A DNA stretch of 64,000 bases from contig NZ_LT977071.1 of the NCBI RefSeq assembly GCF_900250075.1, positions 2,003,901 through 2,067,900 on the forward strand, in the 5' to 3' direction. The notes under the pieces were generated by a model. It was not told the DNA's origin and did no database searches. It was given only the letters and a program-made list of their open reading frames with translations. Positions 1-64,000 of this stretch are shown here, piece by piece (position 1 is the stretch's first letter; each line of letters opens with the position of its first letter). Both the position numbers and the translations under genes were made by a program. This DNA is from Cupriavidus taiwanensis (GTDB lineage Bacteria > Pseudomonadota > Gammaproteobacteria > Burkholderiales > Burkholderiaceae).

Positions 1-493
1 GGGAATCCGCATTCACACCGCCGCATTCCAGCGTGATGTAGTCGGGGCGCACGTAACCCTCCTCGAACGCCCAGAATGCAGTGCCCAGCGCCTCGGCCAC
101 CCTCGCAGCAATGCGGTGGTGGCGACGGTTCGTGCCGAATACCACGATGGCATCGACGTGGCGCTGCATGACCAGGCTTCGCAGCATGGATTCCCACCGC
201 ACCATCGGCTGCACGAACCGGACGATGTCTCCGCGGCGATAAAAAAAGTCGTCGCCTCCGTTGAAATTGACTTTGGCGACCTCGCAGCCCTTGGCTGTCA
301 GCAGGTCGCGCAGGCGTGCGAAGAATGGGCCGTTCGGTCCTTGCAGCAACAGAATGCGGCGATGCTTGGCAATCTGGTCCAGGGATGCCGGTTCATTTGC
401 GACTGGCGTGGCGGGATCCTGGGTGCCTGCACCGCTCCCCTGTGATAAGCCGGGCGGGCCGATGCTTTCCGATTGCTCCCTGAACGACAACAT
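1..493 (-). CDS. kpsS: KpsS-like capsule Kdo transferase, N-terminal part (cut by window edge)
   Basis: The minus-strand frame opens at the ATG at 493 and stays open to base 1, giving about 164 residues. After a variable 30-residue leader it carries the block LLLQGPNGPFFARL, then VNFNGGDDFFYRRG and FWAFEEGYVRPDYITLE, which are typical of the KpsS/capsule-synthesis family. KpsS enzymes are cytoplasmic Kdo transferases that start the poly-Kdo linker on phosphatidylglycerol during group 2 capsule assembly. The gene lies 37 bp downstream of kpsC in the same direction, as expected for a kpsC-kpsS pair. The C-terminal part, with the catalytic HP motif, lies outside the window. The family is seen directly; the role comes from family knowledge. 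Confidence 0.85.
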   Translation of the reverse strand, partial: MLSFREQSESIGPPGLSQGSGAGTQDPATPVANEPASLDQIAKHRRILLLQGPNGPFFARLRDLLTAKGCEVAKVNFNGGDDFFYRRGDIVRFVQPMVRWESMLRSLVMQRHVDAIVVFGTNRRHHRIAARVAEALGTAFWAFEEGYVRPDYITLECGGVNADS

Positions 494-530
494 TGCGGTG
501 ACCCTTTTGCTGCTTTCGTATGCCGTGATT

Positions 531-2615
531 TCAGATTCTGTCTTTGTGGTGCAGTGGACTATTGTTCTGACGCAGCGCGCCTTCGATGCGCCCGGCGGCG
601 GCGTCGCGCCAGCGTATCCACGGCCGCAGCAGCAACCGGAGCAAATGGCGACGGAACCCCGAGACGCGGGTCGGCGACTCCTCGCGCCACGACAGCATGT
701 GGTCCACCACAATCTCGGGGCTCGCAAAGCCGTTCTTGCCATCGCGCAAGACATAGCGGGGATACAGAATCAGCGCGCCCGCGACCAGCATGTCGAGCGA
801 AAGGCGGCGACGCCGGCGTGGAAGTTCGCAGCGATCGTCCGTGAGACCCCAGCCGGCATAGAACGGCGCACCATGTGCCGTGACCGGTTTGCCACGCAGC
901 AGGGCCTCGAATCCAGCGAGGGACGTCAGCACATGGACGCCATCGACAGCGTCGATGACACGGTCCATCGGACAGTTCGGCACCACTTCGTCGCATAGGA
1001 CGGCAAGCGCCCTCTCCTCGTCACGATTTCCACGCAAGCCACTCATGACATCGGGATGGGGCTTGTATATCAGGTACGCGTCCGGTTCCTCGGCACGCAC
1101 CGCCGCAAGCAGCGCGCGATTTGTGCGGATGTCGGGTGCCCCCAAATGCAGCGAGGCATCAGCCTCCACCTGCCCAACCACTAGCATCACCCGGCCAACG
1201 CCTGCGGGCCGGCTCCAGTTGCCTGAGCCCACGTTGTACTTGGTCAGTCCGCCGTGAATGATCGATGCGCGCAATCGCGCCGCGCGCGCGAGCATTCCGG
1301 CATCGAAATCGAAATTGGCCAGCAATCGTTCGAGGTCGGACTCGCGTGTCGCGTCGTAATAGATGCCTGATCGGTCAAACACCCACGACAACGGGCGGGC
1401 CAGTTGCGCGCCAAGACCGACAGACCGCAGGAAGCCATCTTCCACTGTGATCACTGCGAGATCGCCGCGCACCGTCGCATCGACACACTGGCCCCAGCGC
1501 AGCAGCGTCGCACCTTGTGGCACCGTACGCAGATTGCGATGAAAGGTGACTGCGTGGCCTTGCAGGAAATTCTTCAGGATCTTGCGCTTCCACCTGGAAA
1601 AGCCTATCGCATGCAAGTACCGCGGAAACTGCTGGCACAGCCGACGCTGCAGCGCCAGGTATTCGATGGCGTCCTCCACCTCGCAGCGCTTGCCCGTATG
1701 CGGCTGGACATAGCGAGCGTATCGGACCAGCGCGGCAAATGCCAGTTGCTCCATAGAGACGGGATGGCGCCTGCCGGGAGCAGGCAACGCGTCAATCGTC
1801 AGACCCCAGCCGGCATAAAATGGCATGCCAAAGGTGTGAACCGTCTTGCCGTGCAGCAGCGCCTCGAAGCCGACCTGCGAGGTGACCACGAAGACCGCGA
1901 ACGCGCTGCGGATCAGCGGCACCACGTGCACATCGCCCTGCAGCCGCTCCACCCGCGCCTCACGGCCGTGGTCCAGTATGTGGCCAAGATAGCCCCGCTT
2001 GCGTCCGAGCGCGACTTCGGGATGCTCCTTCACCACGATCCTGCAATTCGGGTAGGTTTTCAACGCAGACTCAAGCATGCGACGGAAACTTTCACTGTCT
2101 GCCTGGCCGAACTGTACCGAAGCATCGCTCTCGGTCTGGTCGACGACCAGCACGTAAGGCTGTGCCGGCAGCGATGACGGGGCCTGCGCATGGTTGTATT
2201 TGGAGATGCCGGCGCTGCGCCACCGTTCGATCAGTTGCCGCGCCCTTGGTTGCTCTGCCGGCAGCAGCGGCATGCCGATCATGGCCTCCAGCCCGGAAGG
2301 TTGCGAGGCGTCGTAATAGATGCCGCGGTCATCGACCACAAGCGAGCAGGTCGGGGAGGACGCTCCGGGCCAGAGCGAGCGCAGGAAGCCGTCCTCGAGA
2401 CAGAGGAAGCGATCGATGCCGTGCGATTGCGCGAATGCCTGCGCCCTGCGGGCGCTGGGCCGCCGCCCCCAGCCGGCAACGCCGGACACGGCTACCGCGG
2501 CGCCTCGCCACGGATGCACCGGGGCCACTGGTGCGCCCAGGAAGGCGGCCAGGTGTTCAATACGGCGAATGCCGTGGGAAAGAACGCCGATCGCGCCCTC
2601 AGACGGCCGGCTCAT
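531..2615 (-). CDS. kpsC: KpsC capsule Kdo transferase, two-module
   Basis: The 694-residue protein is two copies of one fold. Each copy carries a (V/L)EDGFLRS motif, an IYYDA motif, a K-x-HP element (VVKEHPEV and IYKPHPDV) and a GFEALL-GK ... PFYAGWGLT block. This dual arrangement is characteristic of KpsC, whose two glycosyltransferase modules add alternating beta-linked Kdo residues to build the lipid-linked capsule anchor in the cytoplasm. I start it at the Met at 2615 (MSRPSEG, followed at once by the family start IGVLSHGI). A longer frame from 2663 would only add 16 unrelated residues. The 17-bp overlap with the end of kpsF indicates translational coupling. Length fits the family (about 670-700). 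Confidence 0.93.
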   Translation of the reverse strand: MSRPSEGAIGVLSHGIRRIEHLAAFLGAPVAPVHPWRGAAVAVSGVAGWGRRPSARRAQAFAQSHGIDRFLCLEDGFLRSLWPGASSPTCSLVVDDRGIYYDASQPSGLEAMIGMPLLPAEQPRARQLIERWRSAGISKYNHAQAPSSLPAQPYVLVVDQTESDASVQFGQADSESFRRMLESALKTYPNCRIVVKEHPEVALGRKRGYLGHILDHGREARVERLQGDVHVVPLIRSAFAVFVVTSQVGFEALLHGKTVHTFGMPFYAGWGLTIDALPAPGRRHPVSMEQLAFAALVRYARYVQPHTGKRCEVEDAIEYLALQRRLCQQFPRYLHAIGFSRWKRKILKNFLQGHAVTFHRNLRTVPQGATLLRWGQCVDATVRGDLAVITVEDGFLRSVGLGAQLARPLSWVFDRSGIYYDATRESDLERLLANFDFDAGMLARAARLRASIIHGGLTKYNVGSGNWSRPAGVGRVMLVVGQVEADASLHLGAPDIRTNRALLAAVRAEEPDAYLIYKPHPDVMSGLRGNRDEERALAVLCDEVVPNCPMDRVIDAVDGVHVLTSLAGFEALLRGKPVTAHGAPFYAGWGLTDDRCELPRRRRRLSLDMLVAGALILYPRYVLRDGKNGFASPEIVVDHMLSWREESPTRVSGFRRHLLRLLLRPWIRWRDAAAGRIEGALRQNNSPLHHKDRI

Positions 2616-3561
2616 CACTTCCCAGATCGTGGATTTGCAGAATGCCGACGACCCGGTCCGCATTATCCTTCACCACCAGTGCGCCAATCCTGGCGGCATG
2701 GATCCGCGCTTCCGCATCGGCGAAGCGCTCGCCCGGCGATACGGTTTTGGGATTGGTGGACATGATGTGCCTGGCCATGATCGCCTTGTAGTCGCGGTCG
2801 GAGTCGAACGCGCGGCGCACGTCGCCGTCTGTGATAACACCCTGCAGGTGCTCGCCTTCCATCACCAGCGCCATGCCAAGGCGGCCACGGTTGATCACAT
2901 GCACCACGTCTCGGAACGATGCGTCCGGGCGACACACTGGCAGGTGTTCCTTGTGCATGACATCCGCCACCCGGGTCAGCAGCTTCCGACCGAGGCTGCC
3001 GCCCGGATGGAACCGCGCGAAATCCTCAGGCTGGAAGTGCCGCTTGACCGAAAGCACCACGGCGAGGGCATCGCCCATTACCAGCGTCGCGGTGGTCGAA
3101 CTGGTCGGTGCCAGGTTGTTGTTGCACGCCTCGCGCTCGACCGAAATGTCCAGGACCACGTCCGCGTGCCGCGCCAGCGTCGAATGCACTTTTCCTGTCA
3201 TCGCGATCACAGGATTGTTCTGGTGGTCGAGAAACGGCAGGATGCGGATCAGTTCTTCCGTTTCACCACTGTTGGAAATCATCAGCACTACATCGATCGG
3301 TTTGATCATGCCGAGATCGCCATGGAAGGCTTCTCCCGGATGTACGAAAAATGCCGGCGTACCGGTCGACGCCATGGTCGCGGCAATCTTCTTGCCAATC
3401 AGTCCAGACTTCCCCATGCCGACCACCACCAACCGGCCGCGTGCCTGCAGGATGGTCTCGACTGCCTTCTCGAATCCCGCATCGAAGCGGCTGGACATTC
3501 GGTCCAACGCCTGGATCTCGGTGGCAACGACATTGCGTGCCAGGGCAATGACTTCAGTCAT
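2599..3561 (-). CDS. kpsF: KpsF arabinose-5-phosphate isomerase
   Basis: This 320-residue protein has an N-terminal SIS sugar-isomerase domain ([28 protein letters not shown]) and a C-terminal CBS pair (about residues 200-320). It converts ribulose-5-phosphate to arabinose-5-phosphate, the first step of CMP-Kdo supply. The paralogue KdsD serves lipopolysaccharide, and the KpsF form is dedicated to capsule loci. Its place between capsule transferases and its coupling to kpsC support the capsule-specific assignment. The ATG at 3561 starts the conserved region. The same frame stays open for about 160 bp further upstream (see the entry at 3562-3723), but no better start is visible there. Confidence 0.95.
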
Positions 3562-3723
3562 CGTTCTCTCGCGTTCCCACTTGTTATACGTGCCAGTACC
3601 GGGTCACCGCGCACATATTCTTCGCACGCACGAAGTGCCAGGTCCCGCGACTCCAGGACCTTGACGCCGCCGAACAGCAAAAAAGGAAGCGCATGACCGA
3701 TGAGGAAAATATCAATCAATTTA
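3562..3723 (-). other. Open stretch upstream of kpsF, in frame with it, no recognised gene
   Basis: From a TAG just inside the end of the acyltransferase gene, the kpsF frame reads without a stop to the kpsF ATG. The translation looks protein-like ([18 protein letters not shown], then [17 protein letters not shown]). No ATG lies in frame and no convincing ribosome site precedes the GTG or TTG codons. It may be a remnant of a gene end fused to kpsF, or an unusual 5' extension of kpsF. I recognise no family. Confidence 0.3.
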
Positions 3724-4332
3724 TCAACCTAACAATGGCCGACACCAGTTAATACCGGACCTCAATTTTCTAGCCGGCGCCCCGCCAATCACGAGTCCCG
3801 ACTCGTGGAATTTTTCGGTCACCACTGACCGTATTGAGACAACGCTGTCGCGGCCGATATGGGCTCCCTTCAGGATCGTGGCATGCGCACCGATCCACAC
3901 ATGGTCCGCAATCACAATATCTGCGGCCGGATTTATTCTCCGGGCGGTCGTGACATCAATGATGGCATGGGAATCGGTGGTTCTGACCTCAAGATTCCAG
4001 GCCAGCATGCAATCGCGGCCGACTGATATGGCGGTACCTTCGCCACAGATGAAGTTGCAACCGCCAATGGTCGTGCCTGCGCCTATCACAAGGGAATTGT
4101 GGTCCACCAGTTTCATTATCACGGAAGCGGTGATCCTACAACTGTCCCCGATTTCCACAAAATTGCCATTGCTCAATAGCTGCATCCTGACGTTGACGAG
4201 TGCAGCACCCTTGCCAATGACGATTTTGTTGTTGTTTCCCGTGATCACAATTTCGCTATTCGTGCACGGCCCCGCCTCGGACAAGTCCACTACATTATCG
4301 GCACCGCCATCTTTCAGCTCTACTCCGTCCAT
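3724..4332 (-). CDS. Left-handed beta-helix acyltransferase (hexapeptide repeat), capsule locus
   Basis: The 202-residue protein carries imperfect hexapeptide repeats through its length (for example [31 protein letters not shown]) and the acetyltransferase signature [18 protein letters not shown] followed by V-S-I-R-S-V-V, as in the WbbJ/LbH group. Such enzymes transfer acetyl or other acyl groups from acyl-CoA to sugar hydroxyls in the cytoplasm. The gene starts 13 bp after the glycosyltransferase stop, so the likely substrate is the capsule repeat unit. That substrate is inferred from position only. The region is richer in A+T than the flanking kps genes, a common sign that capsule-specific genes were acquired separately. 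Confidence 0.85.
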
Positions 4333-4345
4333 GACGCACCCCGGG

Positions 4346-6610
4346 CTATTTGACGATCACGCGGTTGCCGATCGCCCTGAATACCGCGAGCCTGGAATCC
4401 CGAAAAAACATGACCGGATTACTCATCAGCTTCTTCGCTTTCCTTTGCCACGCCGGTTTCCGGGTCGCCGGCGCCAGCTTTGCATCAGCGCGGACTGGCT
4501 TGGGCGCCTGCGCCGGCGCTTGCTTCGGCGCCTCTGCTCGCACCGGCACAGGCTTCGCGCCCAGTTCCTTGTCCGCTTTGACTGCGGCAGGCGCCTTCAC
4601 CGCAGTCGTGGCCCGAGCGGAGGCAGCGCGATAGCGATCAAACAAGACCGAGTCGGATGAGACCTCTACCGCTTCCCGCAGACTTCGGTTCATTTCGGGA
4701 CGCCCAGGAAAACGAATCTTGTAAAAATCGATCGCGGTGGTAGCCGTCATGAACGAGCCGTCATGCCATTTCACCTTTCTGGTTTTGAATTTGCCAAATG
4801 AGTAAAAATCATTAATCAAATAGCCAAGGAACCGTAATGATTTCTCAAAATCCGGCCTGCAGCCATTCAATACAGCAACCACGTCGGATTCATCGCTGAC
4901 TTGATAAGTGAGGCCGGGGATGCCATAGAACGCCTGACCACAATGGAGCACCAGCTTGCCAAACGCGAGTCCGAGCACCCCGACACCGGAGTTCACTGCA
5001 ATCATCGCATCGCTCAAATCCAGCAGATCCTTAGTGTTGTATTGATCCACGTTGATGGCACCGGGAACGTCCACAACATCCGTCTCTAACGGGTGCTGCT
5101 TCACCAGCAATTCCCAATCCTGTCGCAAGGCAAAAGGCAGCCTCGCAAGCAAGCGAAGGAAATTCTCATAGCTCCCCATCGGACCCATGAAGTTTTCAAT
5201 CACGGTGTCAGTTGGACGTTGAAGGAAAGCTACCAATACCCTCTTGCCGCGCCCGATATTCAGCTTCTTGCGCAGAGATCCGGCGCCTAGCCTGGGCGAT
5301 TGAGCCTCGAGCGATTCGTCGTCGCTAATGGCACGTTGGATATACAGCAGGGTGGCGGCCCTTTTTTCATTGGAAAGCTCCTTGTCCCATCTTTCTGGCG
5401 CATAACTGGAACTGTCCGCATTGAACCCGCACGGGTCGAAGAATACTGAATCCGGCAACGCTCCGCGCTCAACCACCAGGAAAGGAAACCGGTTGGTTCG
5501 CACCAGGTCATAGAGAGCCCTCATCCGGGGATTGGCATACGGGTTGTGAAAGACCACGCGGTCAAACCCGGACTCCCTGAGGAACTCCATGAAGGTCTCG
5601 GCAGGCAGATGGTCCTCATCGACATGAACGATCTCGCCAAGAAATGGGGCAATCCAGCGATTGGTTACCCATGGATTGTTTCTCAGGACCAGCGATTTCC
5701 CGCTGCCATGCATGGGTAGCGGATCTGGCTCAAGTTCCTTGTCCCTGAAGTCCGCCAGCTTCTTCTCGAATAGTTGACGGTTCCTGGCTTTCGCGGCCAT
5801 GTAGTCGCTTTTATGCTCCACCGGATGCCAAGCATGAAACAGGACCATTCCCTTCTGAAAGGTCATGTCGCCAAACAGCCGATAAATGCTCTTCCAACCT
5901 TTGTATTCGACGATGGACTGGAAATTGCGATAGTCGAGAGCGAACTCCGAAGGCAATGGGAACTTCTTTCTTCGCCGAATGGCCCGGCACGTGTACTCGA
6001 GATCCTCATAGCCCCAGCCATTGAAATCCGGGTCGTTGCCGCCGGTAGCGAGAAAGTAATCGCGTCGCCAAACGGTAACGGACGTTCCGGTCGAAAATTT
6101 TTCGATAGCCGCCTGGTCGTTCTGCAACAGCAGTTGAATATATTTCTGCCGCCGCAACGCGGGAGCCATGTGGCGGAAATCTTGGGTTGCAGCCTCGGTC
6201 AGGTAGATCACGCCGAACATCAGGAAGTTGTCGGCCGATTCATCCAGCCCGTTGACAACAGCTTCCCCCAATACATCGCGATAGAAGCCGACATACGGCA
6301 TGAGATCCACATCCTGAAACATGATGTAGTCGGAGAGTCCGCACTGAGCCGCCGCGTTTCTCGCACGGCCTATCGAAAATTGGAGATGCTCTGTTTTCAA
6401 CCGATGGTAGCCATAGCCAAGCTTTCTGCATTCAGCTTCGAGCCGACCGGCAAGATCCAGCGGGGAACCGTCGTCGACAACCAGAATCTCGACCCCATCG
6501 GGCAAATCGGCATCCATCCTCGCGAACGTCAGCCGATCGAGCAGATCTGAGCGTTCGCTTCCCCAGCGGACCGGAATGGCAACGGTGAGTTTCTTTTCAC
6601 TGATATGCAT
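4346..6610 (-). CDS. Two-domain capsule glycosyltransferase (GT2-type plus Kdo-transferase-like domain)
   Basis: The 754-residue protein has a GT-A domain at about residues 8-260, with VVDDGSPLD, a DVDLMP metal-binding element and GWGYEDLEYTCRAIRR, as in chondroitin-polymerase-type GT2 enzymes. A second region (about 310-630) resembles the KpsC/KpsS fold, with VKQHPLE and NSGVGVLGLAFGK leading to QAFYGIPGLTYQ. A 60-residue Ala/Pro/Lys-rich linker follows, then a basic C-terminal segment (KKLMSNPVMFFRDSR) that may bind membrane or partners. Two transferase folds in one chain would suit a processive capsule polymerase making a disaccharide repeat. That is inference; donor sugars cannot be told from sequence. 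It lies 2 bp from kpsD and belongs to the capsule-specific, lower-GC segment. Confidence 0.8.
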   Translation of the reverse strand: MHISEKKLTVAIPVRWGSERSDLLDRLTFARMDADLPDGVEILVVDDGSPLDLAGRLEAECRKLGYGYHRLKTEHLQFSIGRARNAAAQCGLSDYIMFQDVDLMPYVGFYRDVLGEAVVNGLDESADNFLMFGVIYLTEAATQDFRHMAPALRRQKYIQLLLQNDQAAIEKFSTGTSVTVWRRDYFLATGGNDPDFNGWGYEDLEYTCRAIRRRKKFPLPSEFALDYRNFQSIVEYKGWKSIYRLFGDMTFQKGMVLFHAWHPVEHKSDYMAAKARNRQLFEKKLADFRDKELEPDPLPMHGSGKSLVLRNNPWVTNRWIAPFLGEIVHVDEDHLPAETFMEFLRESGFDRVVFHNPYANPRMRALYDLVRTNRFPFLVVERGALPDSVFFDPCGFNADSSSYAPERWDKELSNEKRAATLLYIQRAISDDESLEAQSPRLGAGSLRKKLNIGRGKRVLVAFLQRPTDTVIENFMGPMGSYENFLRLLARLPFALRQDWELLVKQHPLETDVVDVPGAINVDQYNTKDLLDLSDAMIAVNSGVGVLGLAFGKLVLHCGQAFYGIPGLTYQVSDESDVVAVLNGCRPDFEKSLRFLGYLINDFYSFGKFKTRKVKWHDGSFMTATTAIDFYKIRFPGRPEMNRSLREAVEVSSDSVLFDRYRAASARATTAVKAPAAVKADKELGAKPVPVRAEAPKQAPAQAPKPVRADAKLAPATRKPAWQRKAKKLMSNPVMFFRDSRLAVFRAIGNRVIVK

Positions 6611-6612
6611 TG

Positions 6613-8367
6613 TTATAGCCCCAGCACAACCTTCGCACTAATCGCAATCTGATAAAGAACCTGGAACACATCCTTGGCAAACTGCCGCGTCTTGAAATCA
6701 ACCTTCGGCAGCACCATAATCTCGTCGCCTGCCTTCACCGCATCATCCTTCTTGCCATCCGAGAAGCTCCCATCCCGATGCGCAATGATTATTCGCGACG
6801 TATCCGCGTTCTGCGAGAAACCGCCGGCCTGCTGGATAAAGTCATCCAGATCCAGACTCTTGTCATAGGCAACGGCATTGGGGAACAGCACTTCCCCGCT
6901 GACCAGCACCAACCCGTCCTTGACCGGCACACGGAAGATGTCGCCGTTCTCCAGCAGCAAGTCATTGCGGGTGGTCGATTTCGCAATCAGCGTCTGCCCC
7001 GAGGGCTCGATCTTCTTGGCGCGTTCTACCCACTGCAGTACGAGCGCGGCTTCTTCCTTGCGCAACTGGGCTTCCTCGGCCGTACCGGAACGTGCCGTCA
7101 ACACGCTCGATTCCAGGCTCTTGAGCGTGGTGCCCAGCAGCGTCTTCTGGCGCGCCTTCACGCTCTGCCGGAAGAGCTGGATGCTTTCGCTGTCAGACTC
7201 GTGTGTGAAATGCACCTGGCTGAGCAGCTGACCCATGCGGCTGCCATACGGCAGCACGTATTCCTGCGGGCCGGTGTGCTCGCCTTCGACGCGGACCGTG
7301 ATGGTGCCGGGCCGCTTGTCGGCCGTGAATTCGATCTCGTCGCCGTTGCGCAGGTCGATCTGGTTGCCCTGCGAGATCGGGAAGTACTCGACATTGCGCA
7401 CGGTGCCGGTATTGCGCACCACGCGGACGTTGGTGGCTTCGGGCAGCGGTTTGGCCAGGCGCACGATCTGGTCAAGCCTTGCCTGTTCACCGAGGAATTC
7501 GAAGCGCTTGGCGTTTTCGGCCAGGCCGCTGACCTTGACGGTCTTCTTGCGCGACTGGACGAAGATGACGTCGCCGTTGTTCAACTGCCGCGAGGTAAGG
7601 TCGCCCTTGAGCAGGAAGTCATAGAGATTGACGACTTCCAGCGTCTGGTTGCCGCGCTTGATCGCGACGTCCAGGAAGGAGCCGCGGTCGGGGTCGATGC
7701 CGCCGGCCTGGTCGAGGTAGCGCAGCACGCTGTCGCTGGAGGTGCCGTCGTACATGCCGGGGCGGCGCACCGCGCCAGTAACGTAGACGCGCACCGGCTG
7801 CGCGGCCAGCAGGCTGGCGTAGATCGACACCTTGCTGGCGAACACGCGTCGCAGTGCGTTGCCGACGGCGGTCTGCAGATTGCCGTTGGTGATGCCCTGC
7901 ACGCGGAACGGGCCGATTTCCGGCAAAACAATGTTGCCGCCGGCGTCAACGGTCAGCACGGTATCGACGTTGTATCCGTTCCAGATGCGCAGCTGGATCC
8001 GGTCACCGACGGAGATGACATGGCTGGGATTGAAGACGGAAGCGCTGTCGCGGCTGAAGGCGCCGGTGAACAGCTGCGCGCCAAAGGCGTCGCTGGCCAT
8101 GTTGGCGGTGTAGTCGTTGTTCTGCGGCGCGCTGTCTGGCAGCGGCGTGTCGGCAAGTGCCGGGATGGTGGCAATGCCGCCGATCGCGCCGGGATTGCCG
8201 ACCACTGCACCACTGGGCGTGGTAGCGCCCTGCGCAGCCAGCGCGGCGTATTCCATCTGGCCGACGGCCGGCGACTGCGGCAGGCGCATGCCGCCCTGGG
8301 CATGCGCGCCGTGGGCGCCGGCCAGGCTGGCCGCCGCGACCGCGATAGCAAGGATTCTTCGAAGCAT
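6613..8367 (-). CDS. kpsD: KpsD-like outer-membrane polysaccharide export protein
   Basis: The 584-residue protein opens with a cleavable signal peptide (about residues 1-23, ending AHGAHA). A polysaccharide export (Poly_export/Wza-type) domain follows near residues 110-200 (VISVGDRIQLRIWNGYN), then several SLBB beta-grasp modules (YVTGAVRRPGMYDG; VKVSGLAENAKRFEF; VLVSGEVLFPNAVAY). KpsD proteins sit in the periplasm and outer membrane and form the exit channel for capsule moved by the KpsMT transporter and KpsE adaptor. It sits 3 bp from kpsE in one operon. The length matches KpsD (about 560-580) rather than the shorter Wza. Confidence 0.93.
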   Translation of the reverse strand: MLRRILAIAVAAASLAGAHGAHAQGGMRLPQSPAVGQMEYAALAAQGATTPSGAVVGNPGAIGGIATIPALADTPLPDSAPQNNDYTANMASDAFGAQLFTGAFSRDSASVFNPSHVISVGDRIQLRIWNGYNVDTVLTVDAGGNIVLPEIGPFRVQGITNGNLQTAVGNALRRVFASKVSIYASLLAAQPVRVYVTGAVRRPGMYDGTSSDSVLRYLDQAGGIDPDRGSFLDVAIKRGNQTLEVVNLYDFLLKGDLTSRQLNNGDVIFVQSRKKTVKVSGLAENAKRFEFLGEQARLDQIVRLAKPLPEATNVRVVRNTGTVRNVEYFPISQGNQIDLRNGDEIEFTADKRPGTITVRVEGEHTGPQEYVLPYGSRMGQLLSQVHFTHESDSESIQLFRQSVKARQKTLLGTTLKSLESSVLTARSGTAEEAQLRKEEAALVLQWVERAKKIEPSGQTLIAKSTTRNDLLLENGDIFRVPVKDGLVLVSGEVLFPNAVAYDKSLDLDDFIQQAGGFSQNADTSRIIIAHRDGSFSDGKKDDAVKAGDEIMVLPKVDFKTRQFAKDVFQVLYQIAISAKVVLGL

Positions 8368-8370
8368 GGA

Positions 8371-9504
8371 TTAGTCTCGGTGGTCGCGGATAATGGCGCT
8401 GAGCAGTTGCACGACGCCTGCCAGCATCAGCGTCATCAGGACGAACACCACGATGTTGTAGATTCGCCGGGGCTGGAGCGGGTACTCCGGCCAGGTCGGG
8501 CTTTGCACTACCGCTACGTTCTTGAGCTTGCGCGTGGCCTCGATGCGCGCCTTCTCCAGTGCGTTGATCGCGGTCTTGTAGATGTCGAAGGCAAACTCGG
8601 CGGCGGCCTGCAGGCGGTCGTGTTCTTCCACCACGCGGTTCAGGCCGCGGCCCTTGGTCGAGACCATGCGGCCGCGCTGCTCCGCCATCTGGCGCTCGAC
8701 CGCGGCGATCTGCGCGTCGATCTGCTGGATTGCCGGCGACTGCGACGTGAAGACGTCCTTGAGCGAGTTGCGCTTGACGTGCAGTTCGGCGAGGGTGGCC
8801 TCGGCGTTGGCGACCACGGTGGACAGGCTTTCCACCTCGCCGCGCGGCGACACCAGGCCGTTGGCGTTCTGGTAGGCCACCAGCGCCTGGCGGGCTGCCT
8901 TCAGCCGCTCACCCTGGTCGTGTACCTGTTTCTCGATATAGACCACCTGCTCGCTGGCGATGCGATGCGTCATCTCGTTCATGAAGCGTTCGCCGTCGGC
9001 GACCAGCTCCTGCGCGATGGCATGCGCCATCTCGGAGGTGTAGCCCTGCACCCGGATCACGAGGACGCGCGCGAAGTCATCGTATTCGACGCTGACGCGT
9101 TTCAGGTAGTAATCATGAAAACGCTCCAGCGAAGCATCCTCGAACCACAAGCGCGACAGCGGATCCCGGCCGCTGTCGGCGTAGTGCTTGCGCAGCCCGA
9201 GCTTGGCGTCCAGCTTCTTGAGCATGTCGGCCGACAGCAGGTACTCGCGCAGCAATAGCAAGTCCTGTGGAGCGGTATTGCCGACCAGCAACGACGTGAA
9301 ATCAGCCGCGCTGGCACCCACACCGTCGCTGCGCTCCACCACCACGCGGGCTTCGGACACATACAGGTCGGACGCGATCACGCTCCAGTACACAACGGCA
9401 AGCAGGCACGCGGCCACGGCCACTTGCCAGATCCGGTTCAGGGTATTCACTCGTGTCAGTCGCCCGATTTGCCCTGCGGCGCCCGACGTAATCGTCTTCA
9501 TCAT
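8371..9504 (-). CDS. kpsE: KpsE capsule export inner-membrane adaptor
   Basis: This 377-residue polysaccharide co-polymerase-type protein has one transmembrane helix near the N terminus (about residues 25-45), a long periplasmic coiled-coil-rich region (about 170-290) and a second helix near the C terminus (about 350-370). The family motif P-x-x-P-x-x-P appears as SPTWPEYPLQPRR just before the last helix. KpsE connects the KpsMT ABC transporter to the KpsD channel. Its ATG (two consecutive Met codons) overlaps the kpsT stop by 3 bp, so the two are probably translationally coupled. Confidence 0.93.
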   Translation of the reverse strand: MMKTITSGAAGQIGRLTRVNTLNRIWQVAVAACLLAVVYWSVIASDLYVSEARVVVERSDGVGASAADFTSLLVGNTAPQDLLLLREYLLSADMLKKLDAKLGLRKHYADSGRDPLSRLWFEDASLERFHDYYLKRVSVEYDDFARVLVIRVQGYTSEMAHAIAQELVADGERFMNEMTHRIASEQVVYIEKQVHDQGERLKAARQALVAYQNANGLVSPRGEVESLSTVVANAEATLAELHVKRNSLKDVFTSQSPAIQQIDAQIAAVERQMAEQRGRMVSTKGRGLNRVVEEHDRLQAAAEFAFDIYKTAINALEKARIEATRKLKNVAVVQSPTWPEYPLQPRRIYNIVVFVLMTLMLAGVVQLLSAIIRDHRD

Positions 9505-10163
9505 GCTGGAATGCTGTCCCTGTACGCGTGCAGGGCGTCTTCAACGGAATCGAACCAGTGCGCCTGGCCCTGATGCAGCCAGACTGCCGACTGGCAGAAA
9601 TTTTTGAGGGTGGATTCGCTATGCGAGACCATCACCAGGCCTGCACGGCCTGCCAGGTCTTCGAAGGCTTTCTGCGACTTGCGCTTGAACGCTGCGTCGC
9701 CGACGGCCGTCAGTTCATCCACCAGGTAAGTATCGAAATCGAAGGCGAGCGACATGGCGAATGCCAGCCGCGAGCGCATGCCCGACGAATAGGTCTTGAC
9801 CGGATCCTCGAAGGCGTCGTGCAACTCCGAGAACTCGCGCACAAATTCGAGCTTCTCGGCCAGCGCGCCGTGGATGCCGTGGATGCGGCAGACAAACTTG
9901 GTGTTCTGGCGACCGCTCAGCGAGCCCTGGAATCCGCCGCTCAGGCCCAGAGGCCACGACACGCGGCAGTTGCGGACGATGCTGCCACGGTTGGGCTGGT
10001 CGATGCCGCCCACCAGCCGCAGCAGGGTCGACTTGCCCGCGCCGTTCGCGCCGATCAGCGCCACCCGGCTCTTCTGCGGAATCCGGAGCGTCACGCCCTG
10101 CAGCACCCACTTCGAGCCGTGGGTGGTGCGGTAGCGTTTGTGGACATCGGTGATCTCGATCAT
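9501..10163 (-). CDS. kpsT: KpsT capsule ABC transporter ATPase
   Basis: The 220-residue ATPase has Walker A (GANGAGKST), the signature loop YSSGMRSRLAFAM and Walker B (FDTYLVDE). KpsT powers export of the lipid-anchored capsule polymer across the inner membrane with KpsM. The reading frame is open far upstream, but those residues are a shadow of kpsM. The real start is the ATG at 10163 (MIEITDVHKRYRT), which overlaps the kpsM stop as ATGA. Length matches KpsT (about 220). Confidence 0.96.
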   Translation of the reverse strand: MIEITDVHKRYRTTHGSKWVLQGVTLRIPQKSRVALIGANGAGKSTLLRLVGGIDQPNRGSIVRNCRVSWPLGLSGGFQGSLSGRQNTKFVCRIHGIHGALAEKLEFVREFSELHDAFEDPVKTYSSGMRSRLAFAMSLAFDFDTYLVDELTAVGDAAFKRKSQKAFEDLAGRAGLVMVSHSESTLKNFCQSAVWLHQGQAHWFDSVEDALHAYRDSIPA

Positions 10164-10951
10164 TGCGCGGTCAGCCGGGTTGCGTACCGCATATGCATGG
10201 CCAGGCCAAGGAACACCGCGGCCAGCGCGCAGAAAGCCAGATAGCCCAGGCTGATATGCGCTTCGCCGTGATAGGCGGCAAACCAGCCGCTGCGCATCGC
10301 TTCCAGGCCATGCGTGATCGGGTTGACCAGCACCACCTCGCGCATCGCCCGCGGCATGCTCGAGACCGAATACATGACTGCGGAAAGAAAGTAGAGCGGC
10401 GTGAAGACGATGCGTATGAGCTTGCCCAGGCCCGGCAACAGCGTGCCGATGACGGAGAACATCAGGCCCAGGCCCAGCCCGAACGCCCACAGCAGGAAAG
10501 CCGACCACATGACGAGCAGCGGATCGGCGGGCCGCACGTCGATGTCGAGCAGCGCCAGGGCGGCCAGCAGCACGGCGCCGACAATGACATACAGGAAGGC
10601 CTCGACCGTGGCGCGTACCAGCACCGTGTCGACCGGCTGTACCTGGCGGTACGAGAACAAGGCCTGGTTGGCGTTGATGGCTTCCATGCCTCGTTGCGCA
10701 ATATTCCGCACCAGGAAGAAGCCCCACACTCCGACAAGGATGAACATTTCGATGTTCGCGTCCTGCCGGACCTGGTGCCTGAGGACACCGAATACCACCA
10801 TCAGGAAGATGATGTGTGTCGCTGGCTCAAGCAGGATCCAGATCCACGCGGCGCGCGTTCCCGCCAGACGGGCACTGGCCTCGCGGAGAAACAGTGCCTG
10901 CCATACGGACATGGCGATGGAGACGTCCGACCGGACTGGTGTCCGGTTCAT
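10160..10951 (-). CDS. kpsM: KpsM capsule ABC transporter permease
   Basis: The 263-residue ABC-2 type permease has about six hydrophobic segments. It contains LAGTRAAWIWILLEPATH and a late PLYFLSAVMYSVSSMP region typical of KpsM/Wzm proteins. It forms the inner-membrane channel for capsule polymer and pairs with KpsT. As first gene of the minus-strand run, it marks the 5' end of the capsule operon; the next 500 bp upstream hold no gene. The start at 10951 is about 20 residues longer than the shortest KpsM proteins, so a downstream Met (for example MSVWQALFLREA) is possible. Confidence 0.94.
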   Translation of the reverse strand: MNRTPVRSDVSIAMSVWQALFLREASARLAGTRAAWIWILLEPATHIIFLMVVFGVLRHQVRQDANIEMFILVGVWGFFLVRNIAQRGMEAINANQALFSYRQVQPVDTVLVRATVEAFLYVIVGAVLLAALALLDIDVRPADPLLVMWSAFLLWAFGLGLGLMFSVIGTLLPGLGKLIRIVFTPLYFLSAVMYSVSSMPRAMREVVLVNPITHGLEAMRSGWFAAYHGEAHISLGYLAFCALAAVFLGLAMHMRYATRLTAQ

Positions 10952-11462
10952 TGCGGGACGTCATTACCCGATTGCGCTGCCAGGCGGCCTTGCGCCACGC
11001 GCGTTTCACTATTGCCGTCTATTGCGCTCATTGTTGGATTGTTGTGCCGGAGATTAAGGCCGCTCGCCATTTTCGCGAGGCATTGATATTAGCGCGCCAT
11101 AGTAAGCGGCACGATCAACGCCAACAATATCCAACACAAAAATCAGAATTTCCTTAAAAATTCAGTTACATTCTCAGAACAATTCCTGCGTCGAACCTGA
11201 AACGGGACAGGAGTCTTGCTCACCAAAAGAAAAGATCAAATATTTAGAAATAACTCTTTTCTTTGAGCAATCTCAAGGTTTTCTCAAAAATACTGCATGC
11301 GCCGATAAGATTCCGGCCGCGGAATCCGTCGCTTTCACCAAGTGGCCGAGCGCCTCCATGCGGCCGGTTACCGCACAATCAATCGAATCGCGACTTGGAC
11401 TGTGCCCACGCGTGGTGGGCAGGGTTCAGAATTGGCGAGTTAGCGGGCTCGCCGATATGGGG
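10952..11462. promoter_or_regulatory. Gene-free region upstream of the capsule operon
   Basis: This 510-bp stretch separates kpsM from the convergent end of the MBL-fold gene. The part at about 11080-11300 is strikingly A+T-rich for this genome and probably holds the capsule promoter reading leftward. No JUMPstart/ops element (GGCGGTAG) was seen. A 6-bp stem (GGCGAG at 11434-11439, CTCGCC at 11448-11453) lies just past the MBL-fold stop. It lacks a T-run and is at best a weak terminator. Confidence 0.45.
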
Positions 11463-12551
11463 TCACCGCATCCGGTACCAATAGCAACCATCCGCCCCAA
11501 CCTCCCGCACCGCCTCCCCCCGCGCCAGCAAGTAGTTCAAATGCGCAACACTCTCCCCCGTCGCCATCCCCAGCAGCCCGCCACTCCCCGTAATCGGCCG
11601 AGAGAACAATTCCCCAAACACATCCACCGCCCGCCGGGGTTCAGCCAGGGCCCCCCGCAGCCGGTCCAGCGCCTGCACCTGGCTGGCGCGCAGATAGTCG
11701 ATCCGCGCATGCAGGCCGCGGAAGGGTTCGTTGTGCGCGGGCAGCACCAGCACGTCGTCCGGCACGGCGGCGCGGACTTTGTCGAGCGAGGCTAGCCAGT
11801 CGGCCATCGGGTCGGCGTCGGGTTCGGTGGGGAACACGGATACGTTGGACGAGATGCGCGGCAGCACCTGGTCGCCCGATACCAGCAGTTTCAGCGCCGG
11901 GCAGTACAGGCAGGCATGTTCGGGGGAATGGCCGGTGCCGACGATGACCTGCCAGTCGTGTGCGCCGATGCGGACGGTATCGCCGTCGGACAGCCGGCGG
12001 AAGCTTTCCGGCAAGGCGTGCACGTATTTGCCGAAGCCGCCGAAGCGGGTGCGGTACACCTCGATCGCCTCGTCGTCCCAGCCGGCCTTGCGATAGAACG
12101 CGATGGCGTCGTCAGGCGCGGCGCGGCCGGTATCGGCGGCGAGCACGCGGCACATCAGGTATTCGAGCCGCGTCATCCACAGCTGGCAGTCGAACTTGCC
12201 GGTCAGCCAGCCGGCCATGCCAATGTGGTCGGGATGCATATGGGTGACGAACAGGCGGGTCAACCCGCCGTCCAGCGCGCCGCCTTCGGCGAACAGCGCG
12301 CGCCAGGCCTGAGCGGTTTCCGGGGTCTGCAGGCCGGCATCGACCGCTGCCCAGCCGCTGCCGTCGCGGATCGCCCACAGGTTGATATGGTTCAGGCCGA
12401 GCGGCATCGGCATGCGCAGCCACAGTACGCCGGGGGCGACTTCGCGCGCACGGCCGGGTTCGGGGGCGTCACCGCAGGGGTAGTCGAGTTCGGGCTTTTC
12501 GAGGGAGATGGGGGCAGCTGCGAGCGCGATGTCGGGGGATTGGGCGGTCAT
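11463..12551 (-). CDS. MBL-fold metallo-hydrolase
   Basis: The 362-residue protein belongs to the metallo-beta-lactamase superfamily. It has the metal-binding THMHPDHIG motif near residue 110, GTGHSPEHAC (third His), SGDQVLPRIS (bridging Asp) and LPAHNEPFRGLHARI (last His) in the expected order. A C-terminal winged-helix-like tail (about 270-362) is as found in hydrolases of the LACTB2/glyoxalase II-like group. Substrate is unknown; thioester or phosphoester hydrolysis is typical. It stands alone between the capsule operon and the catabolic cluster. The start is chosen at the only upstream ATG, but the ribosome site is poor and a later start is possible. Confidence 0.85.
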   Translation of the reverse strand: MTAQSPDIALAAAPISLEKPELDYPCGDAPEPGRAREVAPGVLWLRMPMPLGLNHINLWAIRDGSGWAAVDAGLQTPETAQAWRALFAEGGALDGGLTRLFVTHMHPDHIGMAGWLTGKFDCQLWMTRLEYLMCRVLAADTGRAAPDDAIAFYRKAGWDDEAIEVYRTRFGGFGKYVHALPESFRRLSDGDTVRIGAHDWQVIVGTGHSPEHACLYCPALKLLVSGDQVLPRISSNVSVFPTEPDADPMADWLASLDKVRAAVPDDVLVLPAHNEPFRGLHARIDYLRASQVQALDRLRGALAEPRRAVDVFGELFSRPITGSGGLLGMATGESVAHLNYLLARGEAVREVGADGCYWYRMR

Positions 12552-12710
12552 CGGTATCTGGGCCGGTGGGCCGGCCGTGCTGTGCGCCGTGGCCGCGGGC
12601 GGCGATGCCCCGGCCCGGCTGCGTTCTGGATAGCTGACACCTTAGCCCAGATGGGCGATTCCTGCTACGCGCGCCCTGCCCCGCCTTGCGCCGCTTGCCA
12701 CGCCACGAAG

Positions 12711-14156
12711 CTAGCGCCCCGGGGCCGGCAGCACCTTGCCCGGATTGAGCAGGTTCAGCGGATCCAGCGCCTGCTTCACCTGCCACATCAGTTCCAGTTC
12801 CACCTGCGACTTGTAGCGCATCAGGTCGTCGCGCTTGGCCACGCCGATGCCATGCTCGGCGGAGATCGAGCCGTTTTCCGCGTGGGCCATGCCGTCAACC
12901 AGCGCGGAGACCGGTTCATACCATTGCGCCAGGAAGTCCCGCGCGAGCTGGTTCTTGGGCCGCAGCGGGTTGAAGTGGACGTTGCCGTCGCCCATATGGC
13001 CGTAGATCACCATGCGCGCATCGGGCACCAGTTCCCGCACCCGTGCCGACGCCTCTTCCACGAACGCGGCGATGCGCGACAGCGGCACCGAGACATCGCA
13101 CTTGATGCTGCCGCCGGTGCGGGTCTGGGCGTCGGAGATCTCTTCCCGGATGCGCCAGAAGGTCTGCGCGTCGGACAGGCTGGCGGCCACGGCGGCGTCC
13201 AGCACCAGGGCCTGGCTGAAGCCCGATTCGAGGATCTCCATCAGCGTGGCGTTGAGGCTTTCGGCGTCGCTGCCTGAGGTCAGCTCGACCAGCACCATCC
13301 AGTCGTGCCCGCCCTGCAGCGGCGAGGCGACGTTGCCGAGGTATTCCAGCACCAGGTCCAGCGCCGGGCGGGAGACCAGTTCGAACGCGGTCACGGCCTG
13401 GCCGGACAGGCGCTTGGCTTCACCGAGCAAGGCGACGGCAGCGGCGGGATCCGGCACCGCGACGAAGGCGACGGCGCTGCTGCGCGGCTGCGGCATCAGC
13501 TTGAGCACGGCGCCGGTAATGATGCCGAGCGTGCCTTCCGCGCCGACGAACAGCTGCTTCAGGTCGTAGCCGGTGTTGTCCTTGCGCAGGCCGCGCAGCG
13601 ACGAATAGATGCGGCCATCGGGCAGCACCACCTCGAGGCCCAGCACCAGGTCGCGCATATTGCCGTAGCGCAGCACCGCGGTGCCGCCGGCATTGGTCGA
13701 CAGGTTACCGCCGATGTGGCACGACCCTTCCGAGCCGATACGCAGCGGAAACAGGCGCTGCTCCGCTTCCGCGGCGCTGCGGGCCGCGCTCAGCGTGACG
13801 CCGGCCTGCACGGTCATGGTGTCGTTGACCGGGTCGATGCCCAGCACACGGTTCATGCGGCTCAGGTTGACGACCACGGCGGTGCCGCTGTCATCCGGCA
13901 CGGCGCCGCCCATCAATGAGGTATTGCCGCCCTGCGGCACCACCGGCACGCGCTGCGCATGGCACCACTGCAGCACGCGACTGACTTCCTCCGTCGAAGC
14001 CGGCAGCACCACCACCTGGGCCTGGCCGCGATAGATGCCGCGATAGTCGGTGACGTAGGCTTGCGTATCGGCCTCGCCGCTGCGGCAGGCGTTGGCGCCG
14101 ACAATGGCCTGCATCGCGCGCAAGGTGGTGTCTGGGGTCGGTAGCTCGGCGGTCAT
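12711..14156 (-). CDS. FAD-linked oxidase (GlcD/D-lactate dehydrogenase family)
   Basis: The 481-residue flavoprotein has an N-terminal FAD-binding PCMH domain (VVPQGGNTSLMGGA; GSEGSCHIGGNLSTNAGG) and a C-terminal FAD-oxidase cap (YGHMGDGNVHFN; SAEHGIGVAKRD). These are hallmarks of D-2-hydroxy-acid dehydrogenases such as glycolate oxidase GlcD and D-lactate dehydrogenase. It oxidises a 2-hydroxy acid to the 2-oxo acid. In this cluster, tartronate, glycerate or a related product of the acid-sugar route is plausible but not proven. I use the Met at 14156 (MTAELPTP); the frame extends 35 residues upstream into the aldolase gene without family similarity. Confidence 0.88.
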   Translation of the reverse strand: MTAELPTPDTTLRAMQAIVGANACRSGEADTQAYVTDYRGIYRGQAQVVVLPASTEEVSRVLQWCHAQRVPVVPQGGNTSLMGGAVPDDSGTAVVVNLSRMNRVLGIDPVNDTMTVQAGVTLSAARSAAEAEQRLFPLRIGSEGSCHIGGNLSTNAGGTAVLRYGNMRDLVLGLEVVLPDGRIYSSLRGLRKDNTGYDLKQLFVGAEGTLGIITGAVLKLMPQPRSSAVAFVAVPDPAAAVALLGEAKRLSGQAVTAFELVSRPALDLVLEYLGNVASPLQGGHDWMVLVELTSGSDAESLNATLMEILESGFSQALVLDAAVAASLSDAQTFWRIREEISDAQTRTGGSIKCDVSVPLSRIAAFVEEASARVRELVPDARMVIYGHMGDGNVHFNPLRPKNQLARDFLAQWYEPVSALVDGMAHAENGSISAEHGIGVAKRDDLMRYKSQVELELMWQVKQALDPLNLLNPGKVLPAPGR

Positions 14157-14181
14157 GGCGATAAGGCGAAGAAAAGTCGGG

Positions 14182-14988
14182 TCAGTACGCGGCGGAAGGC
14201 TTGCTGGCGGCAGCGTCTGCCAGCGGCTCGCGGAACGAAGCGGCAAGCTTGCGCGCGGCATTGGCGTACAACATCACGTCCACGCCCGTGGCCACGAAGG
14301 TGCAGCCCAGGTCGAGGTAGCGGCGCGCGAGCACCGGGTCTGACGTCAGCGTACCGGCGGCCTTGCCGCTGGCGATGATGGTGCGCATTGCGCCTTCGAT
14401 GGCGGCCTGCACGTCGGGATGGCCGGGGCGGCCGCGGTGGCCCATCGAGGCAGCCAGGTCGGCCGGCCCGATGAAGACGCCGTCGACGCCGTCCACCGCG
14501 CAGATCGCTTCCAGGTTCTGCAGCGCGGTGACGGTTTCGGCCTGCACCAGCAGGCAGATTTCGTCGTCGGCCACATCGAGGTAGTCGGTGCGCGCGCTCC
14601 ACTGCGATGCGCGCGCAATGGCGCTGCCCACGCCGCGGATGCCATTGGGCGGGTAGCGCGTGGCACTGACCAGCGCGCGCGCCTGCTCCGCGGTATCCAC
14701 CATCGGCACCAGCAGGCTGCGCGCGCCGATATCGAGCAGCTGCTTGATCAGCGGCACTTCGCCGGCCACGGCGCGCACCACGGGCTGGACCGGATACGCC
14801 GCCACGGCCTGCAGCGCGTGCAGCGTCGAGCGCAGGTCGTTGGGCGCGTGCTCGCCGTCGATCAGCAGCCAGTCAAAGCCGGCGGTGGCCGAGACTTCGG
14901 CCAGGTACGGCGTCGCCATCGACAGCCACAGGCCGATCTGCGCCTGACGCGCGGCCAGTGCGGTCTTGAAAGGATTGTTTGCGGGCAT
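14182..14988 (-). CDS. HpcH/HpaI-family aldolase, GarL-like
   Basis: The 268-residue class II pyruvate aldolase has [27 protein letters not shown] (metal-site Glu), [10 protein letters not shown] and [16 protein letters not shown]. These are the motifs of the HpcH/HpaI/GarL group. Such enzymes split 5-keto-4-deoxy-D-glucarate or related 2-keto acids into pyruvate plus an aldehyde (tartronate semialdehyde for GarL). A GarD-like dehydratase in the same run supports a galactarate/glucarate route. Other HpaI-type substrates cannot be excluded. It is followed after 25 bp by the FAD-linked oxidase. Confidence 0.88.
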
Positions 14989-15025
14989 GGGGATTTCCTG
15001 GTGCGAAGAGGATGCGCCGGGCGCT

Positions 15026-16498
15026 TCAGCCTAGCAGGCCCTGGCAAAGGTACTTGGTGTGCATGTAGTCGTCCAGGCCGTGGCGCGAGCCCTCGCGCCC
15101 GTAGCCGGATTCCTTGACGCCGCCGAAGGGCGCCGCCTCGGCCGCGATCGCGCCTTCGTTGATGCCCACCATGCCGGTCTCCAGCGCCTGCGCCACGCGC
15201 CAGATGCGGCGGATGTCGCTGGAGTAGAAATAGGCGGCCAGGCCGAACGGGGTGTCGTTGGCGTCGCGGATCACCTCGGCTTCGTCGCGGAAACGGAAGA
15301 TCGGTGCGACCGGGCCGAAGGTCTCTTCGCACGACAGTTCCATCGCCGGCGTGGCATCGACCAGCACCGTCGGCGCGTAGTAGTGCGGGCCGTCGGCGCT
15401 GCGCACGCGCTTGCCGCCGGTGACCACGCGCGCGCCCCTGGCGACCGCGTCCTCGACATGGCGCGCAATCTTGTCGACGGCGCGCGCATTGATCATCGGG
15501 CCGATCTGTGCGGCGTCCTCGGTGGCGGGGCCGACATGGAGCGCGCCGACGCGCTGTGCCAGGCGTTCGACGAAGGCGTCGTGCACGGCATCATGCACGT
15601 AGACGCGGTTCGGGCACACGCAGGTCTGCCCGCCGTTGCGGAACTTGGATGCCATCAGGCCATCGACCGCGGCATCGAGGTCGGCATCGTCGAAGACGAT
15701 GAACGGCGCGTTGCCGCCCAGTTCCAGCGAGAGCTTCTTCAGCGTCGCCGCGGATTCTCGCGCCAGGTGCTTGCCGACCGGCGTGGAGCCGGTGAATGTG
15801 ACCTTGCGCACGCGGCTGTCTGCCAGCCAGGCGTCGACCACGCCGGGCGTGTGCTCGCGCGAGGCCGTGACGATATTGATCACGCCCGCCGGCACGCCGG
15901 CCTGCTGTGCCAGCCATGCCAGCGCCAGCGCCGTCAGCGGCGTGTCTTCCGCGGGCTTGGCCACCACCGTGCAGCCGGCTGCCAGCGCGGGCGCGATCTT
16001 GCGGGCGATCATCGCCAGCGGGAAGTTCCATGGCGTTATGGCCGCCACCACGCCCACTGGCTCCTTCAGCACCAGCAGCTTGCGGCCCGGCACGGCCTCG
16101 GCGACGATGTCGCCGCAGATGCGCGTGGCTTCCTCGGCAAACCACTCCACGTACGAGGCGCCGTACTGCACCTCGCCGCGCGCCTCCTTCAGCGGCTTGC
16201 CCTGTTCGGTGGAGATGATGCGCGCCAGGTCTTCCTGGTGGTCAAGGATCAGCGCGTGCCAGCGCTTGAGCAATTGCGCGCGTTCGCGCGCGGGCCGGCG
16301 GCTCCATGCCTGGAACGCCGCCGCCGCGGCGTCGGCGGCAAGGCGGGCGTCGCCGGCATCGCTGTCGGCCACGTTGGCAAAGGCCTCGGCGGTGGCCGGA
16401 TCGGTCACGGCAAGGCGCGCACCCAGGCCGGCATCGCGCCACAGGCCGTCAATCAGGTTCTGGCTGCGCAGCAGCGTGGGCTCGGAAAGCGTCAGCAT
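15026..16498 (-). CDS. NAD(P)-dependent semialdehyde dehydrogenase (SSADH family)
   Basis: The 490-residue aldehyde dehydrogenase has the oxyanion/cofactor motif [27 protein letters not shown] (catalytic Glu) and [14 protein letters not shown] (catalytic Cys), plus a [16 protein letters not shown] terminus typical of GabD-type succinate-semialdehyde dehydrogenases. Within an acid-sugar cluster, 2-oxoglutarate semialdehyde or tartronate semialdehyde is an alternative substrate. The gene lies 34 bp downstream of the garD-like gene and 37 bp before the aldolase, clearly in one operon. Note the CVC pair next to the catalytic Cys, a common variation. Confidence 0.9.
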
Positions 16499-16532
16499 CG
16501 ATGTGTTTGCAAAGGGATTGGTGAAACGCGGC

Positions 16533-18080
16533 TCAGCTGACTATGCCGAGATGCCACGGTACGAACTCGTTGTCGCCAAGCCCGAGGAGCTCGCTCTTGG
16601 TCGGCTCGCCCGAGGCAGCGCGCAGGATGTGTTCGAAGATCCGCTGGCCCATCTGCGGCACGCTCAGTTCGCCGTCGAGCACCAGGCCGCAGTTGATGTC
16701 CATGTCTTCTTCAAGCCGGCGGTACATCGCGGAATTCGAGGCCAGCTTGATCGTCGGCGCCGGCTTGGAGCCGAACATGGAGCCGCGCCCGGTGGTAAAG
16801 CAGATCAGGTTGGCGCCGCTGGCGATCTGGCCAGTGACGGCGACCGGGTCATAGCCGGGCGAATCCATGAATACAAAGCCGGCCCGGTCGATCGGCTCGG
16901 CATACTCATAGACCGCCTGCAGCGGCGTGGTGCCGCCCTTCATGGCCGAGCCCAGCGACTTCTCGAAGATGTTGGCCAGGCCGCCCTGCTGGTTGCCGTG
17001 GCCGACCACGCCGTTGAACTGCGCGTTATGGCCCGCCGTGTAGCGCTCCCACCAGGCAAGCCGGTCCAGCAGCTTCTGTCCGACTTCCGGCGTGACCGCG
17101 CGGCGCGTCAGCATGAATTCCACGCCGTGGATCTCCGGGGTTTCGGACAGGATCGCGGTGCCGCCATGGCGCACCAGGATATCCATGGCCGCACCCAGCG
17201 CGGGGTTGGCGCTGATCCCGGAAAAACCATCCGAACCGCCGCACTCCAGCCCGATCTTCAGGTGGCTGGCGGGCACGGGCTGGCGCACCGCGGCGTTGGC
17301 CGCCGGCAGCATCGATTCGATCGCGCGGATCCCCGCCGCGATGGTGGCGCGCGTGCCGCCGGTATCCTGCATCACCAGCGTATGCACCGCGGGCCCCGGC
17401 TCCAGGCCTTGCGATGCCACCAGCGAGTCCACCTGGTTGCGCTCGCAGCCCAGCCCCACGATCAGCACGCCGGCCAGGTTGGGATGGCGCGCATAGCCGG
17501 CCAGCGTGCGACGCAGCACGTCGAAATGCTCGCTGGGCGACGACATGCCGCAGCCGCTGGTCTGTGCAAAGGCGACCACGCCGTCGACATTCGGAAAATC
17601 GGCCAGCCGTTGCGGCGTGAAATGCGCCGCAATCTGGCGGATCACGGTGGACGAGCAATTGACCGACGACAGGATGCCGATGAAGTTGCGCGTGCCGACG
17701 CGGCCATCCGCGCGCACAAGGCCGTTGAAGGTGGCGCGCTGCGCCTGCGGCACGTAGTCGACCGGTCGCACGTCCTGGCAGAAAGCCGGATCGCGATAGA
17801 AGTCGACCAGCGTCAGGTTGTGCGCATGCACGTGGTCGCCCGGCGCGATATCGCGCGCGGCCACGCCAATGACGGTGTCGAACTTGCGCACCGGCGTGCC
17901 GGCCGCGATAGCGCAGGCAGCGATCTTGTGGCCGGCCGGCACCTGTGCGCGCACGCGCACCACGGGATCGGCCAGCTGCTGGCCCAGGCCGAGGTCGCTG
18001 CGTGCAACCAGCACGTTGTCGTTGGGGTGCAGCCGGATGACGGGATTGGATTTCACTGGGTCTTGGGCTTCTCGGGCCAT
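16533..18080 (-). CDS. garD: Galactarate/altronate dehydratase family protein, GarD-like
   Basis: The 515-residue protein has an N-terminal SAF domain (about residues 15-90, VIRLHPNDNVLVA) and a large UxaA/GarD catalytic domain with DGRVGTRNFIGILSSVNCSS, TSGCGMSSPSEHFD and LGCERNQV. The Cys residues are likely metal ligands. The family dehydrates galactarate (GarD) or altronate (UxaA). The GarL-like aldolase and absence of uronate isomerase genes nearby favour galactarate. Its ATG shares one base with the stop of the upstream receptor gene (TGATG), showing tight coupling. Confidence 0.85.
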   Translation of the reverse strand: MAREAQDPVKSNPVIRLHPNDNVLVARSDLGLGQQLADPVVRVRAQVPAGHKIAACAIAAGTPVRKFDTVIGVAARDIAPGDHVHAHNLTLVDFYRDPAFCQDVRPVDYVPQAQRATFNGLVRADGRVGTRNFIGILSSVNCSSTVIRQIAAHFTPQRLADFPNVDGVVAFAQTSGCGMSSPSEHFDVLRRTLAGYARHPNLAGVLIVGLGCERNQVDSLVASQGLEPGPAVHTLVMQDTGGTRATIAAGIRAIESMLPAANAAVRQPVPASHLKIGLECGGSDGFSGISANPALGAAMDILVRHGGTAILSETPEIHGVEFMLTRRAVTPEVGQKLLDRLAWWERYTAGHNAQFNGVVGHGNQQGGLANIFEKSLGSAMKGGTTPLQAVYEYAEPIDRAGFVFMDSPGYDPVAVTGQIASGANLICFTTGRGSMFGSKPAPTIKLASNSAMYRRLEEDMDINCGLVLDGELSVPQMGQRIFEHILRAASGEPTKSELLGLGDNEFVPWHLGIVS

Positions 18081-19084
18081 CAGCTTTGCTGCAGCAGTTC
18101 TTTCAGCTTGAGGCGCTGGATCAGCTGGGTTTCCTGTTCATAGACGCTGGCGACGTACTTCTTGTAGTCGGGCCCGTCCAGGTACATCACGGGCGCGTCC
18201 AGGCGCGCCGCGACCTGCTTGAACTCATTGCTGGCGACCGCTGCGCGGAAGGCGTCGCGTAGCTTTTTCTCGACGGCAGGCGGCAGGCCCTTGGGCGCGC
18301 CGATGCCGTTGGGGGCTTCCACCACCACGTTGTAGCCCAACTCCTTGAGCGTGGGCGTGTCCTTGAAGCGGGTCGCGCGCTGTTCGCCCCAGGTCGCCAG
18401 CAGCCGCAGCTTTCCGGCTTCGACATGCGGCGCCCATGAGCTGGAATCGGCCAGCAGTTCCACCTGCCCGGCCAGCACGTCCTGCAACGCGGCCGCGCCG
18501 CCCTTGTAGGCGATGGCATTGAACTGGATGCCCGCGGCCAGCGCGAACTGCTCCATGCCGACATGGGTGGCGCCGCCGATGCCGGCGTGCGCATAGGTGA
18601 TCTTGCCGGGGCTGGCCTTGGCGGCGGCCACCACATCCTGCAGCGTCTTGTAGCGCGAGTTGGCCGGCACCGCGATGCCGAAGGTCTGACCCGAGGTGCG
18701 GGCCAGGTAGGTCAGCTCGGTGCGGGGGTCCAGTTGCAGCATGCCGAGCTGCGCGAAGCGCGTCACCGAAATCGGAATCTGGCCGATGGTGTAGCCGTCG
18801 GGATTGGCGCGCGCCAGCGCCTTGGTGCCGATCATGCCGGACGCGCCGGCGCGGTTCTCCACCACGATCGACTGCTTGAGGATGCCGCCGGCCACCTGGC
18901 ACAGCGCGCGCATCGACTGGTCGGCGGTGCCGCCGACCGGCCACGGGCAGATAAAGGTGATGGGACGCTGGGGGTACTGGTCGGCCAACGCGCGCGTGGC
19001 TGGCAACAGTACGCCGGCGGCACCCGCGGCGGCTCCGATGAGCAGGCGGCGGCGCTTGGCATCGATGGGGAATGCTTGAGTCAT
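18080..19084 (-). CDS. Bug/TctC-family periplasmic solute-binding receptor
   Basis: The 334-residue protein has a twin-arginine-like, hydrophobic signal (KRRRLLIGAAAGAAGVLL, cleaved near ALA-DQYPQRP). The Bug hallmark follows: YPQRPITFICPWPVGGTADQ, then ENRAGASGMIGTKALARANPDGYT and YAHAGIGGATHVGMEQFA. Bug proteins bind organic acids in the periplasm and often act without dedicated TctAB membrane genes; none are present here. It is first in the catabolic operon, so the ligand is probably the acid sugar or its breakdown product. It faces the LysR gene across 143 bp. Confidence 0.92.
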   Translation of the reverse strand: MTQAFPIDAKRRRLLIGAAAGAAGVLLPATRALADQYPQRPITFICPWPVGGTADQSMRALCQVAGGILKQSIVVENRAGASGMIGTKALARANPDGYTIGQIPISVTRFAQLGMLQLDPRTELTYLARTSGQTFGIAVPANSRYKTLQDVVAAAKASPGKITYAHAGIGGATHVGMEQFALAAGIQFNAIAYKGGAAALQDVLAGQVELLADSSSWAPHVEAGKLRLLATWGEQRATRFKDTPTLKELGYNVVVEAPNGIGAPKGLPPAVEKKLRDAFRAAVASNEFKQVAARLDAPVMYLDGPDYKKYVASVYEQETQLIQRLKLKELLQQS

Positions 19085-19170
19085 TTGCGGGTGTCTCCGA
19101 TGTTTTGATTATCGGCGCGGCCGGCGCTGCCAGCCTCGTCATGCCTGCATTCTGTGGGCGCAGGTCATAA

Positions 19171-19194
19171 CAATCCAATCGTAAATTGGCATTG
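19171..19194. promoter_or_regulatory. LysR-type operator in divergent promoter region
   Basis: CCAAT (19175-19179) and ATTGG (19185-19189) form a perfect inverted repeat around a 5-bp A+T-rich centre. The flanking CAAT and CATTG extend the symmetry with a one-base offset. It fits the T-N11-A rule for LysR binding sites. Its place between the receptor gene and lysR, 34 bp before the lysR start, suggests it controls both. Confidence 0.5.
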
Positions 19195-19227
19195 CTTCAT
19201 AACCTTCTGGTTAGCTAGACTGCGGGC

Positions 19228-20163
19228 ATGGTACAGATCGACCGCGCGCTGCGCTCCAATATCAAGCTGCGCCACCTGCAACTGCTGGTGGCGCTCGACG
19301 AGTTCCGCCATATCGGGCGCACCGCGGAGTTTTTGTCGGTGAGCCAGCCGGCGGTGTCCAAGGTGCTGACCGAGGTCGAGAAAATGCTGGGGCTGACGCT
19401 GTTCACCCGCTCCACCCGCGGCACCGAGCCCACGCCCGCCGGCGAGTCGCTGGTTCGCTTTGCGCGCTCGGTGCTGGCGCAATACGAGCAGACCCGCGAC
19501 GAGATTGCCGCGGTGCAGAGCGGCGCTTCCGGGCGCATCCGCGTGGGCTCGATGGGTGCGGCGCTGCCGGTGCTGCTGGCGCAGGCCGTGAGCGCGCTCA
19601 AGCAACGCCACGCGCACGCCACTGTGCTGGTGGAGGAAGGCGACCTGACCCACTTGCTGCCCAAGCTGCGCCTGCGCGAGCTGGACCTGATCGTGGGCCG
19701 GCTGGAGCCCGGCTATGCCGCGCCGGACCTGCTGACCGAAGCACTTTATGAAGAGCGCATGGTGGTCGTGGTGCGGCGCGGCCACAAGCTGGCACGCAAG
19801 ACACGGCCAGGCTGGGCCGATCTCGCCGCGATGCCGTGCGTGCTGCCGCCGCCGTGGGCCTCGTTGCGGGTGAAGATCGAGCAAGCCTTCTTCCGCCACG
19901 GCTTGCATCCGCCGCAGGACGTGATTGAGACCTCCTCGTACCTGGCCCAGGCCACCTTCATCGACCAGCGCGGGGCCGCCGCCTTCATGGCCGCATCGGT
20001 CGCCATGGCGATGCAGCAGGAAGGCCGGCTGCAGGTACTGAAGATGGAGGTGCCGGTCGACCTGCCAGCGGTGGGCATCATCACGTTGCGCGAACGCGCG
20101 CCATCGATCGGCACCGACCAGTTGGTGGCGTGCCTGCGCCAGGCGGCTCCGGCGAAGCCCTAG
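19228..20163 (+). CDS. LysR-family transcriptional regulator
   Basis: The 311-residue regulator has a winged HTH at about residues 10-70 (HIGRTAEFLSVSQPAVSKVL, then EVEKMLGLTLFTRSTRG) and a co-inducer domain (RIRVGSMGAALPVLLAQAV; HLLPKLRLRELDLIVGRL). It resembles the GbpR/CbbR-like subgroup. It is divergent from the Bug-GarD-aldehyde dehydrogenase-aldolase operon, so it is the probable activator of acid-sugar use, responding to a pathway intermediate. Its TAG and the stop of the convergent TSUP gene share the palindrome CTAG. Confidence 0.92.
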   Translation: MVQIDRALRSNIKLRHLQLLVALDEFRHIGRTAEFLSVSQPAVSKVLTEVEKMLGLTLFTRSTRGTEPTPAGESLVRFARSVLAQYEQTRDEIAAVQSGASGRIRVGSMGAALPVLLAQAVSALKQRHAHATVLVEEGDLTHLLPKLRLRELDLIVGRLEPGYAAPDLLTEALYEERMVVVVRRGHKLARKTRPGWADLAAMPCVLPPPWASLRVKIEQAFFRHGLHPPQDVIETSSYLAQATFIDQRGAAAFMAASVAMAMQQEGRLQVLKMEVPVDLPAVGIITLRERAPSIGTDQLVACLRQAAPAKP

Positions 20164-20924
20164 CCCCCACCGCGCGCCACCAGCACCGGCACCGAAGTAA
20201 CCAGCAGCGCCACGCCCGACACGGTCAGCAGCGACAGCACGATCTTGCGGAACGTGGCCTCGCTGATACCCAGGTAAAGCCGCGTGCCCAGCAGCGTGGG
20301 CACCAGCATCGCCGGCGCCACCACCAGGAACATCGGCAGCATCTCGCGCGTGACGATGCCCTTGCCGACATAGGCGGCCATGGTCATGGCCAGCGTGGCG
20401 AGGTTGAAGTTCTGGATCACGGCGCGCTGCTCGTCCTTGTCGAAGCCGCGCAGCGTGCACCACAGCGTGGGAATCACGCCGGTAAAGCCGCCGATGCCGC
20501 CCATCACGCCGCCAGCGGCGCCGGCCATGCCGTCGGCCACGCGCCCGCCCACGCCGATATGCGGCAGCCGCCGCGCCATCAGCATCACCGGGCACCACAG
20601 CGTCAGGAAGGCGCCCAGCACCGCCTTGAACCACTGCGCGTCGAGCAGCGGCAGCACCGCCACGCCCAGCGGGATACCGGCCACGCCGCCGGCAACGAAT
20701 GGCCACAGGCGCCGCCACGACAGGCCGCGCCGCACCGACGCGGCCGCCAGCAACTGACCCGTGAGCGCACCGAACACCGTCATCGCCGCAGCGAGCCGCG
20801 GTTCGATCGCCCAGGCCCAGAACGACATCGCCACCATGCCGAAGGCAAAGCCGGACAGGCCCTGGACGAAACCGGCCACGGCGGCGCCGGCAATGACGAT
20901 CAGCAAGGTGGAATCGAAGGGCAC
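20160..20924 (-). CDS. TSUP (TauE/SafE) family membrane exporter
   Basis: The 254-residue protein has seven to eight hydrophobic segments. The N-terminal IAGAAVAGFVQGLSGFAFGM and mid-protein GGVMGGIGGFTGVIPTLWC are the duplicated TauE/SafE signature. The family exports sulfite, sulfoacetate or related organic anions. The substrate here is unknown. It converges on lysR with a 4-bp overlap and may work with the acid-sugar cluster or stand alone. Confidence 0.85.
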   Translation of the reverse strand: MPFDSTLLIVIAGAAVAGFVQGLSGFAFGMVAMSFWAWAIEPRLAAAMTVFGALTGQLLAAASVRRGLSWRRLWPFVAGGVAGIPLGVAVLPLLDAQWFKAVLGAFLTLWCPVMLMARRLPHIGVGGRVADGMAGAAGGVMGGIGGFTGVIPTLWCTLRGFDKDEQRAVIQNFNLATLAMTMAAYVGKGIVTREMLPMFLVVAPAMLVPTLLGTRLYLGISEATFRKIVLSLLTVSGVALLVTSVPVLVARGGG

Positions 20925-21332
20925 GGGGAAGGACGCTAGAGGCGGACGATGCAGGGCGCATAACTATGCACTTCCCTGCCCGCGTTGTCAGCCTTCAGCG
21001 CTGCTGCGATGCGGCAATCTGATACGGTGCTTTTGCGCGGACTTGATGCTGTTTCGTGTCGCGATGCTCCGCTACGATCTCCCTCATTGGCAACGGCCTG
21101 CGCGGCGTAACAAGGGTTGTGCGCGACCGAAGGTGCGGCGATTTGTCACCCGCCCGCTACTACCAGCGACGCTGCCCTTTGCCGCCCGCGCGGCGTACAC
21201 TACGCTTACCGCACGCGCCTGCGCCCCCGCGCCCCCGGCGCGCTTCTGCCTACGTGTCGTGCCTGCCCGGTTTCCGGGGGCAGTCCGCAACGTCCAGGGC
21301 ACGCGCCAGGCCAGCGCCACGGAGAACACGAC
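20925..21332. other. Gene-free divergent region between the TSUP gene and cioA
   Basis: About 400 bp without a convincing gene. It must carry promoters for both the exporter and the oxidase operon. One TTGAT half-site (21043-21047) is present, but I see no matching ATCAA at FNR/ANR spacing. A good ribosome site (GGAG) precedes the cioA ATG. Confidence 0.4.
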
Positions 21333-22766
21333 ATGTTTGGTTTGACCGCGCTCGACCTCGCCCGCATCCAGTTTGGCTTCACCATTTCCTTCCACATCGT
21401 CTTTCCCGCGATCACCATTGGCCTGGCCGCCTACCTGGCGGTGCTGGAAGGCTGCTGGCTGCGCACGCAGCGGCCGCTGTACCGCGACCTCTACCACTTC
21501 TGGTCCAAGATCTTTGCCGTCAACTTCGGCATGGGGGTGGTGTCGGGGCTGGTGATGGCCTACCAGTTCGGCACCAACTGGAGCTTCTTCTCCGAGTTTG
21601 CGGGCAGTATCACCGGACCGCTGCTGACCTATGAGGTGCTGACCGCCTTCTTCCTGGAAGCAGGCTTCCTCGGCGTGATGCTGTTTGGCTGGAACCGGGT
21701 CGGCCCGGGGCTGCATTTCTTTTCCACGGTGATGGTGGCGCTGGGCACGCTGATTTCGGCGACGTGGATCCTGGCCTCGAACAGCTGGATGCAGACGCCG
21801 GCGGGCTTCGAGATCATCGACGGCCGCGTGGTGCCCACCGACTGGTTCGCCGTTATCTTCAATCCGTCGTTCCCGTACCGCCTGGCGCATATGAGCGTGG
21901 CGGCGTTCCTTGCCACGGCGCTGTTTGTCGGCGCGTCCGCGGCCTGGCACCTGCTGCGCGGGCGGGACAATCCGGCCATCCGCAAGATGCTGTCGATGGC
22001 GATGTGGATGCTTCTGATCGTCGCACCGATCCAGGCGGTGATCGGCGACTTCCACGGCCTCAATACGCTCAAGCACCAGCCCGCCAAGATTGCCGCGCTG
22101 GAGGGGCATTGGGAAAACAAGGGCAACGAGGCCCTGCCGCTGCTGCTGTTCGGCTGGCCCGACATGGCGCGCGAGGAAACCCGCTTTGCGGTCGAAGTGC
22201 CGCACCTGGGCAGCCTGATCCTGACGCACAGCTGGGACGGGCAGATCCAGGGCCTGAAGGAGTTCGCGCCGGAGGATCGGCCCAATGCCACGATCCTGTT
22301 CTGGTCGTTCCGGGTGATGGTAGGCCTGGGGCTGCTGATGATCCTGCTGGGCGTGTGGAGCCTGATATTGCGGCGCCGCGACCGTATCTACCGCGTACGT
22401 CCGTTCCTGCATATGGCCTTGTGGATGGGACCTGCCGGCGTGATCGCCATCCTGGCCGGCTGGTACACCACCGAGATCGGCCGCCAGCCGTGGGTGGTGT
22501 ACGGGCTGCAGCGCACCGCGGATGCGGTGTCGCCGCACGGCGTGCCGGAACTGGCGACCACGCTGGCGATCTTCGTGGTCGCGTATTGCTTCGTGTTCGG
22601 CGTCGGCATCGCCTACATGATGCGGCTGGTGCGCAAGGGCCCGCTGCTGGAAGAGCCCAAGCCGCATGGCGGCCCTGGCCGCGAGCATACGCCGGCACGC
22701 CCCCTGTCGGCCGTGGATGACGATGAAGTGCTCGCCCCCACCCCCACCGCACGCACCCGGAGCTGA
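21333..22766 (+). CDS. cioA: Cyanide-insensitive bd-type quinol oxidase subunit I
   Basis: The 477-residue protein belongs to the cytochrome bd subunit I family, starting LARIQFGFTISFHIVFPAIT with the heme b595 ligand His21. A short Q-loop and GWYTTEIGRQPWVVYG follow; the short loop is the mark of the CioA rather than the E. coli CydA group. It oxidises ubiquinol and reduces oxygen to water without pumping protons, and works at low oxygen or when heme-copper oxidases are blocked. The ATG at 21333 is preceded by GGAG; the longer open frame upstream is not protein-like. It is followed 4 bp later by cioB. Confidence 0.95.
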   Translation: MFGLTALDLARIQFGFTISFHIVFPAITIGLAAYLAVLEGCWLRTQRPLYRDLYHFWSKIFAVNFGMGVVSGLVMAYQFGTNWSFFSEFAGSITGPLLTYEVLTAFFLEAGFLGVMLFGWNRVGPGLHFFSTVMVALGTLISATWILASNSWMQTPAGFEIIDGRVVPTDWFAVIFNPSFPYRLAHMSVAAFLATALFVGASAAWHLLRGRDNPAIRKMLSMAMWMLLIVAPIQAVIGDFHGLNTLKHQPAKIAALEGHWENKGNEALPLLLFGWPDMAREETRFAVEVPHLGSLILTHSWDGQIQGLKEFAPEDRPNATILFWSFRVMVGLGLLMILLGVWSLILRRRDRIYRVRPFLHMALWMGPAGVIAILAGWYTTEIGRQPWVVYGLQRTADAVSPHGVPELATTLAIFVVAYCFVFGVGIAYMMRLVRKGPLLEEPKPHGGPGREHTPARPLSAVDDDEVLAPTPTARTRS

Positions 22767-22770
22767 CACC

Positions 22771-23778
22771 ATGGGCATCGATCTCTCGCTTCTCTGGATC
22801 GTCATCATCTTCTTCGGCGTGATGATGTACGTGGTGATGGACGGGTTCGACCTGGGCATCGGCATGCTGTACCCGTTCGTGCCGGACCGGCATGACCGCG
22901 ACGTGATGATGAACACCGTCGCGCCGGTCTGGGACGGCAACGAAACCTGGCTGGTGCTGGGCGGCGCGGGGCTGCTGGCCGCGTTCCCGCTGGCGTATTC
23001 GGTGGTGCTGAGCGCGCTCTACCTGCCGCTGATGCTGATGCTGCTGGGCCTGATCTTCCGCGGCGTGGCGTTCGAGTTCCGCTTCAAGGCCAATGACCGC
23101 GAGCGCCCGGTGTGGGACGCCGCCTTCATCCTCGGCTCGGCCACCGCAACCTTCTTCCAGGGCGTGGCGCTGGGTGCCTATATCGACGGCATCAAGCTGG
23201 AAGGCCACCGTTTTGCCGGCGGCCCGCTGGACTGGCTGGCGCCGTTCCCGCTGTTCTGCGGCGTGGGGCTGATCGTGGCCTACGCCGTGCTGGGCAGCAC
23301 CTGGCTGATCATGAAGACCGAGGGCGACCTGCAGCAGCGCATGATCCGCCTGACCGGCACGCTGGCGTGGCTGCTGCTGGCGGTGATCGCCGTGATCAGC
23401 CTGTGGACGCCGCTGACCCATCCCGAGATTGCGGAGCGCTGGTTCAGCCTGCCCAACCTGTTCTGGTTCTCGCCGGTGCCGATCCTGGTGGCGCTGTGCA
23501 TGTTCATGCTGATGCGCGCGCTGCGGCGCGAGCCCGATATCTCGCCGTTCCTGTATGCGCTGGGCCTGGTGTTCCTGGGCTACAGCGGGCTGGCGATCAG
23601 CGTCTGGCCCAATATCATCCCGCCCGGGATCTCGATCTGGGAGGCCGCGGGCCCGCCGCAAAGCCAGGGCTTCGCGCTGGTGGGCGCGCTGTTCATCGTG
23701 CCCTTCATCCTGATGTACACGGTATGGGCCTACTACGTGTTCCGCGGCAAGGTCCGCCACGGCGAGGGCTATCACTGA
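22771..23778 (+). CDS. cioB: Cyanide-insensitive bd-type quinol oxidase subunit II
   Basis: The 335-residue protein has about eight to nine membrane helices and the CydB-family N terminus YVVMDGFDLGIGMLYPF and NTVAPVWDGNETWLVLGGAG. It is the structural partner of CioA in the inner membrane. It starts at the ATG at 22771, 4 bp after the cioA stop with GGAG just before it. Its TGA overlaps the ATG of the following small gene. Confidence 0.95.
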   Translation: MGIDLSLLWIVIIFFGVMMYVVMDGFDLGIGMLYPFVPDRHDRDVMMNTVAPVWDGNETWLVLGGAGLLAAFPLAYSVVLSALYLPLMLMLLGLIFRGVAFEFRFKANDRERPVWDAAFILGSATATFFQGVALGAYIDGIKLEGHRFAGGPLDWLAPFPLFCGVGLIVAYAVLGSTWLIMKTEGDLQQRMIRLTGTLAWLLLAVIAVISLWTPLTHPEIAERWFSLPNLFWFSPVPILVALCMFMLMRALRREPDISPFLYALGLVFLGYSGLAISVWPNIIPPGISIWEAAGPPQSQGFALVGALFIVPFILMYTVWAYYVFRGKVRHGEGYH

Positions 23779-23927
23779 TGGGCGCGCCGGACACGGAAGC
23801 CGGCACCGGCACCTGGCTGCGCCGCGTCGGCTGGCTGGTGCTGATCTGGGCCGCGAGCGTGGCAGCGCTGGGCGTGGCCGCGTGGGTGCTGCGGCTGATC
23901 ATGCGAGGCGTCGGCTTCCACAGCTGA
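23778..23927 (+). CDS. DUF2474-type small membrane subunit of the bd oxidase operon
   Basis: This is a 49-residue protein with one transmembrane helix (about residues 15-43: WLRRVGWLVLIWAASVAAL onward). Its ATG overlaps the cioB stop. Single-helix proteins of the DUF2474 family occur at this spot in cioAB operons and correspond in position to CydX, which stabilises the heme site in E. coli. The function here is inferred from position and topology. Confidence 0.8.
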   Translation: MGAPDTEAGTGTWLRRVGWLVLIWAASVAALGVAAWVLRLIMRGVGFHS

Positions 23928-23952
23928 CGCCCCGCGCACCGCTGAATGGGCC

Positions 23953-24717
23953 TCAGAGCTGGACCGAAGCCTCGCCGATGCCATCGAACGCCACCGTCAC
24001 CAGGTCGCCGGCAGCAGCATCGAGGATGCCGACCCAGGTGCCGGTAGTGACCACCGTGCCGGCCTCGACCCGTGCCCCGTCGCGCGTGGCATGGCGCAGC
24101 CACGCAACCAGCCCATAGGCCGGATCGCCGAGCGCATGGGTGCCGCGGCGCTCGAAAGACTGCGCGCCGATCTGCACCAGGCAGCGCTGGCTTGCCCAGT
24201 CGCGCGCAGCATAGTCGCGCCACGCACCCAACACCAGCGCCCCATGCGCCTGCAGATCCGCCAGCTTCAGCAAGGCGGGTGCGGCCACGTACTGCTGCCA
24301 GCGTGAATCGACGATCTCGATGGACACCGCCATCGCCTCGACCAGCGCAGCCGCGCCGGCATAGTCGAGGCTGGCGGCTTGCGCCGCATCCACGCCCTGC
24401 CCCAGCCGCAGCGCAATCTCCGCCTCGATGCCGCGCCATGTGAAGGGCCAGTCGCCGGCATGCGCAGGGCTGATCCAGACCCCGGCCGCCGGCAGACGCG
24501 CATGGGTCAGCGTGGCTTCGCGCGAGGGGCCGCCGGATTTCCAGTACGCGGCGCCGGGCGCTTGCCAGCCCAGTGACTGCGCGACGATGGCCTGCACCGC
24601 GTAGGCCTGCTCGGTGTTCGCGAGCGCCGTGGCGAATGCTTGCGCATCGGCGCAGCGGTGTTCGCGCCGCGCGCTGAGCAAGGCCTGGGCGACGCGGTCG
24701 ATATCGGTGGTTGTCAT
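23953..24717 (-). CDS. 2-keto-4-pentenoate hydratase-like protein (MhpD/FAH fold)
   Basis: The 254-residue protein has the hydratase/decarboxylase form of the fumarylacetoacetate-hydrolase fold. GIEAEIALRLG gives the E-x-E metal ligands, SIEIVDSRW the next acidic ligand, and the chain ends GDLVTVAFDGIGEASVQL. Relatives hydrate 2-oxopent-4-enoate or decarboxylate 4-oxalocrotonate in aromatic meta-cleavage routes. No ring-cleavage gene is nearby, so the substrate is open. The Met at 24717 (MTTTDIDRVA) is preceded by AGGA. The longer frame from 24774 adds a non-conserved leader. Confidence 0.85.
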   Translation of the reverse strand: MTTTDIDRVAQALLSARREHRCADAQAFATALANTEQAYAVQAIVAQSLGWQAPGAAYWKSGGPSREATLTHARLPAAGVWISPAHAGDWPFTWRGIEAEIALRLGQGVDAAQAASLDYAGAAALVEAMAVSIEIVDSRWQQYVAAPALLKLADLQAHGALVLGAWRDYAARDWASQRCLVQIGAQSFERRGTHALGDPAYGLVAWLRHATRDGARVEAGTVVTTGTWVGILDAAAGDLVTVAFDGIGEASVQL

Positions 24718-24792
24718 GACTTGGGTGATTCCTTTTGGATCAAGAATATTGCCTGGCAAGCCGCGCCCGCACACTGGCGGGCGCAGCAGGCC

Positions 24793-26241
24793 TCAGGAAG
24801 CGCTGGCGTTGGCCGTCTCGGCGCGGACCTCGCGCTGGCCATCCGCGTCATCGTCGGTCTCGCCCATGGCGCGGCCGAAGGTTTCCGGCGCGAACTGCAC
24901 CGCCAGCGCAAACACGCCATACATGGCCGCCAGCATGCTGAACATGCCGCCGACGCCGTAGGTCTCGAACACGCGCCCGCTGACCAGCGGCGTCAGCGCC
25001 CCCGCCAGCGTGCCAAGCGCCAGGATCAGCGAGGTGCCGAAGGCACGCACATGGGTAGGATACTGTTCCGGCGCGAAGATCCAGATCGAGGTATTCAGCA
25101 ACACCACGCAGAACGTAAAGGCCGCGCCGAACAGCAGCACCAGCGCCACGTTATACGTCAGGAAACCGAAGCACAGCCCCGCGGCGCAGGCCAGGCCCGC
25201 ACCGACGGTCAGCACCCGCTTGCGCGGAATGTGATAGCCGCAGTACGACGCCGCCAACGCACCGAACAGGCTGCCGCTCTGCATCACCATGGTGAAGAGA
25301 AAGCTCTTGGAGATGGTATAGCCCTGCGCCATCAAAATGGTCGGCATCAGCGTCAGCACCGAGATCTGCGCGCCGTACGTCATCGACACCGCAATGCCCA
25401 GCGCGATGGTGCGCCGCCCCAGCCGGCCCTTGAAGATATCGCTCAGCCGCACTTTGGCGCGCGGCGCTTCGTCCTGCACCGCCGCCTTGATGTACGGCGT
25501 CGGCTCGCCGTCGAGCTTGCCCAGCCGCCCCGATGCCAGTATCGACAGCACGCGGTTGGCCTCGTCCACGCGGCCCTTGGACAGCAGGAAGCGCGGGGTT
25601 TCCGGGATAAAGCGCCGGTAGAAGATGACGAAGAACGCCGGCAGCACCAGGCAGGCAAAGAGCCAGCGCCAGCTGTCCGGCCCCGGGAACATGGCGAAGA
25701 CCGCCAGGCCGAAAGCCGGTGCCAGCATATTGCCCAGTCCGCCGCTGCCAACGCTGACCAGCCCCACCGCCGTGCCGCGGAAGCGGGTCGAGCACAGTTC
25801 GGCCAGCATGGTCACGGCAATCGAGATTTCCCCGCCCAGGCCGATGCCGACGATAAAGCGGCCCGCCGCGAGCACCCAGTAGTTCGGCGCCAGCGCGCAG
25901 ATGATGGCGCCCAGCGTAAACAGCAGCAGGTTGGCGCTCAGCATCGCGCGCCGGCCGTAGCGGTCGGCGATATAGCCTGAGCCGATGCGTCCCAGCGCGG
26001 CGGCGCTGAACGTCAGCGTGTTGAGAAAGCCGATTTCCGCCACCGAAATCCCCCACTGCTCGCGCAGCATGGGACCGATCAGGCCGACGGCGTTCTGCTC
26101 GAACACATCGAACATCACGCCGAGCATGATCATGAAGATGATCTTCTTGTGCGAGGCGGTCACCCCGATGCCGTCCATGGCCCGGTCCAGCTCGTGCTGC
26201 TGGGGGGAATTCGGCGATTGAACTACAGTTTCTGCGCCCAT
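24793..26241 (-). CDS. MFS transporter (sugar/organic-acid:proton symporter type)
   Basis: The 482-residue carrier has twelve predicted helices. The MFS loop motif between helices 2 and 3 is GYIADRYGRRAMLSA, and RFIVGIGLGGEISIAVTMLA marks the sugar/metabolite-proton symporter family (AAHS/SP-like). A hydrophilic central loop (about 230-280) separates the halves. It lies 75 bp upstream of the hydratase in the same direction, so it likely imports the compound handled by the hydratase or the amidase. Substrate unknown. Confidence 0.9.
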   Translation of the reverse strand: MGAETVVQSPNSPQQHELDRAMDGIGVTASHKKIIFMIMLGVMFDVFEQNAVGLIGPMLREQWGISVAEIGFLNTLTFSAAALGRIGSGYIADRYGRRAMLSANLLLFTLGAIICALAPNYWVLAAGRFIVGIGLGGEISIAVTMLAELCSTRFRGTAVGLVSVGSGGLGNMLAPAFGLAVFAMFPGPDSWRWLFACLVLPAFFVIFYRRFIPETPRFLLSKGRVDEANRVLSILASGRLGKLDGEPTPYIKAAVQDEAPRAKVRLSDIFKGRLGRRTIALGIAVSMTYGAQISVLTLMPTILMAQGYTISKSFLFTMVMQSGSLFGALAASYCGYHIPRKRVLTVGAGLACAAGLCFGFLTYNVALVLLFGAAFTFCVVLLNTSIWIFAPEQYPTHVRAFGTSLILALGTLAGALTPLVSGRVFETYGVGGMFSMLAAMYGVFALAVQFAPETFGRAMGETDDDADGQREVRAETANASAS

Positions 26242-26351
26242 CTTTTGTCTCCTCCTCGTCTAGAGGTCGCCGCGGTGTTTCCGCGAGCCTGGCGCCGCCG
26301 CGAGCGGCGGGCATTGGTCGAGCAGCGATAAAACTTCGTTCCGGCGCGCCG

Positions 26352-27878
26352 TTACTCCAGGGCCGGCGTCGAGTGCGGCGGCCGGCGGGCCTGCAAGGCC
26401 TGCTCGGCCGCGAACGCCAGGCGCAACAGCACGGGCTCCGTGAAAGGCAGGCCGAAAAGCTCAAGCCCCACCGGCACGCCTTGCGGCGCATTGCGCTCCG
26501 GCGCGGAGAACCCTGCCGGGATGACGATGGCGGGAAAACCGGTCGCCGACGCCAGCACGCCGTTGCGCTCGGCCTGCATCTCGCCGACCGGAACCACCAG
26601 CCGCCGCTGGTGCGGAAACACCAGCGCATCAAGCCGATGCCGCGCCATCAGGTCGCGCAGCCACTGGCGCAGCGTGTGCTGGCGTTGCATGCGCTCGCGG
26701 TATTCCGCCTGCTGGTCGCTCAGCCCGACCGCGGTGGCCAGCGTTCCGGCCACGCTGGGATGCACGCCGCCCGCGGCGATGATGTCCTGCATGGACCGCA
26801 CCCGCACGCCGGGCGCCAGCTGCGACAGGTAGGCGTCGAGATCGCGCGCCATCTCGTAGTGGTGCACCAGCGTGGAAGCCAGCAGTTCGTCGGGGCTGAT
26901 CGCGTCGTCGATGTTGACCAGCGCGGCGCCCTGTGCGGCGATGACGGCCAGCGCCTGCTGCATCACGGCGTTGACCGGTCGATGCACGTCCTGGCCGCCG
27001 AAGAAACTACGCAGCACGCCGATGCGCGCGCCCCTGAGTCCGTCGTGGTCGAGGCTGGCGGCATAGCTCGCCGGGAGATGGCTGGCGCCTTCGCTGGTGA
27101 CCGGATCGGCCGGATCATGGCCGGCGATGACGTCGAGCATCAGCGCGGTATCGGCAACGGTGCGGGTGATCGGACCGATGGTGTCCTGCGTCAGCCCGCA
27201 CGGGACCAGCCCGGCCCGGCTGATCAGCCCCATGGTTGGCCGGAGTCCGACCAGGCTGTTGGCCGACGCCGGCGAGCGGATCGAATTGACCCCGTCGGTG
27301 CCGATGCCAAGCACGCCGAAGCTCGCGGCGATGCCGGCGGCGGTGCCGCCGCTGGATCCGCCGGGCGTGCGTGCCAGGTCATAGGGATTCAGCGTCTGCC
27401 CGCCCAGCGTGCTGACGGTCTCGCCACCGGAGGCAAGCTCGTGCAGGTTGGTCTTGGCCAGCACCACGGCGCCCGCCTCGCGCAGCCGGCGGATGACGAA
27501 GGCATCGTTGATGGACAGGTTGCCGCGCAGGCAATCCGCGCCCGCCGTGGTGGCCGCGCCGGCGCATTCGACGTTGTCCTTGACCAGCACCGGCATGCCA
27601 TGCAGCGGCGCCAGCGCCTGCGAGGGATTGCGCGCGGCGATGGCGTCGAGGCGGTCCGCTTCCTCCAGTGCCCGCGGATGAACCTGCAGGACGCTGCGCA
27701 GCGCGGGTCCGCGCTGGTCATAGGCGGCGATGCGGTCCAGGCAGCGGCTGGCCAGCTGGCGCGCCGTCAGCGTGCCGTCGCGCATCGCGGCATGCGCGCC
27801 GGCAACGGTGGCTTCCACCACGCTGAACGGCGCGTGCTGGCCCGGGCCGGGCGGCGCCGATTGGTATGAGGTTTTCAT
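26352..27878 (-). CDS. Amidase (amidase-signature family)
   Basis: The 508-residue protein has the amidase-signature Ser-Ser-Lys triad. Lys is in PVLVKDNVE, the cis-Ser in NSIRSPASANSLVG, and the nucleophile in TPGGSSGGTAAGIA. The usual GGS before the cis-Ser reads VNS, a departure that may affect substrate choice. The family hydrolyses amides, including indoleacetamide, nicotinamide-type and Glu-tRNA substrates. Absence of gatB/gatC nearby and the flanking transporters favour a catabolic role. I start at the Met at 27878 (MKTSYQ), preceded by GGA. Confidence 0.88.
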   Translation of the reverse strand: MKTSYQSAPPGPGQHAPFSVVEATVAGAHAAMRDGTLTARQLASRCLDRIAAYDQRGPALRSVLQVHPRALEEADRLDAIAARNPSQALAPLHGMPVLVKDNVECAGAATTAGADCLRGNLSINDAFVIRRLREAGAVVLAKTNLHELASGGETVSTLGGQTLNPYDLARTPGGSSGGTAAGIAASFGVLGIGTDGVNSIRSPASANSLVGLRPTMGLISRAGLVPCGLTQDTIGPITRTVADTALMLDVIAGHDPADPVTSEGASHLPASYAASLDHDGLRGARIGVLRSFFGGQDVHRPVNAVMQQALAVIAAQGAALVNIDDAISPDELLASTLVHHYEMARDLDAYLSQLAPGVRVRSMQDIIAAGGVHPSVAGTLATAVGLSDQQAEYRERMQRQHTLRQWLRDLMARHRLDALVFPHQRRLVVPVGEMQAERNGVLASATGFPAIVIPAGFSAPERNAPQGVPVGLELFGLPFTEPVLLRLAFAAEQALQARRPPHSTPALE

Positions 27879-27968
27879 GAGGGGATTTCCATGCGCCGGC
27901 ACGGGCGCGAAGGGTTGGTGGGAGTGCGGCGGGGCCGCGGCAAGGTAGCCGCGCCCCGGCTTGCCCGG

Positions 27969-29273
27969 CTACCGGTTGACCAGCCTGGCGGGAATGGTCC
28001 AGATCGCGAAGGCCCCAAGGACCAGCATGCCGGCGATCATGTAGTAGGCGCTGTTGCCGCTCTGGGTCACGTCGCGCAGATAGCCGATCATGTAGCCGCT
28101 GGTGAAGCCGGCCAGGTTGCCGATCGAATTGCTCATGGCAATGGCCGTGGCCGCCGCCGCGCCGCTGAGGAATGCCGTCGGCAGCGACCAGAACAGCGGC
28201 GTGCAGGTCAGGATGCCGGCAGCGGCGATCGACAGGAACACCAGCGACAGCGCGGTGTTGTGCATCACCCAGGGCAGCGCCAGGAAGCCGATCGCGCCCA
28301 TCATGCAAGGGATGATCAGGTGCCAGCGCCGTTCGCGGTGCTTGTCGGCGCTACGGCCGAAGAAATACATCGCGACGATGGCTGCCATGTACGGGATCGC
28401 GCTCAGCAGGCCGATATGGAGCGGGTCGGCGACGCCGGTCGACTTGATGAAGGTCGGCAGCCACAGCGTGATGCCGTACTGCCCCGTGACATAGCAGAAG
28501 CAGATCAGGCTGATCAGCCAGACGCGCGGATCGGTGAATACCTTGCCGACGCGGGCCTGCGGGTCCGCTGCCTTGACGTCCTCCGCCTTGGCCTGCTCGA
28601 GCACGCGCTTCTCGTCGCTGGTGAGCCACTTGGCCTTGGCGATGGAGTTGTCGAGGTAGTAGAAGCAGAAGCAACCCAACAGCACCGCCGGCACCGCCTC
28701 GATGATGAACATCCATTGCCAGCCGCCCCAGCCGCCCACGCCGGCCATGCTGCCCATCAGGAAGCCGGACAGCGGATTGCCGATGATGCCGGACAGCGGC
28801 GAGCCCATGCAGTAGATGGCCATGATCTTGGCGCGCCGGTGCGACGGATACCAGCACGACAGGTAATACACGATGCCGGGCGTGAAGCCGGCCTCGGCCA
28901 GCCCCAGCAGGAAGCGCAGCGTGTAGAACTGGGCTGGCGTCTCGACGAAGGCAAAGCACGCGGACAGTATCCCCCACGTGATCATGATCCGGCCGATCCA
29001 TACCTTGGCGCCGAACTTGTGCAATGCCAGGTTGCTCGGCACCTCGAACAGGAAGTAGCCGATAAAGAAAATCCCGGCGCCCAGCCCATAGACGGTTTCG
29101 CTGAAGCCCAGTTGCTGCGACATCTGGAGCTTGGCAAAACCTACGTTGACACGGTCGAGATAGGCGATCAGGAAGCACACCATCAGAAATGGCACCAGCC
29201 TCCAGCTCACCTTGCGATAGGTCGCATCCTCGAACGTCCTGATCCTTGTTCCCGCCTGCAGGGTCGTATCCAC
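27969..29273 (-). CDS. MFS transporter, anion:cation symporter (ACS) family, GTG start
   Basis: The 434-residue twelve-helix carrier opens with RLVPFLMVCFLIAYLDRVNV, a hallmark of the ACS branch (phthalate, tartrate, galactarate permeases). Next come FEVPSNLALHKFGAKVWIGR and GIVYYLSCWYPSHRRAK. The frame is open well upstream, but a strong AGAGGAG (29279-29285) sits 5 bp ahead of a GTG at 29273, and conserved sequence begins just after it; I take GTG as the start. The likely cargo is an organic acid anion. It lies between the amidase and the aminotransferase in one run. Confidence 0.9.
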   Translation of the reverse strand: MDTTLQAGTRIRTFEDATYRKVSWRLVPFLMVCFLIAYLDRVNVGFAKLQMSQQLGFSETVYGLGAGIFFIGYFLFEVPSNLALHKFGAKVWIGRIMITWGILSACFAFVETPAQFYTLRFLLGLAEAGFTPGIVYYLSCWYPSHRRAKIMAIYCMGSPLSGIIGNPLSGFLMGSMAGVGGWGGWQWMFIIEAVPAVLLGCFCFYYLDNSIAKAKWLTSDEKRVLEQAKAEDVKAADPQARVGKVFTDPRVWLISLICFCYVTGQYGITLWLPTFIKSTGVADPLHIGLLSAIPYMAAIVAMYFFGRSADKHRERRWHLIIPCMMGAIGFLALPWVMHNTALSLVFLSIAAAGILTCTPLFWSLPTAFLSGAAAATAIAMSNSIGNLAGFTSGYMIGYLRDVTQSGNSAYYMIAGMLVLGAFAIWTIPARLVNR

Positions 29274-29385
29274 AGCGTCTCCTCTGTATTTTTGTCGGGT
29301 ACGGCAGTGCTGCGCTGATCGGTTGCGATCAGTTTCCGGCCGGGACGGCATGCGCCCGTCCCGGTGCCGGATGGAAAGGGCTGCG

Positions 29386-30606
29386 TCAGGCGGCAGCCTT
29401 GAGCGACAGCGGCACGGTATGCGCGGCGAGGTAGTCCATGGCGGCAACGGTGCCGCTGGCGGCGACCGGCACGCCGGAGATCTTCAGCCCCATCTCGCAG
29501 CCGGCCAGCGTGGCCATCAGCGTGAGGTCGTTGCAGTCGCCCAGATGGCCGATGCGGAACATGCGGCCCTTGACCTTGCCCAGGCCGGCGCCCAGCGACA
29601 TGTTGAAGCGCTCGTAGATGTGGCGGCGGACCACGTCCGCATCGACGCCGTCGGGCATCATCACGCCGGTCAGCACCGGGCTGTAGACCGACGGATCCGC
29701 GCACTGGATCTCCAGGCCCCAGGCCCTGACCGCGCGGCGGCAGGCCTCGGCCAGGCGCTGGTGGCGGGCAAAGACGTTGTCCAGTCCTTCCTCCAGGATC
29801 ATGTCGAGCGCTTCCGACAACCCGTACAGCAGGTTGGTGCTGGGGGTGTAGGGCCAGTAGCCGGTCCGGTTCATCTCGATGATTTCATTCCAGCCCCAGA
29901 AGCTGCGCGGCAGCCGGGCCGAACGCGAGGCCTCGATGGCCTTGGGCGACACCGCGTTGAAGCTGATGCCCGGCGGCAACATCAGGCCCTTCTGCGAGCC
30001 GGACACGGTCACGTCGACGCCCCACTCGTCGTGGCGATAGTCGGCTGAGGCCAGTCCGGAAATGGTGTCGACCAGCAGCAGTGCCGGGTGCCCTGCCGCA
30101 TCGATGGCGCGGCGCACCGCGGCGATATCGGAGGTCACGCCGGTCGAGGTTTCGTTGTGCACCACGCATACGGCCTTGATGGCATGCGCGGCATCGGCGC
30201 GCAGGCGGGCCTCGATCATGTCGGCCTGCACCCCGTTGCGCCAGCCTTCGATGCCGGGCAGGCCAAGGAACTCAGGGCGGATGCCCAGGTTCTCCGCCAT
30301 CTTCTTCCACAGCGTGGCGAAGTGGCCGGTTTCGAACATCAGCACGGTGTCGCCGGGGCTCAGCGTGTTCGACAAGGCGGCTTCCCAAGCGCCGGTGCCC
30401 GAGGCCGGGTAGATCACCACCGGGTGTTCGGTCTTGAAGATCTTCTTGATCCCGTCCAGCACCTTCAGGCCCAGCGCGCCAAATTCAGGGCCGCGATGGT
30501 CGATGGTCGGGTAGCTGATGGCGCGCAGGATGCGGTCCGGCACCGGGCTGGGACCGGGGATTTGCAGGAAGTGACGGCCAGCGGGGTGAAAGTTGAGATT
30601 GAGCAT
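29386..30606 (-). CDS. Serine-glyoxylate-type aminotransferase (class V, PLP)
   Basis: The 406-residue PLP enzyme has IPGPSPVPDRILRA, YPASGTGAWEAALSN, the Asp near LLLVDTISGLAS and the PLP Lys in VSGSQKGLMLPPG. This is the alanine/serine-glyoxylate aminotransferase group (SgaA-like, AGXT type), which moves an amino group from serine or alanine to glyoxylate. The Met at 30606 is preceded by GGAGGAG, which decides the start over the upstream Met at 30636. It is first in its operon, divergent from a GntR regulator that probably controls it. With the amidase and transporters this suggests use of an amide or amino-acid derivative, by inference. Confidence 0.9.
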   Translation of the reverse strand: MLNLNFHPAGRHFLQIPGPSPVPDRILRAISYPTIDHRGPEFGALGLKVLDGIKKIFKTEHPVVIYPASGTGAWEAALSNTLSPGDTVLMFETGHFATLWKKMAENLGIRPEFLGLPGIEGWRNGVQADMIEARLRADAAHAIKAVCVVHNETSTGVTSDIAAVRRAIDAAGHPALLLVDTISGLASADYRHDEWGVDVTVSGSQKGLMLPPGISFNAVSPKAIEASRSARLPRSFWGWNEIIEMNRTGYWPYTPSTNLLYGLSEALDMILEEGLDNVFARHQRLAEACRRAVRAWGLEIQCADPSVYSPVLTGVMMPDGVDADVVRRHIYERFNMSLGAGLGKVKGRMFRIGHLGDCNDLTLMATLAGCEMGLKISGVPVAASGTVAAMDYLAAHTVPLSLKAAA

Positions 30607-30626
30607 GGAACTCCTCCGTTTGAGTT

Positions 30627-30803
30627 TTGAATGCAAAATACTCTATCAAAGGAGTGGTGAAAAAACAGGTGCTGCACCGACCTTTTTCGCTAGCGTTTAC
30701 CCCATGAAATGCGCGTAGATTGGGGTTTACGATCAATCTGGCGCTACTCTTAAGCGGCTGCTAAACTTGCATTCAATCTGTCCACCGGACGAATTGAATG
30801 CAA
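30627..30803. promoter_or_regulatory. Divergent operator: three TTGAATGCAA sites
   Basis: The 190-bp region between the aminotransferase and gntR holds one exact motif three times. TTGCATTCAAT (30767-30777) faces ATTGAATGCAA (30793-30803) as a perfect 11-bp inverted repeat with a 15-bp spacer. A third copy, TTGAATGCAA, sits at 30627-30636 near the aminotransferase start. The gntR ATG (30798-30800) lies inside one arm, so binding would block its own gene. This is strong evidence of a specific operator, most simply for the adjacent GntR protein. Confidence 0.75.
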
Positions 30804-31523
30804 ATCCAAGCCGATTCCAACCCTGACCTGCCGCGCCAGCTCCCTCCGGTGGAACGTCAGCGCCTGCACGACACCGTGGTGACCCATCTGCGCACCTTGA
30901 TCATCGAGGGCGCGCTGGAGCCGGGGCGCAAGCTCAATGAGCGCGAACTGTCGGAAACCCTGGGGATCTCGCGCACGCCACTGCGCGAAGCGCTGAAGGT
31001 GCTGGCGGCGGAAGGCCTGATCGAAATCTCGCCCAACCGCGGCGCCAGCGTGGCGCGCCTGTCCGCCACCGAAATCCGGGACACGTTCGAACTGCTGAGC
31101 AACCTGGAGGCGTTTTCCGGCGAACTGGCTTGCGAGCGAATTACCGCCGTGGAGTTGGCCGAACTCAAGGCCCTGCACTACGCAATGCTGGCGTGCCGCG
31201 CCCATGAAGACCTGCCCGGCTACTACCGCCTGAACCACCAGATCCATGACCGCATCAACCTGGCGGCGCGCAATGCGGCGCTGCGCCAGACCTACCTGTC
31301 GGTGAACCGGCGGCTGCAGGCGCTGCGCTTTCGCTCCAACTACCGCAAGCCCAAATGGGACAGCGCCATCCATGACCACGAAGAGATGCTGGCGGCACTC
31401 GAAGCCCGCGACGGCAAGCGCATGGCCGAGATCCTGCGCCAGCACCTGCTGGACAAGCGCGACGCCGTGCTGTTGATGCAGGCTGGCGTGGGCGACGAAG
31501 CCGGGGGCACGCCGCAGGCCTAG
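30798..31523 (+). CDS. GntR-family regulator (FCD domain)
   Basis: The 241-residue regulator has an N-terminal winged HTH (VTHLRTLIIEGALEPGRKLN, then ERELSETLGISRTPLREALK) and a C-terminal FCD effector domain (about residues 95-225; LPGYYRLNHQIHDRINLAAR carries metal-binding-type residues). FCD regulators sense carboxylic acids. It is divergent from the aminotransferase-MFS-amidase-MFS-hydratase run and its start overlaps an inverted repeat, so autoregulation and control of the run are likely. Confidence 0.92.
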   Translation: MQIQADSNPDLPRQLPPVERQRLHDTVVTHLRTLIIEGALEPGRKLNERELSETLGISRTPLREALKVLAAEGLIEISPNRGASVARLSATEIRDTFELLSNLEAFSGELACERITAVELAELKALHYAMLACRAHEDLPGYYRLNHQIHDRINLAARNAALRQTYLSVNRRLQALRFRSNYRKPKWDSAIHDHEEMLAALEARDGKRMAEILRQHLLDKRDAVLLMQAGVGDEAGGTPQA

Positions 31524-31584
31524 CCCGCGGTTGCCAGCACCGCCTCAAGAATCCGAATAGCCCCATCAGCATTCTTTGCCCCGC

Positions 31585-31600
31585 TGTCACCACGGTGACA
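31585..31600. promoter_or_regulatory. Perfect palindrome upstream of the phosphatase-like lipoprotein gene
   Basis: TGTCACC (31585-31591) and GGTGACA (31594-31600) form a 7-bp inverted repeat with a 2-bp centre, 100 bp before the lipoprotein ATG and 60 bp after gntR. It may be an operator. The CTGTCAC half resembles one half of a Pho box, but the second direct half is missing. Confidence 0.35.
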
Positions 31601-31700
31601 ACCCCGCTTCTTACTCTGCGAGCGCATTGCGGCACACGCAATTCGCCGCGCGGCCATTGCCGCCGGCGCACAACAACGCAGATGAACAGGGGAATGAACG

Positions 31701-33755
31701 ATGGCAGGGAACCTTGCACCGGGCTGGCTGGCGGGAATGGGGCGCGCGCGTGCGCTGGCCGGCACCGTTGCAGTCATGCTGGCCGCGACGCTGGCAGGCT
31801 GCGGCGGCGGTGACAGCGCGCCGTCCGGCGCGCCCAACGATACCGACACCAGCAAGCCCGCTCCGGTGCCTGACCGCGCCAGCGGCCCGCGCGTGCTGCT
31901 GGTCGGCGTCGACGGCGCCACGTATGCGCAGGTGCAAGGCGCGGTATTGCGGCGCGAGCTGCCCAACCTGGCCAGCCTGAACCTGGTGCCGACCGCCACC
32001 GGCGGCATGCCCGGCACCATCACCGCCCAGCCCACGCTCGACGCGCCCAGCTGGGCCACCGTACTGACCGGCGCCTGGGCCAACCGCCACGGTATCGACG
32101 ACGACACCGGCAGCACCGCGCTGCGCGCGCCGACCGTGTTCCACTACCTGCGCGCAGCCGGCAAAGCCGGCGGGCAGCAAGGCGCGGTGGTCAGTGCGCC
32201 GGCACTGCCGGTGCTGCTCAAGACCGACCAGGAAGCCGGCGTGCTCGATACGCTGGTCGATTGCGCGGGCGTCGACCGCTGCGTCACGCAGAATGCCGTG
32301 CGTCAGGTGCAATCCGGCTATGGCGTGGTGTTCGCGCAGTACAGCGCCCCGGCGCAGGCCGCGCAAGCCAGCGGCTTCGGCAACGGCGCCTATGCCACCG
32401 CGCTGGGCGAGACCGACCAGGCGCTGGGCGAACTGGTCGCCGCCGTGGCCGCGCGGCGCCAGGCGCAGCCGGGCGAGGACTGGCTGGTGCTGGTCACCAC
32501 CAGCCACGGCCTGGATGCCACCGGCGCCACCACCACGGTGCCGACCGTGGAGAATCGCACCGCCTTCCTCGCCACCAACAAGAGCCTGAACCGCGCGCTG
32601 GCCCGGCCCGGCGCCCCGGCCCCCGACACCCCGGCGGACCTGTCCGCGCTGCCGACCGAGGCGGATATCGTACCGACCGTGCTGGCCCACGCCGGCGTCG
32701 CGCTCGACCCCGCGGCAGCGCGCCTTGACGGCTCTGCTCTGGCCACCGCCACCGCCGGTGTGCGCGCCATCGGCGCCAGCATCAGCCAGTACAACGACGC
32801 CATCACCCTGAGCTGGCAGAACCCGAGCACGGCTTACGGCATCACGCGGGTGCTGCGTGACGGCGTGCAGATCGCCGCGCTGGGACCCGAGGTGCGGACC
32901 TTCACCGACAAGGGCTTCGACATGCCCACGGGCCTGTACCAGTTCAACTACACGCTGGTGCGCAACGACGTGCCGGTGTCGTACCTGGCGCAGATCCACT
33001 ACGTCAAACCCGTGACGCTGATGCCGTCGCTGCTCACTGCCCTGGCGTCGTATTTCAGCCTGGACAGCAAGCCGTTCGCCGACGCAAAGAACGCGGCGAC
33101 TCTGGGCCCGTGGGTGGCAAGCCTTGACGGCGGCACGCTCGCCGCCGACAACTTCGGCCGCCAGTCGCTGCAGCTGGACTCGCGCATCGACAGCTACCTG
33201 CTGAAGCACAACGGGGCCGATATCGCGCAAAGCCCGCAATTCACCATCGGCCTCTGGTTCCGCACCGACTGCAGCCAGGGCAACAGCACTGGCGAGCCGA
33301 TCCTGTCGAACAAGAACTACATCTCGGGCGGCAATGCCGGCATCGCCATCGCCCTGTTCGGCAGCTGCGAGATCCGCTTCAACCTGGGCAGCGGCAGCGG
33401 CAAGCGCGACGACATCAACGGCATGAAGGTATCGGCCAACCAGTGGGCCTACCTGGCGCTTTCGGTGGATGCGGCGGCGAAGCGCTTCAGCGCCTACGTG
33501 ATCGACCCGGTGCTGGGCCTGCAGAAGACCGAGAACAAGGTGATCGCCAATACCGACGTGACCAAGCTGGTTGGCCTCGGCACCGGCTGGGGCGTCAACG
33601 ACGATGCCACCCACAACTACGTCGGCAACAACCCGGGCGCGCTCAAGGGCGTGATGGGCCTGAACGACCTGGCGATGTGGACGCGCGTGCTGACGCTCGA
33701 CGAGCTGAAGGCCATCACCGGCGCACGCCAGCCGCTGTCGACGCTGAACCCCTGA
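31701..33755 (+). CDS. Exported lipoprotein, alkaline-phosphatase-like domain plus LamG-like domain
   Basis: The 684-residue protein has a signal peptide with lipobox LAATLAGC (Cys near residue 34). An alkaline phosphatase/phosphodiesterase-superfamily domain follows (about 60-360): VLLVGVDGATYAQVQ gives the metal Asp, PTLDAPSWATVLTGAWANRH the nucleophile region, and LVLVTTSHGLDATG the late metal His. The C-terminal part (about 450-670) looks like a concanavalin/LamG sheet domain (FTIGLWFRTDC; WAYLALSVD). It is anchored in the outer membrane or periplasm and probably cleaves a phosphoester. It is the first of three exported-protein genes ending with a phospholipase C. The enzyme class is inferred from motif order. 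Confidence 0.75.
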   Translation: MAGNLAPGWLAGMGRARALAGTVAVMLAATLAGCGGGDSAPSGAPNDTDTSKPAPVPDRASGPRVLLVGVDGATYAQVQGAVLRRELPNLASLNLVPTATGGMPGTITAQPTLDAPSWATVLTGAWANRHGIDDDTGSTALRAPTVFHYLRAAGKAGGQQGAVVSAPALPVLLKTDQEAGVLDTLVDCAGVDRCVTQNAVRQVQSGYGVVFAQYSAPAQAAQASGFGNGAYATALGETDQALGELVAAVAARRQAQPGEDWLVLVTTSHGLDATGATTTVPTVENRTAFLATNKSLNRALARPGAPAPDTPADLSALPTEADIVPTVLAHAGVALDPAAARLDGSALATATAGVRAIGASISQYNDAITLSWQNPSTAYGITRVLRDGVQIAALGPEVRTFTDKGFDMPTGLYQFNYTLVRNDVPVSYLAQIHYVKPVTLMPSLLTALASYFSLDSKPFADAKNAATLGPWVASLDGGTLAADNFGRQSLQLDSRIDSYLLKHNGADIAQSPQFTIGLWFRTDCSQGNSTGEPILSNKNYISGGNAGIAIALFGSCEIRFNLGSGSGKRDDINGMKVSANQWAYLALSVDAAAKRFSAYVIDPVLGLQKTENKVIANTDVTKLVGLGTGWGVNDDATHNYVGNNPGALKGVMGLNDLAMWTRVLTLDELKAITGARQPLSTLNP

Positions 33756-33774
33756 ATCCCCGAATCCGGCAGCG

Positions 33775-33799
33775 CCCCGTTTCCCCGGCGGAAACGGGG
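33775..33799 (+). terminator. Strong intergenic hairpin without T-run
   Basis: CCCCGTTTCC (33775-33784) pairs perfectly with GGAAACGGGG (33790-33799) across a 5-base loop, 20 bp after the lipoprotein stop. No T-run follows, so it may be an RNA-processing or partial-termination element that sets the ratio of the upstream lipoprotein to the downstream genes. Confidence 0.45.
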
Positions 33800-33855
33800 T
33801 GCCGGCCGGCCTTGACCCTCTCCACACCCCGATCCCCCTGCAGGAGATTGACACC

Positions 33856-34089
33856 ATGACCTTCCGACCTTCCATCCTGGCCCGGCCGCACTGGCTGGCC
33901 GCCTTGCTGCTGAGCGCGGCGCTCGCCGGCTGCGGCGGCGACTCCGGCGAGGGCACCAGCGGCACTCCGGCCGCGGCGCCGACCACCCCCGGCGCGCCCG
34001 GCACCGGCGGCAACCCCGGCCAGGGGAACGGCAGCGACCAGCCTGGCGAGACCCCGGCCGTCAAGCCGCAGCTGCGCTGCGCGCCCTGA
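33856..34089 (+). CDS. Small Pro/Gly-rich lipoprotein
   Basis: The 77-residue protein has a hydrophobic signal and lipobox SAALAGC (Cys near residue 26). A low-complexity mature part rich in Gly, Pro, Thr and Ser follows (GTPAAAPTTPGAPGTGGNPG), ending LRCAP with a lone Cys. AGGAG precedes the ATG at 33856. No known domain. It sits between two exported phospho-hydrolase genes, so it may tether or assist the phospholipase; that is a guess from position. Confidence 0.65.
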   Translation: MTFRPSILARPHWLAALLLSAALAGCGGDSGEGTSGTPAAAPTTPGAPGTGGNPGQGNGSDQPGETPAVKPQLRCAP

Positions 34090-34137
34090 ATCCGGCCTGG
34101 CCTGTCTACCTCCCCGCAACCATCCGGCACGAATCCA

Positions 34138-36294
34138 ATGAACCTCCAAAGCAGACGCAACTTCCTCAAGCTCGCCGGCGGCAGCGCCGCCGCCACCGCC
34201 GCGCTGGCGGCCTTCCCGCCATCGATCCGCCGCGCGCTGGCGATCCCGGCCAACAACGCCACCGGCACCATCCGCGACGTCGAGCACGTGGTCATCCTGA
34301 TGCAGGAGAACCGCTCGTTCGACAACTACTTCGGCACGCTGCGCGGCGTGCGCGGCTTTGGCGACCGCTTCCCGATCCCGCTGGCGGGCGGCCTGAACGT
34401 CTGGCAGCAGACCTATACCAACGGCAGCACCACCCGCACCGTGCTGCCCTACCACCTGGACAGCAGCGCCGGCAATGCGCAGCGCGTCAGCGGCACCCCG
34501 CACTCCTATCCGGACGCGCAGAACGCGTGGGACCTCGGCCGCATGAACAAGTGGCCCACCTACAAGCAGACGCAGTCGATGGGCTACTACACCGAGGCCG
34601 AACTGGATTTCCAGGTGGCGCTGGCCAATGCCTTCACGCTGTGCGACGCCTATCATTGCAGCTTCCATGGCGGCACCAACCCCAACCGCCTGTTCCACTG
34701 GACCGGCACCAACGATGCGGCCGGTGACTTCGGCGGCCCGGTGATCGACAACAGCGGCGACTCGTTCACGGGCTCCAACACGCCCTACACCTGGAAGACC
34801 TACCCGGAGCGGCTGGAAACCGCCGGCGTGAGCTGGAAGGTCTACCAGAACATGCCGGACAACTTCACCGACAACCCGCTCGCGGGCTTCAAGCAATATC
34901 GCGACGCCAATGCCGCGCGCGGCAACCAGGCCAACGGCAGCCCGTATCCGCCGTACACCAGCGCCGATGACGCGGTCAGCCCGCTGCTCAAGGGCGTGGC
35001 CAACACCATGCCCGACGGCGGCTTCCTGCAGGCGCTGCGCGACGATATCGCCGCGGGCAAGCTGCCGCAGGTGTCGTGGATCGTGGCGCCGGCCACGTAT
35101 TCGGAGCATCCCGGACCGTCCAGCCCGGTGCAGGGCGCCTGGTACACGCAGGAAGTGCTCGACGCCCTGACCGCCAATCCCGCGGTCTGGAGCAAGACCG
35201 TGCTGCTGATCAACTTCGACGAGAACGACGGCTATTTCGACCACCTGCCGCCGCCGTGCGCGCCGGCCTATGACGGCGACACGCTGGCCGGCGCCACCAC
35301 CCTCGACCCGGCTCAGCTCAAGCCGGAGTACCACGTCGACAAGCGCCCCTACGGTCCCGGCCCGCGCGTGCCGATGTACGTGGTCTCGCCCTGGAGCCGC
35401 GGCGGCTGGGTCAACTCGCAGGTGTTCGACCACACCTCGGTGCTGCGCTTCCTGGAAGCGCGCTTCGGCGTGGCGGAGCCCAATATCAGCGGCTTCCGTC
35501 GCGCGGTGGCGGGCGACCTGACCTCGGCCTTCAATTTCGTCAGTCCCAACACCAACCCCCTGCCGGAGCTGCCCAGCCGCGACAAGGCCAGCGCCGACGC
35601 CATTCGCACCGCGCAAGGCGTGCTGCCGCAGGTGCCGCTGCCTCCGGCCGGCAGCCAGCAGATGCCCCAGCAGGACCCCGGCACGCGCCCGTCGCGCGCC
35701 CTGCCCTATGAATTGCACGTCAGCGCGCGCGAAGACGCCCGCGACCAGCGCGCGGTGTGGCTGCTGTTCAGCAACACCGGCACGGCGGCCGCGGTGTTCC
35801 ACGTCTACGACCGGCTGCACCTGGACCGCGTGCCGCGCCGCTATATGGTCGAGCCCGGCAAGGAGCTGCATGGCAGCTGGGACGTCTTTGCCAGCGACGG
35901 CGGCAAGTACGACTTGTGGGTGCTGGGCCCGAACGGCTTCCACCGCGCCTTCCGCGGCGACGTGGCGGCGGTGACCGCGGCCGGAGCCAGCGCGCCGGAG
36001 ATCCGGGTCTGCTATGACATCGCCAACGCCGCGGTGTACGTGGACATGATCAACACCGGCAGCGCTCCGTGCACCTTCACGGTCCAGGCCAACGCCTACC
36101 GCACGGACGGCCCGTGGACCTATGAGGTGCCGGCCGGCATGCAGCTGCAGCAGCACTGGCCGGTGGCGCGCCAGGGCAACTGGTACGACTTCACCGTCAC
36201 CACCGCGCAAGGCGGCTTTACGCGCCGCTTTGCCGGGCGCATCGAAACCGGCAAGGACGGCGTGTCGGATCCGGCGATGGGCGCGGCCGGCTGA
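34138..36294 (+). CDS. Phosphocholine-type phospholipase C, Tat-exported
   Basis: The 718-residue protein belongs to the phosphoesterase/PLC family. It begins with a twin-arginine signal (MNLQSRRNFLKLAGG, cleaved near RRALA). EHVVILMQENRSFDNYFGTL, FHGGTNPNRLFHWTG, NFDENDGYFDHLPPP and FDHTSVLRFLEARFGV are the conserved active-site blocks. Two C-terminal DUF756 beta domains follow (about 505-700). Family members hydrolyse phosphatidylcholine or sphingomyelin outside the inner membrane and often serve phosphate supply. The length matches the Pseudomonas/Burkholderia PLCs (about 700). It is last in the three-gene run. Confidence 0.92.
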   Translation: MNLQSRRNFLKLAGGSAAATAALAAFPPSIRRALAIPANNATGTIRDVEHVVILMQENRSFDNYFGTLRGVRGFGDRFPIPLAGGLNVWQQTYTNGSTTRTVLPYHLDSSAGNAQRVSGTPHSYPDAQNAWDLGRMNKWPTYKQTQSMGYYTEAELDFQVALANAFTLCDAYHCSFHGGTNPNRLFHWTGTNDAAGDFGGPVIDNSGDSFTGSNTPYTWKTYPERLETAGVSWKVYQNMPDNFTDNPLAGFKQYRDANAARGNQANGSPYPPYTSADDAVSPLLKGVANTMPDGGFLQALRDDIAAGKLPQVSWIVAPATYSEHPGPSSPVQGAWYTQEVLDALTANPAVWSKTVLLINFDENDGYFDHLPPPCAPAYDGDTLAGATTLDPAQLKPEYHVDKRPYGPGPRVPMYVVSPWSRGGWVNSQVFDHTSVLRFLEARFGVAEPNISGFRRAVAGDLTSAFNFVSPNTNPLPELPSRDKASADAIRTAQGVLPQVPLPPAGSQQMPQQDPGTRPSRALPYELHVSAREDARDQRAVWLLFSNTGTAAAVFHVYDRLHLDRVPRRYMVEPGKELHGSWDVFASDGGKYDLWVLGPNGFHRAFRGDVAAVTAAGASAPEIRVCYDIANAAVYVDMINTGSAPCTFTVQANAYRTDGPWTYEVPAGMQLQQHWPVARQGNWYDFTVTTAQGGFTRRFAGRIETGKDGVSDPAMGAAG

Positions 36295-36333
36295 CGCAAC
36301 CCGTCGACCCGGCACAACACCAGGCCCCGCCCC

Positions 36334-36356
36334 GGCCGGTCCCAAGCGGACCGGCC
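36334..36356 (+). terminator. GC-rich hairpin after phospholipase C
   Basis: GGCCGGTCC (36334-36342) pairs with GGACCGGCC (36348-36356) around loop CAAGC, 40 bp past the phospholipase stop. A short TTTT occurs about 17 bp later. It is a plausible terminator. Confidence 0.5.
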
Positions 36357-36445
36357 CGGGCGGGCGTAGCCGTTTTGTCATATTGGGCCGCTAGACTGCG
36401 CGGTCGTCCGGCCCGGTCCGGACCCTTCCCCCCAACTCCGCGCGG

Positions 36446-37339
36446 ATGATCATGCTAGGCGACCTGCTGATGACCTTTTTCGAAGTGGCGCGCCAGGGCA
36501 GCATCACCATGGCGGCGCGGCAGTTGCGCGTGAGCCAGCCCACGGTCACGGGACGCATCCGCCAGCTCGAGGAAAGCTACGGGGTGGAGCTGTTCCATCG
36601 CCGCGCCAGCCGCGTCGACCTGAGCGACGTGGGCGTGGCCCTGATGCCGGTGGTCGAGCAACTGATGCAGCAGGAAAGCAATGCCGACTACCTGTTGCGC
36701 AACGCGGGCAACCTGCGCTTTGGCAACCTGCGCATCGGCGCCACCGGGCCGTATTACATCCTGCGCGCGGTGGCGGCGTTCCGGCAGCGCTACCCGGCGA
36801 TCGAAGTGAGCCTGGATATCGGCAACTCGCAACAGATGCTCGAAGCGCTGTTCGAGTACCGCATCGACGCGGCGGTGTCCTCGCATCCGGTCGACGATGA
36901 CCGCCTGGCCTGCATCCGGCTGGCGAGCGACCCGATGGTGCTGGTGGTCCATCCCGACCATGCGCTGGCGCGGCTGGCGCAGATCGACCTGCCGCAGTTG
37001 CGCGGCTACCACCTGCTGGTGCGCGAGCACGGCTCGATGACCCGCAAGACGATCGAAACCGCGCTGGCGGCCTGCGGGCTGGAATTGCCGCCGCACACGG
37101 TGATCGGCAGCCGCGAGGCCATCTACGAGGCGATCCGCCAGGGCCTGGGCGCCAGCGTGGTGCCGCTGGGCGAGGTGCCGCGCGACCCGTTGCTGCGCGT
37201 GGTACCGTTTGCGTCGGGCGCGCCGGTGCTGCATGAATACCTGTACTGCCTGCAGAGCCGGCGGCAGACGCGGCTGGTCGGCGCCTTCCTGGATTGCGTG
37301 GCGCTGGACCAGCCGGCCGCCACGGTCCAGGCTGCCTGA
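36446..37339 (+). CDS. LysR-family transcriptional regulator
   Basis: The 297-residue regulator has an N-terminal HTH (MAARQLRVSQPTVTGRIRQL, then EESYGVELFHRRASR) and a substrate-binding domain (NLRIGATGPYYILRAVAAFR; GLGASVVPLGEVPRDPLLRV). The C-terminal half resembles the 2-aminoethylphosphonate/phosphonate-operon LysR subgroup, but the effector is not certain. It is followed by the HAD phosphatase 150 bp later on the same strand. The first Met at 36446 is used; the third residue is also Met and is an equal candidate. Confidence 0.88.
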   Translation: MIMLGDLLMTFFEVARQGSITMAARQLRVSQPTVTGRIRQLEESYGVELFHRRASRVDLSDVGVALMPVVEQLMQQESNADYLLRNAGNLRFGNLRIGATGPYYILRAVAAFRQRYPAIEVSLDIGNSQQMLEALFEYRIDAAVSSHPVDDDRLACIRLASDPMVLVVHPDHALARLAQIDLPQLRGYHLLVREHGSMTRKTIETALAACGLELPPHTVIGSREAIYEAIRQGLGASVVPLGEVPRDPLLRVVPFASGAPVLHEYLYCLQSRRQTRLVGAFLDCVALDQPAATVQAA

Positions 37340-37488
37340 AGCAACTGAAGCAACGCATGGTGGAAAAAGCGCCCAGGCCTGCCGCGTTGCAGCCGCCGAT
37401 GCCGGCATCGGAAAACTTCGGTCCTTCATCACCGCGCGGTCACCGCGCCGCGCCAAGCTTGGCGGTTTCGCCTACGGAGCCCTCCCGC

Positions 37489-38190
37489 ATGCCTGCCGCA
37501 CCTCGCCTCGCCCTGTTCGACCTGGACCACACCCTGCTGCCGCTGGACAGCGAGTACGAATGGGCGCGCTACCTGGTCGCCGTCGGCGGCGCCGACGCGG
37601 CCGAGATCGACGCGCACAACGCGCGCTGGCTGGCCGCCTACCAGGCCGGGCGCCTCGATTTCGCCGCCCATGCGCGCTTTGCGCTGGGCCTGCTGGCACG
37701 CCATCCGCGCCAGCGCCTGACGCAATGGCGCGCCGACTTCATGCGCGACGTGATCGTGCCAGCCATTCCGCCCGCCACGCGCGACCTGCTGGCCGGCCAT
37801 CTCGGTGCCGGCGACCTGTGCTGCATCGTCACCGCCACCTGCCGCTTCATCACCGAGCCGATCGCGCGCGAGCTGGGCGTGCCGCACCTGCTGGCGGTAG
37901 AGGCCGAACACGACGTGCACGGCGAATTCACCGGCGCGCTGGCCGGGGTGCCTGCCTACGGGCCGGGCAAGGTGCTGCGCGTGCTGGCGTGGCTCGATAC
38001 GCTTGGCCTTGCGCACGCGGAACTGGCCAACGCCACCTTCTACAGCGACTCGCGCAACGACCTGCCCCTGCTGGAAAGCGTCGGCCACCCGGTCGCGGTC
38101 AATCCCGACCCGACGCTGCGCGACGCAGCCGGGGCGCGTGGCTGGCCGGTCATGCAGCTGTTCGCGGCGGCAGGCGTGCCGGCCGCCTGA
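37489..38190 (+). CDS. HAD-superfamily IB phosphatase
   Basis: The 233-residue protein has the three HAD motifs: LALFDLDHTLLPLDSEYEWA (nucleophile and acid Asp), IVTATCRFITEP (motif II) and FYSDSRNDLPLLESVG (motif IV), with the helical cap of subfamily IB. Relatives include phosphoserine- and histidinol-phosphatase-like enzymes. The phosphomonoester here is unknown. GGAG lies 10 bp before the ATG. It is followed 3 bp later by the peptidase-like gene in a three-gene run. Confidence 0.88.
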   Translation: MPAAPRLALFDLDHTLLPLDSEYEWARYLVAVGGADAAEIDAHNARWLAAYQAGRLDFAAHARFALGLLARHPRQRLTQWRADFMRDVIVPAIPPATRDLLAGHLGAGDLCCIVTATCRFITEPIARELGVPHLLAVEAEHDVHGEFTGALAGVPAYGPGKVLRVLAWLDTLGLAHAELANATFYSDSRNDLPLLESVGHPVAVNPDPTLRDAAGARGWPVMQLFAAAGVPAA

Positions 38191-38193
38191 CCC

Positions 38194-39213
38194 ATGCACC
38201 CGCGCGCCGACTTCCCGGAATATGACCAGTTGCGGACTTTGCTGGATGCCGGGAGCCACGTGCTCGATACGCAGGTGGTGTGCGAAACCACCGTCCAGGG
38301 CCACCGCTTTGGCGTGCATGTCGCCACGCTCGGCAGCCGCGACCCGCTTGCGCCGGCCATCGGCATCTTCGGCGGCATTCACGGGCTGGAGCGCATCGGC
38401 ACGCAGCTGGTGCTGGATTACCTGCGCTCGGTGCTGTCCCGCCTCGCCTGGGACGAACTGCTGCACCGCGAACTGCAATCGGTGCGGCTGGTGTTCATGC
38501 CCATCGTCAACCCCGGCGGCATGTGGGCCGGCACGCGCGCCAACCCCAACGGTGTAGACCTGATGCGCAACGGCCCGCAGGATGCCGACGCGCGCGTGCC
38601 CTTCCTGGCCGGCGGGCAGCGCATCGGCGCCTGGCTGCCGTGGTACCGGGGCGCCGCCGGCGCGCCGATGGAGCTCGAAAGCAGCGCCCTGCTGCGCGTG
38701 GTCCGGCAGGAACTGCTGCCGCGCCCGCTCAGCTTTGCGGTGGATTGCCATTCCGGCTACGGCTGGCGCGACAGCATCTGGTTTCCGTACGCGCGCACGC
38801 GCCGGCCGATGCCGCACCTGGCCGAGATGTACCTGCTCAAGACCCTGTTCGAGCAGGCCCACCCGCATCATGGCTATACCTTCGAGCCGCAGAGCCACCA
38901 GTACCTGCTGCACGGCGACCTGTGGGACCATGCCTATGACCTGGCCCCGCGCGGCAACCTGTTCCTGCCGATGACGCTGGAGCTGGGCTCGTGGCTGTGG
39001 ATCAAGAAAAACCCGCGCCAGCTGTTCTCGCGCGAGGGCATCTTCAACCCGATCAAGGCGCACCGCACCGCGCGCGTGCTGCGCCGGCATGTCAGCCTGT
39101 TCGACTTTCTGGGCCGCATCGCCTTTGCGTCGGACCGCTGGCTGCCCCGCGGCGCGCAGCGCGACGAACTGCTGCGGCAGGCACGCGCGCACTGGCACAC
39201 GGAGCCGCCATGA
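38194..39213 (+). CDS. M14-like zinc carboxypeptidase/deacylase
   Basis: The 339-residue protein has a zinc site of the M14/AstE type. GGIHGLERIG gives His and Glu, VDCHSGYGWRD the third His, and TLELGSWLW the catalytic Glu. It may cleave a C-terminal amino acid or an N-acyl group. No signal peptide is seen, so it acts in the cytoplasm. Its stop overlaps the next ATG (ATGA), and it follows the phosphatase by 3 bp. These links argue for a shared pathway that I cannot name. Confidence 0.8.
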   Translation: MHPRADFPEYDQLRTLLDAGSHVLDTQVVCETTVQGHRFGVHVATLGSRDPLAPAIGIFGGIHGLERIGTQLVLDYLRSVLSRLAWDELLHRELQSVRLVFMPIVNPGGMWAGTRANPNGVDLMRNGPQDADARVPFLAGGQRIGAWLPWYRGAAGAPMELESSALLRVVRQELLPRPLSFAVDCHSGYGWRDSIWFPYARTRRPMPHLAEMYLLKTLFEQAHPHHGYTFEPQSHQYLLHGDLWDHAYDLAPRGNLFLPMTLELGSWLWIKKNPRQLFSREGIFNPIKAHRTARVLRRHVSLFDFLGRIAFASDRWLPRGAQRDELLRQARAHWHTEPP

Positions 39214-39962
39214 GCCGATGGGTATTCTTGCGGGGACTGACGCGCGAATCGCGTCACTGGGGAACGCTGCCGGCGCGCTGGGAGGCTGCCGGGCTGGGAC
39301 GCCCGCTCTTGCCTGACCTGCCCGGCAATGGCGCGCTGTCGGCGCAGCCCGCGCCGTGGAGCGTGCGCGAGATGGTGACGGCGGTGCGGCGCCAGCTGAC
39401 CGCCGCCGGCGCGCCAGGACCGTACCGCGTGCTGGCCATGTCGCTGGGGGCGATGGCTGCGACCGAGTGGGCGAGCGCGTATCCGGAGGAAGTGAGCGGC
39501 CTGGTGCTGGTCAACACCAGCATGCGGCCTTTCTGCACGCCGGTGCAACGCCTGCGTCCGCGCAATTGGGGCAGGCTGCTGCGCGTGGCGCAGCGCTGGC
39601 GGGATCGCGCGTATTGCGAGCGGACCATCCACGCCATCACCTGCGCGCGCACCGACACGCAGGCCGCCGATGTTGCGCAGTGGCAGGCCATCGCGGCGGA
39701 TGCACCGGTCAGTCGGCAGGCCGCGCTGGCGCAATTGCTGGCCGCCGCGCGCTACTGCGCGCCGGCCGAGCCGCCGTGCTGTCCGGTACTGCTGCTGGCC
39801 TCGGCGGCAGACCGCCTGGTCAACCCGGCCTGTTCGGCGCGCATCGCGCAGGCCTGGGACGTGCCCTTGCTGACCCACCACTGGGCCGGCCACGACCTGC
39901 CGCACGACGACCCGCAATGGGTATGCGATGCGGTCGCACGCGCCGGATCACGCTTCGGCTAG
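39210..39962 (+). CDS. Alpha/beta hydrolase
   Basis: The 250-residue protein has the alpha/beta-hydrolase fold. The oxyanion loop is FLRGLTRESRHWG, and the nucleophile elbow reads VLAMSLGAMAA (Ser in A-M-S-L-G instead of the usual G-x-S-x-G). LLASAADRLVNP carries the acid and HHWAGHDLPHDDP the His. Esterase, lipase or thioesterase activity is likely. It starts at 39210 by a 4-bp overlap with the peptidase gene and ends 15 bp inside the convergent tetR gene. Confidence 0.85.
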   Translation: MSRWVFLRGLTRESRHWGTLPARWEAAGLGRPLLPDLPGNGALSAQPAPWSVREMVTAVRRQLTAAGAPGPYRVLAMSLGAMAATEWASAYPEEVSGLVLVNTSMRPFCTPVQRLRPRNWGRLLRVAQRWRDRAYCERTIHAITCARTDTQAADVAQWQAIAADAPVSRQAALAQLLAAARYCAPAEPPCCPVLLLASAADRLVNPACSARIAQAWDVPLLTHHWAGHDLPHDDPQWVCDAVARAGSRFG

Positions 39963-40535
39963 CGCCTCTTCCACTGGCATGGCGCTGACCAGCAGCGCCG
40001 CCGCGGCATCTGCGCGATCCCACGTACCGAACAGCCGCGCGCTGATCAGCCCGTTCTGCAGGGCGCCGAATACCACCTGCGCCAACTGTTGCGGCGGCAG
40101 CGAGAACGGCGCCGCGCCCCGGGCGGCGGCCTGTTCAAGCAGGCGCGCCAGCCATTGCTCGTTAAGGCGGGTAAAGTCCTGCATCGCGGCGCGCACGGTG
40201 TCAGGCATGGCCAGCACGTCGGCCGACAGCATCCCCACCACGCAGGCCTGGTCGGTGCAGGCGCCGTCGCGCAGCGGCTGCAGGTATTGCCGCGCCTGCT
40301 CGGCGCACGGCAGGCTGGTATCGATGGCCTGCAGCCTTGCCCGCTTGCGCGCGCTGTATTCGCGCACCGCTTCGAGCACCAGGTCGTCCTTGGACGGAAA
40401 GTAATAGTGGATGCTCGAGGTTTTGACGCCGACCAGCTCGGCCAGGTCGCGGTAGCTGAAACCGTTGAACCCCCGGCGGCGGATCAGCACCAGCGCGTGT
40501 TCGACCAGTTGCTCGCGTACGGTTGGGGTAGTCAT
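39948..40535 (-). CDS. TetR-family regulator, cassette copy 1
   Basis: The 195-residue regulator has an N-terminal HTH (RRRGFNGFSYRDLAELVGVK, then TSSIHYYFPSKDDLV) nearly identical to that of the second copy at 41758-42324. The C-terminal ligand domain diverges more and carries Cys residues in SLPCAEQ and ACTDQACVVGML. I start it at 40535 (MTTPTVREQL); the longer frame reads through the small gene upstream. It is the last gene of the first cassette, 32 bp after the 33-residue gene. No operator of its own is seen, so it is probably co-transcribed. It overlaps the end of the convergent hydrolase gene. Confidence 0.92.
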   Translation of the reverse strand: MTTPTVREQLVEHALVLIRRRGFNGFSYRDLAELVGVKTSSIHYYFPSKDDLVLEAVREYSARKRARLQAIDTSLPCAEQARQYLQPLRDGACTDQACVVGMLSADVLAMPDTVRAAMQDFTRLNEQWLARLLEQAAARGAAPFSLPPQQLAQVVFGALQNGLISARLFGTWDRADAAAALLVSAMPVEEALAEA

Positions 40536-40567
40536 GGCATCGACTCCTCGGCTTGCCGCCGGGCCAT

Positions 40568-40669
40568 TCAGGCCGGCAGCGTTTGTGCGATCAGCGTGAT
40601 GAGGGACCCGCTTGCAAGGCAAAGTCCAACCCATCCGCCCAGGATCAGCGCAGTGTCACGCCAACGCAT
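40568..40669 (-). CDS. 33-residue single-helix membrane peptide, cassette copy 1
   Basis: This short gene has AGGAG (40676-40680) 6 bp ahead of its ATG at 40669. It encodes 33 residues: a charged start (MRWRD) and one hydrophobic helix (ALILGGWVGLCLASGS onward), ending LPA. It aligns without gaps to the equally sized gene at 42422-42523, with 19 of 33 residues the same, including R4, D5, GGW at 11-13, C17 and SGS at 20-22. Conservation, length and ribosome sites together argue for a real gene. Function unknown. It lies between the repeat protein and tetR. Confidence 0.8.
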   Translation of the reverse strand: MRWRDTALILGGWVGLCLASGSLITLIAQTLPA

Positions 40670-40743
40670 GATCTACTCCTGAAGCGGGGCCGCACCATGG
40701 CGGCCCGGTATTTGTCGATGGCCGGCGCCAGGCCGGCCGGCTC

Positions 40744-41364
40744 TCAGGCGATGGCGCCGTCGGTGTAGGGATCAGCCTTGCCCACGCGTGCACCGTCGGT
40801 GTACGGGTCGAAGCTGCGGGCCGGCTCGGCCGACACGTTGCTGCGATCCAGGCCGGCAACCGTGCGGGCGCCGTCGGTGTACGGGTCAGCCTTGCCCACG
40901 CGTGCACCGTCCGTGTACGGGTCGAAACTGCGGGCCGGCGCCGCCGACACGCCGCTGCGATCCAGGCCGGCTACCGTGCGGGCGCCGTCGGTGTACGGGT
41001 CGGGCTTGCCCACGCGGGCACCGTCGGTGAACGGGTCGGCCTTGCCGCTGCGGTAGTTGTAGCCATAGCTGTCGGCCGGCACCGCAGCCGCGACCGTGCG
41101 CGCGCCATCGGTGTACGGGTCGGTCTTGCCGACGCGTGCGCCTTCGGTGAACGGATCGAACTTGCCGCTGCGCGCGCCTTCCGTGAACGGGTCGAAGTTG
41201 CCGGTGCGGGCCCCGTCGGTAAAGGCATCGGCGTTGCCGACGCGATAGCTGTAACCGTACTTGTCGCCGGCGTTGGCGTTCACGCTGGCGGCCTGCGCCA
41301 CACCGCCCGCGAGCGCGGCGACAAGGGTGGCGGCGGTGATCAGGGTCTTGGTGGTCTTGGTCAT
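40744..41364 (-). CDS. Secreted DPYTDGAR-repeat protein, cassette copy 1
   Basis: The 206-residue protein has a Sec signal peptide (residues 1-25, ending GGVAQA). The mature part is built almost only from a short repeat, D-P-(Y/F)-T-(D/E)-G-A-R, present ten times counting imperfect copies. Two YGY-x-YR segments (near residues 36 and 99) open two modules, and two spacers of the form TVAGLDRSGVSAAPARS separate repeats. The repeats contain no Cys and no predicted membrane segment, so the protein is likely periplasmic or extracellular. AGGAG precedes the ATG. I do not recognise the family. It is first in its cassette, behind a predicted TetR-controlled promoter. Confidence 0.88.
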   Translation of the reverse strand: MTKTTKTLITAATLVAALAGGVAQAASVNANAGDKYGYSYRVGNADAFTDGARTGNFDPFTEGARSGKFDPFTEGARVGKTDPYTDGARTVAAAVPADSYGYNYRSGKADPFTDGARVGKPDPYTDGARTVAGLDRSGVSAAPARSFDPYTDGARVGKADPYTDGARTVAGLDRSNVSAEPARSFDPYTDGARVGKADPYTDGAIA

Positions 41365-41442
41365 GATGGGCTCCTGGGTGCGATGATTCGGATCGCGTCA
41401 AATTCGGTATCAGTGGCTGTTGCAGTCCTTCTTCGATTCCGC

Positions 41443-41460
41443 ATCTATCAGTAGATAGAT
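41443..41460. promoter_or_regulatory. Leader operator O2, cassette copy 1
   Basis: ATCTATC (41443-41449) and GATAGAT (41454-41460) form a perfect inverted repeat 79 bp before the repeat-protein ATG and about 100 bp inside the predicted transcript. It shares its core with the promoter operator and matches a palindrome at the same place in copy 2. Confidence 0.65.
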
Positions 41461-41470
41461 AACCGGTCTC

Positions 41471-41492
41471 AAAAAAATGACCGCTTCCGGTC
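41471..41492 (-). terminator. Short hairpin with T-run in the leader of cassette copy 1
   Basis: On the minus strand, GACCG and CGGTC pair around a GAAG loop and are followed by A then seven T. It lies between the predicted promoter and the repeat-protein gene. It may be an attenuator, or end transcripts arriving from the second cassette. Copy 2 has an equivalent. Confidence 0.5.
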
Positions 41493-41560
41493 GTGCAATG
41501 GGACCCTGCGTTCCGCCTGGTCTTGCTTGTCGGTGGCGGTGCAGCGCTTCCATGGCCTTG

Positions 41561-41589
41561 ATACTATCTACTACTAGGTAGAGAGTCAA
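41561..41589 (-). promoter_or_regulatory. Promoter with TetR-type operator in the spacer, cassette copy 1
   Basis: Reading leftward, a -35 TTGACT (41589-41584) and -10 TAGTAT (41566-41561) are 17 bp apart. The operator CTATCTAC/GTAGAGAG (41564-41571 and 41578-41585, one mismatch) covers the spacer and both edges. Binding there would exclude RNA polymerase. Copy 2 has the same layout. Confidence 0.75.
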
Positions 41590-41757
41590 GGAAAAACATT
41601 TCTATGACTGCGATAGCCACCATCCATGACGCCCTAAGCTCTTGATTATGAAGCGGTATTCCGAGTATCCGCCGGCGCGCGAGGGCAAACAAAAAAACCG
41701 CCATGCGGCTTGCACCCCATGACGGTTTCAGTCGCGCCACTGATATCGCGCGCAAAA

Positions 41758-42324
41758 TCAACCCGATACGGCAGCCATCAGGGTGTCGGCGGCAGCCTCG
41801 ACGCGGTCCGACGTGCCGAACAGGCGCGCCGCGATCAGCCCGCTCTGCAGTGAGCCGAATACCACCTGTGCCAGCCGCGCCGGCGGCACCGGGAACGGCG
41901 TGCTGCGATGGGGCTGGGCCCGCTCCAGCAGCCCGGCCAGCCATTGTTCGTTCAGCAGGAAGAAGCCCTGCAGCATCTTGTGCACGGATTCCGGCAGGCA
42001 CAGCGTCTCGGTCGACAGCATGCCGCACAGGCAGATCTGGTCCGAGCCGCAGCTGGCGCGAAATGGCGCCAGGTAGATGGCCGCCTGCTCGGTGACCGGC
42101 AGCGTCGTATCGATGGCGTTGATGCGCTCGGCCAGGCGGGCGCTGTATTCCTTCACCGCTTCCTGGACCAGGTCTTCCTTGGTCGGAAAGTAATAGTGGA
42201 TGCTGGAGGTCTTCACGCCCACCAGTTCCGCCAGGTCGCGGTAGCTGAAGCCATTGAAGCCGCGCCGCCGGATCAGGATCAGGGTGTGCTCGAGCAATTG
42301 CTCGCGTACGGATTGGGTTTTCAT
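41758..42324 (-). CDS. TetR-family regulator, cassette copy 2
   Basis: The 188-residue regulator has the same HTH as copy 1 (RRRGFNGFSYRDLAELVGVK identical), which predicts the same DNA target. The C-terminal domain has ASCGSDQICLCGML with three closely spaced Cys, a possible thiol sensor, unlike copy 1, which keeps two in that block. A predicted -10 (42336-42331) lies so close to the ATG at 42324 that the transcript would start at or next to the start codon, and no ribosome site is present. The message from this promoter is probably leaderless. It can also be read from the cassette promoter. Confidence 0.92.
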   Translation of the reverse strand: MKTQSVREQLLEHTLILIRRRGFNGFSYRDLAELVGVKTSSIHYYFPTKEDLVQEAVKEYSARLAERINAIDTTLPVTEQAAIYLAPFRASCGSDQICLCGMLSTETLCLPESVHKMLQGFFLLNEQWLAGLLERAQPHRSTPFPVPPARLAQVVFGSLQSGLIAARLFGTSDRVEAAADTLMAAVSG

Positions 42325-42330
42325 GCAAGC

Positions 42331-42359
42331 AGTTTATCTACGCGAAGATAGACGCTCAA
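42331..42359 (-). promoter_or_regulatory. tetR promoter with operator in the spacer, cassette copy 2
   Basis: A -35 TTGAGC (42359-42354) and -10 TAAACT (42336-42331) are 17 bp apart. The spacer holds TATCT (42335-42339) and AGATA (42346-42350), the same operator type as at the repeat-protein promoters. This indicates autoregulation of the second tetR. Confidence 0.65.
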
Positions 42360-42421
42360 GTTGAAATGCCCCGGGGCTGGGGTAATTCCCTAGCCTCGGG
42401 GCACAGTGCACTACATGGGCG

Positions 42422-42523
42422 TTAGCCAGGCAGGACCTGCGCGGCGAAGGTAATCATCGAGCCACTCGTCACGCAAAGTACCAGCCATCCGCCAAGCAAC
42501 AGGATGCTGTCACGCAAACTCAT
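42422..42523 (-). CDS. 33-residue single-helix membrane peptide, cassette copy 2
   Basis: The paralogue of 40568-40669 has exactly the same length. It has a charged start (MSLRD), a hydrophobic helix (ILLLGGWLVLCVTSGS onward) and the end LPG. GGAG lies 7 bp before the ATG at 42523. It keeps R4, D5, GGW, C17, SGS and the Gln at position 29. It sits between the second repeat protein and second tetR, in the same order as copy 1. Function unknown; a membrane role beside a secreted repeat protein is inferred. Confidence 0.8.
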   Translation of the reverse strand: MSLRDSILLLGGWLVLCVTSGSMITFAAQVLPG

Positions 42524-42595
42524 GATGGACTCCATCGGACGGCGGCCACGGGCCGCCATCGTAAGTTGTGGGCCGCCGGCCGATGCCGGCGGCAA

Positions 42596-42982
42596 TCAGG
42601 CCAGGGCGCCGTCAGTGTAGGGATCAGCCTTGCCGACGCGCGCACCGTCCGTGTACGGGTCGAAGCTGCGGGCCGGCTCGGCCGAGACGCCGATGCGGTC
42701 CAGGCCAGCCACGGTGCGGAAGCCGTCCGTGTACGGGTCGGTCTTGCCGACGCGGGCGCCTTCGGTGAACGGATCGAACTTGCCGCTGCGCGCGCCTTCC
42801 GTGAACGGGTCGAACTTGCCGGTGCGGGCACCGTCGGTAAAGGCATCGGCGTTGCCGACGCGGTAGCTGTAGCCGTACTTGTCGCCGGCGTTGGCGTTCA
42901 CGCTGGCGGCCTGCGCCACACCGCCGACGAGCGCGGCGGCAAGGGTGGCGGCGGTGATCAGGGTCTTGGCGGTCTTGGTCAT
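42596..42982 (-). CDS. Secreted DPYTDGAR-repeat protein, cassette copy 2
   Basis: This is a 128-residue shorter sibling of the copy 1 protein. The first 92 residues differ at only five positions, including the same signal peptide and the opening YGYSYRVGNADAFTDGAR. It has six repeats instead of ten, one TVAGLDRIGVSAEPARS spacer and a single YGYSYR module. The difference is a block loss or gain of whole repeats. I start at 42982 (MTKTAKT) where the ribosome site is, not at the upstream Met at 43132, which would read through the leader. Confidence 0.88.
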   Translation of the reverse strand: MTKTAKTLITAATLAAALVGGVAQAASVNANAGDKYGYSYRVGNADAFTDGARTGKFDPFTEGARSGKFDPFTEGARVGKTDPYTDGFRTVAGLDRIGVSAEPARSFDPYTDGARVGKADPYTDGALA

Positions 42983-43065
42983 GATGGGCTCCTGGGGTGC
43001 GATGGTTCGGGATCGCGTCAAATTCGGTGTTGGTGGCGATTCAATGGGTCGCTTTCCAGGCTCGC

Positions 43066-43081
43066 ATCTACTAGTAGATAG
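43066..43081. promoter_or_regulatory. Leader operator O2, cassette copy 2
   Basis: ATCTACTAGTAGAT (43066-43079) is a perfect 14-bp palindrome, followed by AG. It lies 84 bp before the repeat-protein ATG, matching the O2 site of copy 1 in place and core sequence. Confidence 0.65.
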
Positions 43082-43094
43082 ACTTCCGGGCCTG

Positions 43095-43115
43095 AAAAAA
43101 TGACCGCTCGGGTCA
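43095..43115 (-). terminator. Short hairpin with T-run in the leader of cassette copy 2
   Basis: On the minus strand, TGACC and GGTCA pair around CGAGC and are followed by six T. It occupies the same place between promoter and O2 as the hairpin in copy 1. The stem is short, so strength is uncertain. Confidence 0.45.
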
Positions 43116-43182
43116 TGCAATGGAATCGCCACTTCCCGCGCCTTCTTGCTGTCTTTGGCGGTGCAGCGGTGCCATGGACTGA

Positions 43183-43211
43183 ATGCTATCTACTGATAGG
43201 TAGATAGTCAA
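43183..43211 (-). promoter_or_regulatory. Promoter with TetR-type operator in the spacer, cassette copy 2
   Basis: A -35 TTGACT (43211-43206) and -10 TAGCAT (43188-43183) are 17 bp apart. CTATCTAC (43186-43193) and GTAGATAG (43200-43207) form a perfect 8-bp inverted repeat with a 6-bp centre covering the spacer. The surrounding 100 bp are recognisably the same as in copy 1. Confidence 0.78.
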
Positions 43212-43319
43212 GGAAAAAGATTTCTATCGAAGGAATAGCCGCCCCGCACCCGTCACGGAAAAGCGCTTCTGAATGAACAATTCTTCACTTGCGGAGTCGG
43301 GCCTGCTAGCCTGAAGAAG

Positions 43320-44246
43320 ATGAACCCTGACCCCCGCCCCCCGTCTCAAACCGCGCGGCACCGCTGGCTGGCCGCGGCAGCAGGCATGGCCGTGGCGGCC
43401 GGGGTCGCGCGGCATCTGCTGTTTCGTGCGCTGGAGCGCAAAGCCTTTGTCACGCCGACGGATGAGACAAGCCGCGCGGAGCCACCCGACAATTCAGCCC
43501 CTATGGTGCGGCACGCCACCTTCGCCAGCGGCGAACGCATCCTCCACGCGGCCTTCATGCCGGTGCCAGACCCCGAGGCACCGGCCCTGATGGTGTGCCA
43601 TGGCGACAACGAATGCCTGCCGGACTGGGCGCCGGTGCAGGCCATGCTGGCCGATGCGGGCATCGCTTCCTATGTGTTCGACTACAGCGGCTATGGGCGC
43701 AGCACCGGGCGGCCAAGCGTGCGCCGGCTGCGGCAGGATGCACTGGTTGCCTATGGACAGTTCATCGCCGCCACGCCGCTATCAAAAAGGCGCGTGGTGC
43801 TGGGACATTCGCTGGGATCGGGCATCCTGCTCGATGTGGCGCGGCGTTTCGATCCGCAGCCGGATGGCTATGTGATAGCCGCTGGCTTCAGCTCGGCGCG
43901 GCTGGCCGCGGTGCAGACCGGGCGCATTCCCGCATGGGCTGCGTGGCTGCTGCCGGATCCGTGGAACAACGCGGCGCGTGCGAGCAAGCTGGAACGGCCG
44001 CTGCTGGTGGTGCACAGCCGTGACGACGTGGTCATCGTGCCGCCCCATGCGGAACGCGTGGCAAGCGCTGCCAGGCATCTGCATGCGCTGGTCATGCACG
44101 AGGCCATGCCGCACGATGCGGCCATATTGCCGCAGCATATCGACACCTTCTGGCCGCCGATCCTGCGCTTCATGCAGGCACAGGCAACCGGCTCCGAAGC
44201 GCCATTGCAGCAAGCGCGTGATGAGGGGCACATCATGGCCGATTAA
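43320..44246 (+). CDS. Membrane-anchored alpha/beta hydrolase
   Basis: The 308-residue protein has an N-terminal anchor or uncleaved signal (about residues 18-36, LAAAAGMAVAAGVARHLLF) and an alpha/beta-hydrolase domain. HGDNECLPDW is the oxyanion region, VVLGHSLGSGILL holds the nucleophile Ser, VVHSRDDVVIVP the Asp and MPHDAAILP the His. It resembles the BEM46/YfhR-like peptidase-esterase group. It is divergent from the second cassette and lies 109 bp from its promoter, but no shared control is evident. Confidence 0.85.
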   Translation: MNPDPRPPSQTARHRWLAAAAGMAVAAGVARHLLFRALERKAFVTPTDETSRAEPPDNSAPMVRHATFASGERILHAAFMPVPDPEAPALMVCHGDNECLPDWAPVQAMLADAGIASYVFDYSGYGRSTGRPSVRRLRQDALVAYGQFIAATPLSKRRVVLGHSLGSGILLDVARRFDPQPDGYVIAAGFSSARLAAVQTGRIPAWAAWLLPDPWNNAARASKLERPLLVVHSRDDVVIVPPHAERVASAARHLHALVMHEAMPHDAAILPQHIDTFWPPILRFMQAQATGSEAPLQQARDEGHIMAD

Positions 44247-44396
44247 TCTAACGTAGAGTCCCGCAAGCGGCAATCATCCTTGTGGGCGAGGCGCCACGGC
44301 CAAGTGTCCGAGGGACGCTGTCGCGATTTCTTGTCTATATTTGTCCTCATGGCGAAAGCCCGCAAACTCGCTGTTGACAGCACTGGAGGTACTGCC

Positions 44397-44681
44397 ATGC
44401 GTTGGCTTGCAAACTTGTTCAGTCCGCCGACCCCGGAAAAAATCGCCGAAAGGGAACTGCAAGACATGAGGCTGACGCTATTCCAGGCCGAACGGCGCAT
44501 GCTCGAGGCACAGATGCAGGTCGCCTACTACCGCGACATGGTGGCGTTCCTGGAAGATGTCGCGGCCAAGGGCGTCGAAGACGTGGTCGACAAGCGCCGC
44601 GCCACACCGCCCGCCATGCCCGAGCTGCCGGCGCGCACGCCCGGCCTGACCACGGTGCCGATCGTTCCGTCCGCGGCCTGA
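44397..44681 (+). CDS. Small hypothetical protein with coiled-coil
   Basis: The 94-residue protein has a predicted coiled-coil at about residues 15-50 (EKIAERELQDMRLTLFQAER) and a Pro-rich end (PPAMPELPARTPG). GGAGG lies 7 bp before the ATG at 44397 and decides it over a Met at 44349. No membrane segment or known domain. The composition suggests a small assembly or scaffolding protein. Function unknown. Confidence 0.7.
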   Translation: MRWLANLFSPPTPEKIAERELQDMRLTLFQAERRMLEAQMQVAYYRDMVAFLEDVAAKGVEDVVDKRRATPPAMPELPARTPGLTTVPIVPSAA

Positions 44682-44801
44682 AGCGGGCCCCATGCCGCGG
44701 CGCGTGTCAGGGCATGCGGCAAGGCAGGTCCGGACCTGTGCGATACTCGCGCTGCCTGACGCCCCCATGGCGCAGGCAGATCACCCACAGGAACTGGCCC
44801 C

Positions 44802-45494
44802 ATGAGCGAACTGCTGCCCGCGATCGAAATTGAAACCGCGCCCAATCCCGGCTGCGCCGTCATCTGGATGCACGGACTGGGCGCCGATGGCAGCGACTTC
44901 GCCCCGGTGGTGCCCGAGTTGCGGCTGCCGGCCGCGCCGGGCGTACGCTTTATCTTCCCGCATGCGCCGGCAATACCGGTGACCTGCAATGGCGGCTATG
45001 TCATGCCGGCATGGTATGACATCGTTTCCCTGGACCAGGCCGGCCGCCGCGCCGACGAGGCCGGCATCCGCGCATCCTGCGAGGCCATCCGCGCGCTGAT
45101 CGCACGAGAAAATGCGCGCGGCATCCCGACCGGGCGCATCGTGCTGGCCGGCTTCTCGCAAGGCGGCGCCATCGCCTACACCGCCGGACTGACCCACGCG
45201 GAGCCGCTTGCCGGCATCGTTGCGCTGTCCACCTACATCCCCGCACCGTCGACGCTCGCTGCCGAAGCCAACCCGGCCAACGCGGCCACGCCGGTGTTCG
45301 CCGCCCATGGCACGCAGGACGACGTGGTGCCTTTGGCCATGGGCGTGGCCGCGCGGGATTTCGTGCAGGCACGGCCGAATCCGGTGACTTGGCACACCTA
45401 TCCGATGGGCCATGCGGTCTGCCTGGAAGAGATTGCCGAGATCGGCGCCTGGCTGGCTTCGCGCTTTGCGCAGGCCGGTGCCGCGCCCGCCTGA
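44802..45494 (+). CDS. Carboxylesterase of the phospholipase/acyl-protein thioesterase family
   Basis: The 230-residue protein has WMHGLGADGSDFAPVVPEL at the start, the nucleophile elbow VLAGFSQGGAIAYTAGL, AAHGTQDDVVP (Asp) and YPMGHAVCLEEI (His). These are the markers of bacterial carboxylesterase EstB/APT-type enzymes. It hydrolyses short acyl esters in the cytoplasm. It is followed 57 bp later by a hypothetical gene. Confidence 0.92.
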   Translation: MSELLPAIEIETAPNPGCAVIWMHGLGADGSDFAPVVPELRLPAAPGVRFIFPHAPAIPVTCNGGYVMPAWYDIVSLDQAGRRADEAGIRASCEAIRALIARENARGIPTGRIVLAGFSQGGAIAYTAGLTHAEPLAGIVALSTYIPAPSTLAAEANPANAATPVFAAHGTQDDVVPLAMGVAARDFVQARPNPVTWHTYPMGHAVCLEEIAEIGAWLASRFAQAGAAPA

Positions 45495-45551
45495 CCGCCT
45501 TCGACATGACCACGGCCGGCCCGCCGAGCCGGTTCGCACCCAGCTGCAAGC

Positions 45552-45920
45552 ATGACCCTCGCCCCACCCCGCCGGATCGATTTCAATACCCGCAAGGCGC
45601 TGCTGTTCGCGCTGGCCGCGGAACGCCTGTCGGCCTACTACGAACACCGCAAGTGGATGACCGATGCCCAGGGCGCCACGCTGGCCGGCGAATGGCTGTC
45701 GCGCTCCAAGCTGCAGTTGCCGCTGTCGGAACGGCGCCTGCTGTCCGAACTGAGCGACCAGTTTGCGCGGCAGCTCGCCGAGACCCTGTCGCGCGAAGCC
45801 GGCCTCTATGCCGCGCACGAGATGATGGAAGCGCTAGACCCCAACTATCAGTCCGCGTTCGCCTACGACATGCTCGAGGAATGCGAGCGGCTGCTGCACG
45901 AGCACGGCGTCACGGAATAA
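45552..45920 (+). CDS. Hypothetical protein
   Basis: The 122-residue protein is mainly helical and charged (KALLFALAAERLSAYYEHRK; HEMMEALDPNYQSAFAYDML). No signal, membrane segment or recognised domain. Codon use fits the neighbours. It lies 57 bp downstream of the carboxylesterase on the same strand and may share its transcript. Confidence 0.7.
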   Translation: MTLAPPRRIDFNTRKALLFALAAERLSAYYEHRKWMTDAQGATLAGEWLSRSKLQLPLSERRLLSELSDQFARQLAETLSREAGLYAAHEMMEALDPNYQSAFAYDMLEECERLLHEHGVTE

Positions 45921-46030
45921 GGACGACGGCCGGAAGGCCTGCAAAGCGGCTGCGTTTGCAAAGGTTGACAATCGCCCGGCGTACGCGCGCTTAAACTTCG
46001 CGCACCAATGACGCCCCACTGTCCGCCACC

Positions 46031-46270
46031 ATGGAACGCAAGCACTGCCTGGCCTGGATTGCGCTGAGCATGATCGCGGCAGCCTTGCTGACGCTGCTGT
46101 GCCTGATCCTGAACGACCACGCCGAGACCCAGGCGCAGAAGCGCGTCGAGCAAATGGCTGTCCGCATCAAGCCGGCCGGCGCTGGCCTGATCCAGGCCAA
46201 TGCCCCCTCGCCTTCGCAACGACTCCAGCCGGCACGGCACGAATCACTGCAGCAGGCCAGCGCCCGCTGA
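46031..46270 (+). CDS. Small single-helix membrane protein
   Basis: The 79-residue protein has one hydrophobic helix (residues 8-27, AWIALSMIAAALLTLLCLIL) followed by a hydrophilic tail. No known domain. It is plausible from the clean membrane segment, but the ribosome site is weak and conservation cannot be judged here. Confidence 0.5.
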   Translation: MERKHCLAWIALSMIAAALLTLLCLILNDHAETQAQKRVEQMAVRIKPAGAGLIQANAPSPSQRLQPARHESLQQASAR

Positions 46271-46418
46271 GCCAAGCCAGGCGCGCCCCGGTCCGCAGCT
46301 TCAGAACGACGACCAGGTAGTTAAGAAGGATTGCGATGCAGGCCGGAGCGCGGGCTTGAGTGTAGACGCGCGCTTTCCCGGCAACTGCAAAGAATTGACA
46401 ACGATTTGGTCCGTGCGG

Positions 46419-47546
46419 TCATGCACCCTGTGCAGGCCACTGCGACCCTGACAGCGTGGCCAGCGCCTGGTAAGACGTCGCCAGGTGATAGGGCGAGGTC
46501 GAGGGCATCTCCGCACGCACCACGTCGCCGGTCGGCGCCAGGCACTCATGCCAGCCTTGCGCGGACAGGAAACGGTTGCGGAACTGCGCGGCCCAGTCTG
46601 CCAGCGTAGCCAGCGACTGCGCCGAGCCTTCCACTGCCAGCGCGCGCGCGAACTCGGTCTGCGCCCAGATGCGCTCGGTGCCGTCGATCCGCGCGCCGCC
46701 CGCATCCAGCGCGGCGCAGACGCCCAGCGTGCCCGCCGCCACGCCATGCTGCTGCGCGAACGCGAAAGCGCGGCGCAGGGCATCGGATAGCGGCAGATCG
46801 CCAAACAGCGCGGGCCTTCCGGCCACCAGCGAAAACCATTCGAACTGGTGCCCCGGTTCGATGCGGTTATCCGCGCTGCCTTGCGGCAGCTCCGCCACGC
46901 AGCCGCTGGCGGTATCGACAAAACACTCGTGCACCGCCATCGCAATCTCGCGCAGCCGTTCCGCATACCACTCGTCGCCGGTAGCATCCAGCGCTGCCAG
47001 GTAGGCCTCGGTCAAGTGCATGACCGGGTTCTGCAGCACGCCCGCCCCCTTGGGCCGGAAGTGTTCGGTCAGTGCGGCGTGGTACAGGCCTTGTCCGTCG
47101 GCGAAGCGATCCTCGACGATATCGACGGTTTCATCGAGCACCTCCAGCGCATCCGCGTTGCCGAAGCGCGCGTAATACGCGGCGCAGGCAAAGATCACGA
47201 AGGCATGGGTATAGAGGTCGCGTGTGCTGTCGAGCGGCGCGCCGGCGGGGTCGACACTGTAGAGCCACGCGCCCTCTCCATTGCCGAAGTAGGCCTGCAA
47301 CGAGCCGAACAGGGTATCGGCATGCCCCTGCTGGCCCGCCAGCGAGAACACGTACAGCTGGCGCGCACACGCCATGGCGCGATAGCGCGACGGCGGCAGC
47401 GGCGCGGCGCTGGCGCCGTCGAGCGCTTCATAGGGCAGCAGCAGGTCGGGATTCCAGCCGGAGGCGGTCCACAGCTGCAGCACGACGGCATCGTAATGTG
47501 CCGTCAGGGCGGCGATCCGTTGGTTGAGCTCGGGCGAGAGAGGCAT
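46419..47546 (-). CDS. AGE-family (N-acylglucosamine 2-epimerase/mannose isomerase) protein
   Basis: The 375-residue (alpha/alpha)6-barrel protein has LYTHAFVIFACAAYYARFG, QNPVMHLTEAYLAAL, EPGHQFEWFSLV and ERIWAQTEFARAL. The His and Glu residues in these blocks are the conserved active-site positions of sugar 2-epimerases and aldose-ketose isomerases (YihS, mannose isomerase). It probably converts a free hexose such as mannose to fructose. I start at 47546 (MPLSPELNQ); upstream residues are not conserved. It stands alone. Confidence 0.85.
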   Translation of the reverse strand: MPLSPELNQRIAALTAHYDAVVLQLWTASGWNPDLLLPYEALDGASAAPLPPSRYRAMACARQLYVFSLAGQQGHADTLFGSLQAYFGNGEGAWLYSVDPAGAPLDSTRDLYTHAFVIFACAAYYARFGNADALEVLDETVDIVEDRFADGQGLYHAALTEHFRPKGAGVLQNPVMHLTEAYLAALDATGDEWYAERLREIAMAVHECFVDTASGCVAELPQGSADNRIEPGHQFEWFSLVAGRPALFGDLPLSDALRRAFAFAQQHGVAAGTLGVCAALDAGGARIDGTERIWAQTEFARALAVEGSAQSLATLADWAAQFRNRFLSAQGWHECLAPTGDVVRAEMPSTSPYHLATSYQALATLSGSQWPAQGA

Positions 47547-47680
47547 GTTCAGGCGACAAGATCCGGCGCGGCGATTGCCGCAAAGGCCGTATCTTGCCAT
47601 GGCGCGCCCGCAATGCCTCATGGCATTTGCGGCTGGCACTTGCTAGCATCAATGCGCCTACCTGCGAACGGGAGACACCC

Positions 47681-47929
47681 ATGTCGACTTTGCCTCTCAC
47701 GCTGACCGACAATCACCGCACCCTGGTGCTCCATGTCCTCGAGGACGCACCGGGCCAGTTCACCTGGCGCATCGTCATGGAAGAACGGTGCGGCGCCGCC
47801 GACGAGGACTGCACGGTCGCGGCACCGGGCACCTACCGGTCCTATGCGGAAGCCGAAGCCGCGTGCTGGGCCGCCGGCAACGGCATCCTGAACGGCCCAC
47901 GCTCGGCAGGCGAACTGCGCATCACCTGA
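47681..47929 (+). CDS. Small hypothetical protein
   Basis: The 82-residue soluble protein has a GGGAGA ribosome site just before the ATG. A mixed beta pattern (RTLVLHVLEDAPGQFTWRIV) and three Cys (CGAADEDC, ACW) are notable. No recognised family. It is divergent from the epimerase gene. Confidence 0.65.
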   Translation: MSTLPLTLTDNHRTLVLHVLEDAPGQFTWRIVMEERCGAADEDCTVAAPGTYRSYAEAEAACWAAGNGILNGPRSAGELRIT

Positions 47930-48169
47930 TACCCGCAAAACTCCGCGATTCACTTGCACTACGCGCCGCGTGACCTAGTCTGGAAGCGTGGCAGTGGCAA
48001 CGCGGGCGATGCATTGCCCGCGATTCTTCATTCCGGCCACGTCCCGGGCACGCGCTGCTGCCCGGTGCGCTTTTCTGCCACCTGCCTGTCATCTTCCTGG
48101 CCTTTACTGACCTGGTCGCCATGCCGCCCCAAGAAACGGGTACGGTGGCCAGGGCCGCAGGAGCATGCA

Positions 48170-48448
48170 ATGGACAAGCCGGTCGTCACGCCCCAGCGCT
48201 TCGTTGAACTGATGAACGAACGCCTCACCAAGCACCCGCTGTTCCGCGAGGGCATGCGGGTCTACGCCATTCCGCAGCACAGCGACCATCCGCGCAGCCT
48301 GGTCTGCGTGGGACCGCGCGGCACCGAATGCGTATGCGCCACCATCGAGAGCATCGTGCGCGGCGAATGCGAGGTCTTCCCCGACATCGGCCCGGACTGG
48401 CATCAACCGCCCAGGACCGCAACGCCGCCCGAGGTGCGGGCGCGCTGA
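48170..48448 (+). CDS. Small hypothetical protein
   Basis: The 92-residue protein has CAGGAG ahead of the ATG at 48170. It contains FREGMRVYAIPQHSDHPRSL and a Cys-bearing middle (VCVGPRGTECVCATIESI). No signal peptide or known domain. It ends 33 bp from the convergent acyl-CoA synthetase gene. Confidence 0.65.
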   Translation: MDKPVVTPQRFVELMNERLTKHPLFREGMRVYAIPQHSDHPRSLVCVGPRGTECVCATIESIVRGECEVFPDIGPDWHQPPRTATPPEVRAR

Positions 48449-48481
48449 ATGGACGCGGCGCCGTATGGCGCCGCCTGCGTT

Positions 48482-50116
48482 TCAGACGTCGATGGCCGAA
48501 TCCGACTTCACCTTGCGGCGCAGCTCGAATTTCTGGATCTTGCCGGTGGAGGTCTTGGGCAACGGTCCGAAGTAAACCGCCTTGGGCACCTTGAAGCCCG
48601 CCAGCAGCGTGCGGCAATGCGCGATCAGTTCTTCTGCGCTGACGCTGGCCCCGTCCTTCAGTTCGACAAAGGCGCACGGCGTCTCGCCCCACTTGGCATC
48701 GGGCTGCGCCACCACCGCGGCGGCCAGCACGGCGGGATGCCGGTAGAGCGCGTCTTCCACTTCCACGCTCGAGATGTTCTCGCCGCCGGAAATGATGATG
48801 TCCTTGCTGCGGTCCTTGATCTTGATGTAGCCGTCGGGCATGCATACGCCCAGGTCGCCGGTATGGAACCAGCCGCCGGCGAAGGCTTCGCGCGTGGCCT
48901 TCTCGTTCTTCAGGTAGCCCTTCATGCAGATGTTGCCGCGGAACATGATCTCGCCGATGGTCTCGCCATCGGCCGGCACCGGCTGCATCGAATCGGCATC
49001 GAGCACGGCCACCTGCGACTGCAGGTGATAGCGCACCCCCTGGCGCGCCTTCCTGACCGCGCGGTCCTGCTCTGACAGCGTGCTCCAGTCGTCCTGCTCG
49101 GCGCAGACCGCGGCCGGGCCATAGACCTCGGTCAGGCCGTAGACATGGGTCAGCTCGAACCCCATCGCCTCCATCTGCGCCAGCACCGCGGCCGGCGGCG
49201 GCGCGCCGGCCACCATGCCGCGCACCGGCCCGCGCACGCCCTCGCGCCACGCAGCGGGCGCGTTGACCAGCGCGGTATGCACGATCGGCGCGGCACAATA
49301 GTGGGTCACGCCCTCGTCGCGCATCAGGTCGAACACCAGCTTGGGCTCGAACTTGCGCAGGCACACGTTGACGCCCGCGCGCGCCGCCACCGTCCACGGA
49401 AAACACCAGCCGTTGCAGTGGAACATCGGCAGCGTCCACAGGTAGACCGGGTGCTTGGGCAGGTCCCACTCAAGGATGTTCGAGATGGCATTGATGGCCG
49501 CGCCGCGGTGATGGTAGACCACGCCCTTGGGATCGCCGGTGGTGCCCGACGTATAGTTCAGCGCGATCGCATCCCACTCGTCAGCGGGCAGTTGCCAGGT
49601 GTACGACGGGTCGCCGCCGGCGAGAAAGGCTTCATAATCGGTATCGCCGAACGGCACCGCCTGCGGGCCCAGCACATCGTGCACGGCAATCACCTTCAGC
49701 CCCGGAAGCTCCAGCGCCATCTGCCGCGCCACGTCGGCAAACTCGGTATCGGCCAGCAGCACCCGCGCCTCGCCATGGCGCAGCATGAACAGCAGGTTGG
49801 CGGCGTCGAGGCGGATATTCAGGGCATTGAGCACGGCACCGGCCATCGGCACGCCGAAATGCGCTTCCACCATCGCCGGCGTATTGGGCAGCAGCGCGGC
49901 CACGGTATCGCCCTTGCCAATGCCCGCGCGTGCCAGCGCGCTGGCCAGCCGCCGCGCGCGCGCATAGGTGTCGCGCCAGTTCTGGCGCAGCGGGCCGTGC
50001 ACGATGGCCAGGCGGTCGCCATACACCTCGGCGGCGCGGACCAGGAAATCAATGGGAGTCAGCGGCACGAAATTGGCCGCATTGCGGTCCAGGCCGCTGT
50101 CGAAATCGGTTGGCAT
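48482..50116 (-). CDS. Acyl-CoA synthetase (AMP-forming)
   Basis: The 544-residue adenylate-forming enzyme has the P-loop-like YTSGTTGDPKGVVYHHRG, YGLTEVYGP, GWFHTGDLGVCMPDGYIKI and the C-terminal catalytic Lys in PKTSTGKIQKFELR. It ligates a carboxylic acid to CoA at the cost of ATP. The WTLPMFHCNGWCFPW block is typical of medium-chain or methylmercaptopropionate-CoA ligase-like members. It starts at 50116 with GGAG 10 bp upstream. Confidence 0.9.
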   Translation of the reverse strand: MPTDFDSGLDRNAANFVPLTPIDFLVRAAEVYGDRLAIVHGPLRQNWRDTYARARRLASALARAGIGKGDTVAALLPNTPAMVEAHFGVPMAGAVLNALNIRLDAANLLFMLRHGEARVLLADTEFADVARQMALELPGLKVIAVHDVLGPQAVPFGDTDYEAFLAGGDPSYTWQLPADEWDAIALNYTSGTTGDPKGVVYHHRGAAINAISNILEWDLPKHPVYLWTLPMFHCNGWCFPWTVAARAGVNVCLRKFEPKLVFDLMRDEGVTHYCAAPIVHTALVNAPAAWREGVRGPVRGMVAGAPPPAAVLAQMEAMGFELTHVYGLTEVYGPAAVCAEQDDWSTLSEQDRAVRKARQGVRYHLQSQVAVLDADSMQPVPADGETIGEIMFRGNICMKGYLKNEKATREAFAGGWFHTGDLGVCMPDGYIKIKDRSKDIIISGGENISSVEVEDALYRHPAVLAAAVVAQPDAKWGETPCAFVELKDGASVSAEELIAHCRTLLAGFKVPKAVYFGPLPKTSTGKIQKFELRRKVKSDSAIDV

Positions 50117-50324
50117 TGCTGGTGTCTCCGCCTTGTCGGGGTCATTCCGAATCATTCGGGCGCTGTCATTCGGGCGCCTTGCGGCGCTGTCACTTTTTCC
50201 GGCACAAGGCTATCATCGCACACGCCTGCGCACTGTCGTCGAGACGACAAAGCTGCCGCAAACCCGCGCCAGGCAAGGCTTACACGATTCTTACAGGATG
50301 CGGCGCAGCCCGCCCGTCCGCGCC

Positions 50325-51041
50325 ATGAGCGAACCCGCACACCCCACTTCCCTCCCCGCCCCGGCGCCCGCCGCGGTGCTCGCCGGCCATGCCTGGTTCG
50401 GCGAACTGGCCCCGGCACACCAAGCCCTTGCCGCGCGCGAAACCCTGCTGCAGTCCTTTGCCGCGGGCAGCCTCATCGCCCGGCGCGGCGAGCCTTCGCG
50501 CCACTGGATCGGCGTCGACAGCGGCCTGATCAAGCTGGCGGTGTACACGCCCGATGGCCGTGGCTGCACCTTCTCTGGCGTGCCGGCCGGCGGCTGGTGC
50601 GGCGAAGGCAGCGTGATCAAGCGCGAAGACCGCCGCTATGACGTGATCGCGATCCGCGACTCGCAGGTGCTGCTGGTGCCCGAGCCGGTCTTCAACACAT
50701 TGCTGGCGCAGAGCCTGCCATTCGCCAGCTTTGTCGTGCGCCAGCTCAACGAACGCATGGGCCAGTTCATCGCCACCGTGCAGAACGACCGCCTGCTGGG
50801 GGCCGATGCGCGCGTGGCGCAGGCCATCGCCCAGCTGTTCCATCCGGACCTGTATCCGCGCACCAGCCCGGTTCTGGAGCTGTCGCAGGAAGAGATCGGC
50901 CTGCTCACCGGGCTCTCGCGCCAGCGCGTCAACCAGGCGCTGCGCCGGCTGGCGGATGCGGGCATGGTGCACCTGTCGTACCAAAGCATCCGCGTGACTG
51001 ACCTGCCACGGCTGCGCCACTTCGGGATGTCTGACCTGTAA
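50325..51041 (+). CDS. Crp/Fnr-family transcriptional regulator
   Basis: The 238-residue regulator has an N-terminal cyclic-nucleotide-type beta-roll (about 30-140, GSLIARRGEPSRHWIGVDSG) and a C-terminal helix-turn-helix (about 175-215, LSQEEIGLLTGLSRQRVNQA). The four FNR-type iron-sulfur Cys are absent. It is divergent from the acyl-CoA synthetase gene with about 200 bp between, so it may regulate it. A Met nine codons upstream is an alternative start. Confidence 0.88.
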   Translation: MSEPAHPTSLPAPAPAAVLAGHAWFGELAPAHQALAARETLLQSFAAGSLIARRGEPSRHWIGVDSGLIKLAVYTPDGRGCTFSGVPAGGWCGEGSVIKREDRRYDVIAIRDSQVLLVPEPVFNTLLAQSLPFASFVVRQLNERMGQFIATVQNDRLLGADARVAQAIAQLFHPDLYPRTSPVLELSQEEIGLLTGLSRQRVNQALRRLADAGMVHLSYQSIRVTDLPRLRHFGMSDL

Positions 51042-51159
51042 CGCGGCCGCCAACCAGGGGCCGGGCCGGCCTTAAACCGCTGTCCGTGGCTTGCGCCGCC
51101 CGCCGAATCCTGCGACAGTTACCCGCCGCACCGCCGCCAGCTTCCGGGTCGTTTTCCGC

Positions 51160-51804
51160 ATGCCGCTTGTCAGCCGTCACCACGTCCGCTTTGCCCGCCT
51201 GCGCTTTCCCTTTGCCGTCCATGTGCAAGCCCTGCACGGCACTGCCAGCTTGCGCGATGCCAACGCGCGGCGCGAAGTGCGGCCCGGCGATCCGTTCGTG
51301 GTGCACGCCTTCGCCCACTTCGATTGCGACCTGCCTGGCACCTGGCAGCAACCCTGCGCCATCGTCCTGACCGCCGTGCCGGACAGCGACTGTCCGCGCC
51401 TGGCCGGCAAGCCCGCCGAGCGCCCGTGGTCGCGCCAGTTCGCCGGCCTGGTCTTTTCCCGCCCCGACACCGACTGGAACGCCGAGCGCCTGGCGGCGCA
51501 ATGGCAAGTGCCGGCGCGCCTGGTGCGCGCGCGCCTCTTTGCCGAAGGCGAGGCGCTGCATCCGCTGCTGCGCGAGCAACGCGCCGCGCATGCGCTGCAC
51601 GCGCTGGCCAGCGCCGGCGGCCTGGTGCCCGCGCTGGACCAGCTGGCCACGCACGCGGGCCTGCGTTCAGCCAACGCGCTGGCGCGCGCCTGGCACGACT
51701 GGTTCGGCATCGACGCCATGCGGCTGCTCGAAGATTGCCGCGCTGGCGGCCGCACGCTCGCGCCGACGGCAACCTGGCCGGGGCTGGTACGGGCGGCTGC
51801 CTGA
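51160..51804 (+). CDS. Putative regulator with AraC-like C-terminal helices
   Basis: The 214-residue protein has an N-terminal beta-rich half and a helical C-terminal half. LVPALDQLATHAGLRSANAL followed by ARAWHDWFGID resembles the second HTH of AraC-type regulators, though the match is loose. No membrane segment. The start at 51160 is the first Met before the folded region; a longer frame from 51091 is possible. Function is uncertain. Confidence 0.55.
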   Translation: MPLVSRHHVRFARLRFPFAVHVQALHGTASLRDANARREVRPGDPFVVHAFAHFDCDLPGTWQQPCAIVLTAVPDSDCPRLAGKPAERPWSRQFAGLVFSRPDTDWNAERLAAQWQVPARLVRARLFAEGEALHPLLREQRAAHALHALASAGGLVPALDQLATHAGLRSANALARAWHDWFGIDAMRLLEDCRAGGRTLAPTATWPGLVRAAA

Positions 51805-51909
51805 TTGGTCCTTCCTTGGCGGCAAGCCACCCGCCACGCCGCGCGTGGTTTGTCAATCACCTCAACGCGGGTTGGCCGCCATCAGGCATCTCAAGGAAAA
51901 TCGCGCCCG

Positions 51910-51930
51910 CGGGGCGGGTAAGCCGCCCCG
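51910..51930 (+). terminator. GC-rich hairpin between genes
   Basis: CGGGGCGG (51910-51917) pairs with CCGCCCCG (51923-51930) around GTAAG, with no T-run after it. It lies between the putative regulator and the large lipoprotein gene and may separate their transcripts. Confidence 0.4.
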
Positions 51931-52007
51931 TGGGCGGGGTCCAGCATGAGCCAGGTTCCATCACGCAGCGCCCTGCCACAACAAAAACCACAGAAATCAA
52001 TACAGGG

Positions 52008-53615
52008 ATGAAAACAAAACATCTGTTTTTGACGGGTCTGGCGGCGGCAGTACTGACGGCCTGCGGAGGCGGCGGAGGAGACTCCACGACCACGGCACCC
52101 GCCGCTACGAAGATCACCGGCACCGCAGCCGTGGGCGCGGCGTTGGCCGGCGCCACGGTCCAGGCCAAATGCGCAACCGGCAGCGGCACGGCCACTACCG
52201 CCGCGGACGGAACCTTCACGCTCAGCATCAACGGCGCCACGCGCCCATGCGTGCTCAGCGTCAAGACGCCTGACGGCAACACGCTGCATTCAGTGGTCGA
52301 GGCCGGCACCGGCACCACCGCCGTGGCCAACATCACCCCGCTGACCGAACTGGTCACCGCATCGCTGGCGCAGGGCAGCACCACGGCCTTCTTCGACCAG
52401 TTCGACGCCACCGCGCAGGCCAAGCTGACCTCCGGCAACCTGACCAGCGCCACAGAAGCGGTGCGCCTGGTGCTGACCGGCGTGGTGGACCTGACCAGCG
52501 TCGACCCGCTCAAGGATCCGCTGGTGGCCGCCAACGGCGCCAACGCTGGCAATGCCCAGGACAAGCTGCTGGACCAACTGGGCGATCGCCTGGAAGCGTC
52601 GCAGACCACGCTGGGTGAGTTGTCCTCCGCAGTGGCTGCCAATGCCGACGCCGCAGCGGTCCAGACCGCGCTGCAGCCGGCGGCGTCGAGCTGCGCCGGG
52701 CTGAAGACGGGCAAATACCATGTGATCGGACTGGGCTCCGCGGCAGCGGAAGCCGGCGACCTCGACGCGGCCGCGCTCAAGCTGCAGGTCGGCAACGAGA
52801 CCGTCCCCTTCACCGCCGTTGCCAACGACAACTGCCGCTTCACCGTGCCGGGCACGAACGGGACCACCAATACCGTGATGGTGGCCAAGTCGGGCATCGC
52901 ACTGGCCGTGCCGCCCGCGGGCCCGATGAGCGATCTGCCCACCCTGCTGCTGCCCGCACAGGCCGTTGCCCTGGCTGACCTGGCAGGCGACTGGAACGGT
53001 CTCGGCATGGAGCGGGACCACAGCGGGACCCCCTACGCATCGCGCCGCGTCACCTTCAGCATCGATGCCGCGGGCAAGCTGACCAAGGGTGCCGACTGCT
53101 CCGGCGTGAACACCTGCGAGGCATGGCTGCCGGAAGAACTGCCGACGCTCAGCGCCAACGCCGACGGCAGCTTCAGGATCACCGACAGCTTCGGCTCGCA
53201 GCTGGCCTATGCATTCAAGGGTACCGACGGCCAGGTGACGGTCGTCATCACCCACGACGATGGCTTCATGTTCGCCGCCAAGCAGGTGGTACGTCCCCTG
53301 CCGGTGGTGGGTGCGACCAATTCGTACTGGGACACGGTCATGTTTGGTGGCGTGGTGCCCACGCTGCAAAACGCCGGCACGTGGTCGACCGTCGTGACTG
53401 TGGTGGATGCGCAGACCGGCAGCTACACGCGCAAGCGCGTGGAAGACGGCCGCCTGGACAGCTGGAAGGCTAACAGCCCGGCCAACGGCCTGCGCTATCG
53501 TGCCGCCAGCAGCAACGCTGCCGAGATGATCTCTCTGGTTCCGGGCAATACCGGCCTGAGCTGGGGAATCGCCGTGAACGGAACGTTCTACGATATCTCT
53601 GTGAATCGCCCGTAA
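52008..53615 (+). CDS. Large exported lipoprotein of unknown function
   Basis: The 535-residue protein has a signal peptide and lipobox AVLTAC followed by a Gly-rich linker. The N-terminal third (about 35-110) looks like a carboxypeptidase-regulatory/Ig-like fold (KITGTAAVGAALAGATVQAK; TTAADGTFTLSIN). The C-terminal half is beta-rich with repeated aromatic strands (WSTVVTVVDAQTGSYTRKR). It is probably held in the outer membrane facing the periplasm or surface. It is followed by strong hairpins. Function unknown. Confidence 0.8.
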   Translation: MKTKHLFLTGLAAAVLTACGGGGGDSTTTAPAATKITGTAAVGAALAGATVQAKCATGSGTATTAADGTFTLSINGATRPCVLSVKTPDGNTLHSVVEAGTGTTAVANITPLTELVTASLAQGSTTAFFDQFDATAQAKLTSGNLTSATEAVRLVLTGVVDLTSVDPLKDPLVAANGANAGNAQDKLLDQLGDRLEASQTTLGELSSAVAANADAAAVQTALQPAASSCAGLKTGKYHVIGLGSAAAEAGDLDAAALKLQVGNETVPFTAVANDNCRFTVPGTNGTTNTVMVAKSGIALAVPPAGPMSDLPTLLLPAQAVALADLAGDWNGLGMERDHSGTPYASRRVTFSIDAAGKLTKGADCSGVNTCEAWLPEELPTLSANADGSFRITDSFGSQLAYAFKGTDGQVTVVITHDDGFMFAAKQVVRPLPVVGATNSYWDTVMFGGVVPTLQNAGTWSTVVTVVDAQTGSYTRKRVEDGRLDSWKANSPANGLRYRAASSNAAEMISLVPGNTGLSWGIAVNGTFYDISVNRP

Positions 53616-53631
53616 CTTGCCTCGCGAGGCG

Positions 53632-53660
53632 CCGGCCCGGGCGTGTTGCGCCCGGGCCGG
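53632..53660 (+). terminator. 12-bp perfect stem after the lipoprotein gene
   Basis: CCGGCCCGGGCG (53632-53643) pairs with CGCCCGGGCCGG (53649-53660) around TGTTG, 17 bp after the stop codon. It lies directly before the T-tailed hairpin. Confidence 0.7.
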
Positions 53661-53662
53661 GT

Positions 53663-53700
53663 AAAGCCGGTGCCGCCATGCGGTGCCGGCTTTTTTCTTT
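53663..53700 (+). terminator. Intrinsic terminator with T-run
   Basis: AAGCCGG-TG-CCGC pairs with GCGG-TG-CCGGCTT (two G-U wobbles) around loop CAT, followed by TTTTTTCTTT. This is a standard rho-independent terminator for the lipoprotein gene. Confidence 0.85.
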
Positions 53701-53925
53701 TACACCGGCACCTGGCGTGGCGCGCTCAAAAAAATACCCACAGCCGGGTGGTAGTGGGTAGCAAAGTGGTGCGGGCACGTCGCGGAACTGCCCACGCTCG
53801 CATCTTTGCACCGGGTTTCCCGCGCGCCAATAATCTTTCCGGACTAGTTGCGCCCCCACACTGGTTGCATGGACAAGCGCCCGCGATTCTTGTTCAATGG
53901 ATCGCCCCTCCGCCCCTTCCGTTCA

Positions 53926-54558
53926 ATGCCCCACGCCCGCCTGCTGCTGATCGACGACCATACCTTGTTCCGCACCGGCCTGCGCCTGGTGCTGGCCGAC
54001 AGCCCGAGCGTGGCGCATATCCTCGAGGCCGGTTCGGTCATGCAGGCGGTGCAGGACCACGACGGCGCGGCGCTCGACATCATGCTGCTCGATATCCAGA
54101 TGCCGGGCCTGAACGGCATCGAGGGCGTCAAGGTGTTGCGCCGGCATTTCCCGGCGGCGCGCATCCTGATCGTGTCGGGCACTTCGGGGCTGGAAACCAT
54201 CCCGCCGGAAGTACGGCGCGAGATTTCGGGGTTCCTGCCCAAGTCCGCCGACGCACGCGAGATCGAGGAGGCGATCGCGTGCTGCCTGGCCGGCGGCACC
54301 CATTTTTCCGGCGAGGCCGATGCCGCGGCACCGCCCCAGCAGTCCTACGCCGCGAGCACACTCACACCGCGCCAGCTGGAGGTGCTGCATCAACTGACGC
54401 TCGGCCGCTCGAACAAGGTCATTGCCTACCATATGGGCCTGTCCGAGAACACCGTGCGCGTCCATGTCGCGGCCATTCTCAATCATCTCGGCGTGGTCAG
54501 CCGCGTTGAAGCCATCCTTGAAGCCCAGCGGCGCGGCCTGGTACAGGCGGTGCGATGA
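53926..54558 (+). CDS. LuxR/NarL-type response regulator
   Basis: The 210-residue regulator has a receiver domain (LLLIDDHTLFRTGLRLVLAD; phospho-acceptor Asp56 in IMLLDIQMPGLNG; conserved Lys in GFLPKSAD) and a C-terminal LuxR HTH (LTPRQLEVLHQLTLGRSNKV onward). The start is uncertain: the Met at 53926 begins the receiver fold, while Mets at 53869 and 53848 would add a basic leader. The stop overlaps the ATG of the hybrid kinase (ATGA), so the two form a signalling pair. Confidence 0.9.
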   Translation: MPHARLLLIDDHTLFRTGLRLVLADSPSVAHILEAGSVMQAVQDHDGAALDIMLLDIQMPGLNGIEGVKVLRRHFPAARILIVSGTSGLETIPPEVRREISGFLPKSADAREIEEAIACCLAGGTHFSGEADAAAPPQQSYAASTLTPRQLEVLHQLTLGRSNKVIAYHMGLSENTVRVHVAAILNHLGVVSRVEAILEAQRRGLVQAVR

Positions 54559-56393
54559 CGGTGGAGACAAACGACCCGGCCGCCCCCGCGCGCAGCCCGC
54601 TGCGCTGGCTGCCCGGCTACGATGCGCCGCGCCTGCTCGCCGCGCAGATGAACCTGATCGACCAGAGCTTCGGCTGCGCGATGGCAGGCTGTTCGCTGGC
54701 AGCCCTCATCCTGGCGATCGGCCTGACCCTGAACGGCGACCGCCCCGGTGCCCTGCCCTGGGCGGGCGCGATGGTACTGGTTTGCGCCGTGGCCTACTTT
54801 GGACGGCTGCGCTTGCCCGGGCGGCTGACCGAAGCCGGCGCCCCACGCTATGCGCGCGGCATGACCGCCATGCTGGTGCTGATCGGCGCGCTGTGGGGAC
54901 TGGTGGCGTGGCTATACCTGGACGTGCGCATGCCGGCGGTGGTGATCTGCATCCTGTCGCTGATCGCCGGGATGAGCGCTGCCGCGCTCGCGGTATTCTC
55001 GGCATGCCTGCCGGTGGCGATCGGTTTCTTCGTGCCGGCGATCGTACCGGTATGGATCGCCTTCCTGGCCACCGGCGATATCGAATACTTGCCGATGTTC
55101 CTCGGCACGCCGCTGTACCTGTGCGTGCTGCTGGTCTTCGCGCGCAACTATGCGCGTGTGGCGCGGCAATCGATTGCGCTGCGCTTCGAGAACGTGGAAC
55201 TGATCTCGCAGCTGCGCGAACAGACCGCGCGCGCCGAGGCCGCGCAGCACGCGGCCGAGGACGCCAGCCGCGCCAAATCGGTATTCCTGGCCTCCGCAAG
55301 CCATGACCTGCGCCAGCCGCTGCACGCGATGGGGCTATTCCTGGTATCGCTGGGCCGCACCTGGCTGGATGAACGCCAGCGCCAGTTGCTGGCGCATATC
55401 GAAGCGTCTTCCGGGGCCGCGCGCGAGATGCTGAACTCGCTGCTGGACTTCTCCAAGCTCGAGGCCGGCGTGATTACGCCGCGCGCGCGCGCGTTCCGCC
55501 TGCAGCCCCTGCTGCACAAGCTGGAGAACGAGTTCGCACCGCAGGCCGAGGCGCGCGGGCTGGTGTATCGCACGCGGGATACCACCGTCACACTGCATGG
55601 CGACCCCACGCTGGTCGAACTGGTGCTGCGCAACCTGATTGCCAATGCCATCCGCTACACGCAGCAAGGCGGCGTGCTGGTGGCTTGCCGCCAGCGCGGC
55701 GTGCTGGCCACCATCGAAGTCTGGGACACCGGCATCGGCATTCCCGCCGCACAGCACCGCGACATCTTTCGGGAATTCCATCAGCTGGGCAATCCCGAGC
55801 GTGACCAGCGCAAGGGGCTCGGGCTTGGGCTGGCCATTGTCGAGGGCCTGGCGCGGACGATGCAGACGCGCGTGACCCTCGCGTCCACCCCGGGGCGGGG
55901 GTCCGTGTTTCGCTTCAGCCTGCGGCAGGCATGGGAACCCCCGGAAGAGAGCCCGCTGGTGCCGGCAGCGCGCGCGCTCGATGGGCTCCGTGTGCTGGTG
56001 ATCGATGATGACGAGGCCATCCGCAGCGCGATGTCCGAGCTGCTGTCGGCCTGGCGCTGCGAGTGCTGCACAGTCGAATCCGAAGAACAGGCGCTGGCCT
56101 CGCTGGCCGGGTTCACACCGGGGCTGGTTCTGGCCGACTACCGCCTGCGCGGACACCGTACCGGCCAGCAGGCGCTGGACGCGATCCGGCAGCGGCTGGG
56201 CCGGCACGTGCCGGCCATCATCATTACGGGGGATACTGCGGCCGACCGCCTGCGCACCGCGCACGCGACCGGCACAGCATTGCTGCACAAGCCAGTGGTG
56301 CCACAGGAATTGCAGGCGGCCATCGACACCCTGCTGCGGGAATTCCCGGCACAGGACAGAGGCGCGGCGGACCGCCAGGCGGCGGTGACGTAG
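54555..56393 (+). CDS. Hybrid sensor histidine kinase
   Basis: The 612-residue protein has five to six N-terminal membrane helices (about residues 40-200) with no periplasmic sensor domain. A coiled-coil linker follows, then the dimer-phospho-acceptor box SASHDLRQPLHAMGLF (His near 250). The ATPase domain shows LVLRNLIANAIRY, WDTGIGIP and GLGLGLAIVEGLA. The C-terminal receiver shows VLVIDDDEAIRSAMSELL, VLADYRLRGHRTG and LLHKPVVP. It passes phosphate through its own receiver and probably to the coupled LuxR-type regulator. The signal is unknown; a membrane-embedded sensor suggests a membrane or redox cue. Confidence 0.93.
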   Translation: MTVETNDPAAPARSPLRWLPGYDAPRLLAAQMNLIDQSFGCAMAGCSLAALILAIGLTLNGDRPGALPWAGAMVLVCAVAYFGRLRLPGRLTEAGAPRYARGMTAMLVLIGALWGLVAWLYLDVRMPAVVICILSLIAGMSAAALAVFSACLPVAIGFFVPAIVPVWIAFLATGDIEYLPMFLGTPLYLCVLLVFARNYARVARQSIALRFENVELISQLREQTARAEAAQHAAEDASRAKSVFLASASHDLRQPLHAMGLFLVSLGRTWLDERQRQLLAHIEASSGAAREMLNSLLDFSKLEAGVITPRARAFRLQPLLHKLENEFAPQAEARGLVYRTRDTTVTLHGDPTLVELVLRNLIANAIRYTQQGGVLVACRQRGVLATIEVWDTGIGIPAAQHRDIFREFHQLGNPERDQRKGLGLGLAIVEGLARTMQTRVTLASTPGRGSVFRFSLRQAWEPPEESPLVPAARALDGLRVLVIDDDEAIRSAMSELLSAWRCECCTVESEEQALASLAGFTPGLVLADYRLRGHRTGQQALDAIRQRLGRHVPAIIITGDTAADRLRTAHATGTALLHKPVVPQELQAAIDTLLREFPAQDRGAADRQAAVT

Positions 56394-56428
56394 TGAACGA
56401 CGCCCCGGTCACGCCGGGGCCGGGGCCT

Positions 56429-56596
56429 TCAACCGCCCGAATGCAGCGGCGACAGCGAATAGGCCAGCACCAGTCCCGCCACGATCGCCGGCGAGCCGAG
56501 CCTGATCGCCGTGCTGCGGGACAGTATGCCCAGATACACGTACAAACACACCAGCACCATCGCAGTCACATACAGCAGGCTGTCATAGACTTGCAT
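56429..56596 (-). CDS. Small two-helix membrane protein
   Basis: The 55-residue protein has GGGAGA 5 bp before the ATG at 56596. It has two hydrophobic segments (LLYVTAMVLVCLYVYLGIL and SPAIVAGLVLAYSL). No family recognised. It converges on the hybrid kinase gene. The ribosome site and clean topology support it as real. Confidence 0.6.
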   Translation of the reverse strand: MQVYDSLLYVTAMVLVCLYVYLGILSRSTAIRLGSPAIVAGLVLAYSLSPLHSGG

Positions 56597-56802
56597 GGAC
56601 GTCTCCCTTGCCATTGTTCTTATTGCTTTACTTCGGTGGGCTGCCAACGGGGCGGGATGCGTGGGGTGTTGCGGAACTGCGTGGGGGCGCTCCGTCGACA
56701 GCATGCTATGGCTGTCTGTTGCAAGGATAGTCCGCACTTCGGCGGCGCGTGGCAATTATGGAAATCCCTCTGCGGCGGCGCACCAGCAGCGGGCAGGTCG
56801 GC

Positions 56803-57225
56803 TCAATCGGCCGGCAGCATCTCGGGGTTCCATGCAATTTCCCACAGATGCCCGTCCGGATCCTGGAAGTAGCCGGCGTATCCGCCCCAGAAGGTGTCCT
56901 GTGCCGGCTTGACCACGCTGGCACCGGCGCCCAGTGCCTGCGCCATCACCGCATCGACTTCGGCCTTGTCGGCGACGTTATGGGCCAGCGAGACATCGGT
57001 CAGCGCGCGCGGCGTTACCTGCAGTCCGGCATCATGCGCCAGGCTGGCGCGCGGCCAGAGCGCCAGCTTGAGGCCGGCCTGCAGGTCAAAGAACGCCACC
57101 GCGCCGTGCTCGAACTGCTCGCCGACAATGCCCGCGGTAGGCAGGCCGAGCCCGTCGCGATAAAAGCTCACCGCACGCTGCAAGTCATCGACACCCAGCG
57201 TGATCAGCGTAATCCTCGGTTTCAT
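56803..57225 (-). CDS. VOC-family (glyoxalase/bleomycin-resistance fold) protein
   Basis: The 140-residue protein has paired beta-alpha-beta modules: ITLITLGVDDLQRAVSFYRD at the start and GYAGYFQDPDGHLWEIAWNP at the end, the latter holding the conserved metal-site Glu. The fold includes lactoylglutathione lyase, dioxygenases and drug-binding proteins; which applies is unclear. It lies 26 bp downstream of the flavin oxidoreductase gene in the same direction, hinting at joint detoxification. Confidence 0.85.
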   Translation of the reverse strand: MKPRITLITLGVDDLQRAVSFYRDGLGLPTAGIVGEQFEHGAVAFFDLQAGLKLALWPRASLAHDAGLQVTPRALTDVSLAHNVADKAEVDAVMAQALGAGASVVKPAQDTFWGGYAGYFQDPDGHLWEIAWNPEMLPAD

Positions 57226-57251
57226 GGCGGTCCTCCACTATCATCGATTGC

Positions 57252-58367
57252 CTAGCGCTGCCCAAACGCCGCGCCGGCGAACAGGTCTTTCAGTTCGCGC
57301 GGCTGCGAACGCCAGTATTGCTTCGGCGCCTGCACGCTCGCACCCAGCCGCGCGGCGGCATGCCAGGGCCAGCGGGGGTCATACAGCATGGCACGGGCCA
57401 GCGATACCGCGTCGGCTTCCTGATTGGCGATGATGGCTTCGGCCTGCTCCGGCTCGGTGATGAGCCCGACTGCAATGGTCGGCAGGCCCACCTCCGCCTT
57501 CACCCGCTGCGCGTAGGGCACCTGGTATCCGGGCCCGAGCTTGATCGCCTGCTGCGGTGAGACCCCGCCGGTGGTCACGTGGACCGCCGCGCAACCGCGC
57601 GCCTTCAGCGCTTTCGACAAGGCGACTGTGCCCTCGATATCCCATCCGCCCGGCACCCAGTCGGTTGCCGAGATGCGCATCCATACTGGCCGCTGCGCCG
57701 GAAACGCCTCGCGCACCGCGTCGAACACTTCAATCGGGAAGCGCATCCGGTTCTCCAGGCTGCCGCCGTATTCGTCGCCCCGGTGGTTGGCCAGCGGCGA
57801 CAGGAACTGATGCAGCAGATAGCCATGCGCGGCGTGGATCTCGATGCCATCCAGCCCCAGCCGCGCTGCGCGCCTTGCCGCGGCGACAAAGTCATCGCGC
57901 ACCTTGTCCATGCCCGCGCGGTCCAGCGCCACCGGCGCGGCTTCCGCTGCACCATGCGGCACCGCCGAAGGCGCCACCGCATGCCAGCCCAAGGGCGCGT
58001 CCGGGGCAATCTGCTGACCGCCGTCCCACGGCGCCTGGCTCGACGCCTTGCGGCCGGCATGCCCCAGCTGGATCGCGATGGCGATCGGAGAATGCGTGCG
58101 CATCGCGTTGACCACGCGGCCCAGTGCCGCCTCGTTGTCGTCCGAATACAGGCCCAGGTCATACGGCGTGATGCGCCCTTCCGCGGACACCGCCGTGGCC
58201 TCGACAATCAGCATGCCCGCGCCCGACAGCGCCAGCGAACCCAGGTGGATCATGTGCCAGTCGCCCGCATTGCCGTCGTGCGCGGAATACTGGCACATCG
58301 GCGCGATCGTGATGCGGTTGGCAAGGGTGAGGCCGCCGATGGCGAGCGGCTCGAACAGTTGGCTCAT
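57252..58367 (-). CDS. NADH:flavin oxidoreductase of the old yellow enzyme (YqjM-like) family
   Basis: The 371-residue FMN TIM-barrel enzyme has ITIAPMCQYSAHDGNAGDWH (Cys of the YqjM class), GLDGIEIHAAHGYLLHQFLS and DEYGGSLENRMRFPIEV. It reduces activated C=C bonds, quinones or nitro compounds with NAD(P)H. With the VOC protein downstream it may deal with electrophile stress. Length and motifs match bacterial YqjM/XenA (about 340-370). Confidence 0.93.
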   Translation of the reverse strand: MSQLFEPLAIGGLTLANRITIAPMCQYSAHDGNAGDWHMIHLGSLALSGAGMLIVEATAVSAEGRITPYDLGLYSDDNEAALGRVVNAMRTHSPIAIAIQLGHAGRKASSQAPWDGGQQIAPDAPLGWHAVAPSAVPHGAAEAAPVALDRAGMDKVRDDFVAAARRAARLGLDGIEIHAAHGYLLHQFLSPLANHRGDEYGGSLENRMRFPIEVFDAVREAFPAQRPVWMRISATDWVPGGWDIEGTVALSKALKARGCAAVHVTTGGVSPQQAIKLGPGYQVPYAQRVKAEVGLPTIAVGLITEPEQAEAIIANQEADAVSLARAMLYDPRWPWHAAARLGASVQAPKQYWRSQPRELKDLFAGAAFGQR

Positions 58368-58420
58368 GCGTTGTGCTCCTAGCGGGAATCTTGTTGCCGT
58401 TGCGGACAGGAACTCTGATT

Positions 58421-58777
58421 CTAGGCCGATGCCGGCATTGCTGGCGACAGCGGCTCACGCTCGCCAACCGAGGCGACGGTATCGAATATGCCCAGGAAGC
58501 GCAAGTCGAGCGTGGCATCGCCAACCTTCATGCCGGTTGCCTTGCGTATCCACTGGCAAAAGGTGCGAGCTTCTGCGGCACCGCGTGAGAAGCCAAAAAC
58601 TGAAAGTCGGACGGCACTGATCCTTGGCCGCCTGCCTTCGATCGCTTTCATTAGGCGCTTTTGAAGGTCGCTGAAGATTCCGATCATCTTGCCATCGCCC
58701 AGGCGCCAGGCGGTGCCAAGACCCGTGAATGGTGCTTGTCGAAAGGGTAAGCATCTCGTGCCTTTCGAGCAAGTCAT
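58421..58777 (-). pseudogene. Fragment of a Tle1-type (DUF2235) lipase effector
   Basis: About 100 residues match the middle of Tle1/DUF2235 lipases: GDGKMIGIFSDLQKRLMKAI, the nucleophile elbow SVFGFSRGAAEARTFCQW, and LRFLGIFDTVASVG. The N-terminal part is missing, and the frame stops soon after, losing the catalytic Asp and His. Tle1 effectors are phospholipases injected by type VI secretion. The remnant lies in the same orientation as the other T6SS pieces to its right and is non-functional as it stands. Confidence 0.75.
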
Positions 58778-59032
58778 GGTTTAACAATGATCGATGCAAG
58801 GCGTTGAAGACCTGCAACATTGCTGTTCCACCAGTCAGTCGTTGAAGCGGAAGCAAGCTGCCGATAATGCGGCAGCCAGATTGCAGGCCTGCCGAGCCCA
58901 TTCAATCCTGCCGGATCTCGCCACACAAGGATTTGGTGCCCGCTACTCTCGACCAGGCATTCTGCTGTCAACGTCGTCGTGGTCTTGAAATATCCGCAGC
59001 GAACATCACGCGTAATAGCGTTAAAACTGAGT

Positions 59033-59683
59033 TCATACCAGCCCGGCTAAAAAGTGCTCATCTTCGTTCCTTCGGATACAGGGGCATTTGCTCTGGGGAA
59101 GCGATAGTGACTCGTCGGGGCTTACCTGAAGCACTCGGTGTGCCTCTTGAGAGCGAGCACGGGCCTCGGCTTCGCTCGCAGCACCACGCCATGGCTCAAA
59201 TTGGAAGTCTGGTGGCTTTACAGGATAGTCTGGGCCGGGATAGTCGGGGTGGCCAGAACCCATACTTGAGATGATTATTCTCACCTTCCCATCAGGCAGG
59301 AAATGTACATTGACGTTTCCCGGCTTTTCGTATTTCTCAATTGGCACGATCGCTTCGTGCCACGTCTCTTCAGCCTCTGCGCCCGTCGCATTCGGATCTG
59401 AACTCGAGGTGGTCCACCGGACCTCGGCAGTCAAGCCTTCATGCCACTTCCCTGGGTAAGTCACACAACAAACGAAGCTGCCGCCTCCACCATAGGCTCG
59501 GGAATTACCACCCCATGCATCATTGACATAAAACTGGTGAATGTAGTCAGGGGTATGGTTGTAAGGAGTGATGCTAGAAGCAGCGGTATCGTCCGGTTGC
59601 TCGCCCCCTTTGCCGCACGCCGCGACCAGCATCGTCAACGCAGAGAAGATCATTACAGCCACTAATGCTCGCTTGTGCCTCAT
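59033..59683 (-). CDS. DUF3304-type lipoprotein, possible T6SS immunity protein
   Basis: The 216-residue lipoprotein has lipobox LVAAC near residue 23. The mature part contains YNHTPDYIHQFYVNDAWGGN and GGGSFVCCVTYPGKWHEGLT, features of the DUF3304 family. Such proteins are commonly placed beside vgrG and Tle lipase genes and are thought to protect the periplasm from lipase effectors; that role is inferred from context. The nearest effector (Tle1) is broken, so this may be an orphan immunity gene. GC is lower than in the core genes. Confidence 0.8.
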   Translation of the reverse strand: MRHKRALVAVMIFSALTMLVAACGKGGEQPDDTAASSITPYNHTPDYIHQFYVNDAWGGNSRAYGGGGSFVCCVTYPGKWHEGLTAEVRWTTSSSDPNATGAEAEETWHEAIVPIEKYEKPGNVNVHFLPDGKVRIIISSMGSGHPDYPGPDYPVKPPDFQFEPWRGAASEAEARARSQEAHRVLQVSPDESLSLPQSKCPCIRRNEDEHFLAGLV

Positions 59684-59846
59684 GGGTGTTCCTGTTCATC
59701 CCGCACGTGTCACATGACCCGAACCGCGGACGTCTAACACAAAATCTTGCTTATCAGAAAATCGGAAGTTCGCTCCTACCACACGCCGCAAGCCTCACAA
59801 TAAATGCCGTCACGTCACCGCGTCAGGAATACTCGCACGTGCTCTG

Positions 59847-60705
59847 TTACGAACTCACCATGCCACCAGACTGATGGGAGCAACGATCGCCACCACTCCC
59901 TTCCAGCACGTTCCACAAAGTATCTGACCATTGCGTCATGCATTCCTGAAGGCTGTCACCACTAGCCACCTGTTTCCAGGTATCCGCCAACTCTGGCAAT
60001 TGATAGAACGTCTCAGCACAGGTAAGGCTTAACACGATGAACTGCAACCGGTCCGCAGGCCGCTTTATGCCCAGCGTCGTCGCGCGATCGAGATAGCTCA
60101 TTAGCGCTGCATGGAAATTCGCTCGCTGCTCGCCAGGAACCAACTCCGGCGTCGTGTCCAGAAGGAGGCTGAACATCGTATCGCCCTCGCTGGCATCCCA
60201 AGCAGCCCCAAGATGCAATGTTTTGCGTCACCCGGCGACGTTGTGAATCCGTCAGCACGCGCCACAACTCCGGCAGTATGCGCGTGCCGGCAAACCGGCA
60301 ATGGAGCTCCATGTCGCCGTCAACCTGAACCATCGCCAGATAGGCCAGCGTCTGGCATACCTTCTCCATCGGCTGTGAGGAAGCCAACCAACTGAACGCC
60401 GGGGCGGCCGCCCCTGACGCTATGAGTTGCCGAATCTGCGTTTGCGCATGGGCATCCCCAGTGGGCAACCCAATCAAGTGCGGCGCCATATCACCAAAGG
60501 CCGCAAACCGCGAGTGCTCCAGCACATTGTGAATCGACCAGCCACGCTTTCGCATGGTCGCCTGGATTCTCGCAAAGTCCACAAGCATAGCGTCGACCAG
60601 CAGCCACTGTGAAAGGCCTTCTTGTTCGGACTGCCACTGGACAATTTGCGCGGCCACAGCTTCCGGTATCAGGACATCGACAGCAAACTCCACGACATTC
60701 CTCAT
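59847..60705 (-). pseudogene. DUF4123 T6SS adaptor, frameshifted
   Basis: The N-terminal half (from MRNVVEF at 60705) reads as a DUF4123 adaptor: WLLVDAMLVDF, FAAFGDMAPHLIGLPTG and CQTLAYLAMVQVDGDMELHC. It is followed in another frame by HLGAAWDASEGDTMFSLLLD to the stop at 59847. The frames join if one base is removed from a run of four T at 60221-60224 (plus strand). DUF4123 proteins load lipase effectors onto VgrG. The start overlaps the vgrG remnant stop (ATGA), the normal vgrG-DUF4123 order. It is either a true single-base frameshift or a sequencing error. Confidence 0.75.
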
Positions 60706-61131
60706 TGCAGCATCGAAAATGGCACCCCCCGCTTGGCGGCTTCCAATGCGCACTCAACGCATACGCTGGATGGAAATAGCGGAATGCCATAGAGCTGGTT
60801 CACCGCTCCCTCAAACTTCCTCTGCGCCGCCTTGTAAGTAATCGCCCCCGGACATTCCACGGTAATATTTCCGCCCTCGATCAATATCGAAGCCCCACCC
60901 GCCGTGGCAATGCGGATCCGTTTCGCCGCCGCGAAATCCACGTTCATGTTGGCCGACACCACGGTCAAGTCATCCCGTGCCGCCAGCTTTAACAAATCGT
61001 GCTGCGCCTGGATATCGATATCATTCTGCCCCGCCGTCAGCTGCAGGCCGATGTTGTTGTCCCCGGCGCTTGAAAGTCCCGCCGCCACGCCGATCGCCTG
61101 CCCGGCATGGACGCGGGCCTGGCCATCGTAG
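60702..61131 (-). pseudogene. vgrG: C-terminal fragment of a VgrG spike protein
   Basis: About 140 residues match the VgrG C-terminal DUF2345 region: HAGQAIGVAAGLSSAGDNN, LTAGQNDIDIQAQHDLLKLA and STAGGAN-like ATAGGASILIEGGNITVECP. The N-terminal gp27/gp5 body is absent. The frame runs leftward into DUF4123 with a 4-bp overlap, as in intact vgrG modules. Upstream it abuts the start of an unrelated lipoprotein, so the fragment seems to arise from recombination. It has no start of its own except a weak TTG. Confidence 0.75.
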
Positions 61132-61239
61132 TCTTGGAATCGCGTGCCTGACGGCTTTCCCGCACGCGACAATCATCACGGCCATGAGCAGTGTGAAGCC
61201 ATAAAGCCATGCGCGCTTCGAACCCGATGCTAGAACCAT
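61126..61239 (-). pseudogene. N-terminal remnant of a lipoprotein
   Basis: From the Met at 61239, the frame encodes a signal peptide with lipobox MIVACGK (about residues 20-28), then runs into sequence antisense in character where the vgrG fragment begins in another frame. It resembles the start of the DUF3304 lipoprotein nearby. It is a truncated lipoprotein joined to the vgrG 3' piece. Confidence 0.5.
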
Positions 61240-61273
61240 TGAAAAGTCGGAAAAGCGCAGTCTGTCCACCTCG

Positions 61274-62671
61274 CTATTGGATGCCGGCCAACTCCGGCAT
61301 TGGCGGAGTCGTGGGTCGCAGACGGATGCTCTTGAGCAAGCCATCCAGCCGTGGGCGGGCTTGCTCGTAAGGTGGTGCGTCCTTCGTCAGTTTGGGGTAG
61401 GAAGCTCGGGCTGCCGACTCCATCACCACCTCGATGGTCGGCAAGATTTGCGAACCCGCCCAGCCGGCGTATCCGGTGTACACATGATAGCCCTCCCGCG
61501 GTGGCTGGCCCGGACGCTTGGCTTCCACCACGATTCCTCCCTGCTCTGAGGTCAGTGCTCCAATCTTTGCGGGACGAGGACCCAGGCGCTGCTTCACTGT
61601 TGTATTTTCAGGCAACTGGCTGAGTAATCCGGTCGCCGAACGACCGGTCGCGTTCAATATCGTCGTCTCCGATGCTCCACCGCCAGGAATCGCGGCAACG
61701 CTGAGCGTGTAGATCACTGCGGGACTATCTGCTAGGCGAAAGGACGTGGATATCTTGTTGCCATAGGTGCCGTCGTCGCGCAGGAACGCATAGGGTAGGC
61801 ACAAGCCCAGGTCCTTGGGGATCTCGTAAAGCTCCCGGGGTTGAAGTTTGCTAATCAGCTCGCGCAGAGCACTCTCGGCGATTTTCCATTGATCTTCAGT
61901 CGGCTCAACATAGTTCTCAAAGCCTCTCAACATCGATTGAAAGGCAACAATGTGCTTACCTAACACAATTGCGCCGCGGAAATAGGGCTTGGCCGCTTTT
62001 AGATCGGCCCGAAACGCTGCACTATTGGGCCGGCGTAAGTCGATTGCCTTTCGATGTTGGCCAGACTTGATATCCTCGAGTTCTTTTTCGAGCCTTGCTC
62101 TATCGTCAGCTACGTGCTCCTTGATTCCAGGCCCAAGGAGCTCCGGTCGCCTCATATACATGTCCTCCGTTTCCTTCTGCAGCTCCAGGGCACGTCCCAA
62201 CCCGCTGAGTGCAGCGGCATTCATTTCCTCCCTGTAGTTTAAAAACTCATCACGCAACTTTGGAGTTAGGGGACCATACACCGCGAACACCGTATTTAAT
62301 TGACTGGATTCGATTTGAATTCTTCCTTTACCCGTCCCGTCATCAAAGTGCTGGAAAAGTCCGTCGAAGGATCCATTCTTACTCGTCTCGGATGAAACCG
62401 CCCATTCCATTGGCATCTTCTCCGACGTGTCAAACATCAGTCTACCTAGGCATTCTGACTTATGGTCGGCAGGCTTGACATACGTCGGTGCCAGCGCCGC
62501 CAGCCGATCTTCACGGCTTGGGTTCGGTATTTCCACTCGTTTTCCAAAGCGATCTACACCTGATGTGGTCTTCGGCTCCTCGGCTTGTCCGCGCGGACCA
62601 CAGGCAAACAATGTCATAACAGCACAAATGCTAGCTATTCGCCTCAATAATTGCTGTGGTCTTCTGGACAT
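61274..62671 (-). CDS. Tli4-like lipoprotein, T6SS lipase immunity
   Basis: The 465-residue lipoprotein has lipobox TLFAC near residue 24. SECLGRLMFDTSEKMPMEWA near the start of the mature chain and KRPGQPPREGYHVYTGYAG near the end resemble Tli4 immunity proteins, a two-domain family that blocks Tle4-type lipases in the periplasm. The body (about 170-290) is helical. I start at 62671 (MSRRPQQL), with GGAG upstream. It sits 22 bp downstream of a PLD-type effector gene, the usual effector-immunity order, though Tli4 is classically paired with another lipase class. GC is low for the window. Confidence 0.7.
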   Translation of the reverse strand: MSRRPQQLLRRIASICAVMTLFACGPRGQAEEPKTTSGVDRFGKRVEIPNPSREDRLAALAPTYVKPADHKSECLGRLMFDTSEKMPMEWAVSSETSKNGSFDGLFQHFDDGTGKGRIQIESSQLNTVFAVYGPLTPKLRDEFLNYREEMNAAALSGLGRALELQKETEDMYMRRPELLGPGIKEHVADDRARLEKELEDIKSGQHRKAIDLRRPNSAAFRADLKAAKPYFRGAIVLGKHIVAFQSMLRGFENYVEPTEDQWKIAESALRELISKLQPRELYEIPKDLGLCLPYAFLRDDGTYGNKISTSFRLADSPAVIYTLSVAAIPGGGASETTILNATGRSATGLLSQLPENTTVKQRLGPRPAKIGALTSEQGGIVVEAKRPGQPPREGYHVYTGYAGWAGSQILPTIEVVMESAARASYPKLTKDAPPYEQARPRLDGLLKSIRLRPTTPPMPELAGIQ

Positions 62672-62693
62672 TAATGAATTCCCTTGCTCCAAC

Positions 62694-64000
62694 TTACGTA
62701 TTAGCTCGATCCGATTTACCAAAAGCAGCCGCTGCGGTCCGCTGCGCACGGTCCGCCTCTTCGTCAAAATCCACATTTGCCAACGTAGTTAGGTTCATCT
62801 TTGAATCATTGTTTTCACCAAGCGTCCATTGGAGCGGCAACGCAACGATAAAGCCTCGAATTTCAGCAGGTCTTTTCTCTGGCAAACGCTGCTTGGCATC
62901 CCAAGTGAAGCACTCATCTCGCGGTTGATCTGGCCGCCAGAACCGCTCATTGAATGGCATGTAACCTTTGAGGACGCTTTCGTTATCATCCCACGTCGCC
63001 CATATTGAACTGCGATTTCGGGGTTTAGCTAGATGTGGGAAGGCGTTTGCATATGCCTCAGCATTTGCGGAGGCTAAAGTTTTGATGGCTTGCCAAGTGT
63101 CTCGATTAGCAGGCGCGTCAAGTATGGTCGGCGCTCCAAGTCTTCCAGCTGGCGCAGCCCCCCCCATCAGCCCAAAGTGTTTCCTCCACAACCCCTTACG
63201 CAAATCTTGCACGAGCGATCCGACCCCTTGCAAATCGTTTCCGTCTAGTTTTGCCACTGCAGGCTTGTCATCATGAATGATGACAGCCAATTCCGAGTCT
63301 CTGTCTCCGAGTTGGCTTCGATCATTGATATTTGCACTGCCAAGAACCACCACGCGATCATCGGCAATCAATAACTTGCTGTGGACATATATCTGCTCGG
63401 TGACAGGCCGATTTTTCAGTACGTCCCAATTGCGTAAGTTGAGTAGTGTCAGGTATTGCTCCCACTCTACCTGTCGAACCTTCTCATCCAGCACATTAGG
63501 CTTTACCTCATTTGCTAATTCCCTCGCCCTCTTCACCTCCATCTTCCGCTCACGCACATACATCATCGCCAGCAACGCGCGCCGAATCCGATTCACCAGA
63601 CTGTGGCTCCCAAACACCAGCGACTGCATCGTCAGATGCTGTTGCGTCATGATGTTGATCGTGTCAAGTGTCCCCTCGGGATGTACAGGCAACACCATGT
63701 AGACATGGAACGGCTTGCCGTCGTAGATGGCCCGTGTAATCCGATCACCCAACGCCTTGCAAATCGGATTCTTCAGGGACTTTTGAGACGGTCCCAGGGC
63801 ACTGAAGCCAGCGATTTGGGCTTGCGTGGCCATGACCCGCTTCAGGTCATTGACAAAGTCGGCGCCGCCTCCCCTGATGTCCCGCTGCACGTCGTCGATC
63901 TGGCTCCATTTGAGGGACTTATAGATCTGTCCGGGCGGCACACCAAGTATGCCGAGTTGCGCGGCATATTTTTGATATCCCGGCGACCCTTTGACGTCCA
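62694..64000 (-). CDS. Phospholipase D-type T6SS effector (Tle5-like), C-terminal part, cut by window edge
   Basis: The frame is open from the right edge to the stop at 62694, giving about 435 residues. It holds the second HKD motif (YVHSKLLIADDRVVVLGSAN, then INDRSQLGDRDSELAV), as in eukaryote-like phospholipase D effectors PldA/PldB of type VI secretion. The first HKD and any targeting region lie beyond the window. The GTG at 63941 is not the start, because coding continues upstream (GSPGYQKYAAQLGILG). It attacks phosphatidylethanolamine-type lipids in the target cell by family knowledge. A lipoprotein immunity gene follows directly. Confidence 0.82.
   Translation of the reverse strand, partial: DVKGSPGYQKYAAQLGILGVPPGQIYKSLKWSQIDDVQRDIRGGGADFVNDLKRVMATQAQIAGFSALGPSQKSLKNPICKALGDRITRAIYDGKPFHVYMVLPVHPEGTLDTINIMTQQHLTMQSLVFGSHSLVNRIRRALLAMMYVRERKMEVKRARELANEVKPNVLDEKVRQVEWEQYLTLLNLRNWDVLKNRPVTEQIYVHSKLLIADDRVVVLGSANINDRSQLGDRDSELAVIIHDDKPAVAKLDGNDLQGVGSLVQDLRKGLWRKHFGLMGGAAPAGRLGAPTILDAPANRDTWQAIKTLASANAEAYANAFPHLAKPRNRSSIWATWDDNESVLKGYMPFNERFWRPDQPRDECFTWDAKQRLPEKRPAEIRGFIVALPLQWTLGENNDSKMNLTTLANVDFDEEADRAQRTAAAAFGKSDRANT

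Follow-up and report, generated by a model that had tools for sequence, protein, structure and literature searches.

Two adjacent minus-strand units in a 64,000-nucleotide stretch of Cupriavidus taiwanensis DNA (hereafter the window) each encode, in the same order, a secreted repeat protein of the CopQ family (Q), a 33-residue membrane peptide and a TetR-family regulator, and each is preceded by a promoter with operator palindromes (Table 1). This module recurs throughout the genus and is probably an envelope-stress operon that represses itself and responds, whether directly or not, to soft metals or thiol-reactive agents. C. metallidurans CH34 encodes 21 copQ homologs, many of which are metal-induced (PMC7563307), and their function has stayed poorly known despite this number and inducibility. 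The present comparison yields a candidate for a dedicated regulator, together with its operator and, in CH34, a candidate regulon. It also identifies a conserved membrane peptide that had been overlooked in the operon, and suggests that control is exerted through a compact region with two gates.

Table 1. Features of the two units, in positions of the window.
Feature	Coordinates	Strand	Evidence
Unit A promoter P1 (TTGACT-17-TAGCAT)	43181..43211	-	promoter scan; P1/O1 consensus over 81 upstream regions
Unit A operator O1, within P1	43186..43207	-	palindrome, recurring across the genus
Unit A leader start	43157..43175, ATG 43175-43173	-	11 nt after O1, near predicted +1
Unit A terminator-like hairpin with T6	43095..43116	-	T run conserved before O2
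Unit A operator O2, downstream of hairpin	43065..43082	-	palindrome; fixed spacing to T run
Unit A CopQ-family secreted repeat protein, 128 aa	42596..42982	-	ORF, repeats, homologs
Unit A 33-residue membrane peptide	42422..42523	-	ORF, homologs, pN/pS
Unit A palindrome before tetR, TATCTTCGCGTAGATA	42335..42350	-	palindrome search
Unit A TetR, 188 aa, carries Cys98	41758..42324	-	TetR_N; alignment
Unit B promoter P1 with imperfect O1	41560..41589	-	promoter scan
Unit B leader start	41535..41553, ATG 41553-41551	-	leader comparison
Unit B terminator-like hairpin with T7	41471..41492	-	hairpin scan
Unit B operator O2	41442..41461	-	palindrome
Unit B CopQ-family secreted repeat protein, 206 aa	40744..41364	-	ORF, repeats
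Unit B 33-residue membrane peptide	40568..40669	-	ORF, homologs, pN/pS
Unit B TetR, 195 aa	39948..40535	-	TetR_N + TetR_C_13

The tandem pair proposed in the first-pass annotation was recovered, as was a promoter for each unit, the P1-like sites of units A (43211-43183) and B (41589-41561) being the only two in positions 39900-43400, where shuffled sequences lead one to expect 0.6. The proposed operator palindromes were likewise found in the window and recur genus-wide. Unit A has a palindrome ahead of tetR, but none was seen in unit B, where tetR follows the peptide gene by 32 bp. The description as a duplicated cassette holds in that all three genes occur in both units; however, except for the 5' 240 nt of the repeat genes (96% nucleotide identity), the copies are diverged paralogs, with 65% nucleotide identity between the peptide genes and 67% in the later part of tetR. 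At the protein level, identity is 64% for TetR, 58% for the peptide and 80% over the best block of the repeat protein. A recent tandem duplication was ruled out because TetR and the peptide are too diverged and tetA and tetB fall into separate supported clades (21 and 19 rows); the TetR tree gives no order of these clades relative to the mmsQ-type TetR clade. In each unit, a terminator-like hairpin, absent from the first-pass annotation, lies between the two operators.

The first-pass annotation knew no described system with this make-up. However, judged by sequence, the repeat protein is a member of the CopQ family, known from CH34, and hence not new; mmtQ, mmsQ and mmsQ1 of CH34 are in print as metal-induced (PMC2864759). 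The family is defined by a signal sequence and by 3-4 copies of an RDXXTDG-type motif separated by spacers of set length (PMC2864759), and is described as restricted to Cupriavidus and Ralstonia. Both window proteins carry a hydrophobic N-terminus ending in AxA, and a D-x-[FY]-T-[DE]-G-A type pattern matches them 6 and 10 times, exceeding the 3-4 repeats of the definition. Among the best 120 of 321 Q homologs, several bear the source name CopQ, and all those with an organism name come from Cupriavidus or a Burkholderiaceae bacterium. The window proteins share the signal peptide, the spaced RDXXTDG-type repeats and metal-induced relatives with CopQ, CzcJ, MmrQ, MmmQ, MmtQ, MmsQ and PrsQ of C. 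metallidurans. In contrast, these have been described as single genes, and, as far as the literature searched shows, the TetR link, the 33-residue peptide and the two-operator leader with a terminator just ahead of the second operator are new.

A structural model of the unit A repeat protein contains an N-terminal signal helix (residues 3-26) and is otherwise without structure and uninformative (pLDDT 52). The mature window proteins lack Cys, His and Met, which argues against a classical soft-metal chelator role; of the 120 homologs listed, Cys is missing from 115 and Met from 103, but His from only 68. A PT-VENN match, confined to the N-terminal stretch 6-33, was discarded (15.1 and 16.3 bits; cut-off 20.3), as were APH(3') and other weak NCBIfam matches (at most 14 bits; cut-offs 27.7 to 293). 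Other Q paralogs occupy 14 separate places in the window's genome, 12 of which were examined, and one of them (L013) lies directly ahead of an OsmC-family gene.

C. metallidurans CH34 also carries the module, as mmsQ–peptide–TetR. The Exo_endo_phos gene adjoining its TetR fits xthA3, which is Rmet_4910 (PMC2864759), and the Q gene of this module was therefore placed as Rmet_4908, mmsQ; the CH34 genome holds only one near-identical copy of it (99%), which fits mmsQ1. A further CH34 locus, which shares synteny with the window on either side, encodes Q and TetR without the peptide, and its TetR falls in the sister clade of the one that contains tetA of the window (support 87/79). This locus is probably mmtQ, its tag being about 4203 by interpolation versus 4187 for mmtQ; tags were inferred from the neighbor gene and by interpolation because the megaplasmid record has no gene annotation. 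The mmsQ gene is a direct relative of the window Q genes, and so, going by synteny and the interpolated tag, is mmtQ. In CH34, the strict TetR palindrome has 7 distinct sites (10 overlapping matches; 1 in the reversed control), all of them at three Q loci only (mmtQ-type, mmsQ and mmsQ1), and a relaxed pattern finds 5 sites in the window's genome, 3 within the cassettes (control 1). In CH34, mmtQ is reported to be highly induced by Cd, Hg and Pb, moderately by Zn and not by Cu or Ni, and mmsQ to be among the highly metal-induced genes; these inductions are given as "data not shown", and mmtQ, mmsQ and mmsQ1 are reported to be unlinked to any resistance locus (PMC2864759). The module TetR is probably the missing regulator of these metal-induced Q genes. 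By analogy with these printed CH34 relatives, of which the mmtQ-type locus is without the peptide, the window operons may also be metal-induced.

Both the peptide and the TetR (E<=1e-40) were found in 59 of 60 Cupriavidus genomes, the exception being a 78% complete assembly, and the peptide is present in all 54 good genomes of the genus. At least one complete Q–peptide–TetR triplet occurs in 58 of the 59 genus genomes examined, contrary to the possibility raised earlier that the triplet is absent elsewhere; one genome (G266) encodes the peptide and TetR with no Q match beside them. In a family-level search of 299 genomes, the peptide was recovered from 45. Of these, 40 are Cupriavidus, and the five matches outside the genus are weak (E 0.0026-0.0096) and were taken as chance. 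Against the 150 peptide matches listed, the peptide lies 32-184 bp upstream of 105 of 122 TetRs on the same strand, with 17 TetRs lacking it; conversely, such a TetR is missing beside 45 of these 150 peptides. Q directly precedes 89 of 101 peptides examined, and no Q was found within 500 bp upstream of the other 12.

The peptide genes evolve as coding sequence under purifying selection (pN/pS 0.41; pN<pS in 529 of 537 pairs), an SD-like site precedes 55 of 59, and a single hydrophobic segment is present in 52 of 52 peptide sequences. KdpF, AcrZ and MgtS are small membrane proteins of stress operons, and by description the window peptide resembles them, with about 30 residues, one membrane helix and an operon shared with a larger protein. 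The earlier view of the peptide as a membrane partner of Q is unproven, because the parts also occur apart, both at the CH34 mmtQ-type locus and in the exceptions counted above. Alternatively, the peptide might be a TetR-silenced small membrane toxin or pore-forming peptide unrelated to Q function, as known small membrane toxins have a similar size and hydrophobicity and many of the listed peptides stand apart from such a TetR. However, its presence in every good genus genome, its place directly behind Q and its own SD-like site make a toxin very unlikely.

Palindromes are located at Q promoters and at tetR across the genus, and from this arrangement we infer how the envelope-stress operon would work. 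In the resting cell, TetR dimers would occupy O1 inside P1 and O2 just past a short terminated leader, and in unit A also the site ahead of tetR. Under stress from soft metals or thiol-reactive agents, TetR would leave the DNA and, with O2 free, transcription may read through the leader terminator, allowing synthesis of the secreted, predicted unstructured CopQ-family protein and the one-helix membrane peptide, which most likely protect the envelope, and of more TetR, which would reset the switch. The first-pass annotation had similarly proposed that a TetR-sensed signal releases a surface or periplasmic repeat protein and its membrane partner; the TetR, promoter palindromes, signal peptide, repeats and coding-type peptide seen in silico agree with this, the membrane partnership excepted.

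In a set of 93 leaders selected by their T run, the start codon is always kept, as an ATG exactly 11 nt after O1 in 91, an ATG at 10 nt in one and a GTG in one; the frame behind it varies from 5 to about 60 codons, and a conserved leader peptide was rejected. A T run of at least 5 precedes O2 in 86 of 86 cassettes, which were selected for having O2. The pattern placed O2 in 82 of the 93 leaders, in every case 10-13 nt past the T run. A right-anchored search found a hairpin stem in 87 of 93 leaders versus 9% of shuffles (the pair next to the loop is GC in 55, CG in 20 and other in 12). RNAalifold on the MAFFT leader alignment returned no pairs; the hairpin falls in gapped columns, and support for the stem therefore comes only from the right-anchored search. 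Rfam gave three matches over positions 39900-43300 (E 1.1 to 4.4), all far under gathering scores, and no known riboregulator.

These features could reflect two-gate control by a TetR that senses soft metals or thiol stress, in which TetR on O1 blocks the promoter while TetR on O2, behind an intrinsic terminator, acts as a roadblock that pins RNA polymerase on the U-run and yields a 70-107 nt RNA with a leaderless AUG; release would open both gates, permit read-through and deploy a genus-wide envelope shield of disordered CopQ repeat protein and 33-residue membrane protein. In this full form, the scheme is unlikely. Another explanation does without attenuation: the ATG and first codons of the leader would be a remnant of an ancestral leaderless tetR whose transcript the hairpin merely ends, with Q expressed from a second promoter at O2. 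At 4 of 39 loci listed (L148, L152, L167 and L168), the promoter-operator-ATGGAAAC block indeed forms the tetR start, 11 nt after the operator, and a TAACAT-like -10 follows some O2 sites. However, many O2 sites, both window ones included, have no recognizable -10, the start codon persists in all 93 leaders while the frame behind it does not, and the hairpin-to-O2 spacing is kept in all 82 leaders measured, so that a tetR remnant is plausible if somewhat doubtful.

Both window regulators belong to the TetR family (TetR_N, 44.6 and 42.1 bits; cut-off 24), and TetR_C_13 (gathering cut-off 27) scores 29.7 bits in unit B and 20.6 bits in unit A. Assignment to AcuR (NF051457) was rejected, as 38.2 and 37.5 bits are far under the curated cut-off of 247. 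The closest folds include 3on4 (TM 0.87), 3bru (TM 0.86) and, at rank 9, NemR (4yze, TM 0.80). In NemR-type redox repressors, modification of a reactive cysteine releases the DNA. The window TetRs resemble the NemR/AcuR branch in fold, in small size and in having a cysteine where the effector domain begins, but differ in their low AcuR score and in having CopQ genes as candidate targets. All 118 of the 118 distinct TetRs compared have Cys98, which might sense the signal directly; since its equivalent also occurs in the solved homologs 3on4 and 2g7s, it may instead be structural.

Outside the genus, related TetRs adjoin an OsmC/Ohr-type gene, a hydrolase or a DUF4148 protein, neighbors that point to a signal other than metal. 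At two Paraburkholderia loci with the same palindromes, the TetR gene lies beside an OsmC-family gene, which we take to be Ohr-type, and a secreted alpha/beta hydrolase gene, the latter being present at 13 of 51 non-Cupriavidus loci. Together with Q paralog L013, these loci favor a TetR that senses an organic hydroperoxide, lipid or electrophile arising from metal damage, with metals as indirect inducers and the encoded proteins shielding or repairing the envelope. Such an indirect route appears somewhat unlikely in light of the metal-selective profile of mmtQ. Copper is a strong source of oxidants. However, it is reported as a non-inducer of mmtQ (PMC2864759).

The two side-by-side, same-strand three-gene units with promoters and palindromes that the first-pass annotation described are borne out by the window sequence, which lies on a contig of 2.78 Mb in a genome of 6.77 Mb. 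A promoter scan of 39900-43400 returned only the two sites heading these units, against 0.6 expected from shuffles. The named relatives of the unit A TetR at 97-99% identity belong to Cupriavidus. Over their opening 240 nt (42743-42982 vs 41125-41364), the Q genes of the two units share 96% identity, while the figure is 65% for the peptide genes and 67% for the later portion of tetR, a pattern suggestive of gene conversion acting on the Q pair.

Features of the two Q-peptide-TetR units in the window
Feature	Strand	Coordinates	Organization or product
Both units	-	39948-43211	Each, in order: sigma-70-like promoter (P1) with palindrome O1 inside, terminator-like hairpin, second palindrome (O2), Q, peptide, TetR
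Unit A, Q	-	42982-42596	Secreted repeat protein
Unit A, peptide	-	42523-42422	33-codon hydrophobic peptide
Unit A, tetA	-	42324-41758	TetR
Unit B, Q	-	41364-40744	Secreted repeat protein
Unit B, peptide	-	40669-40568	33-codon hydrophobic peptide
Unit B, tetB	-	40535-39948	TetR

The finding is real, genus-wide and, as judged from its evolution, functional. That the triplet should hold together in other genomes had been set beforehand as a test, and it does so: among loci from 59 genus genomes, selected by a peptide or TetR match, at least one complete triplet is present in 58 genomes, the exception (G266) having a peptide and a TetR but no Q match. A genus search recovered the peptide in 59 of 60 genomes (54/54 good genomes) and the TetR (E<=1e-40) likewise in 59, the sole genome lacking both being 78% complete. 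Exactly two such TetRs occur in 54 of the 60, and in 25 genomes two lie within 6 kb of each other. Among the 150 peptides listed, one lies 32-184 bp upstream of 105 of 122 TetRs on the same strand, with peptide-TetR adjacency at least once in all 59 genomes. Counting against a strict triplet, 17 of these 122 TetRs have no listed peptide beside them, 45 of the 150 listed peptides have no such TetR, and Q was not found within 500 bp upstream of 12 of 101 peptides examined; several of the TetR-less peptides are Q-peptide pairs that still carry palindromes. A family-level search gave peptide matches in 45 of 299 genomes: 40 belong to this genus, and the matches in the other 5 are weak. In one genome, a Q-peptide-TetR unit is preceded by an additional, similar Q gene that has both palindromes (L079:5163-8450).

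By sequence, the repeat protein is a member of the CopQ family, which is known but poorly understood. The family, described for Cupriavidus metallidurans CH34 in excerpts of PMC2864759, combines a signal sequence with 3-4 repeats of RDXXTDG; the window Q proteins share the signal peptide-like N-terminus and the motif type (D-x-[FY]-T-[DE]-G-A), but with 6 matches in unit A and 10 in unit B, and several Q homologs carry the source name CopQ. CH34 has 21 copQ homologs (PMC7563307, excerpt); czcJ, mmrQ, copQ, mmmQ, mmtQ, mmsQ and mmsQ1 are listed as metal-induced in the PMC2864759 excerpts, and a passage of PMC7380067 citing earlier work states that silver resistance of a mutant needs PrsQ1 and PrsQ2. 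A role as soft-metal chelator is unlikely for the window proteins, because neither mature Q contains Cys, His or Met and AlphaFold2 predicts nothing structured beyond the signal helix (mean pLDDT 52). The initial remark that no described system of this make-up is known is not supported, the repeat protein being of a published family; as far as literature searches show, the dedicated TetR, the 33-residue peptide and the control region are new. Literature searches, including excerpts of PMC2864759 and PMC7380067, and of PMC10304115 for CopQ, found no published CopQ-TetR link; the two words co-occur in PMC2864759, PMC7380067, PMC10304115 and PMC10133563. In the window's genome, a further CopQ-type paralog immediately precedes a gene of the OsmC family, and the TetR palindrome is absent there (L013:3605-5338).

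The CH34 genome, whose stretch matches NC_007974.2 at 100%, harbors a Q-peptide-TetR triplet at 1570795, followed by an Exo_endo_phos family gene that reads as exonuclease III. Since xthA3 is Rmet_4910 (PMC2864759, excerpt), the Q here is Rmet_4908, mmsQ, and by inference the TetR is Rmet_4909. A single other Q of this genome is nearly identical to it (99%); lying at 2348829, it fits mmsQ1 (Rmet_5594), is accompanied by the peptide and has a different, distant TetR on its upstream side. Where CH34 shares synteny with the window on either flank, the locus has Q and TetR and lacks the peptide; this TetR belongs to the sister clade of the one holding the window's tetA (support 87/79). Interpolation places this locus at tag 4203, beside mmtQ (Rmet_4187), and also puts a Q at 4457 vs 4461 for mmmQ; we infer that the Q of the syntenic locus is mmtQ. 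Excerpts of PMC2864759 report high induction of mmtQ by Cd, Hg and Pb, moderate induction by Zn and no response to Cu or Ni ("data not shown"), and describe mmtQ, mmsQ and mmsQ1 as unlinked to any resistance locus.

In CH34, ten overlapping matches to the palindrome TATCTA-N4-8-TAGATA reduce to seven distinct sites, against one match in the reversed control; each site precedes mmtQ, mmsQ, mmsQ1 or the mmtQ-locus TetR. A relaxed pattern yielded five sites in the window's genome (control, 1), three inside the cassettes. That genome has 14 other Q places, and the stretches covered, around 12 of them (L012-L023), all lack the palindrome. Because the palindrome is confined to those CH34 loci and absent at these 12 places, TetR and palindrome appear, in silico, to define a small dedicated regulon. 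The two off-cassette sites, G000:C2:440168 and G000:C2:2126001, are operator-like and may be chance, the reversed control also having given one.

Cys98 of the TetR is invariant in 118 of 118 distinct sequences (83 from Cupriavidus-type loci, 35 others; some rows are fragments of one gene). Reduced NemR, which senses through a cysteine, is the ninth-ranked match to the TetR model (TM 0.80; mean pLDDT 91.6). However, Cys98 may be structural, since the closest structures, 3on4 and 2g7s, have an equivalent cysteine. Related TetRs of Caballeronia and Paraburkholderia, at loci with the same palindromes, adjoin an alpha/beta hydrolase (13 of 51 non-Cupriavidus loci) and, in Paraburkholderia, a gene of the OsmC family (two loci), and a Collimonas relative adjoins a DUF4148 protein; these neighbors favor a signal linked not to metal alone but also to oxidative or electrophile damage. 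Seven Collimonas loci (L139, L142-L147) place TetR near a small secreted protein with a palindrome between, the protein being DUF4148 in L139, the single one scanned.

A run of at least 5 T precedes O2 within 75 nt in all 86 distinct cassettes having an O2. Among 93 leaders selected for having a T run, 87 form a stem ending there (at least 4 pairs, at least 3 G-C) vs 9% of shuffles, with stem sequences varying between lineages and pairing kept. RNAalifold found no consensus pair in the full leader alignment, and Rfam no match near a gathering score. In each of the 82 leaders for which the pattern located O2, this operator starts 10-13 nt past the T run, a fixed distance suggesting that bound TetR would abut RNA polymerase on the T run; the rival reading puts a second promoter at O2. 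An ATG stands 11 nt downstream of O1, close to the predicted transcription start, in 91 of 93 leaders (GTG in one, ATG shifted by 1 nt in another), and the frame behind this conserved start codon is not kept. In 4 of 39 loci listed from outside the genus (L148, L152, L167, L168), this promoter and palindrome recur together with ATGGAAAC, but there the block runs straight into tetR and the ATG 11 nt after the palindrome is its start; these tetR genes are probably leaderless and autoregulated. The Cupriavidus leader start therefore looks like a remnant of the start of a leaderless tetR, now separated from tetR by Q and the peptide. Where a palindrome was scored in Caballeronia loci, its end lies 33-44 nt ahead of the tetR start.

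The peptide (consensus MxxRDSALILGGWVxLCxxSGxxxTxVAQxLPx) contains a 19-residue segment of mean hydropathy at least 1.6 in 52 of 52 distinct sequences. An SD-like site accompanies 55 of 59 distinct 33-codon coding sequences, among which pN/pS is 0.41 over 537 pairs (pN < pS in 529). Lone relatives without Q or TetR occur in the window's genome (L053, ~4962-5141) and on CH34 chromosome 1 (L195, ~4444-4548), the latter near a gene that encodes thioredoxin-like domains and matches DsbD_TM weakly, below the cut-off.
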